A stretch of DNA of 64,000 bases from Pseudochelatococcus contaminans (GTDB taxonomy: Bacteria; Pseudomonadota; Alphaproteobacteria; Rhizobiales; Beijerinckiaceae), in assembly GCF_014195635.1 (NCBI RefSeq), contig NZ_JACICC010000008.1, forward strand, positions 62,001 to 126,000, read 5' to 3'. Position numbers and translations under genes: made by a program. Shown one piece after another: positions 1 through 64,000 of this stretch. Within the stretch, counting starts at the first letter, position 1; every line of letters starts with the position of its first letter. The notes beneath the pieces were generated by a model. That model saw only the letters and a program-made list of their open reading frames with translations. It was not told the origin of the DNA and made no database searches.

Positions 1-166
1 TCTCCGACCGACCGAGCGACTGGTGTGTACCAGCCTGGCGCTTGGCAAGCTGCCAACGCACATAGCGCTGAATCAGATCAAGGCGAGGCTCAAGACCAAA
101 GATCGCATCGTCGAGCTCGATCGCGCCGGCAGTCCCGCCGTCGAGTGTTGTAATATCGAGCTTCAT
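1..166 (-). CDS. rplD: 50S ribosomal protein L4, N-terminal part (cut by window edge)
   Basis: Encodes the start of ribosomal protein L4, a 23S rRNA-binding protein that lines the peptide exit tunnel. Reading from 166 leftward gives [20 protein letters not shown], followed by a segment ending ...[19 protein letters not shown], the usual L4 N-terminus including the conserved helix that ends in WQLAKRQ. About 55 residues are present and the rest lies outside the window. The start ATG overlaps the rplC stop as ATGA (163-166), so the two genes are translationally coupled in the S10 operon order rpsJ-rplC-rplD. Confidence 0.93.
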
Positions 167-882
167 TCTGCGCTCTCCTGAACTTCAGCCACAGCAGCCT
201 GTGCACCGCGTTCACGGAAGCTGCCTGGAACAGGCGCTTCTTTCGGAAGCGAACGCTTCACCGAATCGCGCACTGTGATCCAGCCCCCGGCAACGCCCGG
301 CACTGCACCCTCGACAAGAATAAGCCCACGCTCCAAATCGGTCTGCACAACACGCAGATTTTGTGTCGTGACGCGTTCTACACCGAGATGACCAGGCATC
401 TTCTTGTTCTTGAACGTCTTTCCGGGGTCTTGCCGACCGCCGGTCGAACCGATCGAACGGTGCGACACCGAAACACCATGGCTGGCCCGCAGACCGCCAA
501 AGTTCCAGCGCTTCATACCACCGGCAAAGCCCTTACCCGTGCTGATGCCTGTCACATCGACAAACTGTCCAGGCACGAAGTGATCGACAGTGATTTCTGC
601 GCCTACCGGAATTTCCTGACCGGGATCGACACGAAACTCTGCGAGCTTCTGCTTCGGCTCGACCTGCGCAGTCGCGTAATGACCACGTTCGGCTTTCGAG
701 ACGTTCTTAACCTTGGCTACGCCAACACCGACCTGCAGTGCCGTATAGCCATTCTTTTCGACGGTCCGATGCGCAACAACCTGACAGTTGTCAACTTTGA
801 GAACCGTTACCGGGATATGCTCCCCCGTATCTGTAAAGACACGAGTCATCCCGACTTTTTTTGCGATGACGCCGGAGCGCAT
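163..882 (-). CDS. rplC: 50S ribosomal protein L3
   Basis: Large-subunit protein that nucleates 23S rRNA folding near the peptidyl transferase centre. The protein of about 239 residues begins [16 protein letters not shown], typical of L3. It contains the conserved loop region with [16 protein letters not shown] and [20 protein letters not shown], which includes the glutamine methylated in many bacteria. An in-frame ATG two codons earlier is possible, but the GGAGG ribosome site lies 8 nt before the ATG at 882 and only 2 nt before the earlier one, so 882 is preferred. Second gene of the S10 operon segment after rpsJ. Confidence 0.96.
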
Positions 883-931
883 GAGCATATCCTCCAGGGC
901 GTTCCTGGCTCTGACCATCCCCTAGGGGAGG

Positions 932-1243
932 TCAGAGCCTGATTTCCACGTCAACACCAGCAGCCAGATCAAGCTTCATAAGAGCATCGACCGTCTGCGG
1001 TGTGGGTTCAACGATATCGAGAACGCGCAGGTGAGTGCGCATCTCGAACTGCTCGCGCGACGTCTTGTCGATGTGCGGCGAACGATTCACAGTAAACTTC
1101 TTGATACGCGTAGGCAGCGGGATCGGACCCCGTACCTTCGCACCCGTCCGCTTGGCAGTCGACACAATCTCGAGTGTGGAAGCATCCAGCACACGATGGT
1201 CAAACGCCTTGAGGCGGATGCGTATATTCTGACCTTTTGTCAT
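932..1243 (-). CDS. rpsJ: 30S ribosomal protein S10
   Basis: Small-subunit protein S10 (NusE), which also takes part in transcription antitermination with NusB. The 103-residue protein starts [17 protein letters not shown] and carries the conserved [19 protein letters not shown] segment. The start at 1243 is chosen because family homology begins there; the open frame continues 15 codons upstream without homology. It follows tuf copy 1 with a 69-nt gap, so the S10 operon is read on from the str operon, as is common in proteobacteria. Confidence 0.96.
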
Positions 1244-1312
1244 AACAGCAACCTCAGGCCGAACCCGGCTCAGCGTAGCGTCCGGCATAAACCGGACGCC
1301 CCAAAAACAAAC

Positions 1313-2503
<1,191 letters not shown>

Positions 2504-2582
2504 CTCGCGGCTCCCTGAAAACTATTCGGCTTTAGCCGATCAATTCCTGAATATTGAAGTCAATACCTGTACGTCCAAATTA

Positions 2583-4652
2583 TTAGGCGTACTTGGCTTG
2601 CACTTCCTGAGCAACCGCTGAGGGGACCTGCTCGTAATGGTCGAACTGCATTGTGTACGTCGCACGCCCCTGGCTCATTGAGCGCAGCGTATTGACGTAA
2701 CCGAACATATTGGCCAACGGCACCATGGCATCGATCACAACGGCATTGCCGCGCATATCCTGCCCCTGAATCTGACCGCGACGAGAGTTGAGATCGCCGA
2801 TAACCGAGCCGGTGTAATCTTCCGGTGTCACCACTTCGACCTTCATGATCGGCTCAAGCAGTACGGATCCGCCCTTTTGAAGCGCTTCACGCAAACCAGC
2901 GCGGGCAGCGATTTCGAACGCCAGCGCCGAAGAGTCGACTTCGTGATAAGCGCCGTCGATCAACTCGATCTTCAGGTCAACGACCGGGAAGCCAGCGAGA
3001 ATACCCGCACCCAGAACACTTTCGAGGCCCTTTTCGACGCCAGGGATGTATTCCTTAGGCACCGCACCGCCGACGATCTTGGAGTTAAACGAATACCCTT
3101 CACCCGCCTCAGCCGGCTCAACTACCAGCTTCACACGTGCAAATTGTCCCGTACCACCCGTCTGCTTCTTATGCGTGTAATCGATCTCGACTTTCTTCGA
3201 GATGCGCTCACGATAAGCCACCTGAGGAGCACCGATATTTGCATCGACCTTATAGGTGCGACGAAGAATGTCGACCTTGATGTCAAGATGCAGCTCGCCC
3301 ATACCCTTCAGAATTGTCTGACCGGACTCGCTGTCCGTCGAAACGCGGAAGGAAGGATCCTCGGCAGCCAACTTGGAAAGCGCGATACCGAGCTTTTCCT
3401 GATCAGCCTTGGACTTCGGCTCGATTGCGATCTCGATGACCGGCTCCGGGAACTCCATACGCTCAAGAATGACCGGCTTCGCCGTATCGCAAAGCGTATC
3501 ACCGGTGCGGACTTCTTTGAGGCCAGCAAGCGCGACGATATCGCCAGCATGCGCCTCTTTAATGTCTTCGCGGTTATTTGCATGCATCAACAACATGCGG
3601 CCGATACGTTCTTTCTTGTCACGAGTCGAGTTCAATACCGAATCGCCAGCCCTCAACACGCCTGAGTAAATACGCGAGAAGGTAATAGTCCCGACGAAGG
3701 GGTCATCCATGATCTTGAACGCAAGAACAGACAGAGGCTCTTCGTCAGAAGGCTTCCGCTCGGTCGGCTCTTCCGTCTTGAAGTCGATGCCCTTAATCGC
3801 GCCACGGTCAAGCGGCGACGGCAGATAGTTCACGACTGCGTCGAGAAGCGGATGAATACCGCGATTTCTAAACGCAGATCCGCACAACACAGGATGGAAC
3901 GCACGACCTTGCACGGCCTTGCGGACCAAACCACGAAGCGTCTCGACGTCGGGCTCTTGACCATCGAGGTAAGCAGCCATTGCGTCATCATCGAGCTCCA
4001 CAGCGGCCTCAATAAGCTTCGTGCGGTACTTTGCCGCCAGCTCAGCGAGATCAGCAGGGATATCCGTTTCGTCAAAGTTGCCCTGGGAATCGGGATAAAT
4101 GATCGCTTTTTGAGTGATCAGATCGACCACGCCAACGAAGTCATTTTCCGCGCCAATCGGAATCTGCAACAGCACAGGCTTGCCGGCAACACGATCGATG
4201 ATGGAGTCAACGCTCTTGAACAGATCAGAACCGACTTTGTCCATCTTATTGACGAACACGATACGCGGCACGTCGTACTTATCGGCCTGACGCCAGACAG
4301 TTTCGGTCTGCGGTTCGACGCCCTGGCTGCCATCAAGCACGCACACGGCACCGTCAAGCACGCGCAGCGAACGCTCCACCTCAATCGTGAAGTCGACGTG
4401 GCCGGGGGTGTCGATGATGTTCAGGCGGTGACCCTGCCAGAAGCAGGTGGTCGCAGCCGACGTAATCGTGATGCCACGCTCCTGCTCCTGGTCCATCCAG
4501 TCCATCGTCGCGGCGCCTTCATGCGTCTCGCCGATTTTGTGGTTCTTACCAGTGAAGAACAGAATACGCTCGGTCGTCGTGGTCTTGCCGGCGTCGATAT
4601 GCGCCATGATTCCGAAGTTGCGGTAATCGGCAATTGCGTGCGTGCGAGACAT
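2583..4652 (-). CDS. fusA: Elongation factor G
   Basis: Translocation GTPase. 689 residues, the usual size. The G1 motif AHIDAGKT is at residues 17-24, followed by DTPGHVDF and NKMDK. The C-terminal domains IV and V are complete, with [12 protein letters not shown] and [16 protein letters not shown] near the end. Encoded between rpsG (27 nt upstream) and tuf copy 1 (79 nt downstream), the standard str operon order. Nothing unusual is seen in the fusidic-acid target region at this level of inspection. Confidence 0.98.
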
Positions 4653-4679
4653 CGTCGTGGCTCCGTGTGACCCGGTTCG

Positions 4680-5150
4680 TTACCAGCGGTAGTGCGAGAA
4701 AGCGCGATTGGCGTCAGCCATGCGATGCGTGTCTTCACGCTTCTTCACGGCATTACCACGGCTATTTGATGCATCGATCAGCTCGGCCGAAAGACGCTCG
4801 ACCATCGTGCGGTCATTGCGTGCCCGGGCAGCCGTGATGAGCCAGCGGATTGCAAGCGCCTGACGACGCTCATTGCGGACTTCGACAGGAACCTGGTACG
4901 TCGCACCACCGACACGACGCGACCGAACCTCGATGGCCGGCGCAACGTTGTCGAGGGCCTGCTTGAACACAGGAAGAGCCTCGGTCTTCAGTTTCTGCTC
5001 GATGACATCGAAGGCGCCATAGACGATAGCCTCGGCTGCGGACTTCTTGCCATCACGCATAATGGAATTCATGAACTTGGTGACGACGATATCGCCGAAC
5101 TTTGCGTCCGGAATGATCTCGCGCTTTTCCGCACTATGGCGACGGGACAT
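4680..5150 (-). CDS. rpsG: 30S ribosomal protein S7
   Basis: Primary 16S rRNA-binding protein of the 30S head, and a translational repressor of the str operon in E. coli. 156 residues beginning [20 protein letters not shown], with the conserved central helix [15 protein letters not shown] and the C-terminal AFSHYRW. Length and ends match the family. Spaced 27 nt from fusA and 130 nt from rpsL. Confidence 0.97.
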
Positions 5151-5280
5151 CGGCTTTCGCTCCGCCTAGAACTAAGGACAAGGGAAATCTTTTAATTTAC
5201 CCGAATTGCCCTAAAAAACATCTCAAACGAAAATCAGGCGCTGCACATCAATTGATAACAAACAGCCCGATACGCATTTA

Positions 5281-5652
5281 TCACTTCGGCCGCTTGGCAC
5301 CATACTTCGAACGGCGCTGCTTGCGGTTCTTGACACCCTGGGTATCGAGAACACCGCGAAGAATGTGATAGCGCACGCCCGGCAAGTCCTTTACGCGGCC
5401 ACCGCGGATAAGAACCACAGAGTGCTCCTGGAGGTTGTGACCCTCACCAGGAATATAACCGATAACTTCGAAACCGTTCGTCAGACGAACCTTAGCAACC
5501 TTACGGAGAGCAGAGTTCGGCTTCTTCGGCGTTGTGGTGTAAACGCGCGTGCAGACACCCCGCTTTTGCGGGCAAGACTCGAGGGCAGGAACCTTGTTCC
5601 GGCTCTTTTGCGCCGTCCGCGGCTTGCGGATCAACTGGCTGATCGTCGGCAT
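5281..5652 (-). CDS. rpsL: 30S ribosomal protein S12
   Basis: Decoding-centre protein S12, first gene of the str operon here. 123 residues from [20 protein letters not shown]. The [14 protein letters not shown] segment and the [10 protein letters not shown] segment carry the lysines (near 43 and 88 in E. coli numbering) whose mutation gives streptomycin resistance. Both are lysine, so the sequence predicts a sensitive S12. The ATG at 5652 matches family N-termini; the frame extends seven codons further upstream without homology. Confidence 0.97.
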
Positions 5653-5673
5653 ACTATCTTCTCTCGTTTTCAA

Positions 5674-6132
5674 CCGCTGGATGGCGAACCATCCACAACG
5701 TCGGCCGTTGGCCTAATCCTTCATCAGAGCCAGCGGCCCCTGAAACAAATCGATTGAGCCGCGCCGCCAAAGATGAATCCGTCAGGATACAAATGACAAC
5801 GCGCTATCGTGCCTGATGCAATAAAGCATCAAGCACTTGCACACGCAGAGGATCAGATTCTCACCTGATCATGCTCCAGATCTGACAATCAAGCCATACT
5901 TGCGGCCAGTCGGTGCTAAGAACGGCAACGTTTAGGGTCTATCCATCAAGGCTAGGCGCCTCGAACCAGAAAACCTACGGCTTGCCGAAAGTCGGACTTG
6001 TTTACCTTTAGATTCGCGTCCCGTCAAGGGTGAAACCTAAGGGAATCTTTAATCCGAGCCAGGAAAAAGCTGGCAAATAAAGGAGACCCGCCAATCGATG
6101 ACAGGCTGCCAGACAGCGCCTTGGAAAGTAAA
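5674..6132. other. Gene-free stretch upstream of rpsL
   Basis: About 460 bases between rpsL and the terminator after tRNA-Trp hold no convincing gene on either strand. It presumably carries the promoter and leader of the str operon, but no clear -35/-10 pair was found. A short GATGCAATAAAGCATC hairpin is present near 5816. In many alphaproteobacteria this position is filled by secE-nusG-rplK-rplA-rplJ-rplL-rpoB-rpoC, of which no trace is seen. Confidence 0.5.
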
Positions 6133-6177
6133 ATCAGGCTGGGCAGCTATCTGCCTCAGATAGCTGCCCAGCCTGAT
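6133..6177 (-). terminator. Strong terminator after tRNA-Trp
   Basis: A 21-bp perfect inverted repeat (6133-6153 with 6157-6177, 3-nt loop) is followed on the minus strand by a T-rich tail (TTTACTTT). It lies 22 nt beyond the CCA end of tRNA-Trp, so it should end transcription coming through tuf copy 2 and tRNA-Trp. On the plus strand the tail is not T-rich. Confidence 0.8.
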
Positions 6178-6199
6178 AATCTCATAATACCTGCCGAAT

Positions 6200-6276
6200 T
6201 GGCAGGAGTGGAGGGACTCGAACCCCCAACCCCCGGTTTTGGAGACCGGTGCTCTAGCCAGTTGAGCTACACTCCT
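6200..6276 (-). tRNA. tRNA-Trp (CCA anticodon)
   Basis: 77 nt including an encoded 3' CCA. Acceptor stem AGGAGTG/CACTCCT, D arm with AGCTCAACTGGCTAGAGC, anticodon stem CCGGT/ACCGG around the loop CTCCAAA (anticodon CCA), and T loop TTCGAGT. Placed 81 nt downstream of tuf copy 2, the conserved tuf-trnW order. Confidence 0.95.
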
Positions 6277-6357
6277 AGAGATTCGCAGCGCAAAAGCTGC
6301 GAATCATTTTGTCGTATTTTTGATGTCTGCGCATCTTTTGCATGCGCAGACAGATAA

Positions 6358-7548
<1,191 letters not shown>

Positions 7549-7732
7549 CGACGTCGCTCTCTCGTCCCGAACTGAAACGCCCCCTGTATCTTCCGATACA
7601 GAAGGCTTACCAGCGCCTCGTCCGGCCCCACCAGCCGGGACGGCGCCATACGTAACTTTCTCTGCCTGCGCGTGGCATCCCGCGTCAATCTGGCGCGACC
7701 GGATCGTTCTCCCGATCTTTCGCACCTGTGAC

Positions 7733-7806
7733 TGGAGCGGGTGAAGGGAATCGAACCCTCGTCATCAGCTTGGAAGGCTGTTGCTCTACCATTGAGCTAC
7801 ACCCGC
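7733..7806 (-). tRNA. tRNA-Gly (TCC anticodon)
   Basis: 74 nt with an encoded CCA. Acceptor GCGGGTG/CACCCGC, D arm with AGCTCAATGGTAGAGC, anticodon loop CTTCCAA giving anticodon TCC, and T loop TTCGATT. Followed by tuf copy 2 at a distance of about 185 nt, so it is probably cotranscribed with it. Confidence 0.94.
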
Positions 7807-7831
7807 GCGACACACACAGTCCCGGAACGGG

Positions 7832-7916
7832 TGGTGGAGGAGGTTGGATTCGAACCAACGTAGGCGTAGCCAACGGATTTACAGTCCGTCCCCTTTAACC
7901 ACTCGGGCACTCCTCC
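7832..7916 (-). tRNA. tRNA-Tyr (GTA anticodon)
   Basis: 85-nt class II tRNA with an encoded CCA. Acceptor GGAGGAG/CTCCTCC, anticodon stem ACGGA/TCCGT around the loop CTGTAAA (anticodon GTA), a long variable arm, and T loop TTCGAAT. First gene of the tRNA-Tyr, tRNA-Gly, tuf, tRNA-Trp unit. Confidence 0.95.
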
Positions 7917-8149
7917 GGCCCATTCCGGCAGACCACCGCACGTAACGCCATCTCCTGCAAATCACAGTGTGGCGTCCGCATCGGCGGAAGCAGCGGGCGG
8001 TACTTAGAGCGGACCGCATGGCAATGTCAACACTTATTCGGACTGTTTTTTCGCCAGCTGTGTTTCTCCCAGTGCGCCGGAGGTGACGCGGATTGGCAAA
8101 TCCGTGGCGATCATGCGACGTATGCAGCACGCAATCAGGAACCGTCAGA

Positions 8150-8980
8150 ATGAACGATAAACCCAGCCGTCCCCGTCCAGCAGGCACACACCGCGCTGGC
8201 CCGCATTGGCGTCGTGGAATGGCCAGCAACCGCAGAGGGCCGGATCGCACGGGCGAGCACGAAGAGGATGGCGTTATCCTTTACGGCTGGCATGCAGTTC
8301 ATGAGGCGCTGGCGAATCCCGCGCGGCGTTTCAAGTCGTTGCTCGTCACGGAGAATGCGGCACGTCGGCTTACGGAGGTTTTCCACAACCTTCCCATTAT
8401 GCCAACCATCGTGCGACCGTCAGAGATCGACCGTCTGGTCAGTGCTGACTCGGTTCATCAAGGGATGTTGCTCTATGCCGAATCGCTCCCGACGCTCACG
8501 GTGGAAGATCTGGCGCCCGAATCACTTATTCTGGTCCTTGACCAGCTTACCGATCCGCATAATGTCGGCGCCATTGTTCGCACCGCCTGCGCTTTCGGGG
8601 TGGATGCTATCGTGACCACTGCGCGTCATAGCCCCGCTGCAACTGGCGTGCTGGCGAAATCTGCTTCCGGGGGGCTGGAGCATGTGCCGTTCGTCATCGT
8701 CCGAAATCTGGCTGGTGCGCTGCAAACGCTGTCCGAGCGCGGTTATCTCTGCGTGGGGCTTGATTCGGAAGGCGAGCAGGCTCTCGCGGATGTTCCTCTC
8801 AGGCGGCCTTTGGCGCTCGTGCTGGGCGCCGAGGGCAAAGGATTGCGCCAGCTGACGCGCGAGCGTTGCAACGTACTGGCGCGGCTTGACGTTCCGGGAA
8901 AAATCAAGAGCCTCAACGTGTCCAACGCCGCAGCCGTTTGCCTCTATGACGTGACATCGCGCCTTTCTGCCAAGGGGTGA
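8150..8980 (+). CDS. rlmB: 23S rRNA 2'-O-methyltransferase of the SpoU/TrmH family (RlmB-like)
   Basis: Predicted to methylate the 2'-OH of a 23S rRNA guanosine (G2251 in E. coli). After a basic, proline-rich N-terminal tail comes the substrate-binding domain (LYGWHAVHEALANPARRF). The SPOUT fold follows, with three signature motifs: LTDPHNVGAIVRTACAFGVD, LVLGAEGKGLRQL and KIKSLNVSNAAA. The ATG at 8150 gives 276 residues. A TTG at 8093 in the same frame has a perfect GGAGGTG 8 nt upstream and would add 19 residues, so the start is uncertain. Divergent from tRNA-Tyr and convergent with anmK. Confidence 0.88.
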   Translation: MNDKPSRPRPAGTHRAGPHWRRGMASNRRGPDRTGEHEEDGVILYGWHAVHEALANPARRFKSLLVTENAARRLTEVFHNLPIMPTIVRPSEIDRLVSADSVHQGMLLYAESLPTLTVEDLAPESLILVLDQLTDPHNVGAIVRTACAFGVDAIVTTARHSPAATGVLAKSASGGLEHVPFVIVRNLAGALQTLSERGYLCVGLDSEGEQALADVPLRRPLALVLGAEGKGLRQLTRERCNVLARLDVPGKIKSLNVSNAAAVCLYDVTSRLSAKG

Positions 8981-9083
8981 CTTTCGCTTCCCTCAGACGT
9001 GATTCGTGTCACGGGCGAAGCGTCCACCCGGCGGCATTCGGTTGCTGATTCGGTTTCGTGCCCCGGTCCAACGCGTCCTCTGA

Positions 9084-10199
9084 CTACCCGCCTGCGACCA
9101 CACCGCCGGTTGTGGGTTCGGACACACCCGTTGTGCCTGGCAGTGACAGCGGCAGCCCCTTCAGGCTCCGCACGGCCAGATAAGCGAATGCCTGCGCTTC
9201 CATGGAATCGGCAGACCACCCCAGTTCATCGGCGATAACAACGCGTGCGCCGGTGTTGACGCCTATGCGTCGCACCAGTTCCCGGTTGCGTGCGCCGCCA
9301 CCGCAAATGACCCAGAGCTTTGGCGGATGCGGCAAAAGAGGAATGACGTGCGCCACGGCGCGGGCCGAGAATTCCGTCAACGTCGCGGCCCCATCCGCCA
9401 CCGACAACCCGGAAAGATCCGGCACGTTGAAGGCATTCCGATCCAGAGATTTTGGTGGCTGACGGGTGAAAAACGGATCTTGCATCAGCAGGGTGACAAC
9501 CGATTCATTCACCTCGCCACGGCTGGCGCTGTCGCCATCGCGGTCCACAGGAGAGCCGGTGCGGTTGAGCATAAAATCGTCGATGAGGGCATTGCCCGGC
9601 CCGGTATCGCAGGCAATCAACCCGTCGCTGTCATCGGTATCGACATAGGTGATATTCGCCACCCCGCCGAGGTTGAGAACCGCGACCGGCCCCACAGCCT
9701 TGACCTTGCGCACCAGTGCCTGATGGAACAGCGGCACCAGCGGCGCGCCCTGCCCTCCGTGCGCCAGATCGTTGGCGCGAAAATCATGAACCACCGGCAC
9801 GCCGAAATGAGCAGCCAAAGCTTGACCATCGCCGATCTGGACGGTCAATCCCTCTTCAGGACGATGCAGAACCGTCTGCCCGTGGAAACCGATGACGTCC
9901 ACGCCACCGTGTTTCAGCTTGCAGGTCGATAAAAACCCCTCAAGCGCCCGGATGTGGCGATGTGTCACCATGGCCTCCGCATCCGCCAGAGGGCCGGGCC
10001 GCTCGTCGCGTGACTTGATTCCCGCCGCAGCGCCAATTGCGCGGCGTAGCAGCAGGCGATCAGCCTCATCGTAAGGGTGCATGCCCGCCGGACCGAGACT
10101 CTGCACCGTTACGCCGTCTGTCTCGACGAATGCGAGATCGATGCCGTCCATCGACGTACCACTCATCAATCCGACTGCCCGAAAAATCTGTCCCGCCAT
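9084..10199 (-). CDS. anmK: Anhydro-N-acetylmuramic acid kinase
   Basis: Phosphorylates 1,6-anhydro-MurNAc with cleavage of the anhydro ring, returning cell-wall sugars to metabolism. 371 residues. The ATP-binding phosphate loop GLMSGTSMDGIDLAFVE is near residue 11, GFHGQTVLHRP follows, and the ASKHA-type motifs IACDTGPGNALIDD and WVICGGGARNREL are present. Divergent from tyrS, an arrangement common in alphaproteobacteria. Convergent with rlmB. Confidence 0.93.
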   Translation of the reverse strand: MAGQIFRAVGLMSGTSMDGIDLAFVETDGVTVQSLGPAGMHPYDEADRLLLRRAIGAAAGIKSRDERPGPLADAEAMVTHRHIRALEGFLSTCKLKHGGVDVIGFHGQTVLHRPEEGLTVQIGDGQALAAHFGVPVVHDFRANDLAHGGQGAPLVPLFHQALVRKVKAVGPVAVLNLGGVANITYVDTDDSDGLIACDTGPGNALIDDFMLNRTGSPVDRDGDSASRGEVNESVVTLLMQDPFFTRQPPKSLDRNAFNVPDLSGLSVADGAATLTEFSARAVAHVIPLLPHPPKLWVICGGGARNRELVRRIGVNTGARVVIADELGWSADSMEAQAFAYLAVRSLKGLPLSLPGTTGVSEPTTGGVVAGG

Positions 10200-10443
10200 G
10201 ATTCACGCCCGCACAAATAATTTCATCGATGGGTACAATACAGGCCTTCCGCATTGTGTGCGCCACGAATCATGCGTGAAAGTGGCCCGCAGCAGCAGCA
10301 TCGCGGCCTTGATGAGCGAATCGCCAACGGTTATTTGCCCTGTTGCCGGCATGCGGCTGATTTCCATTCGTGGCGCAAGCTGTTATAGACCGGCGCGATC
10401 CTTTACGTGGATCGGACACCAATCCTCCAGATAAAGCAGACTG

Positions 10444-11703
10444 ATGACCGTTTTCCGTTCCGATTTCCTCCGTGCGCTCGATGAGCGCGGCCTCATTCAC
10501 CAGGCTTCCGACGCCGAGGGCCTCGATGCCCTTGCACTGTCCGGCAGGATAACGGCTTACGTGGGCTATGATCTGACGGCAGCCAGCCTGCATGTCGGGC
10601 ACATGACCAACATCATGATGCTGCGCCGCCTTCAGCAAAGCGGCCATAAGCCAATCGTGCTGCTCGGCGGCGGCACCACCCGCATCGGCGACCCCTCCTT
10701 CCGCGACGATGCACGTCCCCTGCTTAACGACGAGCAGATCGAGGCCAACAAAGAGAGCATCCGCAAGGTGTTCTCGCGTTTTCTAACCTTCGGCGACGGC
10801 CCCACCGACGCGGTAATGGTCGACAACGCCGAATGGCTCGACAAGCTGGAATACATTCCCTTCCTGCGCGACGTGGGCCGGCACTTCTCGGTCAATCGTA
10901 TGCTCAGCTTCGAATCGGTGAAGACGCGGCTTGATCGCGACCAATCTTTGTCGTTCCTCGAATTCAACTACATGATCCTGCAGGCCTATGACTTCCTGGA
11001 GCTGTCGCGTCGTTATGGCTGCCAGTTGCAGATGGGCGGCTCGGATCAGTGGGGCAACATCATCAACGGCATGGAGCTTGGCCGCCGGATCGACAACAAG
11101 CAGCTCTTTGCCCTGACATCGCCGCTGCTCACCACGGCATCTGGCGCCAAAATGGGCAAGTCGGCGGGTGGAGCTGTATGGCTTAATGACGACCTGCTGC
11201 CCGCCTACGGCTTGTGGCAGTACTGGCGCAACACCGAAGATGCGGATGTCGGGCGCTTCCTGCGCATCTTCACCGATCTGCCTTTGGACGAAATCGCGCG
11301 GCTTGAAGCGCTGGAAGGCGCAGAACGCAACGACGCCAAGAAAATCCTCGCCACCGAGATCACCGCCCTGCTGCACGGTCGCGAAGCAGCCGAGGCCGCA
11401 GCGGAAACTGCGCGCAAAACGTTTGAAGAAGGCGCGTTGGCTCAGGATTTGCCGAGCCATGACATCAATCGGGATGCGCTGGAGGCAGGGCTTGGAGTTC
11501 TCTCCGCCTTCGGGCCGGATTACACCGGCCTCGTCGCCTCCACCAGCGAGGCCAGGCGGCAGGTGAAGAGTGGCGGCCTTAAAGTCAATGACGTCACAGT
11601 CAGCGATGAAAAGGCCAAGTTGACGCTCGCGGATGTTGGCAATGAAGGCGTTATCAAGCTTTCTCTTGGCAAGAAAAAGCATGTATTGCTGAAAATAGTG
11701 TGA
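10444..11703 (+). CDS. tyrS: Tyrosyl-tRNA synthetase
   Basis: Class I aminoacyl-tRNA synthetase charging tRNA-Tyr. 419 residues, a normal length. The HIGH motif appears as HVGH ([12 protein letters not shown]) and the KMSKS loop as KMGKS ([10 protein letters not shown]). The tyrosine-binding [11 protein letters not shown] is present, and the C-terminal S4-like RNA-binding domain carries [19 protein letters not shown]. Divergent from anmK, with 244 nt between the two starts. Confidence 0.96.
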
Positions 11704-11752
11704 TTGCGAGCGGAACTATCGCCTCTCCAGCACGGTTATTGGAGCGACCGCA

Positions 11753-11819
11753 GCAGATAAAGCCGGTCACGATAAGGTCAATACGCTCTCAAATGCGTAT
11801 TGACGACGGGTTTATCTGC
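11753..11819. repeat. Nested inverted repeats between tyrS and the PRC-barrel gene
   Basis: Two nested stems: outer GCAGATAAA/TTTATCTGC (11753-11761 with 11811-11819) and inner TCAATACGC/GCGTATTGA (11778-11786 with 11795-11803). No long T tract follows on the plus strand. It could act as an attenuator, RNA stability element or cruciform in the 5' leader of the PRC-barrel gene. Function is not known. Confidence 0.5.
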
Positions 11820-11878
11820 GATGGGAAGCAGCAGGAAGGTCAAGCACCTTCCAGATCCAGAACCAGCAGGAGGGCAAG

Positions 11879-12247
11879 ATGGCTCATCTCGACGACACCG
11901 CAGGGACTCTGATCGGCGCGGACAACGTTTCCGGAACTGCCGTTTACAACGCAGCCGGAGAAGACCTCGGCTCCATCCACGACATCATCATCGACAAGAA
12001 GACCGGCCGCGTCGCGTACGCCGTCCTGTCCTTCGGCGGCTTCCTCGGCATTGGCGAAAAGTATCATCCGCTGCCGTGGTCGGCTCTGACGTATGACGTC
12101 AACCAGGGCGGCTACGTCGTCCACCTCACCCGCGAGCAGCTTGAGGGCGCCCCCCAGTTTGGCGCAGAGGAGCGTCCGGATTGGCGCGACCGCGCTTACG
12201 AGCAGCGCATCCACGATTACTACGGCATCGGTCCGTACTGGCTCTGA
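11879..12247 (+). CDS. PRC-barrel domain protein
   Basis: 122-residue soluble protein with one PRC-barrel domain: GTAVYNAAGEDLGSIHDI, then DKKTGRVAYAVLSFGGFLG, then KYHPLPWSALTYD. The PRC barrel is found in RimM and in photosynthetic reaction centre H subunits. Stand-alone versions are common in alphaproteobacteria and often stress-linked, but no specific role can be given. The SD AGGAGGG is 4 nt before the ATG. It is followed by a strong terminator, so it is probably monocistronic. Confidence 0.85.
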   Translation: MAHLDDTAGTLIGADNVSGTAVYNAAGEDLGSIHDIIIDKKTGRVAYAVLSFGGFLGIGEKYHPLPWSALTYDVNQGGYVVHLTREQLEGAPQFGAEERPDWRDRAYEQRIHDYYGIGPYWL

Positions 12248-12317
12248 TAACCCTTATGCGCAGGCTGGTGGGCACTGCCCGGCCAGCCATAAGCGCAGAG
12301 GCCTTATCAAGGCATTC

Positions 12318-12364
12318 AATCAGGCTCTTTTCGCCTCTGGCAGGCGGAAAGGGCCTGATTTTTT
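12318..12364 (+). terminator. Rho-independent terminator after the PRC-barrel gene
   Basis: Long hairpin AATCAGGC...CGCC / GGCG...GCCTGATT with a 7-nt loop, followed by six T residues (12359-12364). It is 71 nt past the PRC-barrel stop codon and faces the end of the S10 peptidase gene on the other strand. Confidence 0.8.
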
Positions 12365-12469
12365 GCGGCTGAGCGTTCGCGGAATAAACCGAGAATCAGT
12401 ATGCCAGATTGTCGACTTCGCCGTCCTCGTGCGCTCAACCCGATCGGATCGGGTGGAGCGTAAGCTGTT

Positions 12470-14032
12470 TTATTCGGATTCGTAGAGCTTGCGTGCTGCT
12501 GCGGTCAGGGCTGCCCGCGATTCGTCGTCGCTGTAGAACATGTGTCCCCCCTTCAGCACTTCGAGCTGTACGCGGTCCTGCGGCGTGGCCGCGCCAAGGG
12601 GCGTCAGGCGGTCGATAACGATCTGGCTATCAAAATATGGTGTGACGAGATCCGTTGCGCCATGAACGATGAGCGCCTTCAAGGCGGGGTCGAGTGCAAG
12701 CGCAGCTCTCAGATCGCTGACTGATTCGGGAACTTCGCTGCGATTCGCTCCCCAACTCCAGCCCGCATTCACCTCGTTGCTGAGCAGCCGATATGGGGCA
12801 TCCACCCGCCATCCGACAATGCGGCCGATAAAGTCCGTCGCTGTGCTGGTCAGCGGTGCGATGCTGGCAGCAAGAATCGGATCTCGCGGCTGAAAATTGC
12901 GCACGAAAGGCAGAGGATCGAGCCCCAGAACCGTCGCGTCGTAGAGGCTGGCAACCGACTGCTTATCGCGGCCGAGTTCACGCGCGATCTGCGCGATATC
13001 CAAACGCCCTGCCTGACCCGCGATAAACTCACGATCCAGACCGGACAGTTCGGCGACACGGTCGGCGATTCGGTTAACGGCGTCCGGATCGCCAGGGCCG
13101 CGCAGGAAATCGACAACGAAGTCACCGCGAGCATAATCCTCGGCGTCTTTGAGCGCCTCACGCGAAACCGGCGTGCCTGCACGCTGCAACCCGAGCGCCG
13201 CCAAGGACGGAATACGTGTCGCGAACGACAGCACGGAGCCATCACTGTCCGACTGCGTCGTAAAATCGAGCACCGGCGAAATCATGACGATGCCGCTGAC
13301 ACCGATGCCTTCCTCATTCTGCAACCGCGAAGCGAGTTTGGGTACGCGGAAACCGCCGTAGCTTTCGCCGACAAGATATTTGGGCGACTGCCACCGGTCA
13401 TTGTCCGTCAGATAACGGCGCACCACCGATGCCAGCGATCTGATGTCGCCATCCATCGACCACACGGCGTTGCGCAGATCGCGGTTGTCATTGGCGAAGC
13501 GGCTGTATCCCGTCCCGACAGGATCGATGAAAACGAGATCGGTGAACGCCAGCCATGTCTCCGGGTTGTCCTCAAGGCGCGGCGATGTCGACGGGCCTTC
13601 GCCGGTATTGCCGTATGAGAGGCGGCGCGGGCCGAGCGCGCCGAAATTCAGATAAGCGGACGCCGCGCCGGGGCCACCATTGAACACGAAGGTAACGGGC
13701 CGCGACGGATCCGGCATGTCGCCCACGGTATAAGCGACATAGCCAACCTCGGCCTGCGGCTCGCCGGCGTCGTTACGCAGCACAATGGGGCCAGCCGTCA
13801 CCAAATAATTGAGCGGCTTGCCGCCCATGTTCACGAACTGCTTGACCGACGCAGCCGGTGGCAGTCGCAGCGCTTCATCACCCCGCGCTCTGGCCGGCTC
13901 TGGTTGTTGCTGCTGTTGCTGTTGAGCCTGCTGCTGCGCAGGCTCTCCCTCCTGCGGGGCCTGCGCTACGGCAATGGGGGAAACCATGAGCAGAGCTGCT
14001 GCAATGGCGGTGGCAAAAGCGTGTTTCGGCAT
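12470..14032 (-). CDS. Secreted S10 family serine carboxypeptidase-like protein
   Basis: Alpha/beta-hydrolase of peptidase family S10. About 520 residues. It starts with a signal peptide (MPKHAFATAIAAALLMVSP, ending AVAQA) and a Gln-rich linker, so it is probably periplasmic. The nucleophile motif GESYGG (YLVGESYGGFRVP), the acid in HGATDLVTPY and the histidine in GGHMFY complete the triad. The oxyanion segment VFNGGPGAAS is present. A second in-frame ATG at 14047 has its own SD because a 15-nt unit is duplicated. Third gene of the pepA-holC-peptidase set, suggesting a role in peptide turnover. Confidence 0.88.
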   Translation of the reverse strand: MPKHAFATAIAAALLMVSPIAVAQAPQEGEPAQQQAQQQQQQQPEPARARGDEALRLPPAASVKQFVNMGGKPLNYLVTAGPIVLRNDAGEPQAEVGYVAYTVGDMPDPSRPVTFVFNGGPGAASAYLNFGALGPRRLSYGNTGEGPSTSPRLEDNPETWLAFTDLVFIDPVGTGYSRFANDNRDLRNAVWSMDGDIRSLASVVRRYLTDNDRWQSPKYLVGESYGGFRVPKLASRLQNEEGIGVSGIVMISPVLDFTTQSDSDGSVLSFATRIPSLAALGLQRAGTPVSREALKDAEDYARGDFVVDFLRGPGDPDAVNRIADRVAELSGLDREFIAGQAGRLDIAQIARELGRDKQSVASLYDATVLGLDPLPFVRNFQPRDPILAASIAPLTSTATDFIGRIVGWRVDAPYRLLSNEVNAGWSWGANRSEVPESVSDLRAALALDPALKALIVHGATDLVTPYFDSQIVIDRLTPLGAATPQDRVQLEVLKGGHMFYSDDESRAALTAAARKLYESE

Positions 14033-14059
14033 TGTCCTCACCTTCATGGTCCTCACCTT
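14030..14059. repeat. Tandem 15-nt duplication of ribosome site plus start codon
   Basis: On the minus strand AAGGTGAGGACCATG (14059-14045) is directly followed by AAGGTGAGGACAATG (14044-14030), 14 of 15 bases identical. Each unit holds an SD and an in-frame ATG of the S10 peptidase gene, giving two possible translation starts five codons apart. Confidence 0.8.
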
Positions 14060-14086
14060 CGGGAAATCCCCCGTTCCGCGCATGCC

Positions 14087-14539
14087 TCACCCCTTCTTCG
14101 ACCAGCGGCCATTGTCGTCCTGCTGCCAGTAGGTCGCTTCCAGCCCCATGGCGCGCACCTTGCGCCATTCCTCGCGGGCGCGGGACAACGCTACGTCATC
14201 CGTGCCGTCGAACATAAGGACGATACGCTGATATCCCGCCGCATCATCTCCCACCGACGCGCCATCGACCAGAAAGCGGATGTCCGCATTGTTGAGATTG
14301 GCGCTGCCAGTGGTCAGCAGCACCGGCTCATGCGCGCAATCGGGCTCCCTGTCCGTACAATGGGGCAGGAAACCGTCATCCTTGTATGTCCACAGATGGT
14401 CGTCGAGGGCGGTCATACGTTCCTCCCCCGGCACCTCGATGGCGACACGCCAGCCGCGTTCGACGCTTTTTTCGACAAGCGTCGGCAGCACGGCCTCAAG
14501 CGGCTGGCGTTGCAGGTGATAGAAGAGGACCTCGGTCAT
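14087..14539 (-). CDS. holC: DNA polymerase III chi subunit
   Basis: Clamp-loader accessory subunit that links the replisome to SSB. 150 residues starting [19 protein letters not shown], with the chi fold signatures [16 protein letters not shown] and [20 protein letters not shown]. The start ATG overlaps the pepA stop as ATGA (14536-14539), so the two genes are translationally coupled. The pepA-holC pairing is widely conserved in proteobacteria. Confidence 0.92.
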
Positions 14540-16044
14540 TCGGCCTCGTAATGATCCCGAACGAGCCGGTTCAGCAAACGAACGCCCCAGCCGGATCCCC
14601 ATGACTGGTTGATATCGGTCTGCTTGGCAGCCATCCCGGTGCCGGCAATGTCGAGATGCGCCCATGGCGTATCATTGACGAAGCGTTGCAGGAACTGCGC
14701 CGCCGTGATCGACCCCGCGAAACGGCCGCCGGTGTTTTTGACATCCGCGAACTTCGAATCGATCAGCTTGTCATATTCAGCCTGCAGCGGCAGCCGCCAC
14801 ACGGTCTCGCCAGTGGCCCGGCCAGCCTTGGTCAGCCTGTCGGAAAGCTCGTCGTCATTGGAGAACAGGCCGGCATTTTCCTGCCCCAGCGCAACGATGA
14901 TCGCGCCTGTCAGCGTGGCGAGGTTGACGATAAAGCGGGGCTTGAAGCGATCCTGCGTATACCAGAGCAGGTCGGCAAGCACGAGGCGGCCTTCCGCATC
15001 GGTATTGATGATCTCGATGGTCTTGCCTGACAGGGAGGTGACGATGTCCCCCGGCCGCTGGGCCTTGCCGTCCGGCATGTTTTCCACCAGGCCGATCACG
15101 CCGATGGCGTTGACCTTGGCCTTGCGCCTGGCAAGCGCATGGATCAGGCCGACCACCGTAGCGGCGCCGGCCATATCGCCCTTCATATCTTCCATGCTGG
15201 CAGCGGGCTTGATGGAGATGCCGCCCGTATCGAAAGTGACGCCCTTGCCGACGAAAGCGACCGGCTGTTCGTCATTCGACGCGCCCTTCCAGCGCAACAC
15301 CACGACCTGGCTCTCGAACCGGGAGCCACGCCCCACGCCGAGCAGCGCGCGGAACCCCAATTCCGCCAGCTCCTTCTCGCCAATCACTTCGACGGCGACA
15401 TCGAGCTGCGACAGTTCGCCGACGCGACGCGCAAACTCTTCAGGATTGAGCACATTCGGCGGCTCGTTGACGAACTCCCGGGCAAGGTTGACGCCCTGCG
15501 CCACCGCCTTGGCGTCCTTGCGCGCATTCCGCGCCGCAGCGGCATCCGCCAGCAGCACTGTCACCGTTTGCGGAACATCGCCCGGCGCATCGCCGTTTTC
15601 ATCCTTGGGAGCAGTCTTGTAACGATCGAAGCGATAGCTGCGCAGAGCAAGGCCGAGGGCAAAATCGCCAGCGGCCTCAGCCGTCACCGGCTCGCCCGCA
15701 GGCAGATCGAGAACAATCGCCGGCTCCGAAGACGTCAGCCGCGACAGCGATACGCCGCCCAGCCGCGCCCAATCCGCGCCGGCGATATCCTTGGAAGACC
15801 CCAGCCCGACGACGACAAGCCTGTCAACGGCAATGCCCTGCGGTGCGGCCAGCACGAGCGTCTTGCGCGCCTTGCCGGTGAATTTCTCAACTTTAGCCGC
15901 GCGGCGCACGAATTTGAGCCCGGCTTCCCCCAGCCACTCCGTCACGAAGGGCGAAAACGTCAGATTCTCATCTGAAAAAATAACGGCCTCGCCGCCCTCG
16001 GGACGAACGAGATCCTTGAACTCTACCTTTGTGCGACCGCTCAT
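14536..16044 (-). CDS. pepA: Leucyl aminopeptidase (M17)
   Basis: Cytosolic di-metal aminopeptidase; in E. coli it also acts as a DNA-binding accessory factor. 502 residues. The metal-site and signature motifs [16 protein letters not shown] and [14 protein letters not shown] are intact. The start at 16044 ([15 protein letters not shown]) fits family alignments; the frame runs another 69 codons upstream without homology. First gene of pepA-holC-S10 peptidase and divergent from lptF. Confidence 0.95.
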
Positions 16045-16554
16045 AAAATCCTCACGAAATCGCGGATGGAAAGGCGGCGCTTCTCCTGCGCCCCATCCAC
16101 CCGCCTGATCAGGCATCCCATGCCAACAAACCCGACGGAGCGCCTTCCAGACAGACAGGAATCTGATCCACAGGAAGTGCTCAAAGTCACGTCCCTGACC
16201 GATTTCCGCATTTCGATGAAAACGCGGAAACAGCCCGGAACTCAGGTTCATTTGCGGGAATCATGCCCCGGCCGCGACCACGACCGCCTCGCCCACCGGG
16301 CGAAGGCCGCTATCAGAGCATTTTCCCGCCCGTCCGTCGATGTCCGTGACAGTTATTACACCGATTTTAATAAGCGCATGAGCCTTTATATCGCTTCGGA
16401 TGCGGACGCTTGCAACCTGCCGCGTGAGCGGTTGCGGTGGGCAGCAACCTTGCAGAACCGTCTCAGACGGATTAGTTCGTTATGGCTGCATCCGTCCGCT
16501 TGTCGGTCGCGGCATGACCGACAACAGGAAAGTTCGCGGAACAACGGCAGCGTG
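16045..16554. other. Intergenic region between pepA and lptF
   Basis: 510 bases between two divergent genes. The lptF frame is open back to 16066, so a 163-codon N-terminal extension is formally possible. Its composition (Arg/His/Ser rich, no hydrophobic pattern) does not look like protein. The region should contain both promoters. An AT-rich stretch near 16351-16375 is the best candidate for the lptF promoter, but no firm -35/-10 pair can be named. Confidence 0.45.
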
Positions 16555-17715
16555 ATGACCCTGATCGAACGTTACATCCTGCGCAACGTCACAGTGGCGT
16601 TTTTCGCCTGTTTCGTTGCGCTGACATTGGTGATCTGGATAACCCAGATCCTGCGCCAGCTCGATCTGGTTACAGGCCAGGGGCAGACGCTCGGCATCTT
16701 TATGATCGTGACGTTGCTGTCCCTGCCGGCGCTGATCGTCATCATCGCGCCTGTCGCCGTTTTCATCGCAACGCTTTATGCGCTCAACAAGTTCAACGGC
16801 GATTCCGAATTGATCGTCATGAGCGCTGCCGGCATCCCTCCCGGCCGGCTTCTGCGCCCTTTCATGACGCTGGGCCTCGCCACCTTCGCGCTCGTCGGCG
16901 CGATGACGCTTTATCTGATGCCCGTGAGCTTCAACACGCTGCGTGACGTCATCACCCAGATCAGAGCCGACTTTGTCGCCAACATCGTCAAGGAAGGCCA
17001 GTTCACGACGCTCGATTCGGGCATTACCTTCCATTACAGGGAAAAATCCGGTGACGCGCTGCTTGGCATTTTCATGCAGGACGAGCGCAATCCGGAAAAG
17101 ATCGCCGTCTACATCGCCGAGCGCGGGCGCACGGTGAACGTGGATAATGACAGCTTCCTCGTGCTGGAAAACGGCTCCGTGCAGCAGCAGGAAAAGAACA
17201 GCCGCGACGCCGCCATCGTCACGTTCCAGCGCTATGCCCTCAACCTGTCCGTGTTCGCGGCCAACGAAGCGGAAACGATCTATCGCCCCCGTGAACGCTC
17301 GACCGCCGCGCTGATCTCACCCGACCCGACCGATCCGGTGTACATGTTTCAGTCAGGCCGTTTCCGCGCCGAGTTGCATGATCGTTTTTCCGCACCTTTA
17401 TATTGCATCTCCTTCATGCTGATCGCCTTCGCCGCCCTCGGCGAGGCCCGCACCACCCGTCAGGGTCGCGGCGTTGCAATAGCAGTCGCAGTCGTTGCAG
17501 TGGGCACAGTGCGAATCATCGGGTTTTTCGCCACCAGCGCCATCGTGCGTGAACCGCTGGCCGTGCTGGGCATTTACGGAGCGCCGCTGGTGTCGAGCGC
17601 AATTGCCCTCTTCCTGATTTTTGAGGGGCCACGCGTCCGCCGCTTCACGACCGCGCTGGCACAGCGCTTCAAAGGTAGATCCGGCACCCTTGCCGCCGGC
17701 ACGAAAGGCGCGTGA
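16555..17715 (+). CDS. lptF: LPS export ABC transporter permease LptF
   Basis: Inner-membrane permease of the LptB2FG complex that extracts lipopolysaccharide for transport to the outer membrane. 386 residues. An N-terminal membrane segment begins at about residue 13 (VAFFACFVALTLVIWI) and another lies near 50-75. A large periplasmic beta-jellyroll region follows, then three C-terminal membrane segments. The protein starts MTLIERYILRNV. The stop overlaps the lptG start as TGATG, so the pair is coupled. Confidence 0.94.
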   Translation: MTLIERYILRNVTVAFFACFVALTLVIWITQILRQLDLVTGQGQTLGIFMIVTLLSLPALIVIIAPVAVFIATLYALNKFNGDSELIVMSAAGIPPGRLLRPFMTLGLATFALVGAMTLYLMPVSFNTLRDVITQIRADFVANIVKEGQFTTLDSGITFHYREKSGDALLGIFMQDERNPEKIAVYIAERGRTVNVDNDSFLVLENGSVQQQEKNSRDAAIVTFQRYALNLSVFAANEAETIYRPRERSTAALISPDPTDPVYMFQSGRFRAELHDRFSAPLYCISFMLIAFAALGEARTTRQGRGVAIAVAVVAVGTVRIIGFFATSAIVREPLAVLGIYGAPLVSSAIALFLIFEGPRVRRFTTALAQRFKGRSGTLAAGTKGA

Positions 17716-18800
17716 TGCTGATCGGACCGACGCTTGGAAATTATTTTGGCCGGCGCTTCCTGGCCACCATCGGCATGGTGTTTGGCACTGTCTTCGCGCT
17801 GGTCTACACGCTGGACTTCGTCGAACTGATGCGCAGGGCCGGAGACGCCAAGGATGCCTCGGCACACACGATGGCGTGGCTGTCACTTTTGCGCACGCCA
17901 TCCGTCACGGAGGAAGTGCTGCCGTTCGCCGTGCTATTCGGCAGCATCGCCACCCTTCTGGGACTTAGCCGGCGGCTTGAACTGGTCATCGCGCGTTCGG
18001 TGGGCATTTCGGCGTGGGGCTTCCTGCTGCCGGGGGTCGTGGCCGCGTTGCTGCTGGGAATTGCTTCCGTCACGCTCTACAATCCGCTGTCCGCCACGCT
18101 TCGGCAAAAGGCGGCCACCCTGGAATCCAGCATCTTCTCGCAGGGCTCGTCGCTGGATCGCCGCAATATCTGGATTCGCCAGAAAAGTATCGACGGACAG
18201 GCCATTATCCGCGCGGCCTCCGCTGTTGACGAAACTGGACGCCTGCTGAACGTCACGGTTTTTCTGTTCAACGAGGCGAATGCGTTTACGGAGCGGATCG
18301 AGGCCGCGAGTGCAACTCTCTATGATGGTTACTGGGAGCTTGACGACGCGCGCGTGATGTCCGTCAGCGACGAACCGCAGGCTTACGACAGTTATTTGCT
18401 GGCCACAACGCTGGACCCGGCACAGGTGCGCCGGTCATTTACCTCAGCAAGTTCAGTCTCTTTCTGGCAATTGCCGGATCTGATCCAGCGCACCGAACAG
18501 GCCGGTCTGGATGCCCGGCCATACATCCTGCAATATAACGTCTTGCTGGCTCGTCCCCTGTTATTGATCGCAATGGTGTTGATCGCCGCTTCCGTTTCCT
18601 TAAGGTTCTTTCGATTTGGTGGTGTGGCAAAGCTCGTTCTGGGTGGCGTTGTGGCCGGGTTCGTGCTTTATGTAGCAACTGAAATCATGCAGGATCTCGG
18701 GGGGGCCGGGATTCTATCTCCGGTCGTGGCGGCATGGTTTCCCGGCGTTGTCGGCAGCCTTCTGGGCATTCTTGCATTGCTCTATCAGGAGGATGGCTAG
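17715..18800 (+). CDS. lptG: LPS export ABC transporter permease LptG
   Basis: Partner permease of LptF. 361 residues from MLIGPTLGNYFGRRFLATIG, with the same layout: N-terminal membrane segments, periplasmic domain, and C-terminal membrane segments (LLLIAMVLIAASVSLRFF and the following helices). The ATG overlaps the lptF stop by one base. A GTG one codon earlier (17712) could also serve. Followed after 141 nt by lptD, so LPS export functions are grouped here. The ATPase lptB is not in the window. Confidence 0.94.
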   Translation: MLIGPTLGNYFGRRFLATIGMVFGTVFALVYTLDFVELMRRAGDAKDASAHTMAWLSLLRTPSVTEEVLPFAVLFGSIATLLGLSRRLELVIARSVGISAWGFLLPGVVAALLLGIASVTLYNPLSATLRQKAATLESSIFSQGSSLDRRNIWIRQKSIDGQAIIRAASAVDETGRLLNVTVFLFNEANAFTERIEAASATLYDGYWELDDARVMSVSDEPQAYDSYLLATTLDPAQVRRSFTSASSVSFWQLPDLIQRTEQAGLDARPYILQYNVLLARPLLLIAMVLIAASVSLRFFRFGGVAKLVLGGVVAGFVLYVATEIMQDLGGAGILSPVVAAWFPGVVGSLLGILALLYQEDG

Positions 18801-18941
18801 CACAATTCCGAAGAAAATGGCCGGAGTGGCCGCTTTCGTAACGGATGTGTCAGGCATTCGTGGCACTGTGCCCCCGCCAGGTTGCAGGGGTGCTGGAACG
18901 GGTAGTTTGCGTAACGTGTGTTTCAGTCAAGGAGTGAGCGC

Positions 18942-21446
18942 TTGAGTCTCGGTTCCGTTGCCCGCATCGCGATCGTGTCCCTGCTCGGCGCAACTTTGCT
19001 GCCGACAGCAGCCGTCCATGCACAGCAAACCCTGAACGAACGTCTTGCCGCTGCCAGTGGGCCTGGCGAAGGCGACAGCCTCGTGGTCGACGCGAATGAG
19101 ATCGTTTACGATAACGATCGCAACACGGTTTCGGCCGTCGGCAATGTCAGCTTGTATTATCAGGGCCGCAGCCTGCAGGCGGATCGCGTCACCTATGACC
19201 GCAACACCAGCCGCGTTCTCGCGGAAGGGAACGCCCGGCTCCGCGAAACCGACGGTACGGTGGCAAGCGGCGACCGTTTCGAACTGACGGACGACTTCCG
19301 CGACGGCTTCATCGATTCGCTCTATGTTGAAACGTCGGACAGGACCCGCTTCTCCGCCCCGCGCGCAGAGCGCTCCGCTGGTGAGACGACGACCTTCTCC
19401 AAGGGCACCTACACCGCCTGCGAGCCCTGCAAGCGCAATCCCGAACGCCCGCCATTGTGGCAGGTCAAGGCCGCGCGGATCATCCACGACAACAGCGAGC
19501 AGATGATCTATTACGAGGATGCCACCATCGAGTTTTTCGGTGTGCCCCTCGCCTACATTCCATATTTCTCGACGCCTGATCCCACGGTGCGCCGCAAGAC
19601 CGGCCTGCTGACGCCGCGTTATACCTATTCGTCCGCCACTGGTTTCGGCATCTCGACGCCGTTCTTCTGGGCCCCTGCTCCCGATTACGATCTGACGCTG
19701 ACCCCCACCTTTCTGACCAAGCAGGGTGTGCTTGGTCAGGCGGAATGGCGCCAGCGTTTCATGTCGGGTTCGTATAACATCCGCGCCGCCGGTATTTTTC
19801 AGCAGGATGAGGATGTTTTTCTCGAATCGCCTTACGGCCCGCGCGGGCGTGATTTCCGCGGATCTATCGAGAGTTCAGGCCGTTTCGACATCAACAAATT
19901 CTGGCACTGGGGCTGGGATGTCGCGCTCGTGTCCGACAAGTGGTTTTTCGATAACTACAATGTCCGCAGCGAGAGCCTGACGAACACCTTCTTCAAGGAA
20001 TCGACGTCAACCGCCTATCTACTCGGTCGCAGCGACAATGCGTTCTTCGATCTGCGCGGCTACTACTTCAAGACGCTGGCCTACGACGACTGGCAGAAGC
20101 AGCAGCCTGTCGTCGCGCCCACGCTTGATTACAATCGGCGTTTCAAAGGGCCGGGACGACTCGGCGGCGAGTTCGAGTTCGATCTCAACGTAACGAACCT
20201 GTTCCGTGAAGCCGCCCAGTACCGGGCGATCCCCGGTTATACCGCAACGACCTTCCCCACGGGCATGCCGTACGAGACCTGCGCGGTGTTCGAGTACGAC
20301 CGTTGTCTGGTGAGCGGCATTGGCGGCCGATATACACGTGTGTCAACCAGCCTGAGCTGGAAACGCGATTTCATCGATCCGTTGGGACAGGTATGGCAGC
20401 CGTTCGTCGGTATGCGTGTCGACGGGTTTGCCCGCGCCCTGAACGCGACGCGATTCCAGAATAACGAGATCACGAACTTCCTGAACGTCAGCAGCAACGA
20501 CACGATTACCTCTCGCGTCACGCCGACGATCGGTGTCGAATATCGTTATCCCTTCGTCGCCAGCACTGAGAAATGGGGCACACATACGATCGAACCGATT
20601 GCCCAGATCGTTGCGCGCCCGAACGAAACCCGCATCGGCGAGCTGCCGAACGAGGATTCGCAAAGTGTGGTGTTCGACAGCACCAACCTGTTCTCATGGA
20701 ACAAATTCGGCGGATACGACCGCGCCGAAGGCGGTGTACGCGCCAACGTCGGCCTCAAGTACACAGTGCAGACGGATGGCGGTGCATATGGACAGGCTCT
20801 GTTCGGCCAGTCCTTCCAGATTGGTGGCCGTAACTCCTACAGGCAATATGACATCTCGCATGCTGGTCAGGACTCCGGTCTTGAAAACACGCGTTCTGAC
20901 TATGTTGCGGGTCTGTACGTGGCACCCCGGGAAGGCATGTCGTTCCTTGGCCATGCACGCTTTGACGAGAGCAACTTCGCGCTTCAGCGCTTTGACGCGC
21001 AGGCCAATGCGTCATTTGGTCGTCTGAACGCAGGCTTGGTGTTTGCCCGTTACGCAGCGCAGCCGGATCTCGGTTATCCGTATCGCCGCACCGGCCTTGG
21101 CCCTAATGCCTCGCTGAAGCTTACAGATAATTTTTCGCTTAAAGGCTCCGTGCTGTTCGATCTCGACCGGGGTGTTGAGGAGCGCTACAAGTATCAGGCT
21201 GGTTTGATCAACACCTATACAAAGTCCAATACCTGGACCGCAGCCAACATGTCGCTCGGTATGACGTATCAGGACGAGTGCGTGGTGCTGGATGTTGTGT
21301 ATACCTCCAGCCTGAAAGACCGATCCTCTGGTACGAAGCGCTCGGACTCCACCATCATGGTCCGCTTGGAGCTTCGGACGCTTGGAGAGGTCAGCTTCTC
21401 TCAGGATGTCAGCGGCAGCTCTTCTGACGACGGCACGACGCAGTAA
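18942..21446 (+). CDS. lptD: LPS-assembly protein LptD (outer-membrane beta-barrel)
   Basis: Inserts lipopolysaccharide into the outer leaflet of the outer membrane. About 834 residues. A TTG at 18942 with AAGGAG 7 nt upstream gives a signal peptide ([20 protein letters not shown], ending VHAQQ). A GTG at 18918 in the same frame is the alternative. An OstA/LptA-like beta-jellyroll (about residues 40-130, [16 protein letters not shown]) precedes a long beta-barrel rich in alternating aromatic strands. The CEPC cysteine pair follows the jellyroll, with further Cys in the barrel, as expected for a disulfide-stabilised LptD. Downstream is rsmA without the usual surA and pdxA. Confidence 0.93.
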
Positions 21447-21459
21447 TCGGTCGGCAGTC

Positions 21460-22332
21460 ATGAGCCAAATCGATGATCTTCCGCCACTGCGGGATATCGT
21501 GCGCCAATATGAGCTGGCAGCGAAGAAATCGCTTGGGCAGAATTTTCTGTTCGACCTGAATTTGACAGCGAAAATCGCCCGTTCCTCAGGCCCTCTTGAA
21601 AATGTGACGGTTGTGGAAGTTGGCCCCGGCCCGGGTGGTCTCACCAGGGCATTGTTGGCTTGCGGCGCCAGGCACGTCATCGCCATTGAGCGCGATTCAC
21701 GTTGTCTGCCAATCCTCGCGCAAATCAGCGGCCATTACCCGGGCCGTTTGACAGTTATCGAGGGTGATGCACTAACCGTTGATCTCAGTCCTTATCTCAA
21801 CGGCGACCCGGCCAGAGTGGTGGCCAATCTGCCTTATAATGTGGCCACCCCACTGCTCACCGGATGGTTAACGACCGATCCTTGGCCATCGTGGTGGGAG
21901 TCTTTGACTTTAATGTTCCAGCGCGAGGTTGCCGAGCGGATCGTGGCAACACCTGCGGAGCCTAAAGACTATGGCCGGCTGGGCGTTCTCTGCGGCTGGC
22001 GGACTTACGCGAACATTTTGTTTGATGTCCCGCCTTCAGCTTTCGTGCCGCCGCCAAAGGTAACATCGTCCATCGTCCACCTAGCTCCCCGCCCTGCTCC
22101 AACACCTGCCCGGACAACCACATTGGCGACGGTGACACAGGCAGCATTTGGACAACGGCGAAAAATGCTACGGCAGAGCCTTAAAAGTCTGGACCTTTCA
22201 AATGCAGAGACAGATGTCGCAGGCATGATTCAACGGGCTGGTCTTGAAGAGACCGCCCGCGCCGAAGAGATTCCTGTCGATGGTTTTGTACGTCTCGCTA
22301 ACGTTTACGATGAGTTGGTGCGGAATCGCTGA
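21460..22332 (+). CDS. rsmA: 16S rRNA dimethyladenosine transferase
   Basis: KsgA family enzyme that dimethylates two adjacent adenosines near the 3' end of 16S rRNA. 290 residues starting [20 protein letters not shown]. The SAM-binding motif [15 protein letters not shown] and the catalytic [11 protein letters not shown] motif are present, as is the [11 protein letters not shown]-terminal signature. The start lies 13 nt after the lptD stop, so it is likely cotranscribed. Convergent with gmk, with a 9-nt gap. Confidence 0.95.
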
Positions 22333-22341
22333 TATCAGACG

Positions 22342-22983
22342 TTACGCGTCTTCAGCCAACAGTCCGTCAACGAACCGGGCGAGTCCATCACGTCTGACGC
22401 GTTTCAGACGTTCCGCAGCGAGAATAGACAGCAATGCTTTAAATGCGTGATCAAGGTCATCATTGACGATCACATAATCGTAAGCATCCCAATGGCTGAT
22501 TTCGTCACGCGCATTCAACAGCCTGCGATTGATAATCTCCTGCGCATCCTCAGCCCGGCGTTCCAACCGTGTGCGCAACTCCGTCAGCGACGGCGGCAGA
22601 ATGAAGACGGTAACGGCATCGTCTCGCATGTGCTCAAGAATTTGGAGTGTTCCCTGCCAATCGACATCGAACACCATATCGCGCCCGCTTGCCAACGTAT
22701 TGAGAACTGGCTTGCGCGGTGTACCATAAAAGTTGCCATGCACTTCGGCCCATTCCAAAAGATCGCCTCGATCCCTCTGGAAAATAAACTCATCCCGCCC
22801 GATAAAGTGGTAGTGCACACCGTCAATTTCTGACGCACGCCGAGGTCGGGTGGTGATGGAGACCGACAGCGACAGATCGCCCAACTGGATGAGATCTCTT
22901 GTCAGCGTCGTTTTTCCCGCACCTGACGGAGACGACAAAATCAGCATCAATCCGCGGCGTTGAATTTTACTATCGACCGTCAT
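22342..22983 (-). CDS. gmk: Guanylate kinase
   Basis: Converts GMP to GDP with ATP. 213 residues from MTVDSKIQRRGLMLILSSPS. P-loop SSPSGAGKTT, the GMP-binding segment STTRPRRASEIDGVHYHFI, and the YDYVIVNDDL region are present. The ATG at 22983 has AGGG 6 nt upstream and is preferred over an upstream TTG that would overlap mltG. Follows mltG with 31 nt between them. Confidence 0.95.
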   Translation of the reverse strand: MTVDSKIQRRGLMLILSSPSGAGKTTLTRDLIQLGDLSLSVSITTRPRRASEIDGVHYHFIGRDEFIFQRDRGDLLEWAEVHGNFYGTPRKPVLNTLASGRDMVFDVDWQGTLQILEHMRDDAVTVFILPPSLTELRTRLERRAEDAQEIINRRLLNARDEISHWDAYDYVIVNDDLDHAFKALLSILAAERLKRVRRDGLARFVDGLLAEDA

Positions 22984-23014
22984 ACTGCGCCCTGAATTAA
23001 CAACTCTGCCCAAA

Positions 23015-24373
23015 TTACTCAATCGACCGAAGTTGCGGCACGGTCTTCGGCGACGTCAGATCGTAAGTTTTATCCTTGAGGGGATCGAGGTTCGTGCCCT
23101 CGGATGCATCTATAACCTTGACAGGACCAGCGGGCGATGAAGCAGGCGCACCGACGACTGCCGCACTAGCGGGCTGCTCAACGTCCGGTATGTTGTCGAC
23201 CCGATCAATACCAGCCTCATTATCTGCAGCATTCTTACGATCGGTTTCTATCTTGCGCCACTCACGAACATTGCGGTTGTGCTCATCGAGGGTCTTGGCA
23301 AATCGGTGTCCGCCAGAGCCATCCGCAACGAAATAAAGATCATCGGTATCGGCAGGATTAGCAACCGCTTTCAAGGAAGCGAGCCCCGGATTTGCGATCG
23401 GTCCGGGAGGCAGTCCGTTGATCGCATAAGTATTATAAGGCGTCGGCTCGGTAATTTCGCTTTTTCGAATACCTCGACCGAGGGTACCCTTCCCCCCGAC
23501 AATTCCATATACGATTGTCGGATCTGACTGGAGCCGCATACCCTGCCGAAGCCGGTTGATAAAAACACTGGCGACGCGGGCCCGCTCCTCGGGAACAGCT
23601 GTTTCTTTTTCAACAATTGATGCCAACACGACAAGTTCATCAGGCGATTTCAAAGGAAGTCCCGGAGCTCGAGATTCCCAAGCCTCAGCCACCGCCTTAC
23701 GATGCTCTGCAGCCATTCTATCAATTAACGCCTGACGCGTGGTGCCGCGCGGAACAAGATAAGTCTCAGGAAGAAGCGAGCCTTCCACAGGAACAGGCTT
23801 GATCTCGCCGGTCAATAAATCGTTGGCCAGCAAACGCGCTACAGCCTGATCACTCGTGAGCCCCTCCGCTATGGTGATCGGATGCTGTAAGCTCTTGCCG
23901 GACACCAATATGTCCATCACATCCTTCATACTCGCACCAGGCGCGAAAGCATACTCGCCGGCTTTAATGTCGTCATTCGCACCTAGCGCATGCAGTCCAA
24001 GTACGAAAATAAGCGGATGCGCGATGACACCCTCACGTTGCAATGTCTGGGCAACGGTCTGATTGCCACCTTTGACAGATACAACCTGCGTTTCTTTAAG
24101 CGGACCCGGAGCGTAAAATTCACCTCGCCCAAAATAGACAGCAAACCCGGCAGCGACGGCACCAATCAATAAGACTGTAAGAAATGCACTGAGAGCCGAA
24201 AGGAAGCTTCCTTTATGACGGCTTGATTTTTGCCGAATGCGTGGCGGGGGCGGAGGGGCAACCGTAGGCTTGATGGCTTCACTTGCTGAGCGGGGCGTAA
24301 TGCGATTATACGACGCACCACTATGCCGGACAGAGCCGCTTTCTGAAGACGACTGATTTCTGTCACTAACCAT
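23015..24373 (-). CDS. mltG: Endolytic murein transglycosylase MltG
   Basis: Membrane-anchored lytic transglycosylase (YceG family) that cuts nascent peptidoglycan strands. 452 residues. A basic, proline-rich cytoplasmic N-terminus precedes one membrane helix (about 55-77, SAFLTVLLIGAVAAGFAVYF). A LysM-like segment and the catalytic domain follow, with VVLASIVEKET (catalytic Glu) and INRLRQGMRLQSDPTIVYG. The C-terminal 70 residues are low complexity. It lies between fabF and gmk, the common alphaproteobacterial order. Confidence 0.94.
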   Translation of the reverse strand: MVSDRNQSSSESGSVRHSGASYNRITPRSASEAIKPTVAPPPPPRIRQKSSRHKGSFLSALSAFLTVLLIGAVAAGFAVYFGRGEFYAPGPLKETQVVSVKGGNQTVAQTLQREGVIAHPLIFVLGLHALGANDDIKAGEYAFAPGASMKDVMDILVSGKSLQHPITIAEGLTSDQAVARLLANDLLTGEIKPVPVEGSLLPETYLVPRGTTRQALIDRMAAEHRKAVAEAWESRAPGLPLKSPDELVVLASIVEKETAVPEERARVASVFINRLRQGMRLQSDPTIVYGIVGGKGTLGRGIRKSEITEPTPYNTYAINGLPPGPIANPGLASLKAVANPADTDDLYFVADGSGGHRFAKTLDEHNRNVREWRKIETDRKNAADNEAGIDRVDNIPDVEQPASAAVVGAPASSPAGPVKVIDASEGTNLDPLKDKTYDLTSPKTVPQLRSIE

Positions 24374-24632
24374 AAAGCGCAGCCTCTCTTATACGAATTT
24401 CGCAGGCTTTGAAGCCCTCTTGCCGGCACTCAGTAACGAGAGCGTGCCCGGAACGCCTACGTGACTAGCTTGATCAGTAGACATTCTGACAAAAACCAGG
24501 CTCCGTATTTATAGCCATCCATGCCCATGGCAACCAAGCGCTTTGAGCACGATTATTTGGCTACCTAAACACAAAGATCCGACGCAATGATAGCTCATCG
24601 CTCCGGATCATATGTAAAACGCTTCAATTTAA

Positions 24633-25898
24633 TCAAGCATCCGGATGGCGAAGAATCAAGGATGCATTTGTTCCACCGAAACCAAACGAATTGGAGAGAA
24701 CAGCACCGACTGACGCTTGTCTCGACTCATGAGGCACCAGATCAACTTGAGTATGAACAGACGGATTATCCAGATTGAGTGTTCCAGGAACAATTTGATC
24801 TCGAATCGCCAGAATGCCAAAAATCGCCTCAACAGCTCCGGCCGCGCCCAGAAGATGCCCTGTGGACGACTTCGTTGAGGACATGAGAACGGAGTCAGCA
24901 TGTTCGCCTAGCAACCGCTCGACGGCCCGCAACTCTATCTCATCACCAAGCGGAGTTGAGGTACCATGAGCATTAATGTAGCTGATGTCAGCAGCGGAAA
25001 GGCCTGCTCGTTTTAATGCCGCTTGCATGCAACGGAAGGCACCATCGCCATCCTCAGACGGTGACGTAATATGATACGCATCGCCAGATAATCCATAACC
25101 GACGACTTCTGCATAAATGCGGGCGCCACGAGCAATGGCATGATCACGCGCTTCGAGAACGACTATGCCAGCCCCTTCCCCCATCACAAAACCGTCCCGA
25201 TCCTTGTCATAAGGACGAGAGGCTTTTTCAGGAGTATCATTAAATGCGGTAGACAATGCCCTGCAAGCGGCAAAGCCGGCCAACGCTAGGCGATTAACCG
25301 GCGACTCCGTTCCTCCCGCAACGATGACATCAGCATCACCCAGCGCGACCAGACGAGCTGCATCCCCAATTGCATGAGCACCTGTTGAGCAAGCCGTAAC
25401 GACTGAATGGTTGGGGCCTTTGAGCCCATGAGCAATGGAAACATAACCCGATGCCAGGTTAATAAGTCTGCCCGGAATAAAAAAAGGCGAGACTCTCCTT
25501 GGACCGCGCTCGTGAAGCGTCACTGCAGCGTCATAGATCCCACCAACCCCGCCAATACCCGAGCCGATAAGGACACCTGTAGCAACCCGGTCTGCTTCGG
25601 TTGAAGGGTGCCACCCGGCATCGTCCAGCGCCTGGCGTGCGGCAGCCATTGCATAGATGATGAAAGGATCAACTTTGCGTTGTTCCTTTGACTCCATCCA
25701 GTCGTCAGGATTAAAGCCGCCATCGCTATCTTCTTGACCGGGAACTGTACATGCGATTTTGCAGGGCAAATCGGATGTATCAAATGCATCGACACGTCGA
25801 GCCCCGCTGACACCTGCAAGCAACCTGCGCCACGTGGTTTCAATCCCACAGCCAAGCGGCGATACAATGCCAAGCCCGGTTACAACCACACGCCTCAT
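24633..25898 (-). CDS. fabF: Beta-ketoacyl-ACP synthase II
   Basis: Condensing enzyme that elongates acyl-ACP with malonyl-ACP. 421 residues from MRRVVVTGLGIVSPLGCG. The Cys-His-His triad is at C170 (SVVTACSTGAHA), H311 (INAHGTSTPLGD) and H348 (KSSTGHLLGAAG). The frame extends nine codons further upstream, but the family start is at 25898. Follows acpP with 93 nt between them. Confidence 0.96.
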   Translation of the reverse strand: MRRVVVTGLGIVSPLGCGIETTWRRLLAGVSGARRVDAFDTSDLPCKIACTVPGQEDSDGGFNPDDWMESKEQRKVDPFIIYAMAAARQALDDAGWHPSTEADRVATGVLIGSGIGGVGGIYDAAVTLHERGPRRVSPFFIPGRLINLASGYVSIAHGLKGPNHSVVTACSTGAHAIGDAARLVALGDADVIVAGGTESPVNRLALAGFAACRALSTAFNDTPEKASRPYDKDRDGFVMGEGAGIVVLEARDHAIARGARIYAEVVGYGLSGDAYHITSPSEDGDGAFRCMQAALKRAGLSAADISYINAHGTSTPLGDEIELRAVERLLGEHADSVLMSSTKSSTGHLLGAAGAVEAIFGILAIRDQIVPGTLNLDNPSVHTQVDLVPHESRQASVGAVLSNSFGFGGTNASLILRHPDA

Positions 25899-25991
25899 GA
25901 ACGACCACCTGCCTGTATCATACACACGCAGGCACCCGGATCATTACCGATACGACGCATGCGCTTATAGGAAACGCTACGACCAAGCCAA

Positions 25992-26231
25992 TCAGGCTGA
26001 AACGTTTTTCTCAAGAAACTTGATAGCGTCGCCGACGGTCACAATGGTCTCTGCCGCATCGTCCGGAATTTCAACGCCAAAACCTTCTTCGAAGGCCATT
26101 ACCAACTCAACGGTATCAAGGCTATCTGCGCCCAAATCATCAATGAAGTTGGCGGAATCGGTCACCTTGTCTGCCTCTACTCCAAGATGCTCGACAACAA
26201 TCTTTTTAACGCGATCAGCGATATCACTCAT
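25992..26231 (-). CDS. acpP: Acyl carrier protein
   Basis: 79-residue acidic carrier protein. The phosphopantetheine attachment serine is S37 in [18 protein letters not shown]. Start [18 protein letters not shown] is typical. Unlike the rest of the fab genes it is preceded by more than 500 non-coding bases, so it probably has its own promoter, in keeping with its very high expected expression. Confidence 0.97.
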
Positions 26232-26724
26232 ATTTCCATTCCTTATTCAAGAGACTGACATTTTCGGCAGACAAGCAGACCGAACATCAACACCAATCGA
26301 AAACCCGACATAATGCTGACGAACTCAACGCTTCGCATACGTTCGGGACGACACTGGCTACACGAGCCTGCGATCACACACAACCCGGGTCCACAAAAAT
26401 CAGGAGCAAAATTTCCAAACTGCCCGATATTGCTAACACCTTTAAGTCACCAACTGAACAAGCCAAAGCATGACACGATAAAATTTTCAACCCCTAGGAA
26501 ATCATATATACATACAGAAAACTACTTATGGCTTAGAAGTTACGCTAAAATGCGCCATGTCAAGTTGAAAAAACAACTTAGTAATTAAACCTGCAATCGT
26601 TGCAACCCGACTATAAAGCTTTTGAGCAGCAATCTCACTTCATCCGCCCGACTCTCATTATTAACATACTCCATATCTCAGAGTTGAGTTGAACTGAGGT
26701 TGATTGAAATGCGGCAAAAAATGG
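26232..26724. other. AT-rich gene-free region upstream of acpP
   Basis: About 490 bases between the fabG end and acpP with no credible ORF on either strand. On the minus strand a TTGACA hexamer (26563-26558) with a weak TAACTT -10 (26542-26537, 15-nt spacer) would place an acpP transcript start about 300 nt upstream of the ATG, implying a long leader. The assignment is tentative. Confidence 0.35.
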
Positions 26725-26767
26725 TCAGATCAGATCAGATCAGATCAGATCAGATCAGATCAGATCA
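26725..26767. repeat. Pentanucleotide array (TCAGA)8 with dense GATC sites
   Basis: Eight perfect tandem TCAGA units followed by TCA, 43 bp in all. It creates a GATC site every 5 bp. The first unit met by fabG translation supplies the fabG stop codon (TGA at 26762-26760), so unit gain or loss would not change the FabG protein. It would change the length of the region between fabG and acpP. Confidence 0.95.
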
Positions 26768-27497
26768 TCGCCATTCCGCCATTTATATGCAATGTCTGAC
26801 CGGTAACGTAACTCGCCTCATCTGATGCAAGATAGATGACAGCGGCAGCAATATCACCACCCGAACCAAGACGTGCAGCCGGCACACGCGAAAGAATGGT
26901 TTCACGCTGCTTATCGTTAAGTGCATCTGTCATAGGCGATTCGATAAAACCAGGCGCAATGACATTAACTGTTATTCCGCGGCTAGCTACTTCAGCTGCG
27001 AGAGACTTTGACAGACCAATCAGACCAGCTTTGGATGCCGCATAATTTCCTTGCCCCGGATTGCCGGTGACACCCACGATGGAACTAATGCCAATGATCC
27101 GTCCAGAGCGGCGACGCATCATCCCTTTGATGGCAGTGCGCGATAACCTGAAAGCTGCTGTCAGATTGACAGCAATAACTGAATCCCACTCATCGTCCTT
27201 CATGCGCATTGAAAGATTATCACGGGTAAGGCCCGCGTTGTTAACCAGAATATCCAAGCCGCCAAGTGCAGCCTCCGCAGCAGGAACAAGCGCCTCCACT
27301 TCTTCAGAAACGGACAAATTAGCGGGGCAGATATGAACGCGTTCACGCAAGTCTGTAGCCAGAGCCTCTAGCGCCTCTTGGCGGGTTCCGGACAATACAA
27401 GTTCTGCACCCTGCGCATGCAATGCCTTGGCGATCGCACTTCCTAGACCACCTGTCGCACCGGTCACGAGTGCTTTTTTTCCTGTAAGTTGAAACAC
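26760..27497 (-). CDS. fabG: 3-oxoacyl-ACP reductase
   Basis: NADPH-dependent short-chain dehydrogenase of fatty acid elongation. 245 residues. The Rossmann motif TGATGGLG is at 12-19, and catalytic residues N111, S138 or S139, Y152 and K156 (YAASKAG) are intact. It ends GGMAMI, the normal FabG C-terminus, exactly at the start of the pentanucleotide array. Located 11 nt after fabD. Confidence 0.96.
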   Translation of the reverse strand: MFQLTGKKALVTGATGGLGSAIAKALHAQGAELVLSGTRQEALEALATDLRERVHICPANLSVSEEVEALVPAAEAALGGLDILVNNAGLTRDNLSMRMKDDEWDSVIAVNLTAAFRLSRTAIKGMMRRRSGRIIGISSIVGVTGNPGQGNYAASKAGLIGLSKSLAAEVASRGITVNVIAPGFIESPMTDALNDKQRETILSRVPAARLGSGGDIAAAVIYLASDEASYVTGQTLHINGGMAMI

Positions 27498-27508
27498 GTT
27501 CTTTCCTT

Positions 27509-28462
27509 TTATCGAGTCAATTGAAGAGCTTCAATAAAACCTGCAAAATCGTCAGGCCCTCCCACTGACAGAGCACGGGAGCCCGGTGCAATTCGCTTGG
27601 CAAGCCCTGTCAAAACCTTGCCAGATCCTAACTCGATAAAAAAATCAACACCATCATCGGCCATTGCCGAAACACTTTCACGCCAGCGTACCGTACCTGT
27701 CACCTGCGAGACAAGGGCATCCTTGATATCTGCTGGACTATCGACAGGCGCTGCAAGAACATTTGCAAATATGGGCGCTCGTGGAGGAGAAATGTCTATG
27801 CGAGACAGTGCGTCGCGCATACGCTCAGCTGCTGGCTGCATCAGGGGGCAATGAAATGGCGCAGAGACTGGCAACAAAATTGCTCGCTTCGCACCACGGG
27901 CTTGTGCCAACTGAATGGCACGATTTACAGCGTCTGCATGACCAGAAACAACAACCTGCCCTGGGCCATTATCATTCGCGACCGCACATATGTCGTTTTG
28001 AGCAGCCTCTTCGGCAATCTCTACGACTGCTTCAAAATCCAGCCCGAGAATCGCAGCCATTGCGCCCACACGTACCGGAACCGCATCCTGCATCGCTTCG
28101 CCACGAATCCGCAAAAGCCGGGCCGTATCAGCAAGGTCGATCCCACCGGCGCCCGCAAGAGCCGAATATTCTCCGAGTGAGTGCCCTGCTACATAGGCCG
28201 CATCACGAGCGACATCTAGGTCGGTCTCGGATTCCAGCGCACGAAGCACGGCAAGGCTGACAGCCATGAGAGCCGGCTGCGTGTTGACGGTCAATGAGAG
28301 GGCATCGCTGCTTCCTTCCCACATCAACGCGCTCAATTTCTGGTCGAGCGCGTCATCAACTTCCTCGAAAACACGGCGGGCTGGAATAAAATTTTCGGCA
28401 AGCGCCTTACCCATCCCGACAACCTGGCTACCTTGCCCGGGAAATGTCAAAACAATCGACAC
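27509..28462 (-). CDS. fabD: Malonyl-CoA:ACP transacylase
   Basis: Transfers malonyl from CoA to ACP. 317 residues with the N-terminal LTFPGQGSQVVGMG, active serine S95 in GHSLGEYSALA, and the later catalytic His in VSAPFHCPLM. A GTG start at 28462 is chosen because GGAGG lies 5 nt before it; another GTG four codons upstream lacks good spacing. 30 nt downstream of alaS, so fabD-fabG may be read from the alaS transcript. Confidence 0.94.
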   Translation of the reverse strand: MSIVLTFPGQGSQVVGMGKALAENFIPARRVFEEVDDALDQKLSALMWEGSSDALSLTVNTQPALMAVSLAVLRALESETDLDVARDAAYVAGHSLGEYSALAGAGGIDLADTARLLRIRGEAMQDAVPVRVGAMAAILGLDFEAVVEIAEEAAQNDICAVANDNGPGQVVVSGHADAVNRAIQLAQARGAKRAILLPVSAPFHCPLMQPAAERMRDALSRIDISPPRAPIFANVLAAPVDSPADIKDALVSQVTGTVRWRESVSAMADDGVDFFIELGSGKVLTGLAKRIAPGSRALSVGGPDDFAGFIEALQLTR

Positions 28463-28492
28463 GGCATCCTCCACCCTGACATAGGTTCTTTA

Positions 28493-31144
28493 TTACGTTG
28501 CAGCAATGGCTTCCGCAATGGCATCGAGCGCAGCCTGCGCCTGCTCACTGTCGGGACCGCCTGCCTGCGCAAGATCACGCCGGCCGCCGCCACCTTTACC
28601 GCCAAGTTTCTCTGCTGCTACGCGTACCAGCGCCACCGCATCGAAATGTTCACCGGCATCACCGGCCACGCCAACGACGATGCCTGCTTTCCCATCCTCT
28701 GCAACACCGACAATTGCAACAATGCCGGAGCCGATCCGCTTCTTGGCGTCATCGACCAAACTTTTGAGATCCTTCGGTTCAATGCCAGAAACAATGCGTG
28801 CGAGTAGGTTTGTTCCTGCAACCTCGCGGATGGGATCTTCTCCAGAACCTACACCAAGAGCAAGCTTCTTACGGGCTTCCGTTAGATCGCGTTCAAATTT
28901 CCGGCGCTCTTCAATGAGCGCCTCCAGGCGCCCACCGAGTTCACTGACAGGCGTGCGTAGCAATTCGGATATGCCCTGCAAAAGCTGACTTTCTTCTACG
29001 AGATGGCGCCTGGCGCCTTTTCCAGTCATAGCTTCAATGCGGCGCACGCCTGACGCAACTGCGCTTTCCGACAGCACGCGCACAATTCCGATATCACCTG
29101 TTCGAGACACATGCGTGCCGCCGCACAGTTCTACGGAGAATGGTTTACCGCCAATCTCGGGGCGGGTTCCCATGCTGACAACGCGTACCTCATCGCCATA
29201 TTTTTCGCCGAAAAGTGCGCGAGCGCCGGATTCAATAGCCTCATCCACGGCCATCGACCGGGTAACGACCGGCTCATTGCGCAATACAAGGGTATTGGCA
29301 AGCTCTTCAATCTGTCGCAGCTCGCCAGCGCTAATTGGTCCCGGATGACTAAAATCAAAACGCAAGCGGTCTGAAGTCACCAGTGAGCCCTTTTGCGCAA
29401 CATGATCACCTAAAATTTCGCGCAGAGCTTCGTGCAGCAGATGTGTAGCCGAGTGGTTGGCGCGAATCGCTGAGCGACGTTCCGCGTCAACTTGCAAGGT
29501 GACGGCGGAACCAATAACCAGCATGCCTTCTGTCACTTGAACACGGTGGAGATAGAGAGCGCCGAGTTTTTTCGTTGTCCCGGTTATTTCTGCGCTGAGA
29601 TCAGCGCCAGACAATTTCCCGATATCTCCGACCTGACCACCGGATTCGGCATAGAACGGGGTCTGATTGAAAAGAACGAAGCCTTCTTCCCCCGCACTAA
29701 GTGATTCAACCTCTTCACCGTCGCGCACGATCGCAGTTACGACGCCTTCGGCTGCCTCCGTTTCATACCCAAGAAACTCCGTAGACCCGACCTTGTCTTT
29801 CAGCGCGAACCAAAGGGTTTCGGTTGCTGCTTCTCCGGATCCGCTCCATGCGGCGCGCGCTTGCTGTCTCTGCCGTTCCATCGCGGCGTTGAAGCCGGCA
29901 ACGTCGACGCCGATTGAACGGGGGCGCAAGGCATCTTGAGTCAGGTCAAGCGGGAAGCCATAGGTATCGTAAAGAGTAAATGCGACATCGCCTGACAGTT
30001 GCGTACCGGCAGACAGTTCCCGGCTTTCAGCATCGAGAATCGATAGACCACGCTCAAGAGTTTTCCGGAAGCGCTTCTCTTCAAGGTGGAGGGTTTCACC
30101 GATAAGCGACTGGGCACGAACGAGTTCAGGATAAGCTTCGCCCATCTGACGAACGAGGGCAGGAACCAGACGCCACATCAGGGGGTCGCGCGCGCCCAGA
30201 AGCTGCGCATGTCGCATCGCACGGCGCATGATGCGGCGGGCGACATAACCGCGTCCCTCGTTTGACGGCAGAACACCGTCGGCAACGAGAAAAGCGGATG
30301 CGCGCAGGTGATCGGCTATGACGCGATGGCTCACTCCCTGCGGACCAGCCGGATCAACGCCTGTCGCCGTTGCCACTGCTTCGATCAGCGCCCTGAACAG
30401 GTCTGTACTGTAGTTGTCGTGCGTGCCCTGCAAGACGGCAGATATGCGCTCAAGACCCATGCCGGTATCGATAGATGGACGCGGCAGCAGTTGCCGCTCA
30501 CCTGGCACGACCTGGTCGTATTGCATAAAGACGAGATTCCAGATCTCGATAAAACGGTCACCATCTTCATCGGGGCTGCCCGGAGGACCGCCTGCGATTT
30601 TATCTCCGTGATCATAAAAGATTTCGGAACACGGACCACAGGGTCCTGTATCGCCCATCGACCAGAAATTATCAGATGTGGAAATTCTGATGATCTTACT
30701 ATCGGACAGGCCAGCTATTTTTTTCCACAAAAGTGCTGCGTCTTCATCTTCAGAGAAAACGGTAACGAGCAATTTGCTTTCTGGCAGACCGAATTCGCGT
30801 GTCACGAGCTTCCACGCTAATTCGATAGCATTTTCCTTAAAGTAATCACCGAAGGAAAAGTTGCCCAGCATCTCGAAAAACGTGTGATGACGAGCCGTGT
30901 AGCCGACATTATCGAGATCGTTATGCTTTCCGCCAGCGCGTAAACATTTCTGGGCGCTCGTGGCGCGAGAATAGGGGCGTTTTTCCGCGCCGGTGAACAC
31001 GTTCTTGAACGGCACCATACCGGCGCTCGTGAACATCAGCGTGGGATCATTCCGCGGAACGAGCGAACTGGATGGTACGATCTCATGACCATTGGCCGAG
31101 AAATAATCAAGAAAAGTGGACCGAATCTCGTTTACGCCGCTCAT
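28493..31144 (-). CDS. alaS: Alanyl-tRNA synthetase
   Basis: Class II synthetase charging tRNA-Ala with an internal editing domain. 883 residues. The catalytic core includes [18 protein letters not shown] and [10 protein letters not shown]. The editing site zinc ligands are in [12 protein letters not shown] and CGGTH. The C-terminal domain ends with the DHHA1-like [13 protein letters not shown]. recA-alaS adjacency is typical of alphaproteobacteria. Confidence 0.97.
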
Positions 31145-31384
31145 AACGCCCTGCCTGAACCCCTGCCAACGCCGCGCCGCAACGCTCGTTTGCTGCCAAT
31201 GTTTTCCATAGCCGGTCTGTTTGGCAAACCGGCATCCGGAGACGGACTCCGCCCGGAATCAAGCGCTATCCCAGCGCCCCTTCTAGAAGGAATCCGCCAG
31301 CCTGCAAATATGAAATCAGCAAATCCTACTCACCAACATACTCGTTGAGACCTGACCAGCGCCTCAACCACGCATCCTAGATTT

Positions 31385-32431
31385 TCAGGACGCATCATCC
31401 TCCCCACCGTCTGAATCAGGGCTGGCATTTTCGAGAATGCGCTCGGACAGAACGGCGGAATTCTGACGAATCGCAGCCTCGATTCTGTTGGCAACCTCCG
31501 GGTTGTTCCGCAGAAATTGCTTCGAATTCTCGCGGCCTTGCCCAAGCCTCTGGCTATCGTAGGAAAACCATGCACCCGACTTGTCGACGATGCCACCTTT
31601 AACACCGAGGTCCAGCAGTTCGCCGAGCTTGGATACGCCCTCGCCGTACATAATATCGAACTCGACCTGCTTGAACGGCGGCGCCACTTTGTTCTTCACC
31701 ACCTTGACGCGCGTCGTGTTGCCGATGATTTCATCGCGCTCCTTTATCGACCCGATGCGGCGAATATCGAGGCGGACAGAAGCGTAGAACTTGAGTGCGT
31801 TACCGCCAGTGGTCGTTTCCGGCGAGCCATACATCACACCGATCTTCATACGAATCTGGTTGATGAAGATGACCATCGTATTCGAGCGGGAGATTGAGCC
31901 GGTCAATTTGCGCAGCGCCTGGCTCATCAAGCGCGCCTGCAAACCAGGCTGCATGTCGCCCATGTCGCCTTCAATTTCCGCACGGGGGGTAAGTGCCGCG
32001 ACCGAATCAATAACGAGCACGTCTATCGCGCCAGACCGCACCAGCGTATCGCAGATTTCGAGCGCCTGTTCGCCTGTGTCCGGCTGCGAAATCAGCAAAT
32101 CATCCAGATTGACACCCAACTTGCGCGCATAGACCGGATCAAGTGCGTGCTCGGCATCGATAAAGGCGCATGAACCGCCCTTCTTTTGAGCTTCGGCAAT
32201 GGTGTGCAGGGCGAGGGTCGTTTTTCCCGACGACTCTGGCCCAAAAATTTCCACGATACGCCCACGGGGCAAGCCACCGACGCCCAGCGCAATGTCGAGC
32301 CCGAGCGAACCTGTGGACACGGTCTCGATCTCGATCTGCCCCTGCGCCTGACCAAGCCGCATGATGGAGCCTTTGCCAAACGCACGTTCGATCTGCGTCA
32401 GCGCCGCGTCGAGAGCCTTTGTTTTGTCCAT
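31385..32431 (-). CDS. recA: Recombinase RecA
   Basis: DNA strand-exchange ATPase and activator of LexA self-cleavage. 348 residues from [20 protein letters not shown]. Walker A GPESSGKT is at 64-71, and the L2 loop region with [20 protein letters not shown] and the acidic C-terminal tail ([11 protein letters not shown]) are present. Start 32431 has AAGG 7 nt upstream. An alphaproteobacterial LexA box lies about 133-147 nt upstream, so SOS induction is expected. Confidence 0.97.
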
Positions 32432-32563
32432 GGAACTACCTTCTACGAGTCGCAAACCGGCCTGTGACATTCGGTTTATCCTTATGGCAGGTCGCGCGCC
32501 ATTTCAACGTGCTCCCCAATCCTCTTTACAAATCACATGTACATAATTTGTTCTTGCGATCAA

Positions 32564-32578
32564 GTTCTTTTTATGTTC
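32564..32578 (-). promoter_or_regulatory. LexA (SOS) box of recA
   Basis: GTTCTTTTTATGTTC matches the alphaproteobacterial LexA consensus GTTC-N7-GTTC exactly (GAAC-N7-GAAC read on the recA strand). It lies about 133 nt upstream of the recA ATG in the only region available for the recA promoter. A third GTTC half-site occurs 14 nt before it, at 32550-32553. Confidence 0.8.
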
Positions 32579-32626
32579 TCAATTCAGCAACGTGGTTCCC
32601 TGCAATTTCCGTGGGGAAACCAATGT

Positions 32627-32652
32627 AAAAAGGCCGGCGTGAGCCGGCCTTT
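32627..32652 (-). terminator. Terminator after cysNC
   Basis: Perfect 10-bp stem AAAGGCCGGC/GCCGGCCTTT with a 4-nt loop, followed on the minus strand by TTACATTG after the T-rich arm. It lies 46 nt beyond the cysNC stop codon and upstream of the recA promoter region, so it separates the sulfate cluster from recA. Confidence 0.82.
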
Positions 32653-32698
32653 GGGGGAGGAGCGAGATGCATGCAATGTACGGAATACGTGGAAAGCT

Positions 32699-34636
32699 TC
32701 AAAGCTCCGACGATGTTTCCGCGCTCCGGTTGGCGCCAAGCACCAGCGTTTCAACCAGTTCCACGACCCGCACAGCCAAGGCCTCGGGGTCTGGCTCCGT
32801 CGCATCGAGCTGGATCTCTGGAGACAGCGGCGGTTCGTATTCTTGGCCGACACCCGTGAAGGCCGCGATTTTGCCCTCGCGGGCTTGCGCATACAGGCCC
32901 TTGGGATCGCGCTCCGCACAGACCTCTGCCGGCGCATCGACAAAAATCTCGATGAATTCATCCGGCGCGAAACGCTCCCGCAGCCGGTCACGATCGGCTC
33001 GGAAGGGCGAGACAAAGGCGCAGAGAACGATCAACCCGGCGTCGGTCATCAGTCTGGCGACCTCCCCCACCCGGCGGATATTTTCCGTGCGCGAGGCTGC
33101 GTCGAAACCAAGATCCGCGTTCAGCCCCTGCCGCAGAGCATCGCCATCCAGCATCGTCGTGTGCCGACCAAGCGCATGCAGCTTTGCTTCCACAAGATTG
33201 GCGATCGTGGATTTTCCTGAACCCGGCAGTCCGGTGAACCACAGCACGAGCGGTCGTTGATGCTTGATATCGGATCGTGCGGCGCGGTCGACATCGAAGC
33301 CATGACGATGAACGTGAGTCGCGCCAAGCGCCTCCACTGCCATGCCCGCACCGACGGTGGCGTTGGTGAAGCGATCGATCAGGATGAATGCGCCAAGCTC
33401 GTGGCTTTCGGTGTAAGGATCGAAAACAATCGGCACGAGCGTCTCGATTTCGACGAGGCCAATGGCGTTGAGACCCAGCGATACAACTGGTGTTTTGGCC
33501 AGTGTTTCCACATCGAGATAATGAGTGATCGCCCGCACTGTCGCCGGCACGGTGCGGGTGCCGAGTTTCAAATTATAGGAACGGCCCGGCACGAGAAGTT
33601 CATCCGCCATCCAGACCACACGCGCCGAGAACCGCGTTGCGACGATCGGACGATGTCGGGGGTCGGCAAGAACCTCGCCGCGCGGCGCATCAATTTCATC
33701 GGCGAGAACTAAAGTGACCGCATCGCCGGCCTCTGCAGCAGGCAAATCGCCATCGAAGGTGACGATACGGGATACCGTGCTGCTCTTGCCCGATCCGGCA
33801 GCAACAACGGCATCGCCCACCGACACCCGACCTCCAGCAATCGTGCCCGAAAAGCCGCGGAAATCGAGATTCGGCCGGTTAACCCATTGTACCGGCAGAC
33901 GGAACGGCCCGGTTGTGTCACGCTCTTCAACGTCTACGGTCTCAAGATGGCCGAGCAAGGTCGGCCCCGTGTACCAAGGCGTCGAGGGACTTGCGACGGA
34001 GATGTTGTCGCCAAAACGCGCCGAAAGCGGAATGGCCTGCACGGTCAGAAAGCCCAGATCCTTGGCGAAGGCTTCGTAATCCGCAACGATGGCATCGAAT
34101 TTTTTCTGATCGTAACCGACGAGATCGATCTTGTTGATCGCAAGTACGATATGGCGAATACCGATAAGGGACGCAATGATGCTGTGGCGCCTCGTCTGCG
34201 TGAGCAGACCCTTGCGCGCGTCGATCAATAGAATCGCCAAAGCGGCATTCGACGCACCCGTAGCCATGTTGCGGGTGTATTGCTCATGACCGGGCGTGTC
34301 GGCAACGATAAAAGATCGACGGGGCGTCGAGAAATAACGATAGGCTACATCTATCGTAATGCCTTGTTCGCGTTCGGCTTCCAGCCCATCGACCAGCAGC
34401 GCGAAATCGATATCGTCGCCTGTCGTGCCGACCCGGCGCGAATCATCTTCCAATGCAGAGTATTGATCGTCGAGAACGGCACTGGTTTCATAAAGCAGCC
34501 GCCCGATCAGCGTGGATTTGCCGTCATCGACGGATCCGCACGTCAAAAAACGCAGCAATCCTCGCGCCGGTGCGGCGTCTGCTGGCGCTTCATTAGTCCT
34601 GACATCCAGATTATCCGTGGAGAGAGAAGCAGGCAT
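32699..34636 (-). CDS. cysNC: Bifunctional sulfate adenylyltransferase subunit 1 / APS kinase
   Basis: N-terminal CysN GTPase drives APS formation with CysD; the C-terminal CysC domain phosphorylates APS to PAPS. 645 residues. GTPase motifs CGSVDDGKSTLIGRLLY (about 32-48), DTPGHEQYTRNM and NKIDLV are intact. The kinase P-loop GLPGSGKST is at 469-477 and the FVSPFRADRD active-site segment carries its serine near 544. Start overlaps the cysD stop by one base (TGATG). Last gene of the sulfate cluster. Confidence 0.96.
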   Translation of the reverse strand: MPASLSTDNLDVRTNEAPADAAPARGLLRFLTCGSVDDGKSTLIGRLLYETSAVLDDQYSALEDDSRRVGTTGDDIDFALLVDGLEAEREQGITIDVAYRYFSTPRRSFIVADTPGHEQYTRNMATGASNAALAILLIDARKGLLTQTRRHSIIASLIGIRHIVLAINKIDLVGYDQKKFDAIVADYEAFAKDLGFLTVQAIPLSARFGDNISVASPSTPWYTGPTLLGHLETVDVEERDTTGPFRLPVQWVNRPNLDFRGFSGTIAGGRVSVGDAVVAAGSGKSSTVSRIVTFDGDLPAAEAGDAVTLVLADEIDAPRGEVLADPRHRPIVATRFSARVVWMADELLVPGRSYNLKLGTRTVPATVRAITHYLDVETLAKTPVVSLGLNAIGLVEIETLVPIVFDPYTESHELGAFILIDRFTNATVGAGMAVEALGATHVHRHGFDVDRAARSDIKHQRPLVLWFTGLPGSGKSTIANLVEAKLHALGRHTTMLDGDALRQGLNADLGFDAASRTENIRRVGEVARLMTDAGLIVLCAFVSPFRADRDRLRERFAPDEFIEIFVDAPAEVCAERDPKGLYAQAREGKIAAFTGVGQEYEPPLSPEIQLDATEPDPEALAVRVVELVETLVLGANRSAETSSEL

Positions 34637-35619
34637 CAGAAGTATCCCTCGCGCTTCTTGCGCTCCATCGAGGCACCCGTGTCCTTGTCGATCACCCGGC
34701 CCTGCCGCTCCGAGACGGACGACGATTCAAGCTCGGCGATGATATCCGCCAGCGTTACCGCCTCTGATTCGATGGCTCCCGTCAGCGGATAGCAGCCCAA
34801 AGTGCGGAAACGGACCTTGCGTATTTGTGGTGTCTCACCCGGCGCGAGGGGAAATCGGTCGTCATCCACCATGATAAGAGCGCCGTCGCGCTCCACCACC
34901 GGTCGCTCCGCTGCGAAGTAGAGCGGCACGACGGGAATGTTTTCGGCCGCGATGTAGTGCCACACGTCGCGCTCTGTCCAGTTGGACAACGGAAAAACCC
35001 GCATCGATTCGCCCTTGGCGATCTGCGTATTGTAAAGGTGCCAGAGCTCCGGGCGCTGGTTGCGTGGGTCCCAGGCGTGGCTCGCCGTGCGGTGAGAGAA
35101 CACACGCTCCTTGGCGCGGCTTTTCTCTTCGTCGCGGCGTGCTCCGCCGAAAGCGGCGTCATAACCGCCTGCGTCGAGCGCCTGCTTCAGCGCCTCCGTT
35201 TTCATCACCTGCGTATGCGCAGCGGACCCGGATGCGAACGGCCCTATGCCCCGGCGCACGCCATCCTCGTTGACGTGCACGCGCAGATCCCAGCCATATT
35301 CCTGCGCAATGGCGTCGCGAAACGTGATCATCTCGCGGAATTTCCATGTCGTATCGACATGCAGTAGCGGGAATGGCGGCTTGGAGGGATAGAACGCCTT
35401 GCGGGCCAGATGCAGCATCACGGCGGAATCCTTGCCGATGGAATACAGCATGACCGGCTTGCGAAATTCTGCCGCAACCTCGCGGATGATGTGGATGGAC
35501 TGGGCCTCAAGCCACGCAAGATGAGGCGACAAGCGCCGCGCCGAAGCCGCAGATGTCGGCGTCCGCCCTGTAGTGACTGGCGTCCCTTGGTCGGCCCTCA
35601 AAGAATCGGTCGATAACAT
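34636..35619 (-). CDS. cysD: Sulfate adenylyltransferase subunit 2
   Basis: Catalytic ATP sulfurylase subunit, an ATP pyrophosphatase that adenylates sulfate. About 327 residues. The PP-loop appears as [13 protein letters not shown], with the [14 protein letters not shown] and [14 protein letters not shown] segments and the C-terminal [10 protein letters not shown] typical of CysD. The start is set at the ATG at 35619, with AGGG upstream; a TTG seven codons earlier is possible. Coupled to cysNC. Confidence 0.96.
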
Positions 35620-35709
35620 TGATAACCCTGATGCTCCCAAATGACGCCGGGTTTCTTCAAAAGCCTCGCGCGCTGCACGCCGAGACGGGTCTCGCCCCTG
35701 CGAACGCCG

Positions 35710-36231
35710 TCAGGCGTCCCCTTGCGTGACGCGAAGCCGGCGGCGCAGCCCGCTGAGATGCACTTCCTCGCCCTCCAGCGAAGCTGGCTGGTAATGATCG
35801 CGCACGAAAACCACGGCGCCAGTGCGCAGCGCCTCGATGGTGCCTTCGTGCTTCACCTCAAGCGCGTCGAAACCGCTGCGGTGCAAGGCGTTGATCTGAT
35901 CGCGCAGCACATCGCCCTGCGCACGCAACTCACCGCGATAACCGAGTCTGTCGCGCAAAATACGCGCGGTCGAGTAATGCCGCCCGTCGTTGTACTTCGG
36001 TATATCGAGCACGATCAGCGCAAAGCGGCGCACGTCCTGCTCCAGCCCTTCCAGGGTTTCACCTGTCTGGAGAACAAGCCCTAAGGGATCGGCCCGACCT
36101 TCCAGCACGGCGCGCTCGGCGAGATAGCGCTCCTTGCCGAGCACGATCGCCCCGGCAGCCGGCAGCGGCGCATCAGCGTCAACGAATTGCCATTCGTCGT
36201 CAACGAACGCACCGTTCCTGAACAGAGCCAT
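35710..36231 (-). CDS. DUF934 protein of the sulfite reduction module
   Basis: 173-residue DUF934 protein. Signatures include IVLDIPKYNDGRHYSTARILRD and a C-terminal YQPASLEG segment. The family is found almost only beside cysI/cysH genes in alpha- and betaproteobacteria and is presumed to help sulfite reduction. Its biochemical role is not known to me. The ATG at 36231 overlaps the cysH stop by one base (TGATG), so it is coupled to cysH. Confidence 0.85.
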   Translation of the reverse strand: MALFRNGAFVDDEWQFVDADAPLPAAGAIVLGKERYLAERAVLEGRADPLGLVLQTGETLEGLEQDVRRFALIVLDIPKYNDGRHYSTARILRDRLGYRGELRAQGDVLRDQINALHRSGFDALEVKHEGTIEALRTGAVVFVRDHYQPASLEGEEVHLSGLRRRLRVTQGDA

Positions 36232-36983
36232 CAGGCACTCCTCTTCGTCACACCAGCGGCGGAAACGTGAATGCCGCATTCTGTTTTTGCCTGTCCGCGC
36301 CAACGCCCGGCACGCGGGTCCTCACCCGGCGCCACAGGCGATGTGCAGGGGGCGCAGCCAATGGATGGATATCCTTTCGCCACCAGCGGGTGGCGTGGCA
36401 GATCGTGCTCACGCAGGTAAGCAACCAGTTCGCCCGCTCCCCAGCTTGCCAGCGGCGACACCTTGATATGCGTCGCATCTGCCTCGAACACAGGCAGCGC
36501 CGCGCGCGTCGACGCCTGAAACCGCTTCCGGCCTGTGATCCAGGCCGTAAACGGCATCAGCGCGGACGCCAGCGGCTCAACCTTGCGCAGGTGGCAGCAT
36601 CGATCAGGATCGATGCTGAACAGCGCGCCATACGGGTCCGCAACTTCCATCGCGCCGGCATCGGGGCCGACGCTGCGCACGTCCGTCAGGCCAAGTTGGT
36701 CGATCAGCGTATCGCGGTAAGCCAGGGTCTCGGGGAACAGCCGTCCGGTGTCGACGAACACCACCGGCACGGCCCGATCGACCCGCGAGGCAAGATGCAA
36801 CAGCACGGCCGACTCCGCCCCGAAGCTGGACACCAGCGCGATCTCCCCCGGAAACAGCCGCGTCAGCGCAACCCGCAACACCTCGTCCGCCGGCAGATCG
36901 CCATACGTGGCGTTTAGCGTGGCGACGCGCGCGTTGTCGGGCGCATGTCCGGCGGTTTCACGCGGCGGCTGGAGCTGCACCAT
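36231..36983 (-). CDS. cysH: Assimilatory (phospho)adenylylsulfate reductase
   Basis: Thioredoxin-dependent reductase producing sulfite. 250 residues. The PP-loop-like SSFGAESAVLLHL is near 52-64. Cysteines C129-C130 (DRCCHLRK) and C210-x2-C213 (IGCAPC) form the CC...CxxC set that binds a [4Fe-4S] cluster in APS-type reductases. The catalytic Cys is C236 in ECGIH. The FeS motif argues for APS as substrate, although the neighbour cysNC carries an APS kinase. The ORF start overlaps the cysI end by 26 nt. Confidence 0.93.
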   Translation of the reverse strand: MVQLQPPRETAGHAPDNARVATLNATYGDLPADEVLRVALTRLFPGEIALVSSFGAESAVLLHLASRVDRAVPVVFVDTGRLFPETLAYRDTLIDQLGLTDVRSVGPDAGAMEVADPYGALFSIDPDRCCHLRKVEPLASALMPFTAWITGRKRFQASTRAALPVFEADATHIKVSPLASWGAGELVAYLREHDLPRHPLVAKGYPSIGCAPCTSPVAPGEDPRAGRWRGQAKTECGIHVSAAGVTKRSA

Positions 36984-38631
36984 AGAGGGCCTCCTTGAAC
37001 GGCGCTTCGCCGACGCGGCGGAAGAACGCCAGGAACGGCTCTTCCGGGCTGCTGCGCTGCGCTATATAGGTGTTCACGACCGTTTCGATGGCATCGACGA
37101 TATCGTCGCTGGAAAAGCCGCGCCCGACGATGGAGCCGATGGAGCAGGTTTCATCCCCCGAACCGCCGAGGGTGATCTGATAGAACTCCTCACCTTTGCG
37201 GTCGACGCCGAGAATACCGATATGCGCCACATGATGATGGCCGCAGGCGTTGATGCAGCCGGAAATCTTGATCTTCAGATCGCCGATCTCGTGCTGCCGT
37301 GACAGGTCCGCGAAGCGCTCGCTGATGCGCTGCGCCAGAGGAATCGACCGCGCATTGGCCAGCGAGCAATAGTCGAGGCCCGGGCAGCAGATGCTGTCGG
37401 TGATAAGCCCGGCATTGCCGGTCGCAACGCCCGCCTTTTGCAGCTCGGCGAACAGCGCCGGTACGTCGTCCAACCTCACATGCGGCAGAACGAGATTCTG
37501 TTCGTGGGAGACGCGCAGCTCATCGAACGAATAACGCTCCGCAAGATCCGCGATGGCTTCCATCTGCTCGGCCGTCGCATCGCCCGGCACGCTGCCGACA
37601 CTCTTGAGCGAAACGGTCACGATGCCATAACCCGGAGAGCGATGCGGCGCGAGGTTACGCGCCACGAAATCGGCCAGCGCGGTATCCACGACCTTCGCAC
37701 GCTCCAGCGTTTCAGACCGCTCGGGCAGCGTCTCGAACGCGGGCGGGGCAAAGTACGCGGCAATGGCATCGATCTCGTCGTGCGGCAGCGTCAATGCATC
37801 GCGGCTCTTGATATCTTCGTACTCTTCCTCGACCTGCCGACGAACCTCGTCCAACCCGGCCTCATGCAGCAGGATCTTGACGCGCGCCTTGTACTTGTTG
37901 TCGCGGCGGCCGAACTGGTTGTAAACGCGCAGAATGGCTTCGCAGTAGCTCAGCAGCTCAGACTCCGGCAGGAACTCGCGCACCTTCTTCGCCACCATGG
38001 GCGTGCGCCCCAACCCGCCGCCGACATAAACTGTGAACCCGCGTTCGCCTGCCGCGTTTTCCACGATCTGCAAGCCGATGTCGTGCACCTGAATGGCCGC
38101 GCGATCATGCGTCGAGCCACTCACCGCGATCTTGAACTTCCGCGGCAGGTAAGTGAATTCCGGATGCAGCGACGACCATTGCCGCAGAATTTCGGCATAA
38201 ACGCGCGGGTCCGCCAACTCATCACGCGCGGCGGACGCAAAATGATCCGCCGATACGTTGCGGATGCAGTTGCCGGAGGTCTGGATCGCGTGCAGCTCCA
38301 CCTTCGCCAGATCGTCGAGAATATCCGGCACGTCCTCCAGCCTGATCCAGTTGAACTGGATGTTCTGGCGGGTGGTGAAATGGCCGTATCCCTTGTCGTA
38401 GCGGCGCGCGATATGAGCAAGACCGCGCAGCTTGGCGCTGCTCAGCGTGCCATAGGGAATGGCCACCCGCAGCATGTAGGCATGCAGCTGCAGGTAAACG
38501 CCGTTCATCAGACGCAGGGGCCTGAACTCGTCTTCGGTCAGTTCCCCGGCGAGCCTGCGCTGCACCTGATCGCGGAACTCCTCGACGCGACCATTCACGA
38601 AACGGCGGTCGAATTCGTCATAACGATACAT
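36958..38631 (-). CDS. cysI: Sulfite reductase hemoprotein (CysI / ferredoxin-type)
   Basis: Siroheme-[4Fe-4S] enzyme reducing sulfite to sulfide with six electrons. 557 residues with the two nitrite/sulfite reductase repeats. Cluster cysteines are in CCPGLDYCSLANARSI and CINACGHHHVAHIG. The GHFTTRQNIQFNWI segment is in the first ferredoxin-like domain. No cysJ flavoprotein lies nearby, so the electron donor is probably ferredoxin or another reductase. The flanking DUF2849 and DUF934 genes are its regular neighbours. Confidence 0.93.
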   Translation of the reverse strand: MYRYDEFDRRFVNGRVEEFRDQVQRRLAGELTEDEFRPLRLMNGVYLQLHAYMLRVAIPYGTLSSAKLRGLAHIARRYDKGYGHFTTRQNIQFNWIRLEDVPDILDDLAKVELHAIQTSGNCIRNVSADHFASAARDELADPRVYAEILRQWSSLHPEFTYLPRKFKIAVSGSTHDRAAIQVHDIGLQIVENAAGERGFTVYVGGGLGRTPMVAKKVREFLPESELLSYCEAILRVYNQFGRRDNKYKARVKILLHEAGLDEVRRQVEEEYEDIKSRDALTLPHDEIDAIAAYFAPPAFETLPERSETLERAKVVDTALADFVARNLAPHRSPGYGIVTVSLKSVGSVPGDATAEQMEAIADLAERYSFDELRVSHEQNLVLPHVRLDDVPALFAELQKAGVATGNAGLITDSICCPGLDYCSLANARSIPLAQRISERFADLSRQHEIGDLKIKISGCINACGHHHVAHIGILGVDRKGEEFYQITLGGSGDETCSIGSIVGRGFSSDDIVDAIETVVNTYIAQRSSPEEPFLAFFRRVGEAPFKEALYGAAPAAA

Positions 38632-38649
38632 CGCGAACTCCCGGATGGT

Positions 38650-38979
38650 TCAGGAAACAGAGGGGGCATGCGCCAGCGCTACGGAGGTTCCCGCCGTCGG
38701 CCCACCGGCCGCGCGGATCGCTTCCCGCAGCACGAGCGGAACAATGGCGTCCTCCTCCCGCTTCACATTGACGAGATAGGCGCCAACGACGAGATTACGA
38801 CGCTCGTCTTCGGCGCCGGCTTCGGTGAGCACGGCGGCAGCCTCCGGCGTGTCGACGACTTCAGCGGCATTGATGTGCGTCGACCATTCGCCGGCGGGCG
38901 TGCGGAAGACCACGAGACCCGAGTGCAGATCGTTCGCCGTCAGCACCTGCGGAATGGCCGCTTTCGCATCACGTTTCAT
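38650..38979 (-). CDS. DUF2849 protein between cysG and cysI
   Basis: 109-residue soluble protein with the DUF2849 pattern: a TANDLHSGLVVFRTPAGEWS start, then a GAYLVNV strand. It is conserved in alphaproteobacterial cysG-DUF2849-cysI operons; no activity is established to my knowledge. A regulatory or electron-transfer helper role in sulfite reduction is an inference from position only. Spaced 18 nt before cysI and 2 nt after cysG. Confidence 0.82.
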   Translation of the reverse strand: MKRDAKAAIPQVLTANDLHSGLVVFRTPAGEWSTHINAAEVVDTPEAAAVLTEAGAEDERRNLVVGAYLVNVKREEDAIVPLVLREAIRAAGGPTAGTSVALAHAPSVS

Positions 38980-38981
38980 GT

Positions 38982-40412
38982 CTACTCCGCTGCAACGAGG
39001 GGCTGCATGACAGCCACCGGGGGCGCAATCGGCTCCGCAAAGCCGAAATCACCGGCTGCGAGAGCTTCACCCACCAAAATCAGGACAGGGCCGGAAATAT
39101 CGCCGCGCGACTCTAGCGCCGGCAAATCCGACAGATGACCGACAAGCGCGCGACTGCCCTTGCGGCCTGCATTCTCAATGGCGGCGACAGGCGTCCCCGG
39201 CGAAACGCCGTGGCGCACCAGGCGCTCGAAAGTCTCTACAGCAGCGGTGCGGCCCATATAAATGCCGATGGTGCCGCCGGAGCGGGCCACTTCCGGCCAT
39301 CCGTTCGGCTCGCTGCCGCCAGCCCCGTGGCCGGTGGCGAACACAACCGATGATGACACGCCGCGCAACGTCAGCGGCACGGCATAATCCGCCGCCGCCG
39401 CCAAGGCCGCCGTAACGCCGGGAACGACCGTGTAGCGGACACTCGCCGCACGCAACGCGGCAATTTCCTCGCCGCCGCGCCCGAACACCAGCGGATCCCC
39501 GGCCTTGAGGCGCGCCACATGCCGGCCTTCACGCGCAAGCCGGACGAGCAATTCATTAATCTCACCCTGCGCGACGGAATGCTTGCCTTTGGCCTTGCCG
39601 ACGGAAATGCGGTGCGCATCGCGGCGCCCCATATCCACGACGGCCTCGGGCACGAGTTGATCGTGCACGATGACATCCGCCTGCTGCAGAAGTCTTTGAG
39701 CGCGCAGCGTCAACAAATCCTCGGCACCCGGCCCGGCCCCGATCAGCCAGACGACGCCCTCTTCCGCCGGAGCATCTGCGGCGAGGGCAGACAGGGCGTG
39801 ACGGCGAGCGCCTTCTATATCGCCCGCCAGCGCGAGTTCCCCGCCACGGCCATCGAACAGTGCCGTCCAGAAACGGCGACGCAGCGCGTTGGTCGGCAAG
39901 GCGTTGCAGACATTATCCCGCACGCTGCGGGCCAACTCACCCAGCCGCCCGAACTCAGGCGCAAGCAGTGCTTCAACGGCAGCGCGCACTCTTTGAGCCA
40001 GCACCGGCGCATAACCGTCCGAAGCGATGGCAACCGACACCGGCGCGCGATCCACGATCGCCGGAATGGCGAAATCGCACAGCTCGATCCGATCCACCAC
40101 GTTCACGGGCACGCCGGCTTCCCGGCCAAGACGGGAAATGCGCGCGTCGTAATCCGCGTCGCCCGTTGCGACAAAGAGCAGCGCCGCATTCCGCACGTCA
40201 TCCGCCACAGGCTCGCGCGGGTGCAACGTCACGTCATTCGTGGAGATCAGCGCAGCCATGTCCGGCGCGACGTGCATGGAGAAGACGACCGGCTTGCCCT
40301 CCGTGCGCAGCAGAAGCCGCAATTTGGCAAGCGCCTCGTCACCCCCGCCGACGAGAATCAGCGACCGGCCAGCCACATCATATGAAACGGGGAAGAAACG
40401 CAAACGGGCCAC
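38982..40412 (-). CDS. cysG: Siroheme synthase (multifunctional)
   Basis: Makes siroheme from uroporphyrinogen III for CysI. 476 residues. The N-terminal dehydrogenase/ferrochelatase half starts MARLRFFPVSYDVAGRSLIL with the NAD-binding VGGGDEALAK. The C-terminal SAM methyltransferase half has VWLIGAGPGAEDLLTLRA, LKAGDPLVFGRGGEE and the ATGHG segment. First gene of the cysG-DUF2849-cysI-cysH-DUF934-cysD-cysNC run, with a 335-nt upstream region that probably holds the operon promoter. Confidence 0.95.
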   Translation of the reverse strand: MARLRFFPVSYDVAGRSLILVGGGDEALAKLRLLLRTEGKPVVFSMHVAPDMAALISTNDVTLHPREPVADDVRNAALLFVATGDADYDARISRLGREAGVPVNVVDRIELCDFAIPAIVDRAPVSVAIASDGYAPVLAQRVRAAVEALLAPEFGRLGELARSVRDNVCNALPTNALRRRFWTALFDGRGGELALAGDIEGARRHALSALAADAPAEEGVVWLIGAGPGAEDLLTLRAQRLLQQADVIVHDQLVPEAVVDMGRRDAHRISVGKAKGKHSVAQGEINELLVRLAREGRHVARLKAGDPLVFGRGGEEIAALRAASVRYTVVPGVTAALAAAADYAVPLTLRGVSSSVVFATGHGAGGSEPNGWPEVARSGGTIGIYMGRTAAVETFERLVRHGVSPGTPVAAIENAGRKGSRALVGHLSDLPALESRGDISGPVLILVGEALAAGDFGFAEPIAPPVAVMQPLVAAE

Positions 40413-40747
40413 GGACTGACTGCCATCCTTGCTAAGTTGTTATGATCTGTTGCAAACTTCGGCGCACGCCATCGGCACTGCAATTACGCGGGTGGGCGTC
40501 ATGGCCTCGCCAACGGCGGCAGCGGCGCTTTCCAACGATGATCGACAAATAACATTATCACGCGCGTCTAAAAATTAAAATACAATTTTTATATGTATTA
40601 TAAAAGAGGCCTGATAATTATATAATTTCAGTGGCTTTTTGTGTGTGAGGTGGAAAAACGCCTTGCCGCGCGCGGCGTAAAAGCCGGCGCGCGGTGTGAA
40701 AACGCTTATTTCCCATTCTCCGCCAGCCTGATAGCGGAGCGCGCCTC
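40413..40747 (-). promoter_or_regulatory. AT-rich control region upstream of cysG
   Basis: 335 bases between cysA and cysG without an ORF. On the minus strand a perfect TATAAT occurs at 40602-40597. At 40616-40630 the plus strand reads AATTATATAATTTCA, 13 of 15 bases identical to AATTGCATAATTTCA upstream of cysP (45002-45016). At cysG this element covers the expected -35 region. It is a candidate site for a sulfur regulator; the regulator itself is not in the window. Confidence 0.4.
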
Positions 40748-41953
40748 TCACCCGGAGGGAAAGAGCCGCGCCTGCTGTACCTTGAGGCCGATGCGGTCCG
40801 ACACGTTCAGGTCTGCGCCGGGCGGCACATCCAGCTCGATGAGCTTGTCGGAGAATGCGACCCGCACTTCCGCACGGCGACCGTTAACGGTGCGGCGCAC
40901 CGAGGCTATGATGCCGGGAACGCCCGTTCCCGCTTCGGTCAGCGTCAGCTCGTTGGGACGCAGGTAAATATCGTGCTTGCCCGGCCCCGTCCCCGGCGGC
41001 ACAGCGACATCCAGCGCCTCGCCGGCGAGGAACACCTTGTCGTCGCGAACCTCGACCGGCAACCTGGCGGTATCGCCCAGGAACGACAGCACGAAGGGCG
41101 ATGCCGGGTTCTCATAAACCTCATCCGGCGTGCCGACCTGCTCCAGCCGGCCATTGGACAGGATAGCAACCCGATCCGCCAGCTCCAGCGCCTCATCCTG
41201 ATCGTGCGTGACGAAGATCGTCGTGTGGCCGGTGCGATCGTGGATCTCACGCAACCACCGTCGTAGATCTTTACGCACCTTCGCGTCGAGCGCACCGAAC
41301 GGCTCATCGAGCAGCAGCACGCGCGGCTCCACCGCCAAAGCGCGCGCCAGCGCCACACGCTGACGCTGGCCGCCGGACAACTGGGCAGGATAACGCCGCC
41401 CCAGATCGTTGAGCTGCACCAGATCGATCAGCTCTTCGACCCGGCGCTTGATCGCCGCCGCCGGTGGGCGCTCGCGGCGCGGGCGCACTTTAAGGCCATA
41501 GGCGATGTTGTCCGCCACCGTCAGGTGCTTGAACAGCGCATAATGCTGGAACACAAACCCCACACGCCGCTGCTGCACGGACAGATGCGTGGCATCCTCC
41601 GCCCCGAAAAACACGCTGCCTTCGGTCGCGAACTCAAGGCCGGCAATGATGCGCAGCAAGGTCGTTTTGCCGGAGCCGGACGGCCCGAGCAACGCCACCA
41701 GCTCCCCCGGATGGATCTGTAGATCGATACCAGCCAGTGCCTTGAAACCTTCGTAGTCGCGTTCGATTCCCTGTACGCGAATGCCGACGGTTCCTGCCGC
41801 GCGCGGCTTTGCGTCAGTGCCCGCCGTGCCCGCCGCGACCGGCGAGAGCGTGTCCGAAACGCCACTCGAGGAAGGACTTTGCAGCGAGGGTGAGGAGAGC
41901 GAGGAAGGCGAGGAGCGATGCGACTGCAAAGGCCGCTGTGATGTTGTATTCAT
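40748..41953 (-). CDS. cysA: Sulfate/thiosulfate ABC transporter ATPase
   Basis: ATPase of the CysPTWA importer. Family homology starts at about residue 58 of this frame ([20 protein letters not shown]). Walker [15 protein letters not shown], signature [16 protein letters not shown], Walker [13 protein letters not shown] and a C-terminal regulatory domain are present. The start is a problem. The nearest in-frame ATG (41953) lies 140 nt inside cysW and gives a Ser-rich, family-atypical leader. No ATG/GTG/TTG lies closer to the homology, but an ATT at 41782 with AGGAA 8 nt upstream does. Confidence 0.88.
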
Positions 41954-42731
41954 TGTAGAGGATCTCGATGTGGAGCGGCATGGTGTTGGTGACGCCGCGA
42001 ATGTGACCGGAAACGACGGCGACCGCGCCGAACTCACCCATGGCACGCGCGTTGCACAGCAGAACGCCATACAGCAATGCCCAGCGAATGTTCGGCAGCG
42101 TCACGGTCAGGAATGCGGTGAACCCGGAGGCACCAAGGGACAGCGCCGCTTCTTCATCGGTATTTCCCTGCTCCTGCATCAGAGGAATGAGTTCTCGCGC
42201 CACGAAGGGAAACGTCACGAACACAGTGGCGATGACGATGCCCGGCAGCGCAAAGATGATCTGGATATTATGCTCCTTCAGGAACGAGCCGAAATAGCCC
42301 TGCGCCCCGAAGAGAAGCACGAACACAAGACCTGACACGACCGGCGACACCGAAAACGGCAGGTCGATCAGCGTGACGAGAAAGCTCTTGCCCGGAAACC
42401 GGAACTTGGCGATAGCCCACGAAGCGGCAACGCCAAACACCAGATTGAGCGGCACGGCGATGGCGGCGACAAGCAGCGTCAGCTTGATGGCGTGCTGCGC
42501 ATCCGGTTCTGCGAACGCGGACAGATAAACCCCGACGCCGCGTTTGAACGCCTCCAGAAACACCGTCACCAACGGCAGAATCAGAAACAGGCCAAGAAAC
42601 GCCAACGCAATGGCCAGCGTGACGCCCCGCACCCACGGCGCTTCCGTTGTCACGGAATGGCGCAGCGTTTCCTGCGCGGCGGCGCGCTCGGCCTGCGATG
42701 CCTGGGCGGTTGAAGGAACGTGCTCAGACAT
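41814..42731 (-). CDS. cysW: Sulfate ABC transporter permease CysW
   Basis: Inner-membrane permease with about six helices. 305 residues. The permease EAA-type loop ([30 protein letters not shown]) contacts the ATPase. The N-terminal membrane helix is [20 protein letters not shown]. The ATG at 42731 with AGAGG upstream overlaps the cysT stop by 8 nt. Its own 3' end underlies the putative cysA start. Confidence 0.94.
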
Positions 42732-43623
42732 AGCCAAACCTCTTGCGGCTCCACGCCTGGATCAGATTGATGAGCAGCAGCACCGAAAACGAGATCATCA
42801 ACATCACCGTCGCAATGGCTGTCGCGCCGGTGTAGTCGAACTCTTCAAGCTTGATCACAATGAGCAGCGGCGCGATTTCGGACACGTAAGGCAGGTTGCC
42901 GGCGATAAAAATCACGGAGCCGTATTCGCCAACCGCCCGCGCGAACGCCAGCGCAAGTCCGGTCAAGATAGCCGGGATAAGCGGCGGCAACAGCACCCGC
43001 CACACGGTCTGCCCGCGGCGGGCGCCCAGCGTGGCGGAGGCCTCTTCCAGCTCACGGTCGATCTCTGCGATCAGCGGCTGCACCATGCGCACCGTGAACG
43101 GGATGCTGACGAAGACCAGCGCGATGAAAATGCCGATGGGCGTATAGGCGATGCGAATGCCATAAGGCGCGAACAGGCTGCCGATGACGCCGTTCTGCGC
43201 ATAAATCGCCGACAGCGCAATACCGGCAACGGCAGTGGGCAAGGCGAAGGGCAGATCGACCGCCGCATCAAGAAGACGCCGGCCCGGAAACCTGTAACGC
43301 GTCAACACCCAGGCGATGACGAGACCGAACACCGCCGAGAAAGTCGCCGCGAGCGCCGAGGTGCCAAAGCTCAACTTCAAAGCGGCGGCCACGCGCTCGT
43401 TCGTCGCAACCGCCCAGAGGCCGGCAAGACCGATGTCGGACGCCCGCAAGATCAACCCGCCAAGCGGGATCAGCACGATCAGACCGAGATAAAGAATGGT
43501 GTAGCCGAACGCGAACCCGAACCCCGGAATAACGCTGGGCGCGGGAAAGCGCGACAGGGACACGCGCCGCGCGCCGCCTCCGGCCTGGTTCTTTCCCGAT
43601 GTTGCTGGTGATGTTGCGGACAT
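42724..43623 (-). CDS. cysT: Sulfate ABC transporter permease CysT (CysU)
   Basis: Partner permease of CysW. 299 residues from [20 protein letters not shown]. About six hydrophobic helices starting with [20 protein letters not shown], and the permease loop [20 protein letters not shown]. The ATG at 43623 fits the family; the frame extends 15 codons upstream. 222 nt separate it from cysP; that gap contains no convincing gene. Confidence 0.94.
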
Positions 43624-43845
43624 GGCAACGACTTTCAACACGCCGATTGATGAATACGGCACAAACAAAAAACAGTTCCGCCGCGCGCATAGCCGCCATC
43701 GAGCCCCATTTCGGGACGGTCAGACCTCTGATTTCCGGGAACATAAAGTTCGCAAGAAATGCTTCGATTCGGCCTCTCAATGTCGACACGCGCTGCGGCG
43801 GCCGTTCATGAACCGGGAAGGCTAAGCACCTCCCCGGCAGATCGA

Positions 43846-44913
43846 TCAGCGCTGGGCGATTTCCTTGCTTATCTCGTCAAACACCGATCCGTCGCCGAAG
43901 AAGCGCTTCTGAATCGTTTCCCAATCGCCGAACTTGTCCTCGGCACGGAAGAGCTGCAACTCCTCGAACTTCGGCACTTCACCCGTCACCGTCTCGGGGC
44001 GCGAGGGGCGATACCAGTTCTGCGCAATAACGGTCTGCGCCTCGGGCGAGTAGAGGAAGTTCAGATAGGCTTCGGCTGCCTTGCGGGTGCCGCGCTTTTC
44101 CACGTTGGCCTCGACCAGAGCAACCGGCGGCTCCGCCGAAATTGAATAAGGCGGCACGACGATGTCGAACTTGTCCGGGCCGAATTCATTCAAAATCAGA
44201 TGAGCCTCGTTCTCCCAGGCAGGCAGCACGTCGCCAAGATCGCGCTGGGCGAAGCTGATGGTGGAACCGCGCGCACCGGGATCGAGCACCGGCACGTTCT
44301 TGTAGAAGTTCGTCACGAACTCCTGCGCCTTCTTTTCATCGCCGCCATTCTGGTCGAGCGCAAAGCCCCAGGCGGTCAGGAAGTTCCAGCGGCCACCGGC
44401 TGATGTCTTGGGATTCGGTGTGATGATTTTCACGTCCTCGCGGACGAGATCATCCCAGTTCTTGATGTTCTTGGGGTTGTCCTTGCGAACGACGAACACC
44501 ACCGTCGAGGTATAGGGAAGGCCGTTATTCGGCAGCTTTTCGCGCCACTCCTTCGGAATGAGCGGCGTTTCGCGCGCGATCAGGTCGATGTCGGAGGCAA
44601 TGCCGAGCGTCACGACGTCCGCCTCAAGCCCCTCGATGACCTTGTTCGCCTGCCCGCCAGAGCCGCCATGCGACGTGCGCACGACAACGTCCTCGCCGGT
44701 TTCTTTCTTCCAATGCTGCTGGAACAGCTCGTTGATCTGGCGATACAGCTCGCGCGTCGGGTCATAGGAGACGTTCAGAAGCGTCGTCTGCGCCGATGCG
44801 GGCGCTGCGCCAGTGAACCCGGCAAGTCCGACCGCCAGCGCCGAAGCGACACCAAGAACCGTACGCCGCGAGACCAGACCATGACCGGCCCGGTGCAAAA
44901 ACTTGTAAAGCAT
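43846..44913 (-). CDS. cysP: Periplasmic sulfate-binding protein
   Basis: Solute-binding protein delivering sulfate (or thiosulfate) to CysTWA. 355 residues. The N-terminus is a Tat-type signal (twin arginine in SRRTVLGVASALAVGLAGF, cleavage after PASAQ). The mature part begins LLNVSYDPTRELYRQINELF, with the HGGSGGQANKVIEGL and DPGARGSTISFAQRDLGD ligand-site segments. The ATG at 44913 has GGAGAGG upstream; an ATG four codons earlier overlaps that SD. First gene of cysP-cysT-cysW-cysA. cysP and sbp products cannot be told apart by eye. Confidence 0.92.
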   Translation of the reverse strand: MLYKFLHRAGHGLVSRRTVLGVASALAVGLAGFTGAAPASAQTTLLNVSYDPTRELYRQINELFQQHWKKETGEDVVVRTSHGGSGGQANKVIEGLEADVVTLGIASDIDLIARETPLIPKEWREKLPNNGLPYTSTVVFVVRKDNPKNIKNWDDLVREDVKIITPNPKTSAGGRWNFLTAWGFALDQNGGDEKKAQEFVTNFYKNVPVLDPGARGSTISFAQRDLGDVLPAWENEAHLILNEFGPDKFDIVVPPYSISAEPPVALVEANVEKRGTRKAAEAYLNFLYSPEAQTVIAQNWYRPSRPETVTGEVPKFEELQLFRAEDKFGDWETIQKRFFGDGSVFDEISKEIAQR

Positions 44914-44959
44914 GGCCCTCTCCATAAACTATAAAAACGATCAACTTAAGCCAATCATA

Positions 44960-45016
44960 ATTATAGAACGTATGCAATCTAAAATCGAACTAAATTTTGT
45001 GAATTGCATAATTTCA
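44960..45016 (-). promoter_or_regulatory. Probable cysP promoter and upstream element
   Basis: A perfect TATAAT -10 (44965-44960) lies about 47 nt before the cysP ATG, with no good -35, as expected for an activated promoter. Upstream, GTGAATTGCATAATTTCAC (44999-45017) is an inverted repeat with 5-bp arms centred roughly 55 bp before the likely start site. Its inner 15 bases nearly match a stretch upstream of cysG. A LysR-type sulfur activator such as CysB or Cbl is a plausible binder. Confidence 0.45.
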
Positions 45017-45150
45017 CTTATTTTTGCGTTTAATTGACAATCGTCACGCTTGCTGAAGGCGGGTCTGGAATGTTTCAACCAATTGGTGTAAAAGGAGAAT
45101 GATCGTCAACATCATTTTAATTTTATAAATTCTATTAAATTAGTATTCTA

Positions 45151-45179
45151 TTGACACTCGCCCCCTTTTGCGCGATAGC
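45151..45179 (+). promoter_or_regulatory. Sigma70-like promoter driving the SAM-II leader
   Basis: TTGACA (45151-45156), a 17-nt spacer and GATAGC (45174-45179) on the plus strand. A transcript would start near 45186 and enter the SAM-II aptamer about 80 nt later. The perfect -35 and ideal spacing support it; the -10 matches only in part. Confidence 0.55.
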
Positions 45180-45267
45180 TTGTCTGTTCGCTCTTGACGG
45201 GCTGCCTCTTGGCGGGACTGAAGTTGCTTCTATACATCCCCCCCTTGAAAGCTGCCGGGAGCGAGCG

Positions 45268-45320
45268 AACCGCGGTGATTTGAAAGCGCAGCTTGCGCCG
45301 CGTGACCAAACGCTAAAGCG
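45268..45320 (+). promoter_or_regulatory. SAM-II riboswitch aptamer with no methionine gene downstream
   Basis: The plus strand reads CGCGG-TGATTTG...CTTGCG-CCGCG-TGACCAAACGCTAAA. P1 is CGCGG (45271-45275) with CCGCG (45298-45302). The conserved TGATTT follows P1, TTGC ends the loop, and TGA..AAA..GCTAAA follows the 3' strand, matching SAM-II (metA/metX leader) aptamers feature by feature. AGCG (45285-45288) can pair with CGCT (45311-45314) as the pseudoknot. The class binds S-adenosylmethionine and hides the ribosome site. Here only short ORFs follow, up to a 76-residue hypothetical protein at 45700. Confidence 0.75.
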
Positions 45321-45405
45321 TCACGAGTGAGTTCGTGGGCTCGATGCGCGCACGGTCGTCCTGTTCTCGATAACGGGAAGCGCGCCTCCATGACAGGAAA
45401 GAACC

Positions 45406-45597
45406 ATGGCACTTTCTTGGAAAATCCAGAACACCGCCTATATGAGCAGTGCAACGACAACAACAGACCTAAAAGTCGCCCTGGGGAACGGAAACACTGG
45501 AAAAATGAGGGATATCACCATCCAACCCGCCTGCTGTCATGCCATCTGCATGATTGCATGGCTTGCGTGTGGAACGCATTGGACCTGTCGGCGTTAG
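45406..45597 (+). CDS. Possible 63-residue peptide after the SAM-II aptamer
   Basis: Short ORF starting MALSWKIQNTAYMSSATTTT with AGGAAAG upstream at good spacing. The C-terminal half has five cysteines (PACCHAICMIAWLACGTHWTC). It is the best-placed ORF for control by the SAM-II element 86 nt upstream. Codon third positions are not GC-rich, unlike the neighbouring genes, so it may be non-coding or the remnant of a decayed gene. I do not recognise it. Confidence 0.2.
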   Translation: MALSWKIQNTAYMSSATTTTDLKVALGNGNTGKMRDITIQPACCHAICMIAWLACGTHWTCRR

Positions 45598-45699
45598 TTG
45601 CAGAGCGTTTTTCACAGGGTTCATCGTCGGGCAGCCAAGGCGTTTCTAATTGGCCCCGAACTTGCATGGTGAAGCCGGTTCATACCGGTGGGAGCTGAA

Positions 45700-45930
45700 A
45701 TGTTCGACAATTATCTGATCGAAGTGTCCGGCAGGCCAGCCGGGATTATCGCACGCGACACGAATGGCTATCGCTTCCATGCTTCGGAAAGCGCTTTCAA
45801 CGATCTCGACGGACGGATCTTCGCTGATCCGCAGACCGCAGAACGCGCAGCGCGCAAGCATCTGGCGAAACGCCGGTCCGCAGGCAGCGGCCGCCGTGCC
45901 ATCGAAGAGGCTGGCCTGATATCGGCCTGA
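45700..45930 (+). CDS. Small hypothetical protein
   Basis: 76 residues starting MFDNYLIEVSGRPAGIIARD, with an Arg/Lys/Ala-rich second half (AERAARKHLAKRRSAGSGRR). No membrane segment and no recognised domain. GGGAG lies 6 nt before the ATG at 45700 and codon use is GC-rich at third positions like the neighbours, so it is probably real. It is the first well-supported gene downstream of the SAM-II element, at about 380 nt. The function is unknown. Confidence 0.6.
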   Translation: MFDNYLIEVSGRPAGIIARDTNGYRFHASESAFNDLDGRIFADPQTAERAARKHLAKRRSAGSGRRAIEEAGLISA

Positions 45931-46211
45931 GCGCGGTTAACGCGATACACGCCATCCGCGGCGCGGGTGCACCACCACAAGGCGGCCATCGCTTTCATGT
46001 GCAATTTGCACGGCGACGGGCCGCCTTACGTTTTCCGGCAAAACCTCAGACCATACTGATGACTGCGCCCTCTCGTGGGCCAATACGACACACCTGTAGT
46101 TTTTCGCACATGGCATTGCCGATGGGCGGTTTGCCCCCGCGTGCAATTGCTTTAGAAAACGGCAGCGGCAATGCTGCCTTTGCGGCATTGTGACCTGTTT
46201 TTCCACGTGGT

Positions 46212-47168
46212 GTGAGAACCTTGGCGTTGCGTATCAATAAGGCGTTTGGCGCCATTCGGAAATTTGGTTCTTTCATCGCTGAAATCGCCATGGTCGGGCT
46301 GGTGCGCGGCGTTTTCGGCGTGCTGCGACTGCTAGGGCCGGATCGTGCCAGCAATTGGGGTGGCAGCGTAGCGCGGGCAATAGGCCCGCTGATGTCCGTT
46401 CATAAAGTGGCGCTGGCCAATATCCGCGCCGCATTTCCCGACGCGGATGATGCACGCGTGCGCGAAATCGCCCTTGGCGCCTGGGAGAATCTCGGCCGGA
46501 CCGGCGCGGAATATGCGCATCTCGACCAGCTTTTCGACTTCGATTACGACAATCCGCGCCCCGACGCGCGTGTCGAGGTTGTCGGCATCGATCACTTCGT
46601 TGCGCTGCGCGATGACGAGCGCCCCGGCATTGTGTTTTCCGCTCACCTCGGCAATTGGGAACTACCCGCCATCTGCGCCAGTCGCTATGGTCTCGACACT
46701 ACAGCGATTTTCCGCGAGCCGAATGATCCGGCTGTCGCGCGAGCGGTGCACGAGGTGCGTTCCCGCACCATGGGCAACCTTCAGGCTGCACGGCAGGGAG
46801 CCGCCTTTGTGATGGCCAATGTGCTGGAAAACGGTGGCCACCTCGGCATGCTGATCGACCAGCACTTCACACGCGGCGTGACGGTGCCTTTCTTTGATCG
46901 GCCAGCGCTTACAAATCCGATCCTCGGCAAGTTTGCGCGGCGATTCGATTGTCCGGTTCACGGTGTCCGCGTCATTCGTCTGCCCGGGCACCGGTTCCGA
47001 ATCGAACTCACGCCGCCTTTGGATCTGCCAAGAGATGCCGATGGCCACGTCGACCCCGCGGGAGCAATGGCGGCAATGACAGCCGTCGTCGAGGGCTGGG
47101 TACGCGAGCATCCCGAGCAGTGGCTATGGATGCACCGGCGCTGGCGCACCCCTGCCAAGCCGCGCTAA
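46212..47168 (+). CDS. Lipid A biosynthesis acyltransferase (LpxL/HtrB family)
   Basis: Inner-membrane enzyme adding a secondary acyl chain to lipid A precursors. 318 residues. The catalytic HX4(D/E) motif is SAHLGNWE near residue 145, followed by the typical VMANVLENGGHLGMLIDQHF and the WLWMHRRWR C-terminal motif. A hydrophobic N-terminal anchor precedes it (SFIAEIAMVGLVRGVFGVLR). The start is a GTG at 46212 without a strong SD, so it is not certain. The specific acyl chain and position cannot be told. Confidence 0.88.
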   Translation: MRTLALRINKAFGAIRKFGSFIAEIAMVGLVRGVFGVLRLLGPDRASNWGGSVARAIGPLMSVHKVALANIRAAFPDADDARVREIALGAWENLGRTGAEYAHLDQLFDFDYDNPRPDARVEVVGIDHFVALRDDERPGIVFSAHLGNWELPAICASRYGLDTTAIFREPNDPAVARAVHEVRSRTMGNLQAARQGAAFVMANVLENGGHLGMLIDQHFTRGVTVPFFDRPALTNPILGKFARRFDCPVHGVRVIRLPGHRFRIELTPPLDLPRDADGHVDPAGAMAAMTAVVEGWVREHPEQWLWMHRRWRTPAKPR

Positions 47169-47493
47169 GGCCGATCTCTCTAAAGTGACTTTCCTTCGCT
47201 GCCGAATTGCGGTTCACTCAAGCCGCTGAGCAAAACCTCAAGGTTAAGGTTGGGCGGAGATTTTGGTCATTTTGCACGCTGACGATGCCGAATCGTCCCA
47301 TAAGCCCCTTCACCAGACCAGCCCCGCGAGGATTTGATCAGTCAGTTTCACCGAGTGGTTCTTCTTTTGATAAAGTTGGTGAGATCGGTAATCTGAAGCT
47401 GCCATCATCGGCTGAGAGGCCCCGTCGGGGCGACGAAGCGTTTTTCACGCATTTGTTAGGCATCGCGCAGGGAAACGGTTGCTTTCGACAGAT
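47169..47493. other. Gene-free stretch between lpxL-like and DUF1223 genes
   Basis: 325 bases on which no credible ORF, tRNA or terminator was found on either strand. A GC-rich inverted repeat GCCCC/GGGGC lies near 47420-47435. It presumably holds the promoter of the DUF1223 gene. Confidence 0.4.
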
Positions 47494-48393
47494 ATGACAA
47501 CAGCATGCACGCCCTCCCCCACAACACTCAGCGCCAAAGCGCCATCTCATCAGATGCAATTGTCTGATCGGAAAGCCGCCACCACAGAGCGCGGCAAAAA
47601 AGGGGCGTTGCTGTGTGGGACTCTGGCGCTGTTCCTTGCCGGCATGGTGTTGCCCGCCGCTGCGCAGCAGGCATCGCAGGCCATACAACTACGAGCCGTC
47701 ATCGAACTCTTCACAAGTCAGGGCTGCGCCTCCTGCCCTCCGGCAGACAACCTGATCAGACGATATGCGCGCGACAACAGCATTATCGTGCTGACACTCC
47801 CCGTCACCTGCTGGGATTATCTGGGCTGGCGCGATACGCTGGCCAAGGATCATTTCACAATCCGCCAGCGTATTTACGCGAAAATCCGTGGATCCCGCAG
47901 CATTTATACGCCGCAGGCTGTCATCAATGGGACAGCGCACATGGTCGGGTCTGACGAAACGGCCATAGGCGGCGCATTGGAAACAACGACCACCTCCGCG
48001 CTTCCGGTCAAAGTGGATATCACTTCAACCGGCGAAACGTTCCGCATCGCAGTGGCAGCCTCCAACACCCGCGAGCGCTCAACGATTCTGCTTGCGCCAT
48101 TCTACCGCGAACGATCGGTTTCCGTCGATGACGGTGAGAACGCCGGTAAACGCCTCACATATACGAACGTGGTCAGCGGCCTCTTGCCGATCGGGCAATT
48201 ACCGTCATCGTCGCCCTCAGCGGAAGCGTTCGTTATTAACCTGCCACGCGCCAGCGCCTTGCCGGACAATACCGATGGATTTGCCATTCTGGTCCAGAGC
48301 GGCAATCCGGATAGACCCGGACAAGTGATTGGGGCAGCGTCCTACATGCAAAACACAAGTCCTGCCCGGACAAGGCACTCTCCGAACTTATAG
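47494..48393 (+). CDS. Exported DUF1223 protein (thioredoxin-like fold)
   Basis: About 299 residues with a hydrophobic signal/anchor at 35-55 (GALLCGTLALFLAGMVLPAA, then AAQQ) and a DUF1223 domain. The CxxC pair sits in FTSQGCASCPPADNLI, followed by TWDYLGW-like VTCWDYLGWRD and YTPQAVINGTAHMVGSD. The family is a thioredoxin-fold secreted protein of unknown role, common in alphaproteobacteria. The start is uncertain: a TTG five codons earlier is possible. Confidence 0.85.
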   Translation: MTTACTPSPTTLSAKAPSHQMQLSDRKAATTERGKKGALLCGTLALFLAGMVLPAAAQQASQAIQLRAVIELFTSQGCASCPPADNLIRRYARDNSIIVLTLPVTCWDYLGWRDTLAKDHFTIRQRIYAKIRGSRSIYTPQAVINGTAHMVGSDETAIGGALETTTTSALPVKVDITSTGETFRIAVAASNTRERSTILLAPFYRERSVSVDDGENAGKRLTYTNVVSGLLPIGQLPSSSPSAEAFVINLPRASALPDNTDGFAILVQSGNPDRPGQVIGAASYMQNTSPARTRHSPNL

Positions 48394-48439
48394 AGAGCCT
48401 TTGACGCCCAGGCATCTGTCTGCACAGCGCACTATATGA

Positions 48440-48874
48440 TTACAGCCCCGCCTGTGCGAGCGCTTCAGGCGATGCGGGGGCAATCTCCACGGATTCGCCG
48501 CAGCCGCAAGCCGATGTCTGGTTGGGATTGTTGAATACGAACCCGGACGACATCTTGCCCACCTGATAATCCATCTCCGTGCCGAGCAGGAAAAGCACCG
48601 CTTTAGGGTCGACGATGAGCTTCACGCCCTTGTCCTCGACCACATCCTCGCCTGGCGCAATCGTCTCGGCGTACTCCATGGTGTATTCCATACCGGCGCA
48701 GCCGCCCTTCTTGACACCAAGACGGACGGCGGCAACCTCGCGATCGGTATTATCGAGAATTTCGCGCAAACGCTCCGCCGCGGCTTCCGTCAGGGTGAGA
48801 ACCTGAAAGCGCGACCGTTTGCGCACCGCGGGAGCGGCGGAACCCGTATCGGAAGCGTTCTGCGACGATGCCAT
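48440..48874 (-). CDS. sufA: A-type iron-sulfur carrier protein (SufA/HesB family)
   Basis: Scaffold/carrier that receives Fe-S clusters from SufBCD. About 144 residues. The three ligand cysteines are in KKGGCAGMEY and ACGCGES. An N-terminal extension of about 25 residues (Ser/Ala-rich) precedes the domain. The ATG at 48874 is chosen over a TTG three codons earlier that would sit on the SD. Last gene of the SUF operon, 87 nt after sufT. Confidence 0.93.
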   Translation of the reverse strand: MASSQNASDTGSAAPAVRKRSRFQVLTLTEAAAERLREILDNTDREVAAVRLGVKKGGCAGMEYTMEYAETIAPGEDVVEDKGVKLIVDPKAVLFLLGTEMDYQVGKMSSGFVFNNPNQTSACGCGESVEIAPASPEALAQAGL

Positions 48875-48961
48875 CGTGAGCAATCCTTCAAAGCAACCCC
48901 GCCAGCATAGTCTGGCGGCTCCCTATAAACATAGGGTCTCCCTCGCCCCGCGTCGAGAGGA

Positions 48962-49333
48962 TCACCACATATCGAGTGCGACACGCGCCTCGTCGGACAT
49001 GCGGCTTTGATCCCACGGCGGGTCGAAAACCATGTTGACCTTCACGCCCTGCACGCCATAGATGGAACTTACCGCCCCCTCGACCCAGCCGGGCATTTCA
49101 CCCGCAACCGGGCAGCCGGGAGCTGTCAGCGTCATATCGATCTCGATTTCGCGATCGTCGCTGATATCGACACGGTAAATGAGGCCAAGCTCATAAATAT
49201 CCACCGGGATTTCCGGATCGAAGACGGTTTTCAGCGCGGCGATAATGTCCTCGGTCAGCCGCTCGATCTCACCTTCCGGCAAGCCCGATCCTACCGGCGT
49301 AACGGCGGAGGCCTTGTTGTCTTCTTCGCTCAC
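48962..49333 (-). CDS. sufT: SUF-linked MIP18/DUF59 family protein
   Basis: Helper in Fe-S cluster maturation. 123 residues with the DUF59 motifs TVFDPEIPVDIYELGLIYRV and LTAPGCPVAGEMPGW, whose Cys is the conserved one. The GTG start at 49333 has GGGGGAG 6 nt upstream; a GTG five codons earlier is less likely. It sits between sufS and sufA, the standard alphaproteobacterial place. Confidence 0.9.
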   Translation of the reverse strand: MSEEDNKASAVTPVGSGLPEGEIERLTEDIIAALKTVFDPEIPVDIYELGLIYRVDISDDREIEIDMTLTAPGCPVAGEMPGWVEGAVSSIYGVQGVKVNMVFDPPWDQSRMSDEARVALDMW

Positions 49334-49359
49334 TGAATTCTCCCCCACATTCCGGCCAA

Positions 49360-50601
49360 TCAGGCGAAAAGCTGCTCGGCTTTCCGCAGTGCCTCAACCA
49401 GAATATCGACTTCTTCCTTGGTATTATACAGCGCAAACGACGCACGGCATGTCGCCGTGGTGCCAAAGCGGGCAAGCAGCGGCTGTGCGCAGTGGGTGCC
49501 GGCGCGCACCGCAACTCCGGCACGGTCGATGATGGTGGCGACATCATGCGGGTGCGCGCCCACCATCTCGAAGGACAGGATCGCCCCCTTCTCTCGCGCC
49601 CGCCCGAGAATGCGCACGGAATTGAGCCCACCGATCTGCTGATGAGCGTAATTACGCAGCTGTTCCTCGTGATTCAGAACCGCACTGCGTCCCAGCCGGT
49701 CGACATAACGAATGGCGGCAGCCAGGCCGATGGCTTCCACAATCGGCGGCGTTCCCGCCTCGAAACGATGCGGCGGCGTGTTGTATGTCACGCCATCGGT
49801 CGTCACCGTCTCGATCATCTCTCCACCGCCGTTGAAAGGCGGCAGTTCCTCCAGCCAGCGCGACTTGCCGTAAAGCACGCCAATGCCCGTCGGCCCGTAA
49901 AGCTTGTGGCCAGTGAAGACGTAGAAGTCCGCATCCAGTTCCCGGACGTCGACAGGCAGATGCACCGCCCCCTGACTGCCATCGACAAGCACCGGAATGC
50001 CATGAGCATGCGCGATCCGCACGATTTCCTTGATCGGCATGATCGTACCGATGACATTGGACATATGCGTGATCGCAACGATCCGGGTGCGCGGCGTCAG
50101 CAGCGCCTCGAACTCATCGAGCAGGAAATTGCCTTCTTCATCGACGGGCGCCCATTTCAGCACGGCGCCTTTGCGCTCGCGATGAAAGTTCCATGGCACG
50201 ATGTTGGAATGATGTTCGGCAATGGAGAGCACGATCTCATCGCCCTCACCGATATAGGCACGGCCGAACGAGTCAGCCACGAGGTTGATCGCCTCCGTCG
50301 CAGAGCGCGTGAAGATTATCTCGTCCGTGCTTTCGGCGTTGAGGAAACCGCGCACGGTTTCGCGCGCATCCTCGAACGCTTCTGTCACCGCATTGGCGAG
50401 GAAATGCAGTCCACGATGGACGTTGGCATATTCATGCTCGTACACGCGGCTCATGGCGTCGATCACGGCCCGCGGCTTCTGGGCGGAGGCGGCGCTGTCC
50501 AGATATACCAGCGGCTTGCCATAGATCTCCCGCGACAGGATCGGAAAATCCCGACGCACCGCATCCACATCGTAGCTGCCACCCGTTACAACGCCGGTCA
50601 T
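49360..50601 (-). CDS. sufS: Cysteine desulfurase SufS
   Basis: PLP enzyme taking sulfur from cysteine as a persulfide for cluster assembly. 413 residues. The PLP lysine is in VFTGHKLYGPTG, the PLP-contacting histidine in SIAEHHSNIVPW, and the persulfide Cys is C371 in RAGTHCAQPLL. This is group II in type, and such enzymes usually need SufE or SufU; neither gene is in the window. Follows sufD with 78 nt. Confidence 0.95.
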   Translation of the reverse strand: MTGVVTGGSYDVDAVRRDFPILSREIYGKPLVYLDSAASAQKPRAVIDAMSRVYEHEYANVHRGLHFLANAVTEAFEDARETVRGFLNAESTDEIIFTRSATEAINLVADSFGRAYIGEGDEIVLSIAEHHSNIVPWNFHRERKGAVLKWAPVDEEGNFLLDEFEALLTPRTRIVAITHMSNVIGTIMPIKEIVRIAHAHGIPVLVDGSQGAVHLPVDVRELDADFYVFTGHKLYGPTGIGVLYGKSRWLEELPPFNGGGEMIETVTTDGVTYNTPPHRFEAGTPPIVEAIGLAAAIRYVDRLGRSAVLNHEEQLRNYAHQQIGGLNSVRILGRAREKGAILSFEMVGAHPHDVATIIDRAGVAVRAGTHCAQPLLARFGTTATCRASFALYNTKEEVDILVEALRKAEQLFA

Positions 50602-50679
50602 CGATCCCTCTCTTCAGGACCGGGAGTCGTACCCGGTCCGGCTACGTCCCAGTCTGCCAGTATGTCCATAAACCCACAT

Positions 50680-52017
50680 TTATGAACGATTTTCCAGCCT
50701 CTTTACTGCAAGCGCGTTCAACGCCTCACGCATGGACTCGTGCTCGACAAGTTCGATGGCCTCACCGATGAACGCCTGCAGCAGCAGCGCCTCGGCTTCG
50801 GCTGGCGGCAAGCCGCGTGCGCTGAGGTAGAATAACAGATCTTCGTCGAGTTCGCCGCAGGTTGCGCCGTGGGCGCACTGCACGTCATCGGCCCAGATTT
50901 CAAGCTCGGGCTTGTTATACATGGTTGCGCCGGGCGACACGAGCAACGCCGCCGACATCATCCGCCCATCCGTTTTCTGGGCGTCCTGACGCACGATGAT
51001 CTTGCCCTGGAATACGCCCGTGGCATCGCCATCGACGATGGTCTTGAACAGCTCGCGGCTCTCCCCGCCCGGTACGGCGTGGTCGAGCACCAGCGTCGTA
51101 TCGGCATGATCTTCGCCGCGAATCATCGTCACGCCGCCAATCGTGACCCGCGCGTTCTCACCCTGGCAGGCGATGAAGAGCTGATGGCGCGAGACTGCAC
51201 TGCCGGCAACAAGGTTGAACGACCGAAAATCGGCCTCCCCCCCGAGTAACGCCGTCAGCGTGGAAAGCGCAATCGCGCCCGCTCCTTCGGCATTGACACG
51301 CACATGCTCCACGCGGGCGCTATCGCCCAGCACGAACGCCACGAGGCTGTTCGGCTGTGCTGCGACGTGCCCCTCATGGGTTTCAGCGATGGTCAGCGCC
51401 GCATCCTTCTCAACCAGCACCAGCACGCGCGTCGCGGTGGCGAAAGGGGTATTCCCATGGTTGATGAAGCGCAGGTGCAGCACCTCGCCGATTTCATGCC
51501 CGGCAGCAACCTGCACGATAATGCCGTCATCGACAAAAGCCGTGTTCAGATCGATGAGAGCATTGCCGTTCGCAACCTCCACCTGATCGAGAGAGGCAAG
51601 CGCCGGGTGCGCCTCCGCGAGTGCTTTTGACAGCGGGACAACGCTGACGCCCTCCGGCAAGGTAGCCGCGTCTGCCAGATAACCGTTTACAAAGTCGATC
51701 CGCGCCGCTGGCACATCTGCCAGAACATGCGCCGATTTGCGCGCGGCATCGACGGTCGCGGCATCGGGGCGCGAGGCAGGCGCAGCGGCTTCATGCAAAA
51801 ATGCCCGCAGGTCGGTGTATTTCCATTCTTCCACCCGCCGGTTCGGCACGCCGACACGCTGGATGTCCTCCATGGCTTCCAGGCGGCGCACAACGGAACC
51901 GTCGCCATCCGGAAGGCGCGACCTGAAATCATCGAAGTGCTGCGCAAGCCGGGTATCGGCCGGAAAGTTCTGGGCGGCCGGACGCTCTGCGCTCTCTGTC
52001 GCTGGATTCGTCGTCAT
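50680..52017 (-). CDS. sufD: Fe-S assembly protein SufD
   Basis: Scaffold subunit of SufBC2D. 445 residues from MTTNPATESAERPAAQNFPA. The C-terminal beta-helix region has GVFQGKIIVRQDAQKTDGRM, CAHGATCGELDEDLLFYL and ARGLPPAEAEALLLQAF, the SufD signature. The start lies 4 nt after the sufC stop. Confidence 0.94.
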   Translation of the reverse strand: MTTNPATESAERPAAQNFPADTRLAQHFDDFRSRLPDGDGSVVRRLEAMEDIQRVGVPNRRVEEWKYTDLRAFLHEAAAPASRPDAATVDAARKSAHVLADVPAARIDFVNGYLADAATLPEGVSVVPLSKALAEAHPALASLDQVEVANGNALIDLNTAFVDDGIIVQVAAGHEIGEVLHLRFINHGNTPFATATRVLVLVEKDAALTIAETHEGHVAAQPNSLVAFVLGDSARVEHVRVNAEGAGAIALSTLTALLGGEADFRSFNLVAGSAVSRHQLFIACQGENARVTIGGVTMIRGEDHADTTLVLDHAVPGGESRELFKTIVDGDATGVFQGKIIVRQDAQKTDGRMMSAALLVSPGATMYNKPELEIWADDVQCAHGATCGELDEDLLFYLSARGLPPAEAEALLLQAFIGEAIELVEHESMREALNALAVKRLENRS

Positions 52018-52021
52018 GTCC

Positions 52022-52771
52022 TCACGCCGCCTCGGTGCTGTACTCGGCGTAGCCGCTGGCTTCGAGTTCCAGCGCAAGCTCCTTGCCACCGGAACGAACG
52101 ATACGGCCCTTCGACATCACATGCACCGTATCCGGCACGATATGATTGAGCAGCCGCTGGTAGTGGGTGATGACCAGAAACGCGCGCTTCTCGTCACGCA
52201 ATGCATTCACGCCTTCGGACACGATGCGCAATGCATCGATATCGAGACCGGAGTCCGTCTCGTCGAGAATGCAGAACTTGGGTTGCAGCAGCGCCATCTG
52301 GAGAATTTCCATGCGCTTCTTCTCGCCACCGGAGAAGCCCACGTTCAGCGCGCGCTTCAGCATCTCCTGATTGATTTCCAGCTTTTCCGCCGCACCCCTG
52401 ACGAGGCGAAGAAAGTCCGGTGTGGTCAGTTCCTCTTCCTCACGCGCCTTGCGCTGGGCGTTGAGGATCGCTTTCAGGAACGACATCGTGGCGACGCCGG
52501 GAATTTCCAGTGGATACTGGAACGCAAGGAACACACCCTTGCTCGCCCGCTCATAGGCCTCAAGCTCAAGGAGGTTCTCGCCGTCCAGCAGGATCTCGCC
52601 GTCGAGAACCTCATAATCTTCCTTGCCGGCAATGACATAGCTCAGCGTCGACTTGCCGGAGCCGTTCGGCCCCATGATGGCCGCGACCTCCCCGTCGGCG
52701 ACCGTCAGGTCGAGACCGTTGAGAATGCGGTTGCCCTCGATTTCAACCACAAGATTCTTGATTTCGATCAT
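52022..52771 (-). CDS. sufC: Fe-S assembly ATPase SufC
   Basis: ABC-type ATPase that powers the SufBCD scaffold. 249 residues from MIEIKNLVVEIEGNRILNGL. Walker A GPNGSGKST, signature FSGGEKKRMEI, and the Walker B CILDETDSGLDIDAL with its SufC-type aspartates are all present. The frame extends 35 codons upstream without homology. Lies between sufB (110 nt) and sufD (4 nt). Confidence 0.96.
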   Translation of the reverse strand: MIEIKNLVVEIEGNRILNGLDLTVADGEVAAIMGPNGSGKSTLSYVIAGKEDYEVLDGEILLDGENLLELEAYERASKGVFLAFQYPLEIPGVATMSFLKAILNAQRKAREEEELTTPDFLRLVRGAAEKLEINQEMLKRALNVGFSGGEKKRMEILQMALLQPKFCILDETDSGLDIDALRIVSEGVNALRDEKRAFLVITHYQRLLNHIVPDTVHVMSKGRIVRSGGKELALELEASGYAEYSTEAA

Positions 52772-52881
52772 TCTTATGTCCTTCAAATCCCGCCATGCTG
52801 GAACTTGCGGAAGTGTGCCCGTTCCGGGCGGTGCACACCTTCGGTCCAGCAGAACCGCACGCCGGCCAAACGGCAACCCGC

Positions 52882-54354
52882 TCAGCCGACCGATCCCTCC
52901 AGGCTGATCGAGATCAGCTTCTGCGCCTCCACGGCGAACTCCATCGGCAACTGCTGCAGCACGTCCTTGACGAAGCCGTTGACGATCAACGCGATCGCCT
53001 CTTCCTCATCGAGCCCCCGCTGGAGGCAATAGAACATCTGGTCATCCGAAATCTTCGATGTCGTTGCCTCGTGTTCAAAGATGGCGCTGGCGTTCTTCGA
53101 CTCGATATAGGGCACGGTATGCGCGCCGCAACGGTCACCGATCAGCAACGAATCGCAGTTGGTGAAATTGCGCGTGCCGGACGCCCGCCGATGCGCGGAA
53201 ACCAGCCCGCGGTAGGTATTCTCAGAGCGGCCTGCAGCGATGCCCTTGGAGATGATGCGGCTCGTCGTATTACGGCCGAGATGGATCATCTTGGTGCCGG
53301 AATCGACCTGCTGATACCCGTTCGAGATGGCGATGGAGTAGAACTCGCCCTGGGAGTTGTCGCCGCGCAGGATGCAGGAGGGATACTTCCACGTGATCGC
53401 CGATCCGGTTTCGACCTGCGTCCACGAAATCTTGGAATTCCGGCCCCGGCAATCGCCGCGCTTGGTGACGAAGTTGTAAACCCCGCCCTTGCCCTCGATA
53501 TCGCCCGGATACCAGTTCTGCACCGTGGAATATTTGATCTCGGCATCATCAAGCGCGATCAGCTCAACCACCGCAGCATGCAACTGGTTTTCGTCACGCG
53601 CGGGAGCGGTGCAACCTTCCAGATAGCTGACGTAGGAACCCTTGTCGGCGATGATCAGCGTGCGCTCAAACTGGCCCGTATTGCGCTCGTTGATGCGGAA
53701 ATACGTGGACAACTCCATCGGGCAACGCACGCCCTCCGGCACGTAGACGAACGAGCCATCGGTGAACACAGCCGAATTCAGCGTCGCAAAGTAATTGTCC
53801 GACACGGGTACAACGGTGCCGAGATACTTCTTCACAAGTTCGGGATATTCTCGGATCGCCTCGGAAATAGGGCAGAAGATCACGCCCGCCCTGCGCAGTT
53901 CTTCCTTGAACGTCGTCACCACGGACACCGAATCGAACACCGCGTCGACAGCCACCCGGCGTGACGGCTCGACACCGGCAAGAATCTCCTGCTCACGCAG
54001 GGGAATCCCCAGCTTTTCATAAGTCCGCAGAATTTCCGGATCGACTTCGTCGAGCGACTTGGGCGCGGCATTCTTCTTCGGAGCCGCATAATAATGCAGA
54101 TCCTGATAGTCGATGGGCGGATAGTTGACGCGCGCCCATGTCGGCTCACGCAAGGTCACCCAGCGCCGATAGGCGTCGAGGCGCCACTCGGTCATCCACT
54201 CCGGCTCGCCCTTCTTGGCGGAGATGAGGCGAACGATATCCTCGTTCAGCCCCTTTGGAGCCTTGTCGACCTCAAGCTCGGTCTCGAAACCGTATTTATA
54301 CTGATCCACGTCAAGCGTGCGGACACGCTCGATTGTTTCCTGCACCGCAGGCAT
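52882..54354 (-). CDS. sufB: Fe-S assembly protein SufB
   Basis: Main scaffold subunit on which the nascent cluster forms. 490 residues from [20 protein letters not shown]. Signatures [28 protein letters not shown]-like [14 protein letters not shown] and [20 protein letters not shown] are intact. The ATG at 54354 has AGGAGGG 7 nt upstream. It follows the first cysteine desulfurase with 69 nt. Confidence 0.96.
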
Positions 54355-54423
54355 GGCACAACCCTCCTGTCGCGGTTTCAAGGACCGCTGGTTGGTATGG
54401 CGTCCGCCAAATATCCCAAAACG

Positions 54424-55644
54424 TCAGGCCGCACTGCGACCCTTCTGACGGGATATAAGCATACCAACGACCTTTTCCAAAGCCGTTCTAAAAGAATCAA
54501 GATCGGCATCGCCCGATGCGTGGCCGATACTGACCCGCAACGCGCCTTCCGCCACCTCCGGCGGCACGCCCATCGCCTCCAGAACATGCGAACGCTTCAC
54601 CTTGCCCGACGAGCAGGCCGAACCCGACGAAACCGCGAACCCGGCAAGATCGAGAGCCATCAGCAACGTCTCCGCCTTCAGCCCCGGAACGGCGAAAGCG
54701 CTTGTATTGCTGAGCCGTTCGACGTTGCTGCCGAAAATTTCGGCTTGCGGTATCGTGGCTTTCAGGTCCCGTTCGAATCTGTCGCGCGCGGCCTTCAAGC
54801 GCGCTGGATACGCGTTGATACGCGACATTGCAAGGGCTGCTGCCAAGCCAAAGCCTGCGATACCTGCCACGTTCTCCGTGCCGGCACGCCGGCCGCGCTC
54901 CTGCCCGCCGCCACGCACCAGCGGGTGGCCAAGTTCCACGCCGCCCGCGCCAAGCACAAGCGCCCCCACGCCCTGCGGCCCGCCAAGCTTGTGCGCCGAC
55001 AATGTCAGCATGTCGACGCCAAGCGCGCCGATATCGAGCGGCATCCGCCCCGCCGCCTGAATCGCATCGGTATGCATCACACCGCCAGCCACATGCACGG
55101 CGGCCGCGATCTCGGCGACGGGTTGCAGCACCCCGGTTTCGCTGTTGGCCATCTGCACGCTGACCAGCGCACACCCATCAGGCTCCGCTGCCGCCAAGGC
55201 GGTCAGGCGTTCACGCAACCAGTCCAGCCGCACGATGCCGTTGTCATCGACTGGCAGCCGCTCGATCCTATCAGCGGCAAATCCGCCACCGGCCAGCACG
55301 CTGGGATGTTCGGTCGCGCCGATAAGAAGCCGCGTCACTGCCCGCGCCTCGCCCGTCGCACAGCCGCCGATGGAGCATGCGCCGGATACGCGCACCAGAG
55401 GCGTCAGCGCCATGGCGTTGGCCTCCGAGCCGCTGGCGGTGAAGATGACATTCTCCGCACGCCCCCCGACGAGCGCCGCCACCTTGACGCGCGCATCCTC
55501 CACGCGCCCGCGCGCGGCCCGTCCTTCAGTATGGACCGACGAGGGATTGCCCGTCAGCGCCAACGCGGCGGACATCGCCTCCAGCACCTCCGGCAGCAAG
55601 GGCGCGGTGGCGTTGTAGTCCAGATAGATGCGTTCGCGTGTCAT
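54424..55644 (-). CDS. Cysteine desulfurase, IscS/NifS type
   Basis: Second desulfurase of the SUF operon. 406 residues. The N-terminal LDYNATAPLLPEV, PLP lysine in LSAHKLGGPQG, and persulfide Cys C344 on the long mobile loop SSGSACSSGKVKRSHVLEAM place it in group I (IscS-like), which can hand sulfur on without SufE. It heads iscS-sufB-sufC-sufD-sufS-sufT-sufA. The Rrf2/IscR regulator gene that often precedes this order is missing. Confidence 0.92.
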   Translation of the reverse strand: MTRERIYLDYNATAPLLPEVLEAMSAALALTGNPSSVHTEGRAARGRVEDARVKVAALVGGRAENVIFTASGSEANAMALTPLVRVSGACSIGGCATGEARAVTRLLIGATEHPSVLAGGGFAADRIERLPVDDNGIVRLDWLRERLTALAAAEPDGCALVSVQMANSETGVLQPVAEIAAAVHVAGGVMHTDAIQAAGRMPLDIGALGVDMLTLSAHKLGGPQGVGALVLGAGGVELGHPLVRGGGQERGRRAGTENVAGIAGFGLAAALAMSRINAYPARLKAARDRFERDLKATIPQAEIFGSNVERLSNTSAFAVPGLKAETLLMALDLAGFAVSSGSACSSGKVKRSHVLEAMGVPPEVAEGALRVSIGHASGDADLDSFRTALEKVVGMLISRQKGRSAA

Positions 55645-55937
55645 CCTGCTCCTGATACCCCGCGTGTTGCCGCTGCCACCCTGTCAAGCCTGCCAGCTTC
55701 GGCAATCGGCAGTGTTTGCGCAATATGCTTGCTTTTTCCCCCCCGTGCCATGTTAGAGAGGCCGCATGAAAGCTTGCCGCGTCTTATGCCAGAATGCTTC
55801 AGCCGGAACAATTCCGGCCGCCGCGACCGACCCTTCAGGATCGACGTGCGGCAGGGAGCGCTACGCCGGCATGAGACCCCGCAACCTGCGTTGTGCCAAC
55901 GCAGCCGACCCCATGTAAACCGCACGAATGGTGTTCG

Positions 55938-56600
55938 ATGCCCGAGATTATCTTTTCCGGCCCTTCCGGCCGTATTGAAGGCCGCTATCATCCTGCCAAG
56001 GATAAAGGCGCGCCGATAGCGCTTATTCTGCATCCGCACCCGCAGTTCGGCGGCACGATGAACAACCAGATCGTGTACAATCTCTACTACACGTTCGTAA
56101 ATCGCGGCTTTTCGGCCTTGCGCTTCAACTTTCGCGGCGTCGGGCGCTCCCAGGGCACGTTCGACCACGGGGCGGGCGAACTGTCCGATGCCGCCGCGGC
56201 ATTGGACTGGGTGCAGTCGGTCAACCCGGAAGCACGCAACTGCTGGATCGCAGGCGTATCCTTCGGGGCATGGATCGGCATGCAGTTGCTGATGCGCCGG
56301 CCCGAGGTCGAGGGCTTCCTGTCGATCGCGGCCATGGCCAACCGATACGATTTCTCGTTCCTCGCGCCATGCCCGTCATCCGGGTTGTTCATCCATGGCG
56401 AGCAGGATCGCGTTGCGCCCTTGCGTGAGGTGATCAGCGTCATCGAGAAGGTCAAGACGCAGAAGGGCATCCAGATCGAGCACGAGGTCATACCCGGCGC
56501 GAACCACTTCTTCGACGGACAGGTGGAGCCCCTGATTGCGACAGTGGATTCGTATCTCGATCGTCGCCTCGGCCCGGCGCCTGCAAAGGAAGCGGAATAG
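55938..56600 (+). CDS. Alpha/beta hydrolase
   Basis: 220-residue alpha/beta-hydrolase starting MPEIIFSGPSGRIEGRYHPA. The nucleophile elbow is GVSFGAWIG (Gly-x-Ser-x-Gly), preceded by LHPHPQFGGTMNNQ and FNFRGVGRSQG. The acid is in HGEQDRVAPL and the His in GANHFFDG. The family is often annotated as a dienelactone-hydrolase-like or CocE-like small hydrolase; the substrate is unknown. It is divergent from the SUF operon, a neighbourhood often seen in alphaproteobacteria. Confidence 0.88.
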   Translation: MPEIIFSGPSGRIEGRYHPAKDKGAPIALILHPHPQFGGTMNNQIVYNLYYTFVNRGFSALRFNFRGVGRSQGTFDHGAGELSDAAAALDWVQSVNPEARNCWIAGVSFGAWIGMQLLMRRPEVEGFLSIAAMANRYDFSFLAPCPSSGLFIHGEQDRVAPLREVISVIEKVKTQKGIQIEHEVIPGANHFFDGQVEPLIATVDSYLDRRLGPAPAKEAE

Positions 56601-56862
56601 CGCCTCCCTGCCTGGCCGGGACAGCGTAACTTCTGGCCGCCGCGTCAAGCGGTCTCGTTGCGGCGGGAGAGCCAAACTTCCGCTGCAACGTTTTTCGGTG
56701 CAAGTGTCAGGTCATTTCGCTTGACGGCGTCACATCTGCTGTCGCAAATAACGCCCGATATGACGCTGCGGGCCATAACCATTGGCCTGTAGCATGTTAA
56801 ACGACGAATATACCGCCCGCATATGGCATGATCCCACACAGCGGGCGGCGAGTGCAATCAAT
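56601..56862. other. Gene-free region with a GC-rich hairpin
   Basis: No credible ORF. At 56813-56820 and 56841-56848 the sequence CCGCCCGC pairs with GCGGGCGG across a 20-nt loop, ending 14 bases before the tRNA-Leu-like element. No T tract follows, so it does not look like a simple terminator. Confidence 0.4.
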
Positions 56863-56939
56863 GGCCGCTTGCCGAAACTGGTAGACGGAAGGCACTTAAA
56901 AAGTCTTTTTTCTACCATCCCACAAAAAAGTTCGCGGCC
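56863..56939 (+). pseudogene. Degenerate tRNA-Leu-like element
   Basis: The sequence GCCGAAACTGGTAGACGGA (56871-56889) closely resembles a tRNA-Leu D arm, and the following CTTAAAA (56894-56900) is a complete Leu(UAA) anticodon loop with no intron. The flanking AGGCA/AGTCT gives four of five stem pairs. GGCCGC (56863-56868) can pair with GCGGCC (56934-56939) as an acceptor-like stem, but no proper T arm or CCA end is seen. A competing hairpin TGGTAGA/TCTACCA (56879-56885 with 56911-56917) exists. It is best read as a decayed tRNA-Leu gene or a tRNA-like structure. Confidence 0.4.
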
Positions 56940-57058
56940 GAGAAAAGATAGGATAAGCAATGCATTAGGAGGCGTTGGCTTTCGAGGGTGAAAACGAACG
57001 ATTCGGCGCTAGGTGCAACATAGGTGCAGAGAGCTAGGGTTAGAATCGGCGGCAAAAG

Positions 57059-57357
57059 GCGGACGTGGCGAAATCGGTAGACGCAGCAGACTTTAGAATT
57101 GGAGTGCCCGCGGGGAAATCCGCGGAGTAGAACCGCTCAAAGTCGGGGAAAGCTAACGGGCACTGCCCTAAGCCAATCCCGAGCCAAGCCCCGTGAGGGG
57201 AAGGTGTAGAGACTGGACGGGCGGCGTCTAAAGCCTTCGGGCCATGGCGAAGGGACAGTCCAGACCACGAACGCCGAAAGGCGGCGGCGAAAGTCGAGGT
57301 GGTACGAAAATCTGCTTCTCTGTGAGAGTACGGGTTCGAGTCCCGTCGTCCGCACCA
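57059..57357 (+). tRNA. tRNA-Leu (UAA) interrupted by a group I intron
   Basis: Exons 57059-57093 and 57307-57357 join to an 86-nt class II tRNA with an encoded CCA. Acceptor stem GCGGACG/CGTCCGC; D arm GCGAAATCGGTAGACGC; anticodon stem GCAGA/TCTGC around CTTAAAA; variable arm CTC-TGT-GAG; T stem ACGGG/CCCGT with loop TTCGAGT. The intron splits the anticodon between U34 and A35, the same position as in cyanobacterial and plastid tRNA-Leu(UAA). Without splicing this tRNA cannot function. Confidence 0.93.
57094..57306 (+). ncRNA. Group I self-splicing intron in tRNA-Leu(UAA)
   Basis: 213 nt, no ORF, ends in the obligatory G (57306). P1 pairs 57090-57094 with 57101-57105, including the U57093-G57102 wobble at the 5' splice site. 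P2 is 57108-57114/57119-57125 with a GAAA loop. P3 is 57133-57138/57219-57224, and P4 is 57143-57147/57178-57182. P5 extension GGGC/GCCC is at 57158-57167. P6a CCCC/GGGG with a GTGA loop is at 57189-57200. P7 is 57211-57215/57256-57260, P8 is 57234-57239/57248-57253, and P9 is 57264-57268/57299-57303 with a GAAA-capped P9a. Core segments such as CCAATCCCGAGCCAAGCC and AAGGTGTAGAGACT resemble the cyanobacterial IC3 tRNA-Leu introns. Confidence 0.92.
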
Positions 57358-57388
57358 AAATCTACCAACACTTTCCAAGGTTGGGTCG

Positions 57389-57416
57389 AGGGTTCGAATT
57401 TCCTTCGCTCGCTCCA
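57389..57416 (+). other. tRNA 3'-end-like fragment
   Basis: GGGTTCGAATTTCC followed by a short stretch ending GCTCCA looks like a T loop, acceptor 3' strand and CCA end of a tRNA, 32 nt after the tRNA-Leu. The T stem does not pair well and no 5' part is present. It may be the remnant of a tRNA gene or of an integration site; chance is possible. Confidence 0.25.
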
Positions 57417-57612
57417 GTTTTCTCCAAAAAAATCAGCTTTTTAGAACATTCTCTTCGAGACATTTTTGCTACACGGGCTTTCCGGCCGGTCGTGGAAGCA
57501 CCATGTAAGCAGCGGAGAGGACATTGAGGGATATTGCAGCGTCCTATGGGCCGGTGTGTGCGGCTTGCACGGTGCTGGCATTGGTGGTCGGTTCGCGTGG
57601 ATATGGGAAGAG

Positions 57613-58839
57613 CTACGGCTTTTGCGTGTAGCGCGACGCCGCGGGAACAGAATAAAGTTCAACCTGCTCGGCGAAGCCTCTGAGATCGTGACGACCGACC
57701 GGGATCACCGTCCTCAAATCGAGAAGCGTCGCGAAACGCTTTGACATCAAAAGCGGGCAACCCGTCGAGCTGCACACACTCTGAATGCGGCTTACAAGAT
57801 TAACATCCCGACCGATCAGGGTGAAATCCAGCCGGTGACCGGACCCGATATTGCCGTATCCGGCCTCGCCGTAATGTAGAGCAATGCCAGCATCGAGGTC
57901 AGCATCGGGTGCTGTAAAACGGGCCAAGCTGTCCAAGGCGCCCAAAGCGCCCCGTAGGGCAGCGGAGCAGGATGCAGCGCTGCTCTCGTGATGAAAAAAG
58001 GCGAGCACCGCGTCGCCCATGAACTTGATTACCTCACCTCCTTCTCGCGTGATCGCCGGCAAGATTCGGTCGAAATACGAATCGAGCAATTCGAGCACAC
58101 GAGACCCCGGCAATCTGTTGGATAGATCCGTAAAGCCGCGCAAATCGCACAGCAGCAATGCAGCCTCGAAGGCTTCGATTTCGCCGCGACGTATGTGACC
58201 GGCCATGACCCGTCGTGCCGTCGTCGCTCCGACATATGTGTTCAGCAGGGTCAGTTCTGCCCTTCTGAGCGTGCGTAGTTCGCAGGCGTTTCGCAATGCC
58301 GGTATTATCCGCTCCAGCACCGCTCGCACACTCGACGTAAAGCCGCTGGCTCGTGTCGTGGAGAAAGATGCGGCGCTTACGAGACCGTCGGCCCCGCATA
58401 GCGGCACAAAAATAAACTCCTTCAAACCTCGGCCGCGGTAGAGGTCCGTATGAACCCAAGTAGGCTCGACGGAACCGTGGAGGCGTACTGTCAGCGCCTC
58501 GCGCGTGTTCATGACGCGTCGAAGCGGGCTGTCCGAGAACCCAGGCGTAGTTTCAATGCCTCGCTCCCTATCGAGCACCTCAACGGATTCTCCCGGCGAC
58601 CATGCCACGCTACGCCCGAGGTACTCGGGATGAAGGGTTCGGAAGTGGAGCGTGAGCCTGTCGAGCGGCAATCCAGCGGCGCACAAGCATTGCCCCAGCC
58701 CCTCCGCCAGCGTCGCTTCGTCAAGATCATAGCATTCATCCCCCGCGAGCCATTCGATTAATTCGACGGCCACTGTTGGATCAACGGGATCGCCAGCGAC
58801 CTCCGACGGTGATTTTCGTGTCGTCCGCTCTTCGGTCAT
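57613..58839 (-). CDS. Class III adenylate/guanylate cyclase
   Basis: 408-residue soluble protein. The N-terminal part (about 30-200) resembles a GAF-like sensor domain (FIFVPLCGADGLVSAASFST). The C-terminal part is a class III cyclase catalytic domain. The metal-binding aspartates are in LLCDLRGFTDLSNRL and KFMGDAVLAFF, and the Lys of EVIKFMGD and the LIGRDVNLVSRIQ segment are catalytic or structural. Similar proteins in alphaproteobacteria are annotated as adenylate cyclases. It makes a cyclic nucleotide from ATP or GTP, which cannot be told apart here. First gene after the tRNA-Leu, on the opposite strand. Confidence 0.88.
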   Translation of the reverse strand: MTEERTTRKSPSEVAGDPVDPTVAVELIEWLAGDECYDLDEATLAEGLGQCLCAAGLPLDRLTLHFRTLHPEYLGRSVAWSPGESVEVLDRERGIETTPGFSDSPLRRVMNTREALTVRLHGSVEPTWVHTDLYRGRGLKEFIFVPLCGADGLVSAASFSTTRASGFTSSVRAVLERIIPALRNACELRTLRRAELTLLNTYVGATTARRVMAGHIRRGEIEAFEAALLLCDLRGFTDLSNRLPGSRVLELLDSYFDRILPAITREGGEVIKFMGDAVLAFFHHESSAASCSAALRGALGALDSLARFTAPDADLDAGIALHYGEAGYGNIGSGHRLDFTLIGRDVNLVSRIQSVCSSTGCPLLMSKRFATLLDLRTVIPVGRHDLRGFAEQVELYSVPAASRYTQKP

Positions 58840-58921
58840 TATTTTTCTTTCGTTCTGGGCTGCCGCGAGCTACGGCGCCCTCTTCGGATCTCCTCTCAAG
58901 TCCGCGTCGCAGTGCCTTCGT

Positions 58922-60535
58922 TCACGATGGCTGCCGACGGGAGGCTTTCGAGAACTTTGAAATGACGATCTTTGCAGTAACGAGCACGGGCGCGGCCGCG
59001 AGGAAGAACAGCGCGATCGTTAGAAATGCGGTATTGAAGGCGATCACCGTTGCCTGAGTTGCAATTTCGCGACCGAGCATCTGAATGGCGGACTGGGCGG
59101 CTGCGCCTGCTTCCATGCCGCGAGCCGTCAGGGCCTTGGTCATCATCGCAATGTGCTCAGACACGGCGATGTTGCCGGGCACGATGTGAGCGCCTAGCAC
59201 GCTTTTATTCAGGGCGGTCTGATGATCAATAAGCGTTTCAAGGAACGCGACACCGAGCAGACCGCCCGTTTGACGGCCAACATTAAACAGGCCGACGCCA
59301 TACGCCACGAGTGGCCGCTGAAGGTCTACGAGCGTGATCAACGTGATCGACAGGAACAGGAAGCCGAGACCGAAACCTCGAAGGACAATGGCGGGCATCA
59401 TGTCTGGTGCGCCGCTCTCACCATTTGATCCAGACAGCATCCACATCGTCGCCATGAAAATAAGTATGCCGAACGGGACCGTAATGATCGGCGGGCGTCC
59501 TCTTCGGACGAGGAAAGCTGTTATCAGCAAGCTTGCGATGAACACGCCGCCGCTGGGAAGCAGGAGCATGCCTGCACCCGTCGCGGTCATTCCCAGAACA
59601 GAAACGGCAAAAGACGGTATGAGGTAGGCGCTGCCGAACAGCGCCACGCCTGCTGCAAAGCTCGCCAGAAAGCCGAAGGCAAATCCTTCATCCCGGAAAA
59701 TCGCGAAATTAAGCAGAGCGCCATTGCGCTGCGCGCGGAATTGCTGGAGGAGGAACAGTAGGAACGCAAGTCCGCCGATGGCGGAAAGACGGCCAATGCG
59801 AGGCTCTTCGAGCCAGTTCCAACGGCTTCCCTGATTAAAGACATAGGTCAGGCAGAAAGCCGCGATCGTGAAAAGCGCGAGTCCTATCCAATCGAGACGC
59901 GCCTGGTGTACTTCGGTATCCTTGCCGAGGTTCGTCGATGCAAGGATCGCTACGCCCGCCAACCCGACAGGTACGATTGCGAGGAAAATCCAGGTCCACG
60001 ACAAGGTATCGATGAACCAGCCCTGCATAGATGGCGCTAGAGTCGCGGGCGCGACGACGGCTCCCATCGCGAATAGCGCTTGAATGATAGGTTGTTGTGT
60101 ACGCGGGAATGCCTGCAACAGCATCGTTTGGCCGCTCACAAGCAGAAGGCCACCCGACATTCCTTGCAAGAGTCGCAAGAAGAACAGGAGATCGAGATTG
60201 GCCGTGAAGGCCGCACATCCGCACGCAAGCGTCATAAGGCCCGTGGCCGCTCGAAGGCACGTTTGCGCGGAAAGCCGACCCATCAACCACGGCGCAAGCA
60301 GAAAGAAGCACAGCTTTACGGCAGTATAGCCGACGTCGAGGCGCGCGAATTCATCGGGCGTGGCATGGATGTCGCCCAACATATCCAGGCGTCCGAATGA
60401 CAAGATTGTAGAAGCGACTGCCTCGGTGAGCGCTGAGAGCGTGACACCGACAACGAGTAATGCCGCCGATGTCGCTCCGAGGGGGTGGCTCACCGAGGCA
60501 GCCTCAACCGGATCAGTTGCGTGGGTGGGGGTCAA
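58922..60535 (-). CDS. emrB: MFS multidrug efflux transporter, DHA2/EmrB type
   Basis: Inner-membrane proton antiporter with about 14 membrane segments. 537 residues. The region after helix 4 (LLQGMSGGLLLVSGQTMLLQ) and the central FNQGSRWNWLEEPRIG linker are typical of the DHA2 family. A TTG start at 60535 overlaps the upstream emrA stop (TTGA, 60535-60532), with GGGAGG 9 nt before it, so the pair is translationally coupled. Pumps of this type export drugs or hydrophobic toxins; the substrate is unknown. Confidence 0.88.
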   Translation of the reverse strand: MTPTHATDPVEAASVSHPLGATSAALLVVGVTLSALTEAVASTILSFGRLDMLGDIHATPDEFARLDVGYTAVKLCFFLLAPWLMGRLSAQTCLRAATGLMTLACGCAAFTANLDLLFFLRLLQGMSGGLLLVSGQTMLLQAFPRTQQPIIQALFAMGAVVAPATLAPSMQGWFIDTLSWTWIFLAIVPVGLAGVAILASTNLGKDTEVHQARLDWIGLALFTIAAFCLTYVFNQGSRWNWLEEPRIGRLSAIGGLAFLLFLLQQFRAQRNGALLNFAIFRDEGFAFGFLASFAAGVALFGSAYLIPSFAVSVLGMTATGAGMLLLPSGGVFIASLLITAFLVRRGRPPIITVPFGILIFMATMWMLSGSNGESGAPDMMPAIVLRGFGLGFLFLSITLITLVDLQRPLVAYGVGLFNVGRQTGGLLGVAFLETLIDHQTALNKSVLGAHIVPGNIAVSEHIAMMTKALTARGMEAGAAAQSAIQMLGREIATQATVIAFNTAFLTIALFFLAAAPVLVTAKIVISKFSKASRRQPS

Positions 60536-61578
60536 CGCGCATCGCCTCCCGATCCGGTTGTACGAATGGCAACACGCGCCGATAGCCCAGGCACGAGGCG
60601 TCCCTGCAGCGGATTTCCGTCGAGAGTGATCTTGACCGGCACGCGCTGGACGACGCGGACAAAATTCCCGGTTGCGTTGTCAGAAGGTATCAGGCTGAAT
60701 GATGCACCTGTGCCAGGAGCAAGGCTGACAACCGTTCCAGTTATCTCAGCATGTGCGTAGCCATCGATCCGTATCCTTGCCTTCTGACCTGGCTGGATGT
60801 GTTCGAGTTGGACTTCCTTGAAATTGGCGACAAGCCAGATGTTGTCGACGGGCACAATATCGAGCAGCGATGTCCCGGTAGTAACAAAACGGCCAACACG
60901 AGCCTGTCGATTGCCGATTACTCCCGCTACGGGAGCGCGGACGACCGTGTTGTCTAGATCGATTTGGGCGAGATCGCGAGCTGCCTCGGCCTGCTTCAGC
61001 GCCGCCTCAGCAGCCTGTTTCTGGGCAGCAAGTGCATTCAGTTTCCTATTGGCCGCCTCCAAGGCCGCCTTCGCACCATCGACGGCTGCATTGGCTTGCT
61101 CGCTGCCGGCCTGCGCCTGCTCGAATTGTGCCTCGCTCGCTGTGCGTGATCGGGCGAGGCTCTCATAGCGCTCGAAGTTCAACCGCGCGAGAGTTTGGGC
61201 GGCAACTGCCGAGGCCAGTTGCGCCTTCGCTTGCGCGATGGCCGCGTCCTGCAAGCTACGCTCCGCTTCCAGATTGGCCAAGGCGGCATTCGCAGCCGCA
61301 ATATTTGCATCTGCCTGTGCGAGCCGGGCCTTATAGTCACGGTCGTCGATGCGAAACAGGATGTCACCGGCCTTCACCTGTTGGTTGTCATCGACGCGCA
61401 CATCAACGATATAGCCCGCCACTTTCGGAGCGAGTGATGTGATATCTGCCCTGAGATAGGCGTTGTCGGTGGTCTCTTCGTATCTCCCACTCCCCCACCA
61501 GCCCCAACCCATGACGCTTAGGGCAAGTATTAGGCAGGCCAAACCGCCCAAGATCACAATTCTAAGAAGTCGTTGCAC
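60532..61578 (-). CDS. emrA: Membrane-fusion efflux subunit, HlyD/EmrA type
   Basis: Periplasmic adaptor of the EmrAB-type pump. 348 residues. One N-terminal membrane anchor (IVILGGLACLILALSVMGWG), then a biotinyl-lipoyl-like half (LAPKVAGYIVDVRVDDNQQV), an Ala/Gln/Glu-rich coiled-coil hairpin (about 95-190) and the returning lipoyl half (VRAPVAGVIGNRQARVGRFV) with the beta-barrel domain. Faces tetR across a 95-nt region with a palindromic operator. Confidence 0.9.
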   Translation of the reverse strand: MQRLLRIVILGGLACLILALSVMGWGWWGSGRYEETTDNAYLRADITSLAPKVAGYIVDVRVDDNQQVKAGDILFRIDDRDYKARLAQADANIAAANAALANLEAERSLQDAAIAQAKAQLASAVAAQTLARLNFERYESLARSRTASEAQFEQAQAGSEQANAAVDGAKAALEAANRKLNALAAQKQAAEAALKQAEAARDLAQIDLDNTVVRAPVAGVIGNRQARVGRFVTTGTSLLDIVPVDNIWLVANFKEVQLEHIQPGQKARIRIDGYAHAEITGTVVSLAPGTGASFSLIPSDNATGNFVRVVQRVPVKITLDGNPLQGRLVPGLSARVAIRTTGSGGDAR

Positions 61579-61615
61579 GAATGATCACCTTTGGTACGGA
61601 CTATTACCAGTTGCC

Positions 61616-61648
61616 TTGACCAGTACGGTAACTTACCGTACCCGTCAA
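61616..61648. promoter_or_regulatory. Divergent emrA/tetR promoters with a 19-bp palindromic operator
   Basis: GTACGGTAACTTACCGTAC (61623-61641) is a perfect palindrome with 9-bp arms. On the minus strand TTGACG (61648-61643), a 17-nt spacer and TACTGG (61625-61620) make an emrA promoter whose spacer is filled by the palindrome. On the plus strand TTGACC (61616-61621) stands 17 nt before a weak -10. A repressor bound to the palindrome would block both. A weaker GGTA/TACC repeat lies at about 61592-61607. Confidence 0.75.
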
Positions 61649-61673
61649 TTGGAATCTGCGTTGGAGAGTCAGA

Positions 61674-62321
61674 GTGACCAGTTCAATCACTGCAAGGCGC
61701 CGCGCCTCGGAGCAGCGGAGAGCCACCATCCTCAAGGCGGCGGCGGCTGTCTTTTTCGAGCAAGGCTACGCAGCCACGAGCATCGACGCAATAATCGCGC
61801 AGATCGGCGGATCTAAACGCAACATCTATAACGAGTTCGGCAGCAAGGAGGGCCTGTTCACGGCACTCGTCTCGGAAGCCGCGGAAGAAGCGCTGGAAGC
61901 CCTTGCGGTCGAAAACATCGGCAGTCGCGATCTTGACGGATCGCTAAGCGAATTCGGGCGCCGGCTTCTGGGTATATATATGTCATCGACGCTCATCGGT
62001 GTGCTCCGTACCGTAATGGCAGAGGCCTCACGTTTTCCGGAGCTTGCAAAGGCCTTCTACGAGAAAGGACCCGGACGCACGTCTGATCGGCTGACCGCTG
62101 TCCTTGAGGTGGCTCGTGCGAGGGGCGAGATTGACGTCCCCGATTGCCGCATGGCGGCCGAACACTTCGTCGGCATGCTGCGCGACAACCTGCATCTGAG
62201 GGTACTTCTCGGGCTACAAGATCCGCCGGAAGCGAAAGATGCCGAAGCTATCGTCGCGTCGGTGGTGAGCATCTTCCTCAAAGGCGTACGAGCCGATCGC
62301 ACCGTCTCGGAGATGCACTGA
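61674..62321 (+). CDS. TetR/AcrR family repressor, divergent from emrAB
   Basis: 215 residues with an N-terminal helix-turn-helix (about 17-60: ILKAAAAVFFEQGYAATSID, then IGGSKRNIYNEFGSKEGLF) and a C-terminal ligand domain of the AefR/TetR_C type (ELAKAFYEKGPGRTSDRL). The GTG start has GGAGAG upstream. Its position opposite emrAB and the palindrome between them make it the likely local repressor. A close paralogue is encoded at the right edge of the window. Confidence 0.92.
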   Translation: MTSSITARRRASEQRRATILKAAAAVFFEQGYAATSIDAIIAQIGGSKRNIYNEFGSKEGLFTALVSEAAEEALEALAVENIGSRDLDGSLSEFGRRLLGIYMSSTLIGVLRTVMAEASRFPELAKAFYEKGPGRTSDRLTAVLEVARARGEIDVPDCRMAAEHFVGMLRDNLHLRVLLGLQDPPEAKDAEAIVASVVSIFLKGVRADRTVSEMH

Positions 62322-62472
62322 AAACCCATTTATACCATGAAAGATACCCGCACGGGCGAGCAATATGCTCGCGCGCGCAATCTCGCTGCGACTGATCCAG
62401 CAAAGCATCGATGAGCGTCATAGGGGCGACTTTATCCCGCTCAAGCAAATCAAAACTCATGTCGGGGAGGCA

Positions 62473-63489
62473 ATGCCGGATCTATCGCTCGATTTGAAAT
62501 ACCTACGGTATGCACTTGCCGCAGCTCAGCACCAAAGTTTCCGGCGCGCGGCGTCAGCGCTTAATATCTCACAATCAACTTTGGTGCGGCGGGTGCAGTT
62601 GCTTGAGCATAGAATCGGCTTTCGCATATTTGACCGCGGCCCTAGCGGGGTAAGGCTAACCAGCGCAGGCGAACTTTTCCTCGAAGAGGCATCGGTAGGA
62701 ATGCATCAGCTCAGCCACGCAATTGAACTCGCATCGTCGGTTCGACGCGGCGAGCGTGGGGAGATTCAGGTAGGCGTTCTATTATCGCTTGCTGCTGGCC
62801 CCCTCCACATTGCGCTTCGGGAGTTCCACCGACGCTATCCGCATATTCGGGTATCATTCCACGAAGGAACCGCCGAGCAAGACCTCGCGCGGGTGACGAC
62901 CGGAGAACTCGATATTTCCTTCATCGCCGGAGAACCGAAACTCGCGGGGCAAAAGGCCCTTCGGGTTTGGTCGGAAAGCGTCCATGTCGCCCTTCCCGCT
63001 GACCATCGTCTAGCTGATCATCACGAGTTGCATTGGTCCGACCTCAAGGAGGAGACTTTCTTGGTGACGCGGCAAGGTGCGGGACCGGAGGTTCGGGATT
63101 ATCTCGTGCGAAAACTATCGGCGCCTGGCTTCAGACCAAAAATTGATGTTCACAATGTCAGCCGGCAGAGCCTCCTCAATGTTGTTGCGATGGGATACGG
63201 CATTACGCTCGCGAGCAGTTCCATCATTGGTGGTACGGCGGACGGAATCAGGTTTCGCCCCATTTGCGGCGATCCCGAGTTGCTCCCTTGGACGGCGATC
63301 TGGTCACCGGGAAACTCAAACCCCGCGCTTCAATACCTGCTTCGCATTGTCAATGAGGTCTCGTCGGGCAAAATGCCAAAGCGCCACGCGAACGGAGTCC
63401 GGCGGTTCATCGCGTTCGCGGTCTATTTCAATGCCTTCCAGCACTCTTGGATTGACGCGATGGGCCAGCTTCTTGAGGCGATTCTCTGA
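62473..63489 (+). CDS. LysR family transcriptional regulator
   Basis: 338 residues from MPDLSLDLKYLRYALAAAQH. Winged helix-turn-helix at about 8-65 (FRRAASALNISQSTLVRRVQ, then RIGFRIFDR), followed by a periplasmic-binding-protein-like effector domain (GEIQVGVLLSLAAGPLHIAL and later GYGITLASSS). The C-terminal tail of roughly 35 residues beyond the domain is longer than usual. The start at 62473 follows GGGGAGG closely; an earlier in-frame start (62365) is possible but lies outside homology. The target is unknown; neighbours suggest efflux or stress genes. Confidence 0.85.
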   Translation: MPDLSLDLKYLRYALAAAQHQSFRRAASALNISQSTLVRRVQLLEHRIGFRIFDRGPSGVRLTSAGELFLEEASVGMHQLSHAIELASSVRRGERGEIQVGVLLSLAAGPLHIALREFHRRYPHIRVSFHEGTAEQDLARVTTGELDISFIAGEPKLAGQKALRVWSESVHVALPADHRLADHHELHWSDLKEETFLVTRQGAGPEVRDYLVRKLSAPGFRPKIDVHNVSRQSLLNVVAMGYGITLASSSIIGGTADGIRFRPICGDPELLPWTAIWSPGNSNPALQYLLRIVNEVSSGKMPKRHANGVRRFIAFAVYFNAFQHSWIDAMGQLLEAIL

Positions 63490-63514
63490 TTTGAGGGCCG
63501 ACTGCGCACATTAC

Positions 63515-64000
63515 TCACTGTGGACGCTTAGGTTGGGTGAGAATGCCGTCGAGGAAAATTGCCACAGCAGAATCGACGACCTTCTTCTTCTCGTCCACAG
63601 TCAACGGAGGTTGCAGACCTAGCACGACGCGCAGGTGAATGTTGTCGCGTAGCATTCCGGTGAAATGATCTGCCACGATGCGGCAATCGTCAATTTCAAT
63701 CTCGCCGCGCTGCTTTGCGTCTTCCAACACCTCGGCAAGCCGAAGAGCAGTACGGCCAGGACCGCGATCATAGAACGCTTTCGCAAGATCCGGGAATCGG
63801 AACGCCTCGGCCATCGTCACCCGATAGACGCCGATTAGTTTTGGCGACATGTAGATTTCGATCAGCTTTTGGGCAAATTCTGTGAGGGTCTCGCGCAGAT
63901 TTCGCCCGCCGATTTCCTCGGCGGTGAGCGCTCGAAGTGCGCTTTCTGCCGCTTCGGAGACAATCGCCGTGAACAGGCCCTCCTTGCTGCCGAACTCGTT
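63515..64000 (-). CDS. TetR family regulator, N-terminus beyond window edge
   Basis: 161 codons plus stop; the frame is open to the last base. It begins inside the helix-turn-helix (NEFGSKEGLFTAIVSEAAES) and continues through a C-terminal domain with DLAKAFYDRGPGRTALRL and HFTGMLRDNIHLRVVLGLQ. It aligns without gaps over most of its length to the TetR at 61674-62321, and the first 35 bases of the shared segment are identical, so the two are recent paralogues. A downstream start would give only 111 residues and is not credible. Confidence 0.88.
   Translation of the reverse strand, partial: NEFGSKEGLFTAIVSEAAESALRALTAEEIGGRNLRETLTEFAQKLIEIYMSPKLIGVYRVTMAEAFRFPDLAKAFYDRGPGRTALRLAEVLEDAKQRGEIEIDDCRIVADHFTGMLRDNIHLRVVLGLQPPLTVDEKKKVVDSAVAIFLDGILTQPKRPQ

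Follow-up and report, generated by a model that had tools for sequence, protein, structure and literature searches.

According to our analysis, the intron-bearing tRNA-Leu(UAA) gene of the window, by which we mean the whole 64,000-nucleotide stretch of DNA analyzed here, was probably brought in as a spare by a mobile element that split the native tRNA-Leu(UAA) gene of its host, and the intron of the spare likely masks it from the integrase of that same element. In the mechanism that we propose, the integrase would recombine attP with the anticodon loop of the host gene through a 7-nt core, CTTAAAA. Integration would leave the host tRNA unrebuilt, so that the cell would decode with the copy of the element after self-splicing of its intron. 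An unsplit spare placed 164 nt from attL would represent a second target for the integrase, which the intron would remove, and elements carrying such genes between bacteria could spread tRNA introns without a homing endonuclease. The features of the window on which this reading is built are collected in Table 1.

Table 1. Features of the window around the split tRNA-Leu(UAA) gene (window positions; C7 and C8 are contigs of the assembly)
Feature	Position	Strand	Basis or remark
Gene for alpha/beta-hydrolase, host chromosome, left of the insertion	55893..56600	+	Pfam
Native host tRNA-Leu(UAA), 5' half, up to the anticodon stem	56863..56894	+	Joins 3' half at C7:179938-179991(-)
attL core CTTAAAA, equal to the anticodon loop	56895..56901	+	Comparison of both junctions in three genomes; identical 7 nt at attR (C7)
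Portion of the predicted element in the window	56895..64000		Continues along C8 (end 150448); integrase and attR at C7:179938-187601
Likely arm-type integrase sites, CTAGGTGCAACATAGGTGCAG	57009..57029	+	Comparable repeats at the left end in nine elements, and at right ends
5' exon of the element's putative replacement tRNA-Leu(UAA)	57059..57093	+	Exon splitting, exon joining
Predicted group I intron of 213 nt, separating U34 from A35 within a copy of the att core (CTT^AAAA)	57094..57306	+	RF00028, covariation, spliced exons
3' exon of the putative replacement tRNA-Leu(UAA), encoded CCA included	57307..57357	+	Exon splitting, exon joining
tRNA-Gly(UCC)-like sequence, imperfect 3' two-thirds	57366..57416	+	Local alignment with the tRNA-Gly of the window
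Cargo: adenylate/guanylate cyclase domain protein	57613..58839	-	PF00211
Cargo: MFS transporter	58922..60535	-	PF07690
Cargo: HlyD-type membrane-fusion protein	60532..61578	-	PF16576/PF13437
Cargo: TetR-type regulator	61674..62321	+	PF00440/PF14246
Cargo: LysR-type regulator	62365..63489	+	PF00126/PF03466

Just upstream of the intron-bearing gene, positions 56863 to 56901 constitute the 5' half of the host tRNA-Leu(UAA), core included, while the native 3' half is located on C7, beside a gene encoding a tyrosine integrase. In each of the three genomes in which the native halves were joined, namely, the window genome, Enterovirga aerilata, and Bradyrhizobiaceae AGun1, they make up a perfect tRNA-Leu(UAA), and CTTAAAA, which makes up the whole anticodon loop, is common to the left and right junctions in three genomes. 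An intact tRNA-Leu(UAA), 98% identical to the joined halves, is present in both of the sister species inspected (G005 and G047), where the only match to the intron model is a tRNA-Thr intron. In G005, the intact tRNA-Leu (L295) has the same left neighbor gene, since window positions 55385 to 55769 (73%) and 55928 to 56584 (83%) align beside it; the G047 locus (L294) gave no match to the left neighbor region of the window. As the halves join perfectly and the sister species keep the gene intact, we consider the native tRNA-Leu(UAA) to have been split by insertion, and the sequence of the element completes the host tRNA at neither junction. Positions 56863 to 56901 had also been considered as a decayed tRNA copy, which was ruled out, the half being undamaged and pairing with the half on C7.

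These junctions bear on whether the intron is simply a chromosomal tRNA-Leu(UAA) intron that descended vertically with the host lineage and lies beside a decayed tRNA copy. The wide distribution of the intron lineage in the class (49 of 385 genomes) agrees with such an origin, which is nevertheless highly improbable given the intact intronless gene at the site in sister species, the undecayed upstream half with its partner on C7, and the 97% identity of the intron to that of a metagenome-assembled genome (MAG) named Bradyrhizobiaceae. Vertical inheritance of the intron at the site was rejected, being contradicted by the empty sites in the sister species and by the junctions. The suggestion of horizontal acquisition made in the initial annotation is borne out. 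The gene appears to serve as a replacement tRNA carried by an integrative and conjugative element.

In BLAST searches with the flanks, the 190 nt upstream of the replacement tRNA were found to be conserved in Enterovirga, in the Bradyrhizobiaceae MAG (AGun1), and in a Novosphingobium MAG. This conserved stretch starts with the 5' half of another tRNA-Leu, the matching 3' half of which lies 58 kb away in Enterovirga and about 35 kb away in AGun1, with both ends on one contig; there, the 3' half adjoins a divergent gene whose product contains the domains Phage_integrase and Arm-DNA-bind_3. The integrase of the window genome (C7:180170-181486) adjoins attR and is 91% identical to that of Enterovirga. 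Counting against the proposed mechanism, a second integrase paralogue (65%) is encoded in the window genome at C20:15145-16341 (L287, L289), and no tRNA-Leu half was detected within 700 nt of it. The tRNA-Gly(UCC)-like piece that follows the replacement tRNA in the window was not seen at that place in Enterovirga or AGun1.

The window contains the first 7.1 kb of the element, comprising the att core, the likely arm sites, the replacement tRNA at 164 nt from the core, and cargo. Conjugation genes were identified by Pfam on C8, some 12 to 27 kb to the right of the tRNA; their products are TrbI, CagX/TrbG, TrbL, TraG, a relaxase, a T2SSE-type ATPase, and a TrbE-like protein. Along the backbone, there is colinearity with the Enterovirga element (77% over 8.6 kb, plus further blocks) and, in part, with the AGun1 element. 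In the latter (L167 4181-7932), arsenic-resistance-like genes are apparently located right of the tRNA, as read by eye from the list of open reading frames. C8, which ends at 150448, and the integrase end on C7 (to 187601) are separate contigs in the assembly, the span between them not being seen; we infer that they carry the two ends of a single element, which, if this is so, would measure at least about 39 kb. Repeats similar to CTAGGTGCAACATAGGTGCAG also occur between the attR core and the integrase gene, and these repeats are likely arm-type integrase sites. With an integrase, two att junctions, conjugation genes, a coupling protein, and a relaxase, the element is by predicted gene content of the integrative and conjugative type. 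A temperate phage is not what we found: conjugation genes are present, and a search of 50,697 phage records with the left end gave three hits, all weak and partial.

As for the split gene itself, the initial annotation had described a complete tRNA-Leu(UAA) interrupted between U34 and A35 by 213 nt, and this proved exact to the base, the joined exons of 57059-57357 forming a perfect tRNA-Leu(UAA) cloverleaf according to ARAGORN. Both the Rfam scan at gathering threshold and ARAGORN run without introns overlooked the tRNA and intron at this location, and ARAGORN run with introns called the locus tRNA-Stop, with wrong borders. The Infernal search with the Rfam group I model that had been proposed as a check did return a match of RF00028 at 57084-57286 (37.8 bits, E value of 6e-8), which lies below the Rfam gathering score of 50. 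The further claim that all core group I helices are present withstood comparison with relatives: in a set of 16 related introns, window intron included, 94.8% of the cells in the named helices P2 to P9 are paired, against 32 to 47% in a slid-partner control on the same introns. Changes on both sides were counted in 26 of the 60 helix pairs of this set, with 0 of 500 shuffles equally high, and are present in each counted helix except P4 and P9b; P7, the guanosine-binding helix, covaries from U-A to C-G and from A-U to G-C. P1 was read in the sequence as ACUU/GAGU, the 5' splice site being marked by a U-G pair and the last base of the intron being a G, as stated earlier, and the same is seen across the family alignment. 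Positions 57094 to 57306 are therefore classified as a group I intron with core helices P3 to P9, predicted to be self-splicing, and the precursor of the replacement tRNA would need to be spliced in order to serve decoding. The efficient ribozyme suggested in the initial annotation is likewise a prediction.

The genome yielded 49 tRNA hits, of which 45 were named, three weak ones (L011 to L013) are without a name, and one (C11:19-92) was outside the naming set. Neither Leu(UAA) nor Thr(UGU) is among the 45 named hits, and no further tRNA-Leu(UAA) gene was found among them. As part of a refuting case, the initial annotation had envisaged a cell served by a second, intact tRNA-Leu(UAA); no such gene was found here, the native one being broken. 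The cell may thus depend on the replacement, which is the only tRNA-Leu(UAA) found in the genome; we treat the need for a replacement tRNA-Leu(UAA) as an assumption, since UUA codons are absent from the 12 genes counted (5 of the host and 7 of the element).

A second group I intron was observed in this genome, in tRNA-Thr(UGU) and also at 34/35 (C1:108976-109195; L001 1477-1789). The two sister species have it as well, as do the betaproteobacteria Massilia (L235) and Thiobacillus (L240), and the tRNA-Thr(UGU) introns of all these genomes form one clade (99/91) in the 52-row tree. A search of the open-licence literature, which is no proof of absence in print, revealed no bacterial tRNA-Thr(UGU) group I intron among the matches listed. 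This intron, the broken native tRNA-Leu(UAA), and the setting in an element were all absent from the earlier reading.

That the intron plays a protective role is suggested by a family of related elements. Of 385 genomes of the class, 2 yielded integrase homologues (E up to 1e-100), as did 9 of 397 genomes of the family, and at 11 of 12 integrase loci a tRNA-Leu 3' half is located 177 to 188 nt (once 385 nt) from the integrase start. The cores at these 11 loci are CTTAAAA, corresponding to a UAA target, in five cases and CTCAAAA, corresponding to CAA, in six. Nine left ends display the same order of a 5' tRNA half, the core, and a replacement tRNA that starts 142 to 205 nt from the core, and the interval contains paired GGTGC/GGAGC-like repeats; the left end of the G309 element is at C4:191773. 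All five UAA elements, three of which were found via the intron and only two (G942 and G920) via the integrase alone, carry a replacement tRNA-Leu(UAA) split by an intron at 34/35. Four of the six CAA elements carry instead an intronless tRNA-Leu(CAA), whose loop reads TTCAAAA rather than CTCAAAA as in the core; in the other two, no replacement tRNA was seen in the next 1.1 kb. The intact core is absent from each of the nine replacement tRNAs seen, owing to the intron in five and to a base change in four. Since the UAA spares are intron-split in five of five cases and the four CAA spares are intronless with a changed core, we deem it likely that the intron masks the spare; protection by base change in the CAA elements argues against masking to the extent that the intron is not the sole route to it.

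Some further loci resemble these elements in part. In Novosphingobium (L174), the left end is present with an altered core (CTTGAAA), and neither a right half nor an integrase was found with one pattern and one integrase query. At L232 and L268, an intron-bearing tRNA-Leu is preceded by a tRNA-Leu 5' half, and a piece of a PF07508 recombinase lies near L232. Integrase homologues also occur on 117 plasmid records, mostly conjugative plasmids, with 60 to 80% identity in 116 of them.

The intron might alternatively be a passenger, the element having captured a tRNA-Leu gene that already bore it, without any protective role. Native tRNA-Leu genes of the same exon class do contain the intron in several genera, its presence varies at a single locus within genus g24 (with it in G024, without it in G063), the AU test on the 28-row tree does not reject one capture common to the elements (p = 0.387), and the CAA elements manage without it. 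We regard this as unlikely, although clearly less so than vertical descent at the site, in view of the nine replacement tRNAs without an intact core, five by intron and four by base change, and of the position of the intron exactly within the 7-nt core. Returning to masking, a wider claim, to which we give somewhat less than an even chance, is that a group I ribozyme acts as an integrase shield inside the 7-nt core and that selection together with transfer has spread endonuclease-less tRNA introns, up to a fragment on plasmids. For the movement of such tiny introns between bacteria, a conjugative element in need of an integrase-proof spare would provide both a vehicle and a reason.

With regard to the origin of the intron, RF00028 matched 31 of 149 genomes of the family. 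Matches to the intron-core model occur in 3 of 3 genomes at the genus level, 49 of 385 at the class level, and 41 of 398 at the phylum level. Scanning named genomes with a pattern gave at least 117 stretches; among the matches listed, 54 are from alphaproteobacteria, 15 from beta- and 5 from gammaproteobacteria, 12 from cyanobacteria, 6 from Acidobacteriota, 4 from Bacteroidota, and 21 from others. When 80 of the listed stretches were compared with the core model, 77 matched with an E value of 0.01 or lower, and for 76 of these the value was below 1e-9. Among viral contigs, eight stretches with tRNA 5' sequence were found, and none of the eight contains the intron. Exon splitting, which was automatic, as are the labels, assigned a host tRNA to 196 of 218 core matches and left 22 unsplit; 13 labels of tRNA-His(AUG) appear to stem from mis-split Arg(CCU) genes, and certain of the rarer labels are open to doubt. 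The 184-row tree set comprises Leu(UAA) (98 outside cyanobacteria and 11 within them), Arg(CCU) (30), Met(CAU)-labeled rows (12), Lys(UUU) (6), Thr(GGU) (6), Thr(UGU) (5), Lys(CUU) (5), and 11 others. It leaves out 7 duplicate loci, introns shorter than 170 or longer than 340 nt, and rows labeled Pyl, Pro, Gln, Asn, Asp, or His, relabels L055 and L228 as Leu, counts mis-split Arg rows as Arg, and includes two added element introns. From the host assignments in these 184 rows, the intron family occupies several host tRNAs and several positions of the anticodon loop. Related introns in genomes of the class were observed in tRNA-Lys(CUU) at 35/36 (L057, L107, L109, and L115), in tRNA-Thr(GGU) at 36/37 (L117, L118, and L121), and in tRNA-Lys(UUU) at 35/36 (L127 and L129). 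At one tRNA-Leu(UAA) locus in genus g24, the intron is present in L074 (G024) and precisely absent in L315 (G063).

The initial annotation had offered two origins, a cyanobacterial source and a little-noticed alphaproteobacterial lineage. Relatives of the intron in various tRNAs in 49 of 385 genomes of the class favor the second, and the predicted intron lineage is widespread and largely alphaproteobacterial. In the 52-row tree, the rows of which were hand-picked, as were those of the 28-row tree, the 11 introns from cyanobacteria group in a clade of their own (98/96), and the window intron falls into a mainly alphaproteobacterial clade of 36 rows (98/99); it is 97% identical to the intron of the MAG named Bradyrhizobiaceae. 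Derivation of the intron or of the tRNA gene from a cyanobacterium would account for the identical insertion position, 34/35 of tRNA-Leu(UAA), and forcing the window intron to group with the cyanobacterial ones is not formally rejected at the 5% level (AU p = 0.082). We nonetheless see hardly any likelihood of such a source, which the annotation had entertained and which finds no support in the separate, supported cyanobacterial clade and the alphaproteobacterial nearest rows.

The left end of the element is also encountered on plasmids. The segment 56894-57357, which runs from the att core to the end of the intron-bearing tRNA, matches 1300 of 72,556 plasmid records, 1222 of which cover at least 80% of the query and 1247 of which are 90 to 95% identical, with hosts mostly belonging to Enterobacterales and Acinetobacter. 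With a plasmid copy as the query, it was found in 645 of 5426 complete E. coli genomes. On the two plasmids inspected out of the 1300, L330 (NZ_CP096170.1) and L329 (CP099719.1), the copy spans 7001-7463 and adjoins a gene for an AAA-family ATPase and aac(3)-II, in a gene table in which RNA genes are not listed. On one plasmid read base by base, the similarity begins at the A before the core CTTAAAA, and the DNA to the left is unrelated. These observations suggest that aac(3)-II is flanked there by a piece of such an element that had inserted at a different site.

If this reading is correct, tRNA-dependent integration would be extended from phages to conjugative elements, a host tRNA gene would have been swapped for an intron-bearing one, the intron would acquire a role in DNA that can be tested, and such an element would be connected with the sequence flanking aac(3)-II on the two resistance plasmids inspected. 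Among the matches listed in the open-licence literature, we found no report of an integrative or conjugative element with a replacement tRNA split by a group I intron, which is no proof of absence in print.

Several known systems resemble parts of what is proposed here. The group I introns of cyanobacterial tRNA-Leu(UAA) share the tRNA and the insertion position with the window intron but form a separate clade, and to our knowledge they are not known as cargo of such an element. The group I introns of alphaproteobacterial tRNA-Arg(CCU) belong to the same 36-row clade of the 52-row tree as the window intron, and their transposition was reportedly described by Paquin in 1999. Unlike the window intron, they reside in another tRNA and at 36/37; the one of Bartonella splices both in vivo and in vitro, and the available parts of the report on it mention no integrative element (PMC7717549).

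In Sinorhizobium meliloti, phage-related sequences bring replacement tRNA genes (PMC11476347), whereas another group of Sinorhizobium prophages rebuilds its own target tRNA (PMC12429752). The former case is similar to ours in that alphaproteobacterial mobile DNA replaces a host tRNA gene, and it differs in that the replacement tRNAs are described with no mention of an intron in the text available (0 hits; PMC11476347). Closest in mechanism is the tRNA-dependent lysogeny of actinobacteriophages, where the phage breaks the host tRNA and brings its own (Guerrero-Bustamante and Hatfull 2024, PMC10865867). As far as the available text of that paper goes, it has in common with the present element a tyrosine integrase, a short common core, a host tRNA left unrebuilt, and a cognate tRNA brought along, and the word intron occurs in it only in one reference title; the element studied here is distinguished by its conjugation genes and by a replacement split, inside the core, by a predicted ribozyme. 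The putative element fits tRNA-dependent integration, the host gene being broken and the cognate tRNA brought, and works like tRNA-dependent lysogeny proper while standing outside it.

Finally, Randau and Soll proposed in 2008 that tRNA introns block integration in archaea (as cited in PMC3293823 and PMC4090602). The shielding of an attachment site by an intron is common to that proposal, as conveyed by the citing papers, and to ours; there, the genes concerned are archaeal host tRNA genes, whereas here the shielded gene would be the element's own and the intron a group I ribozyme.
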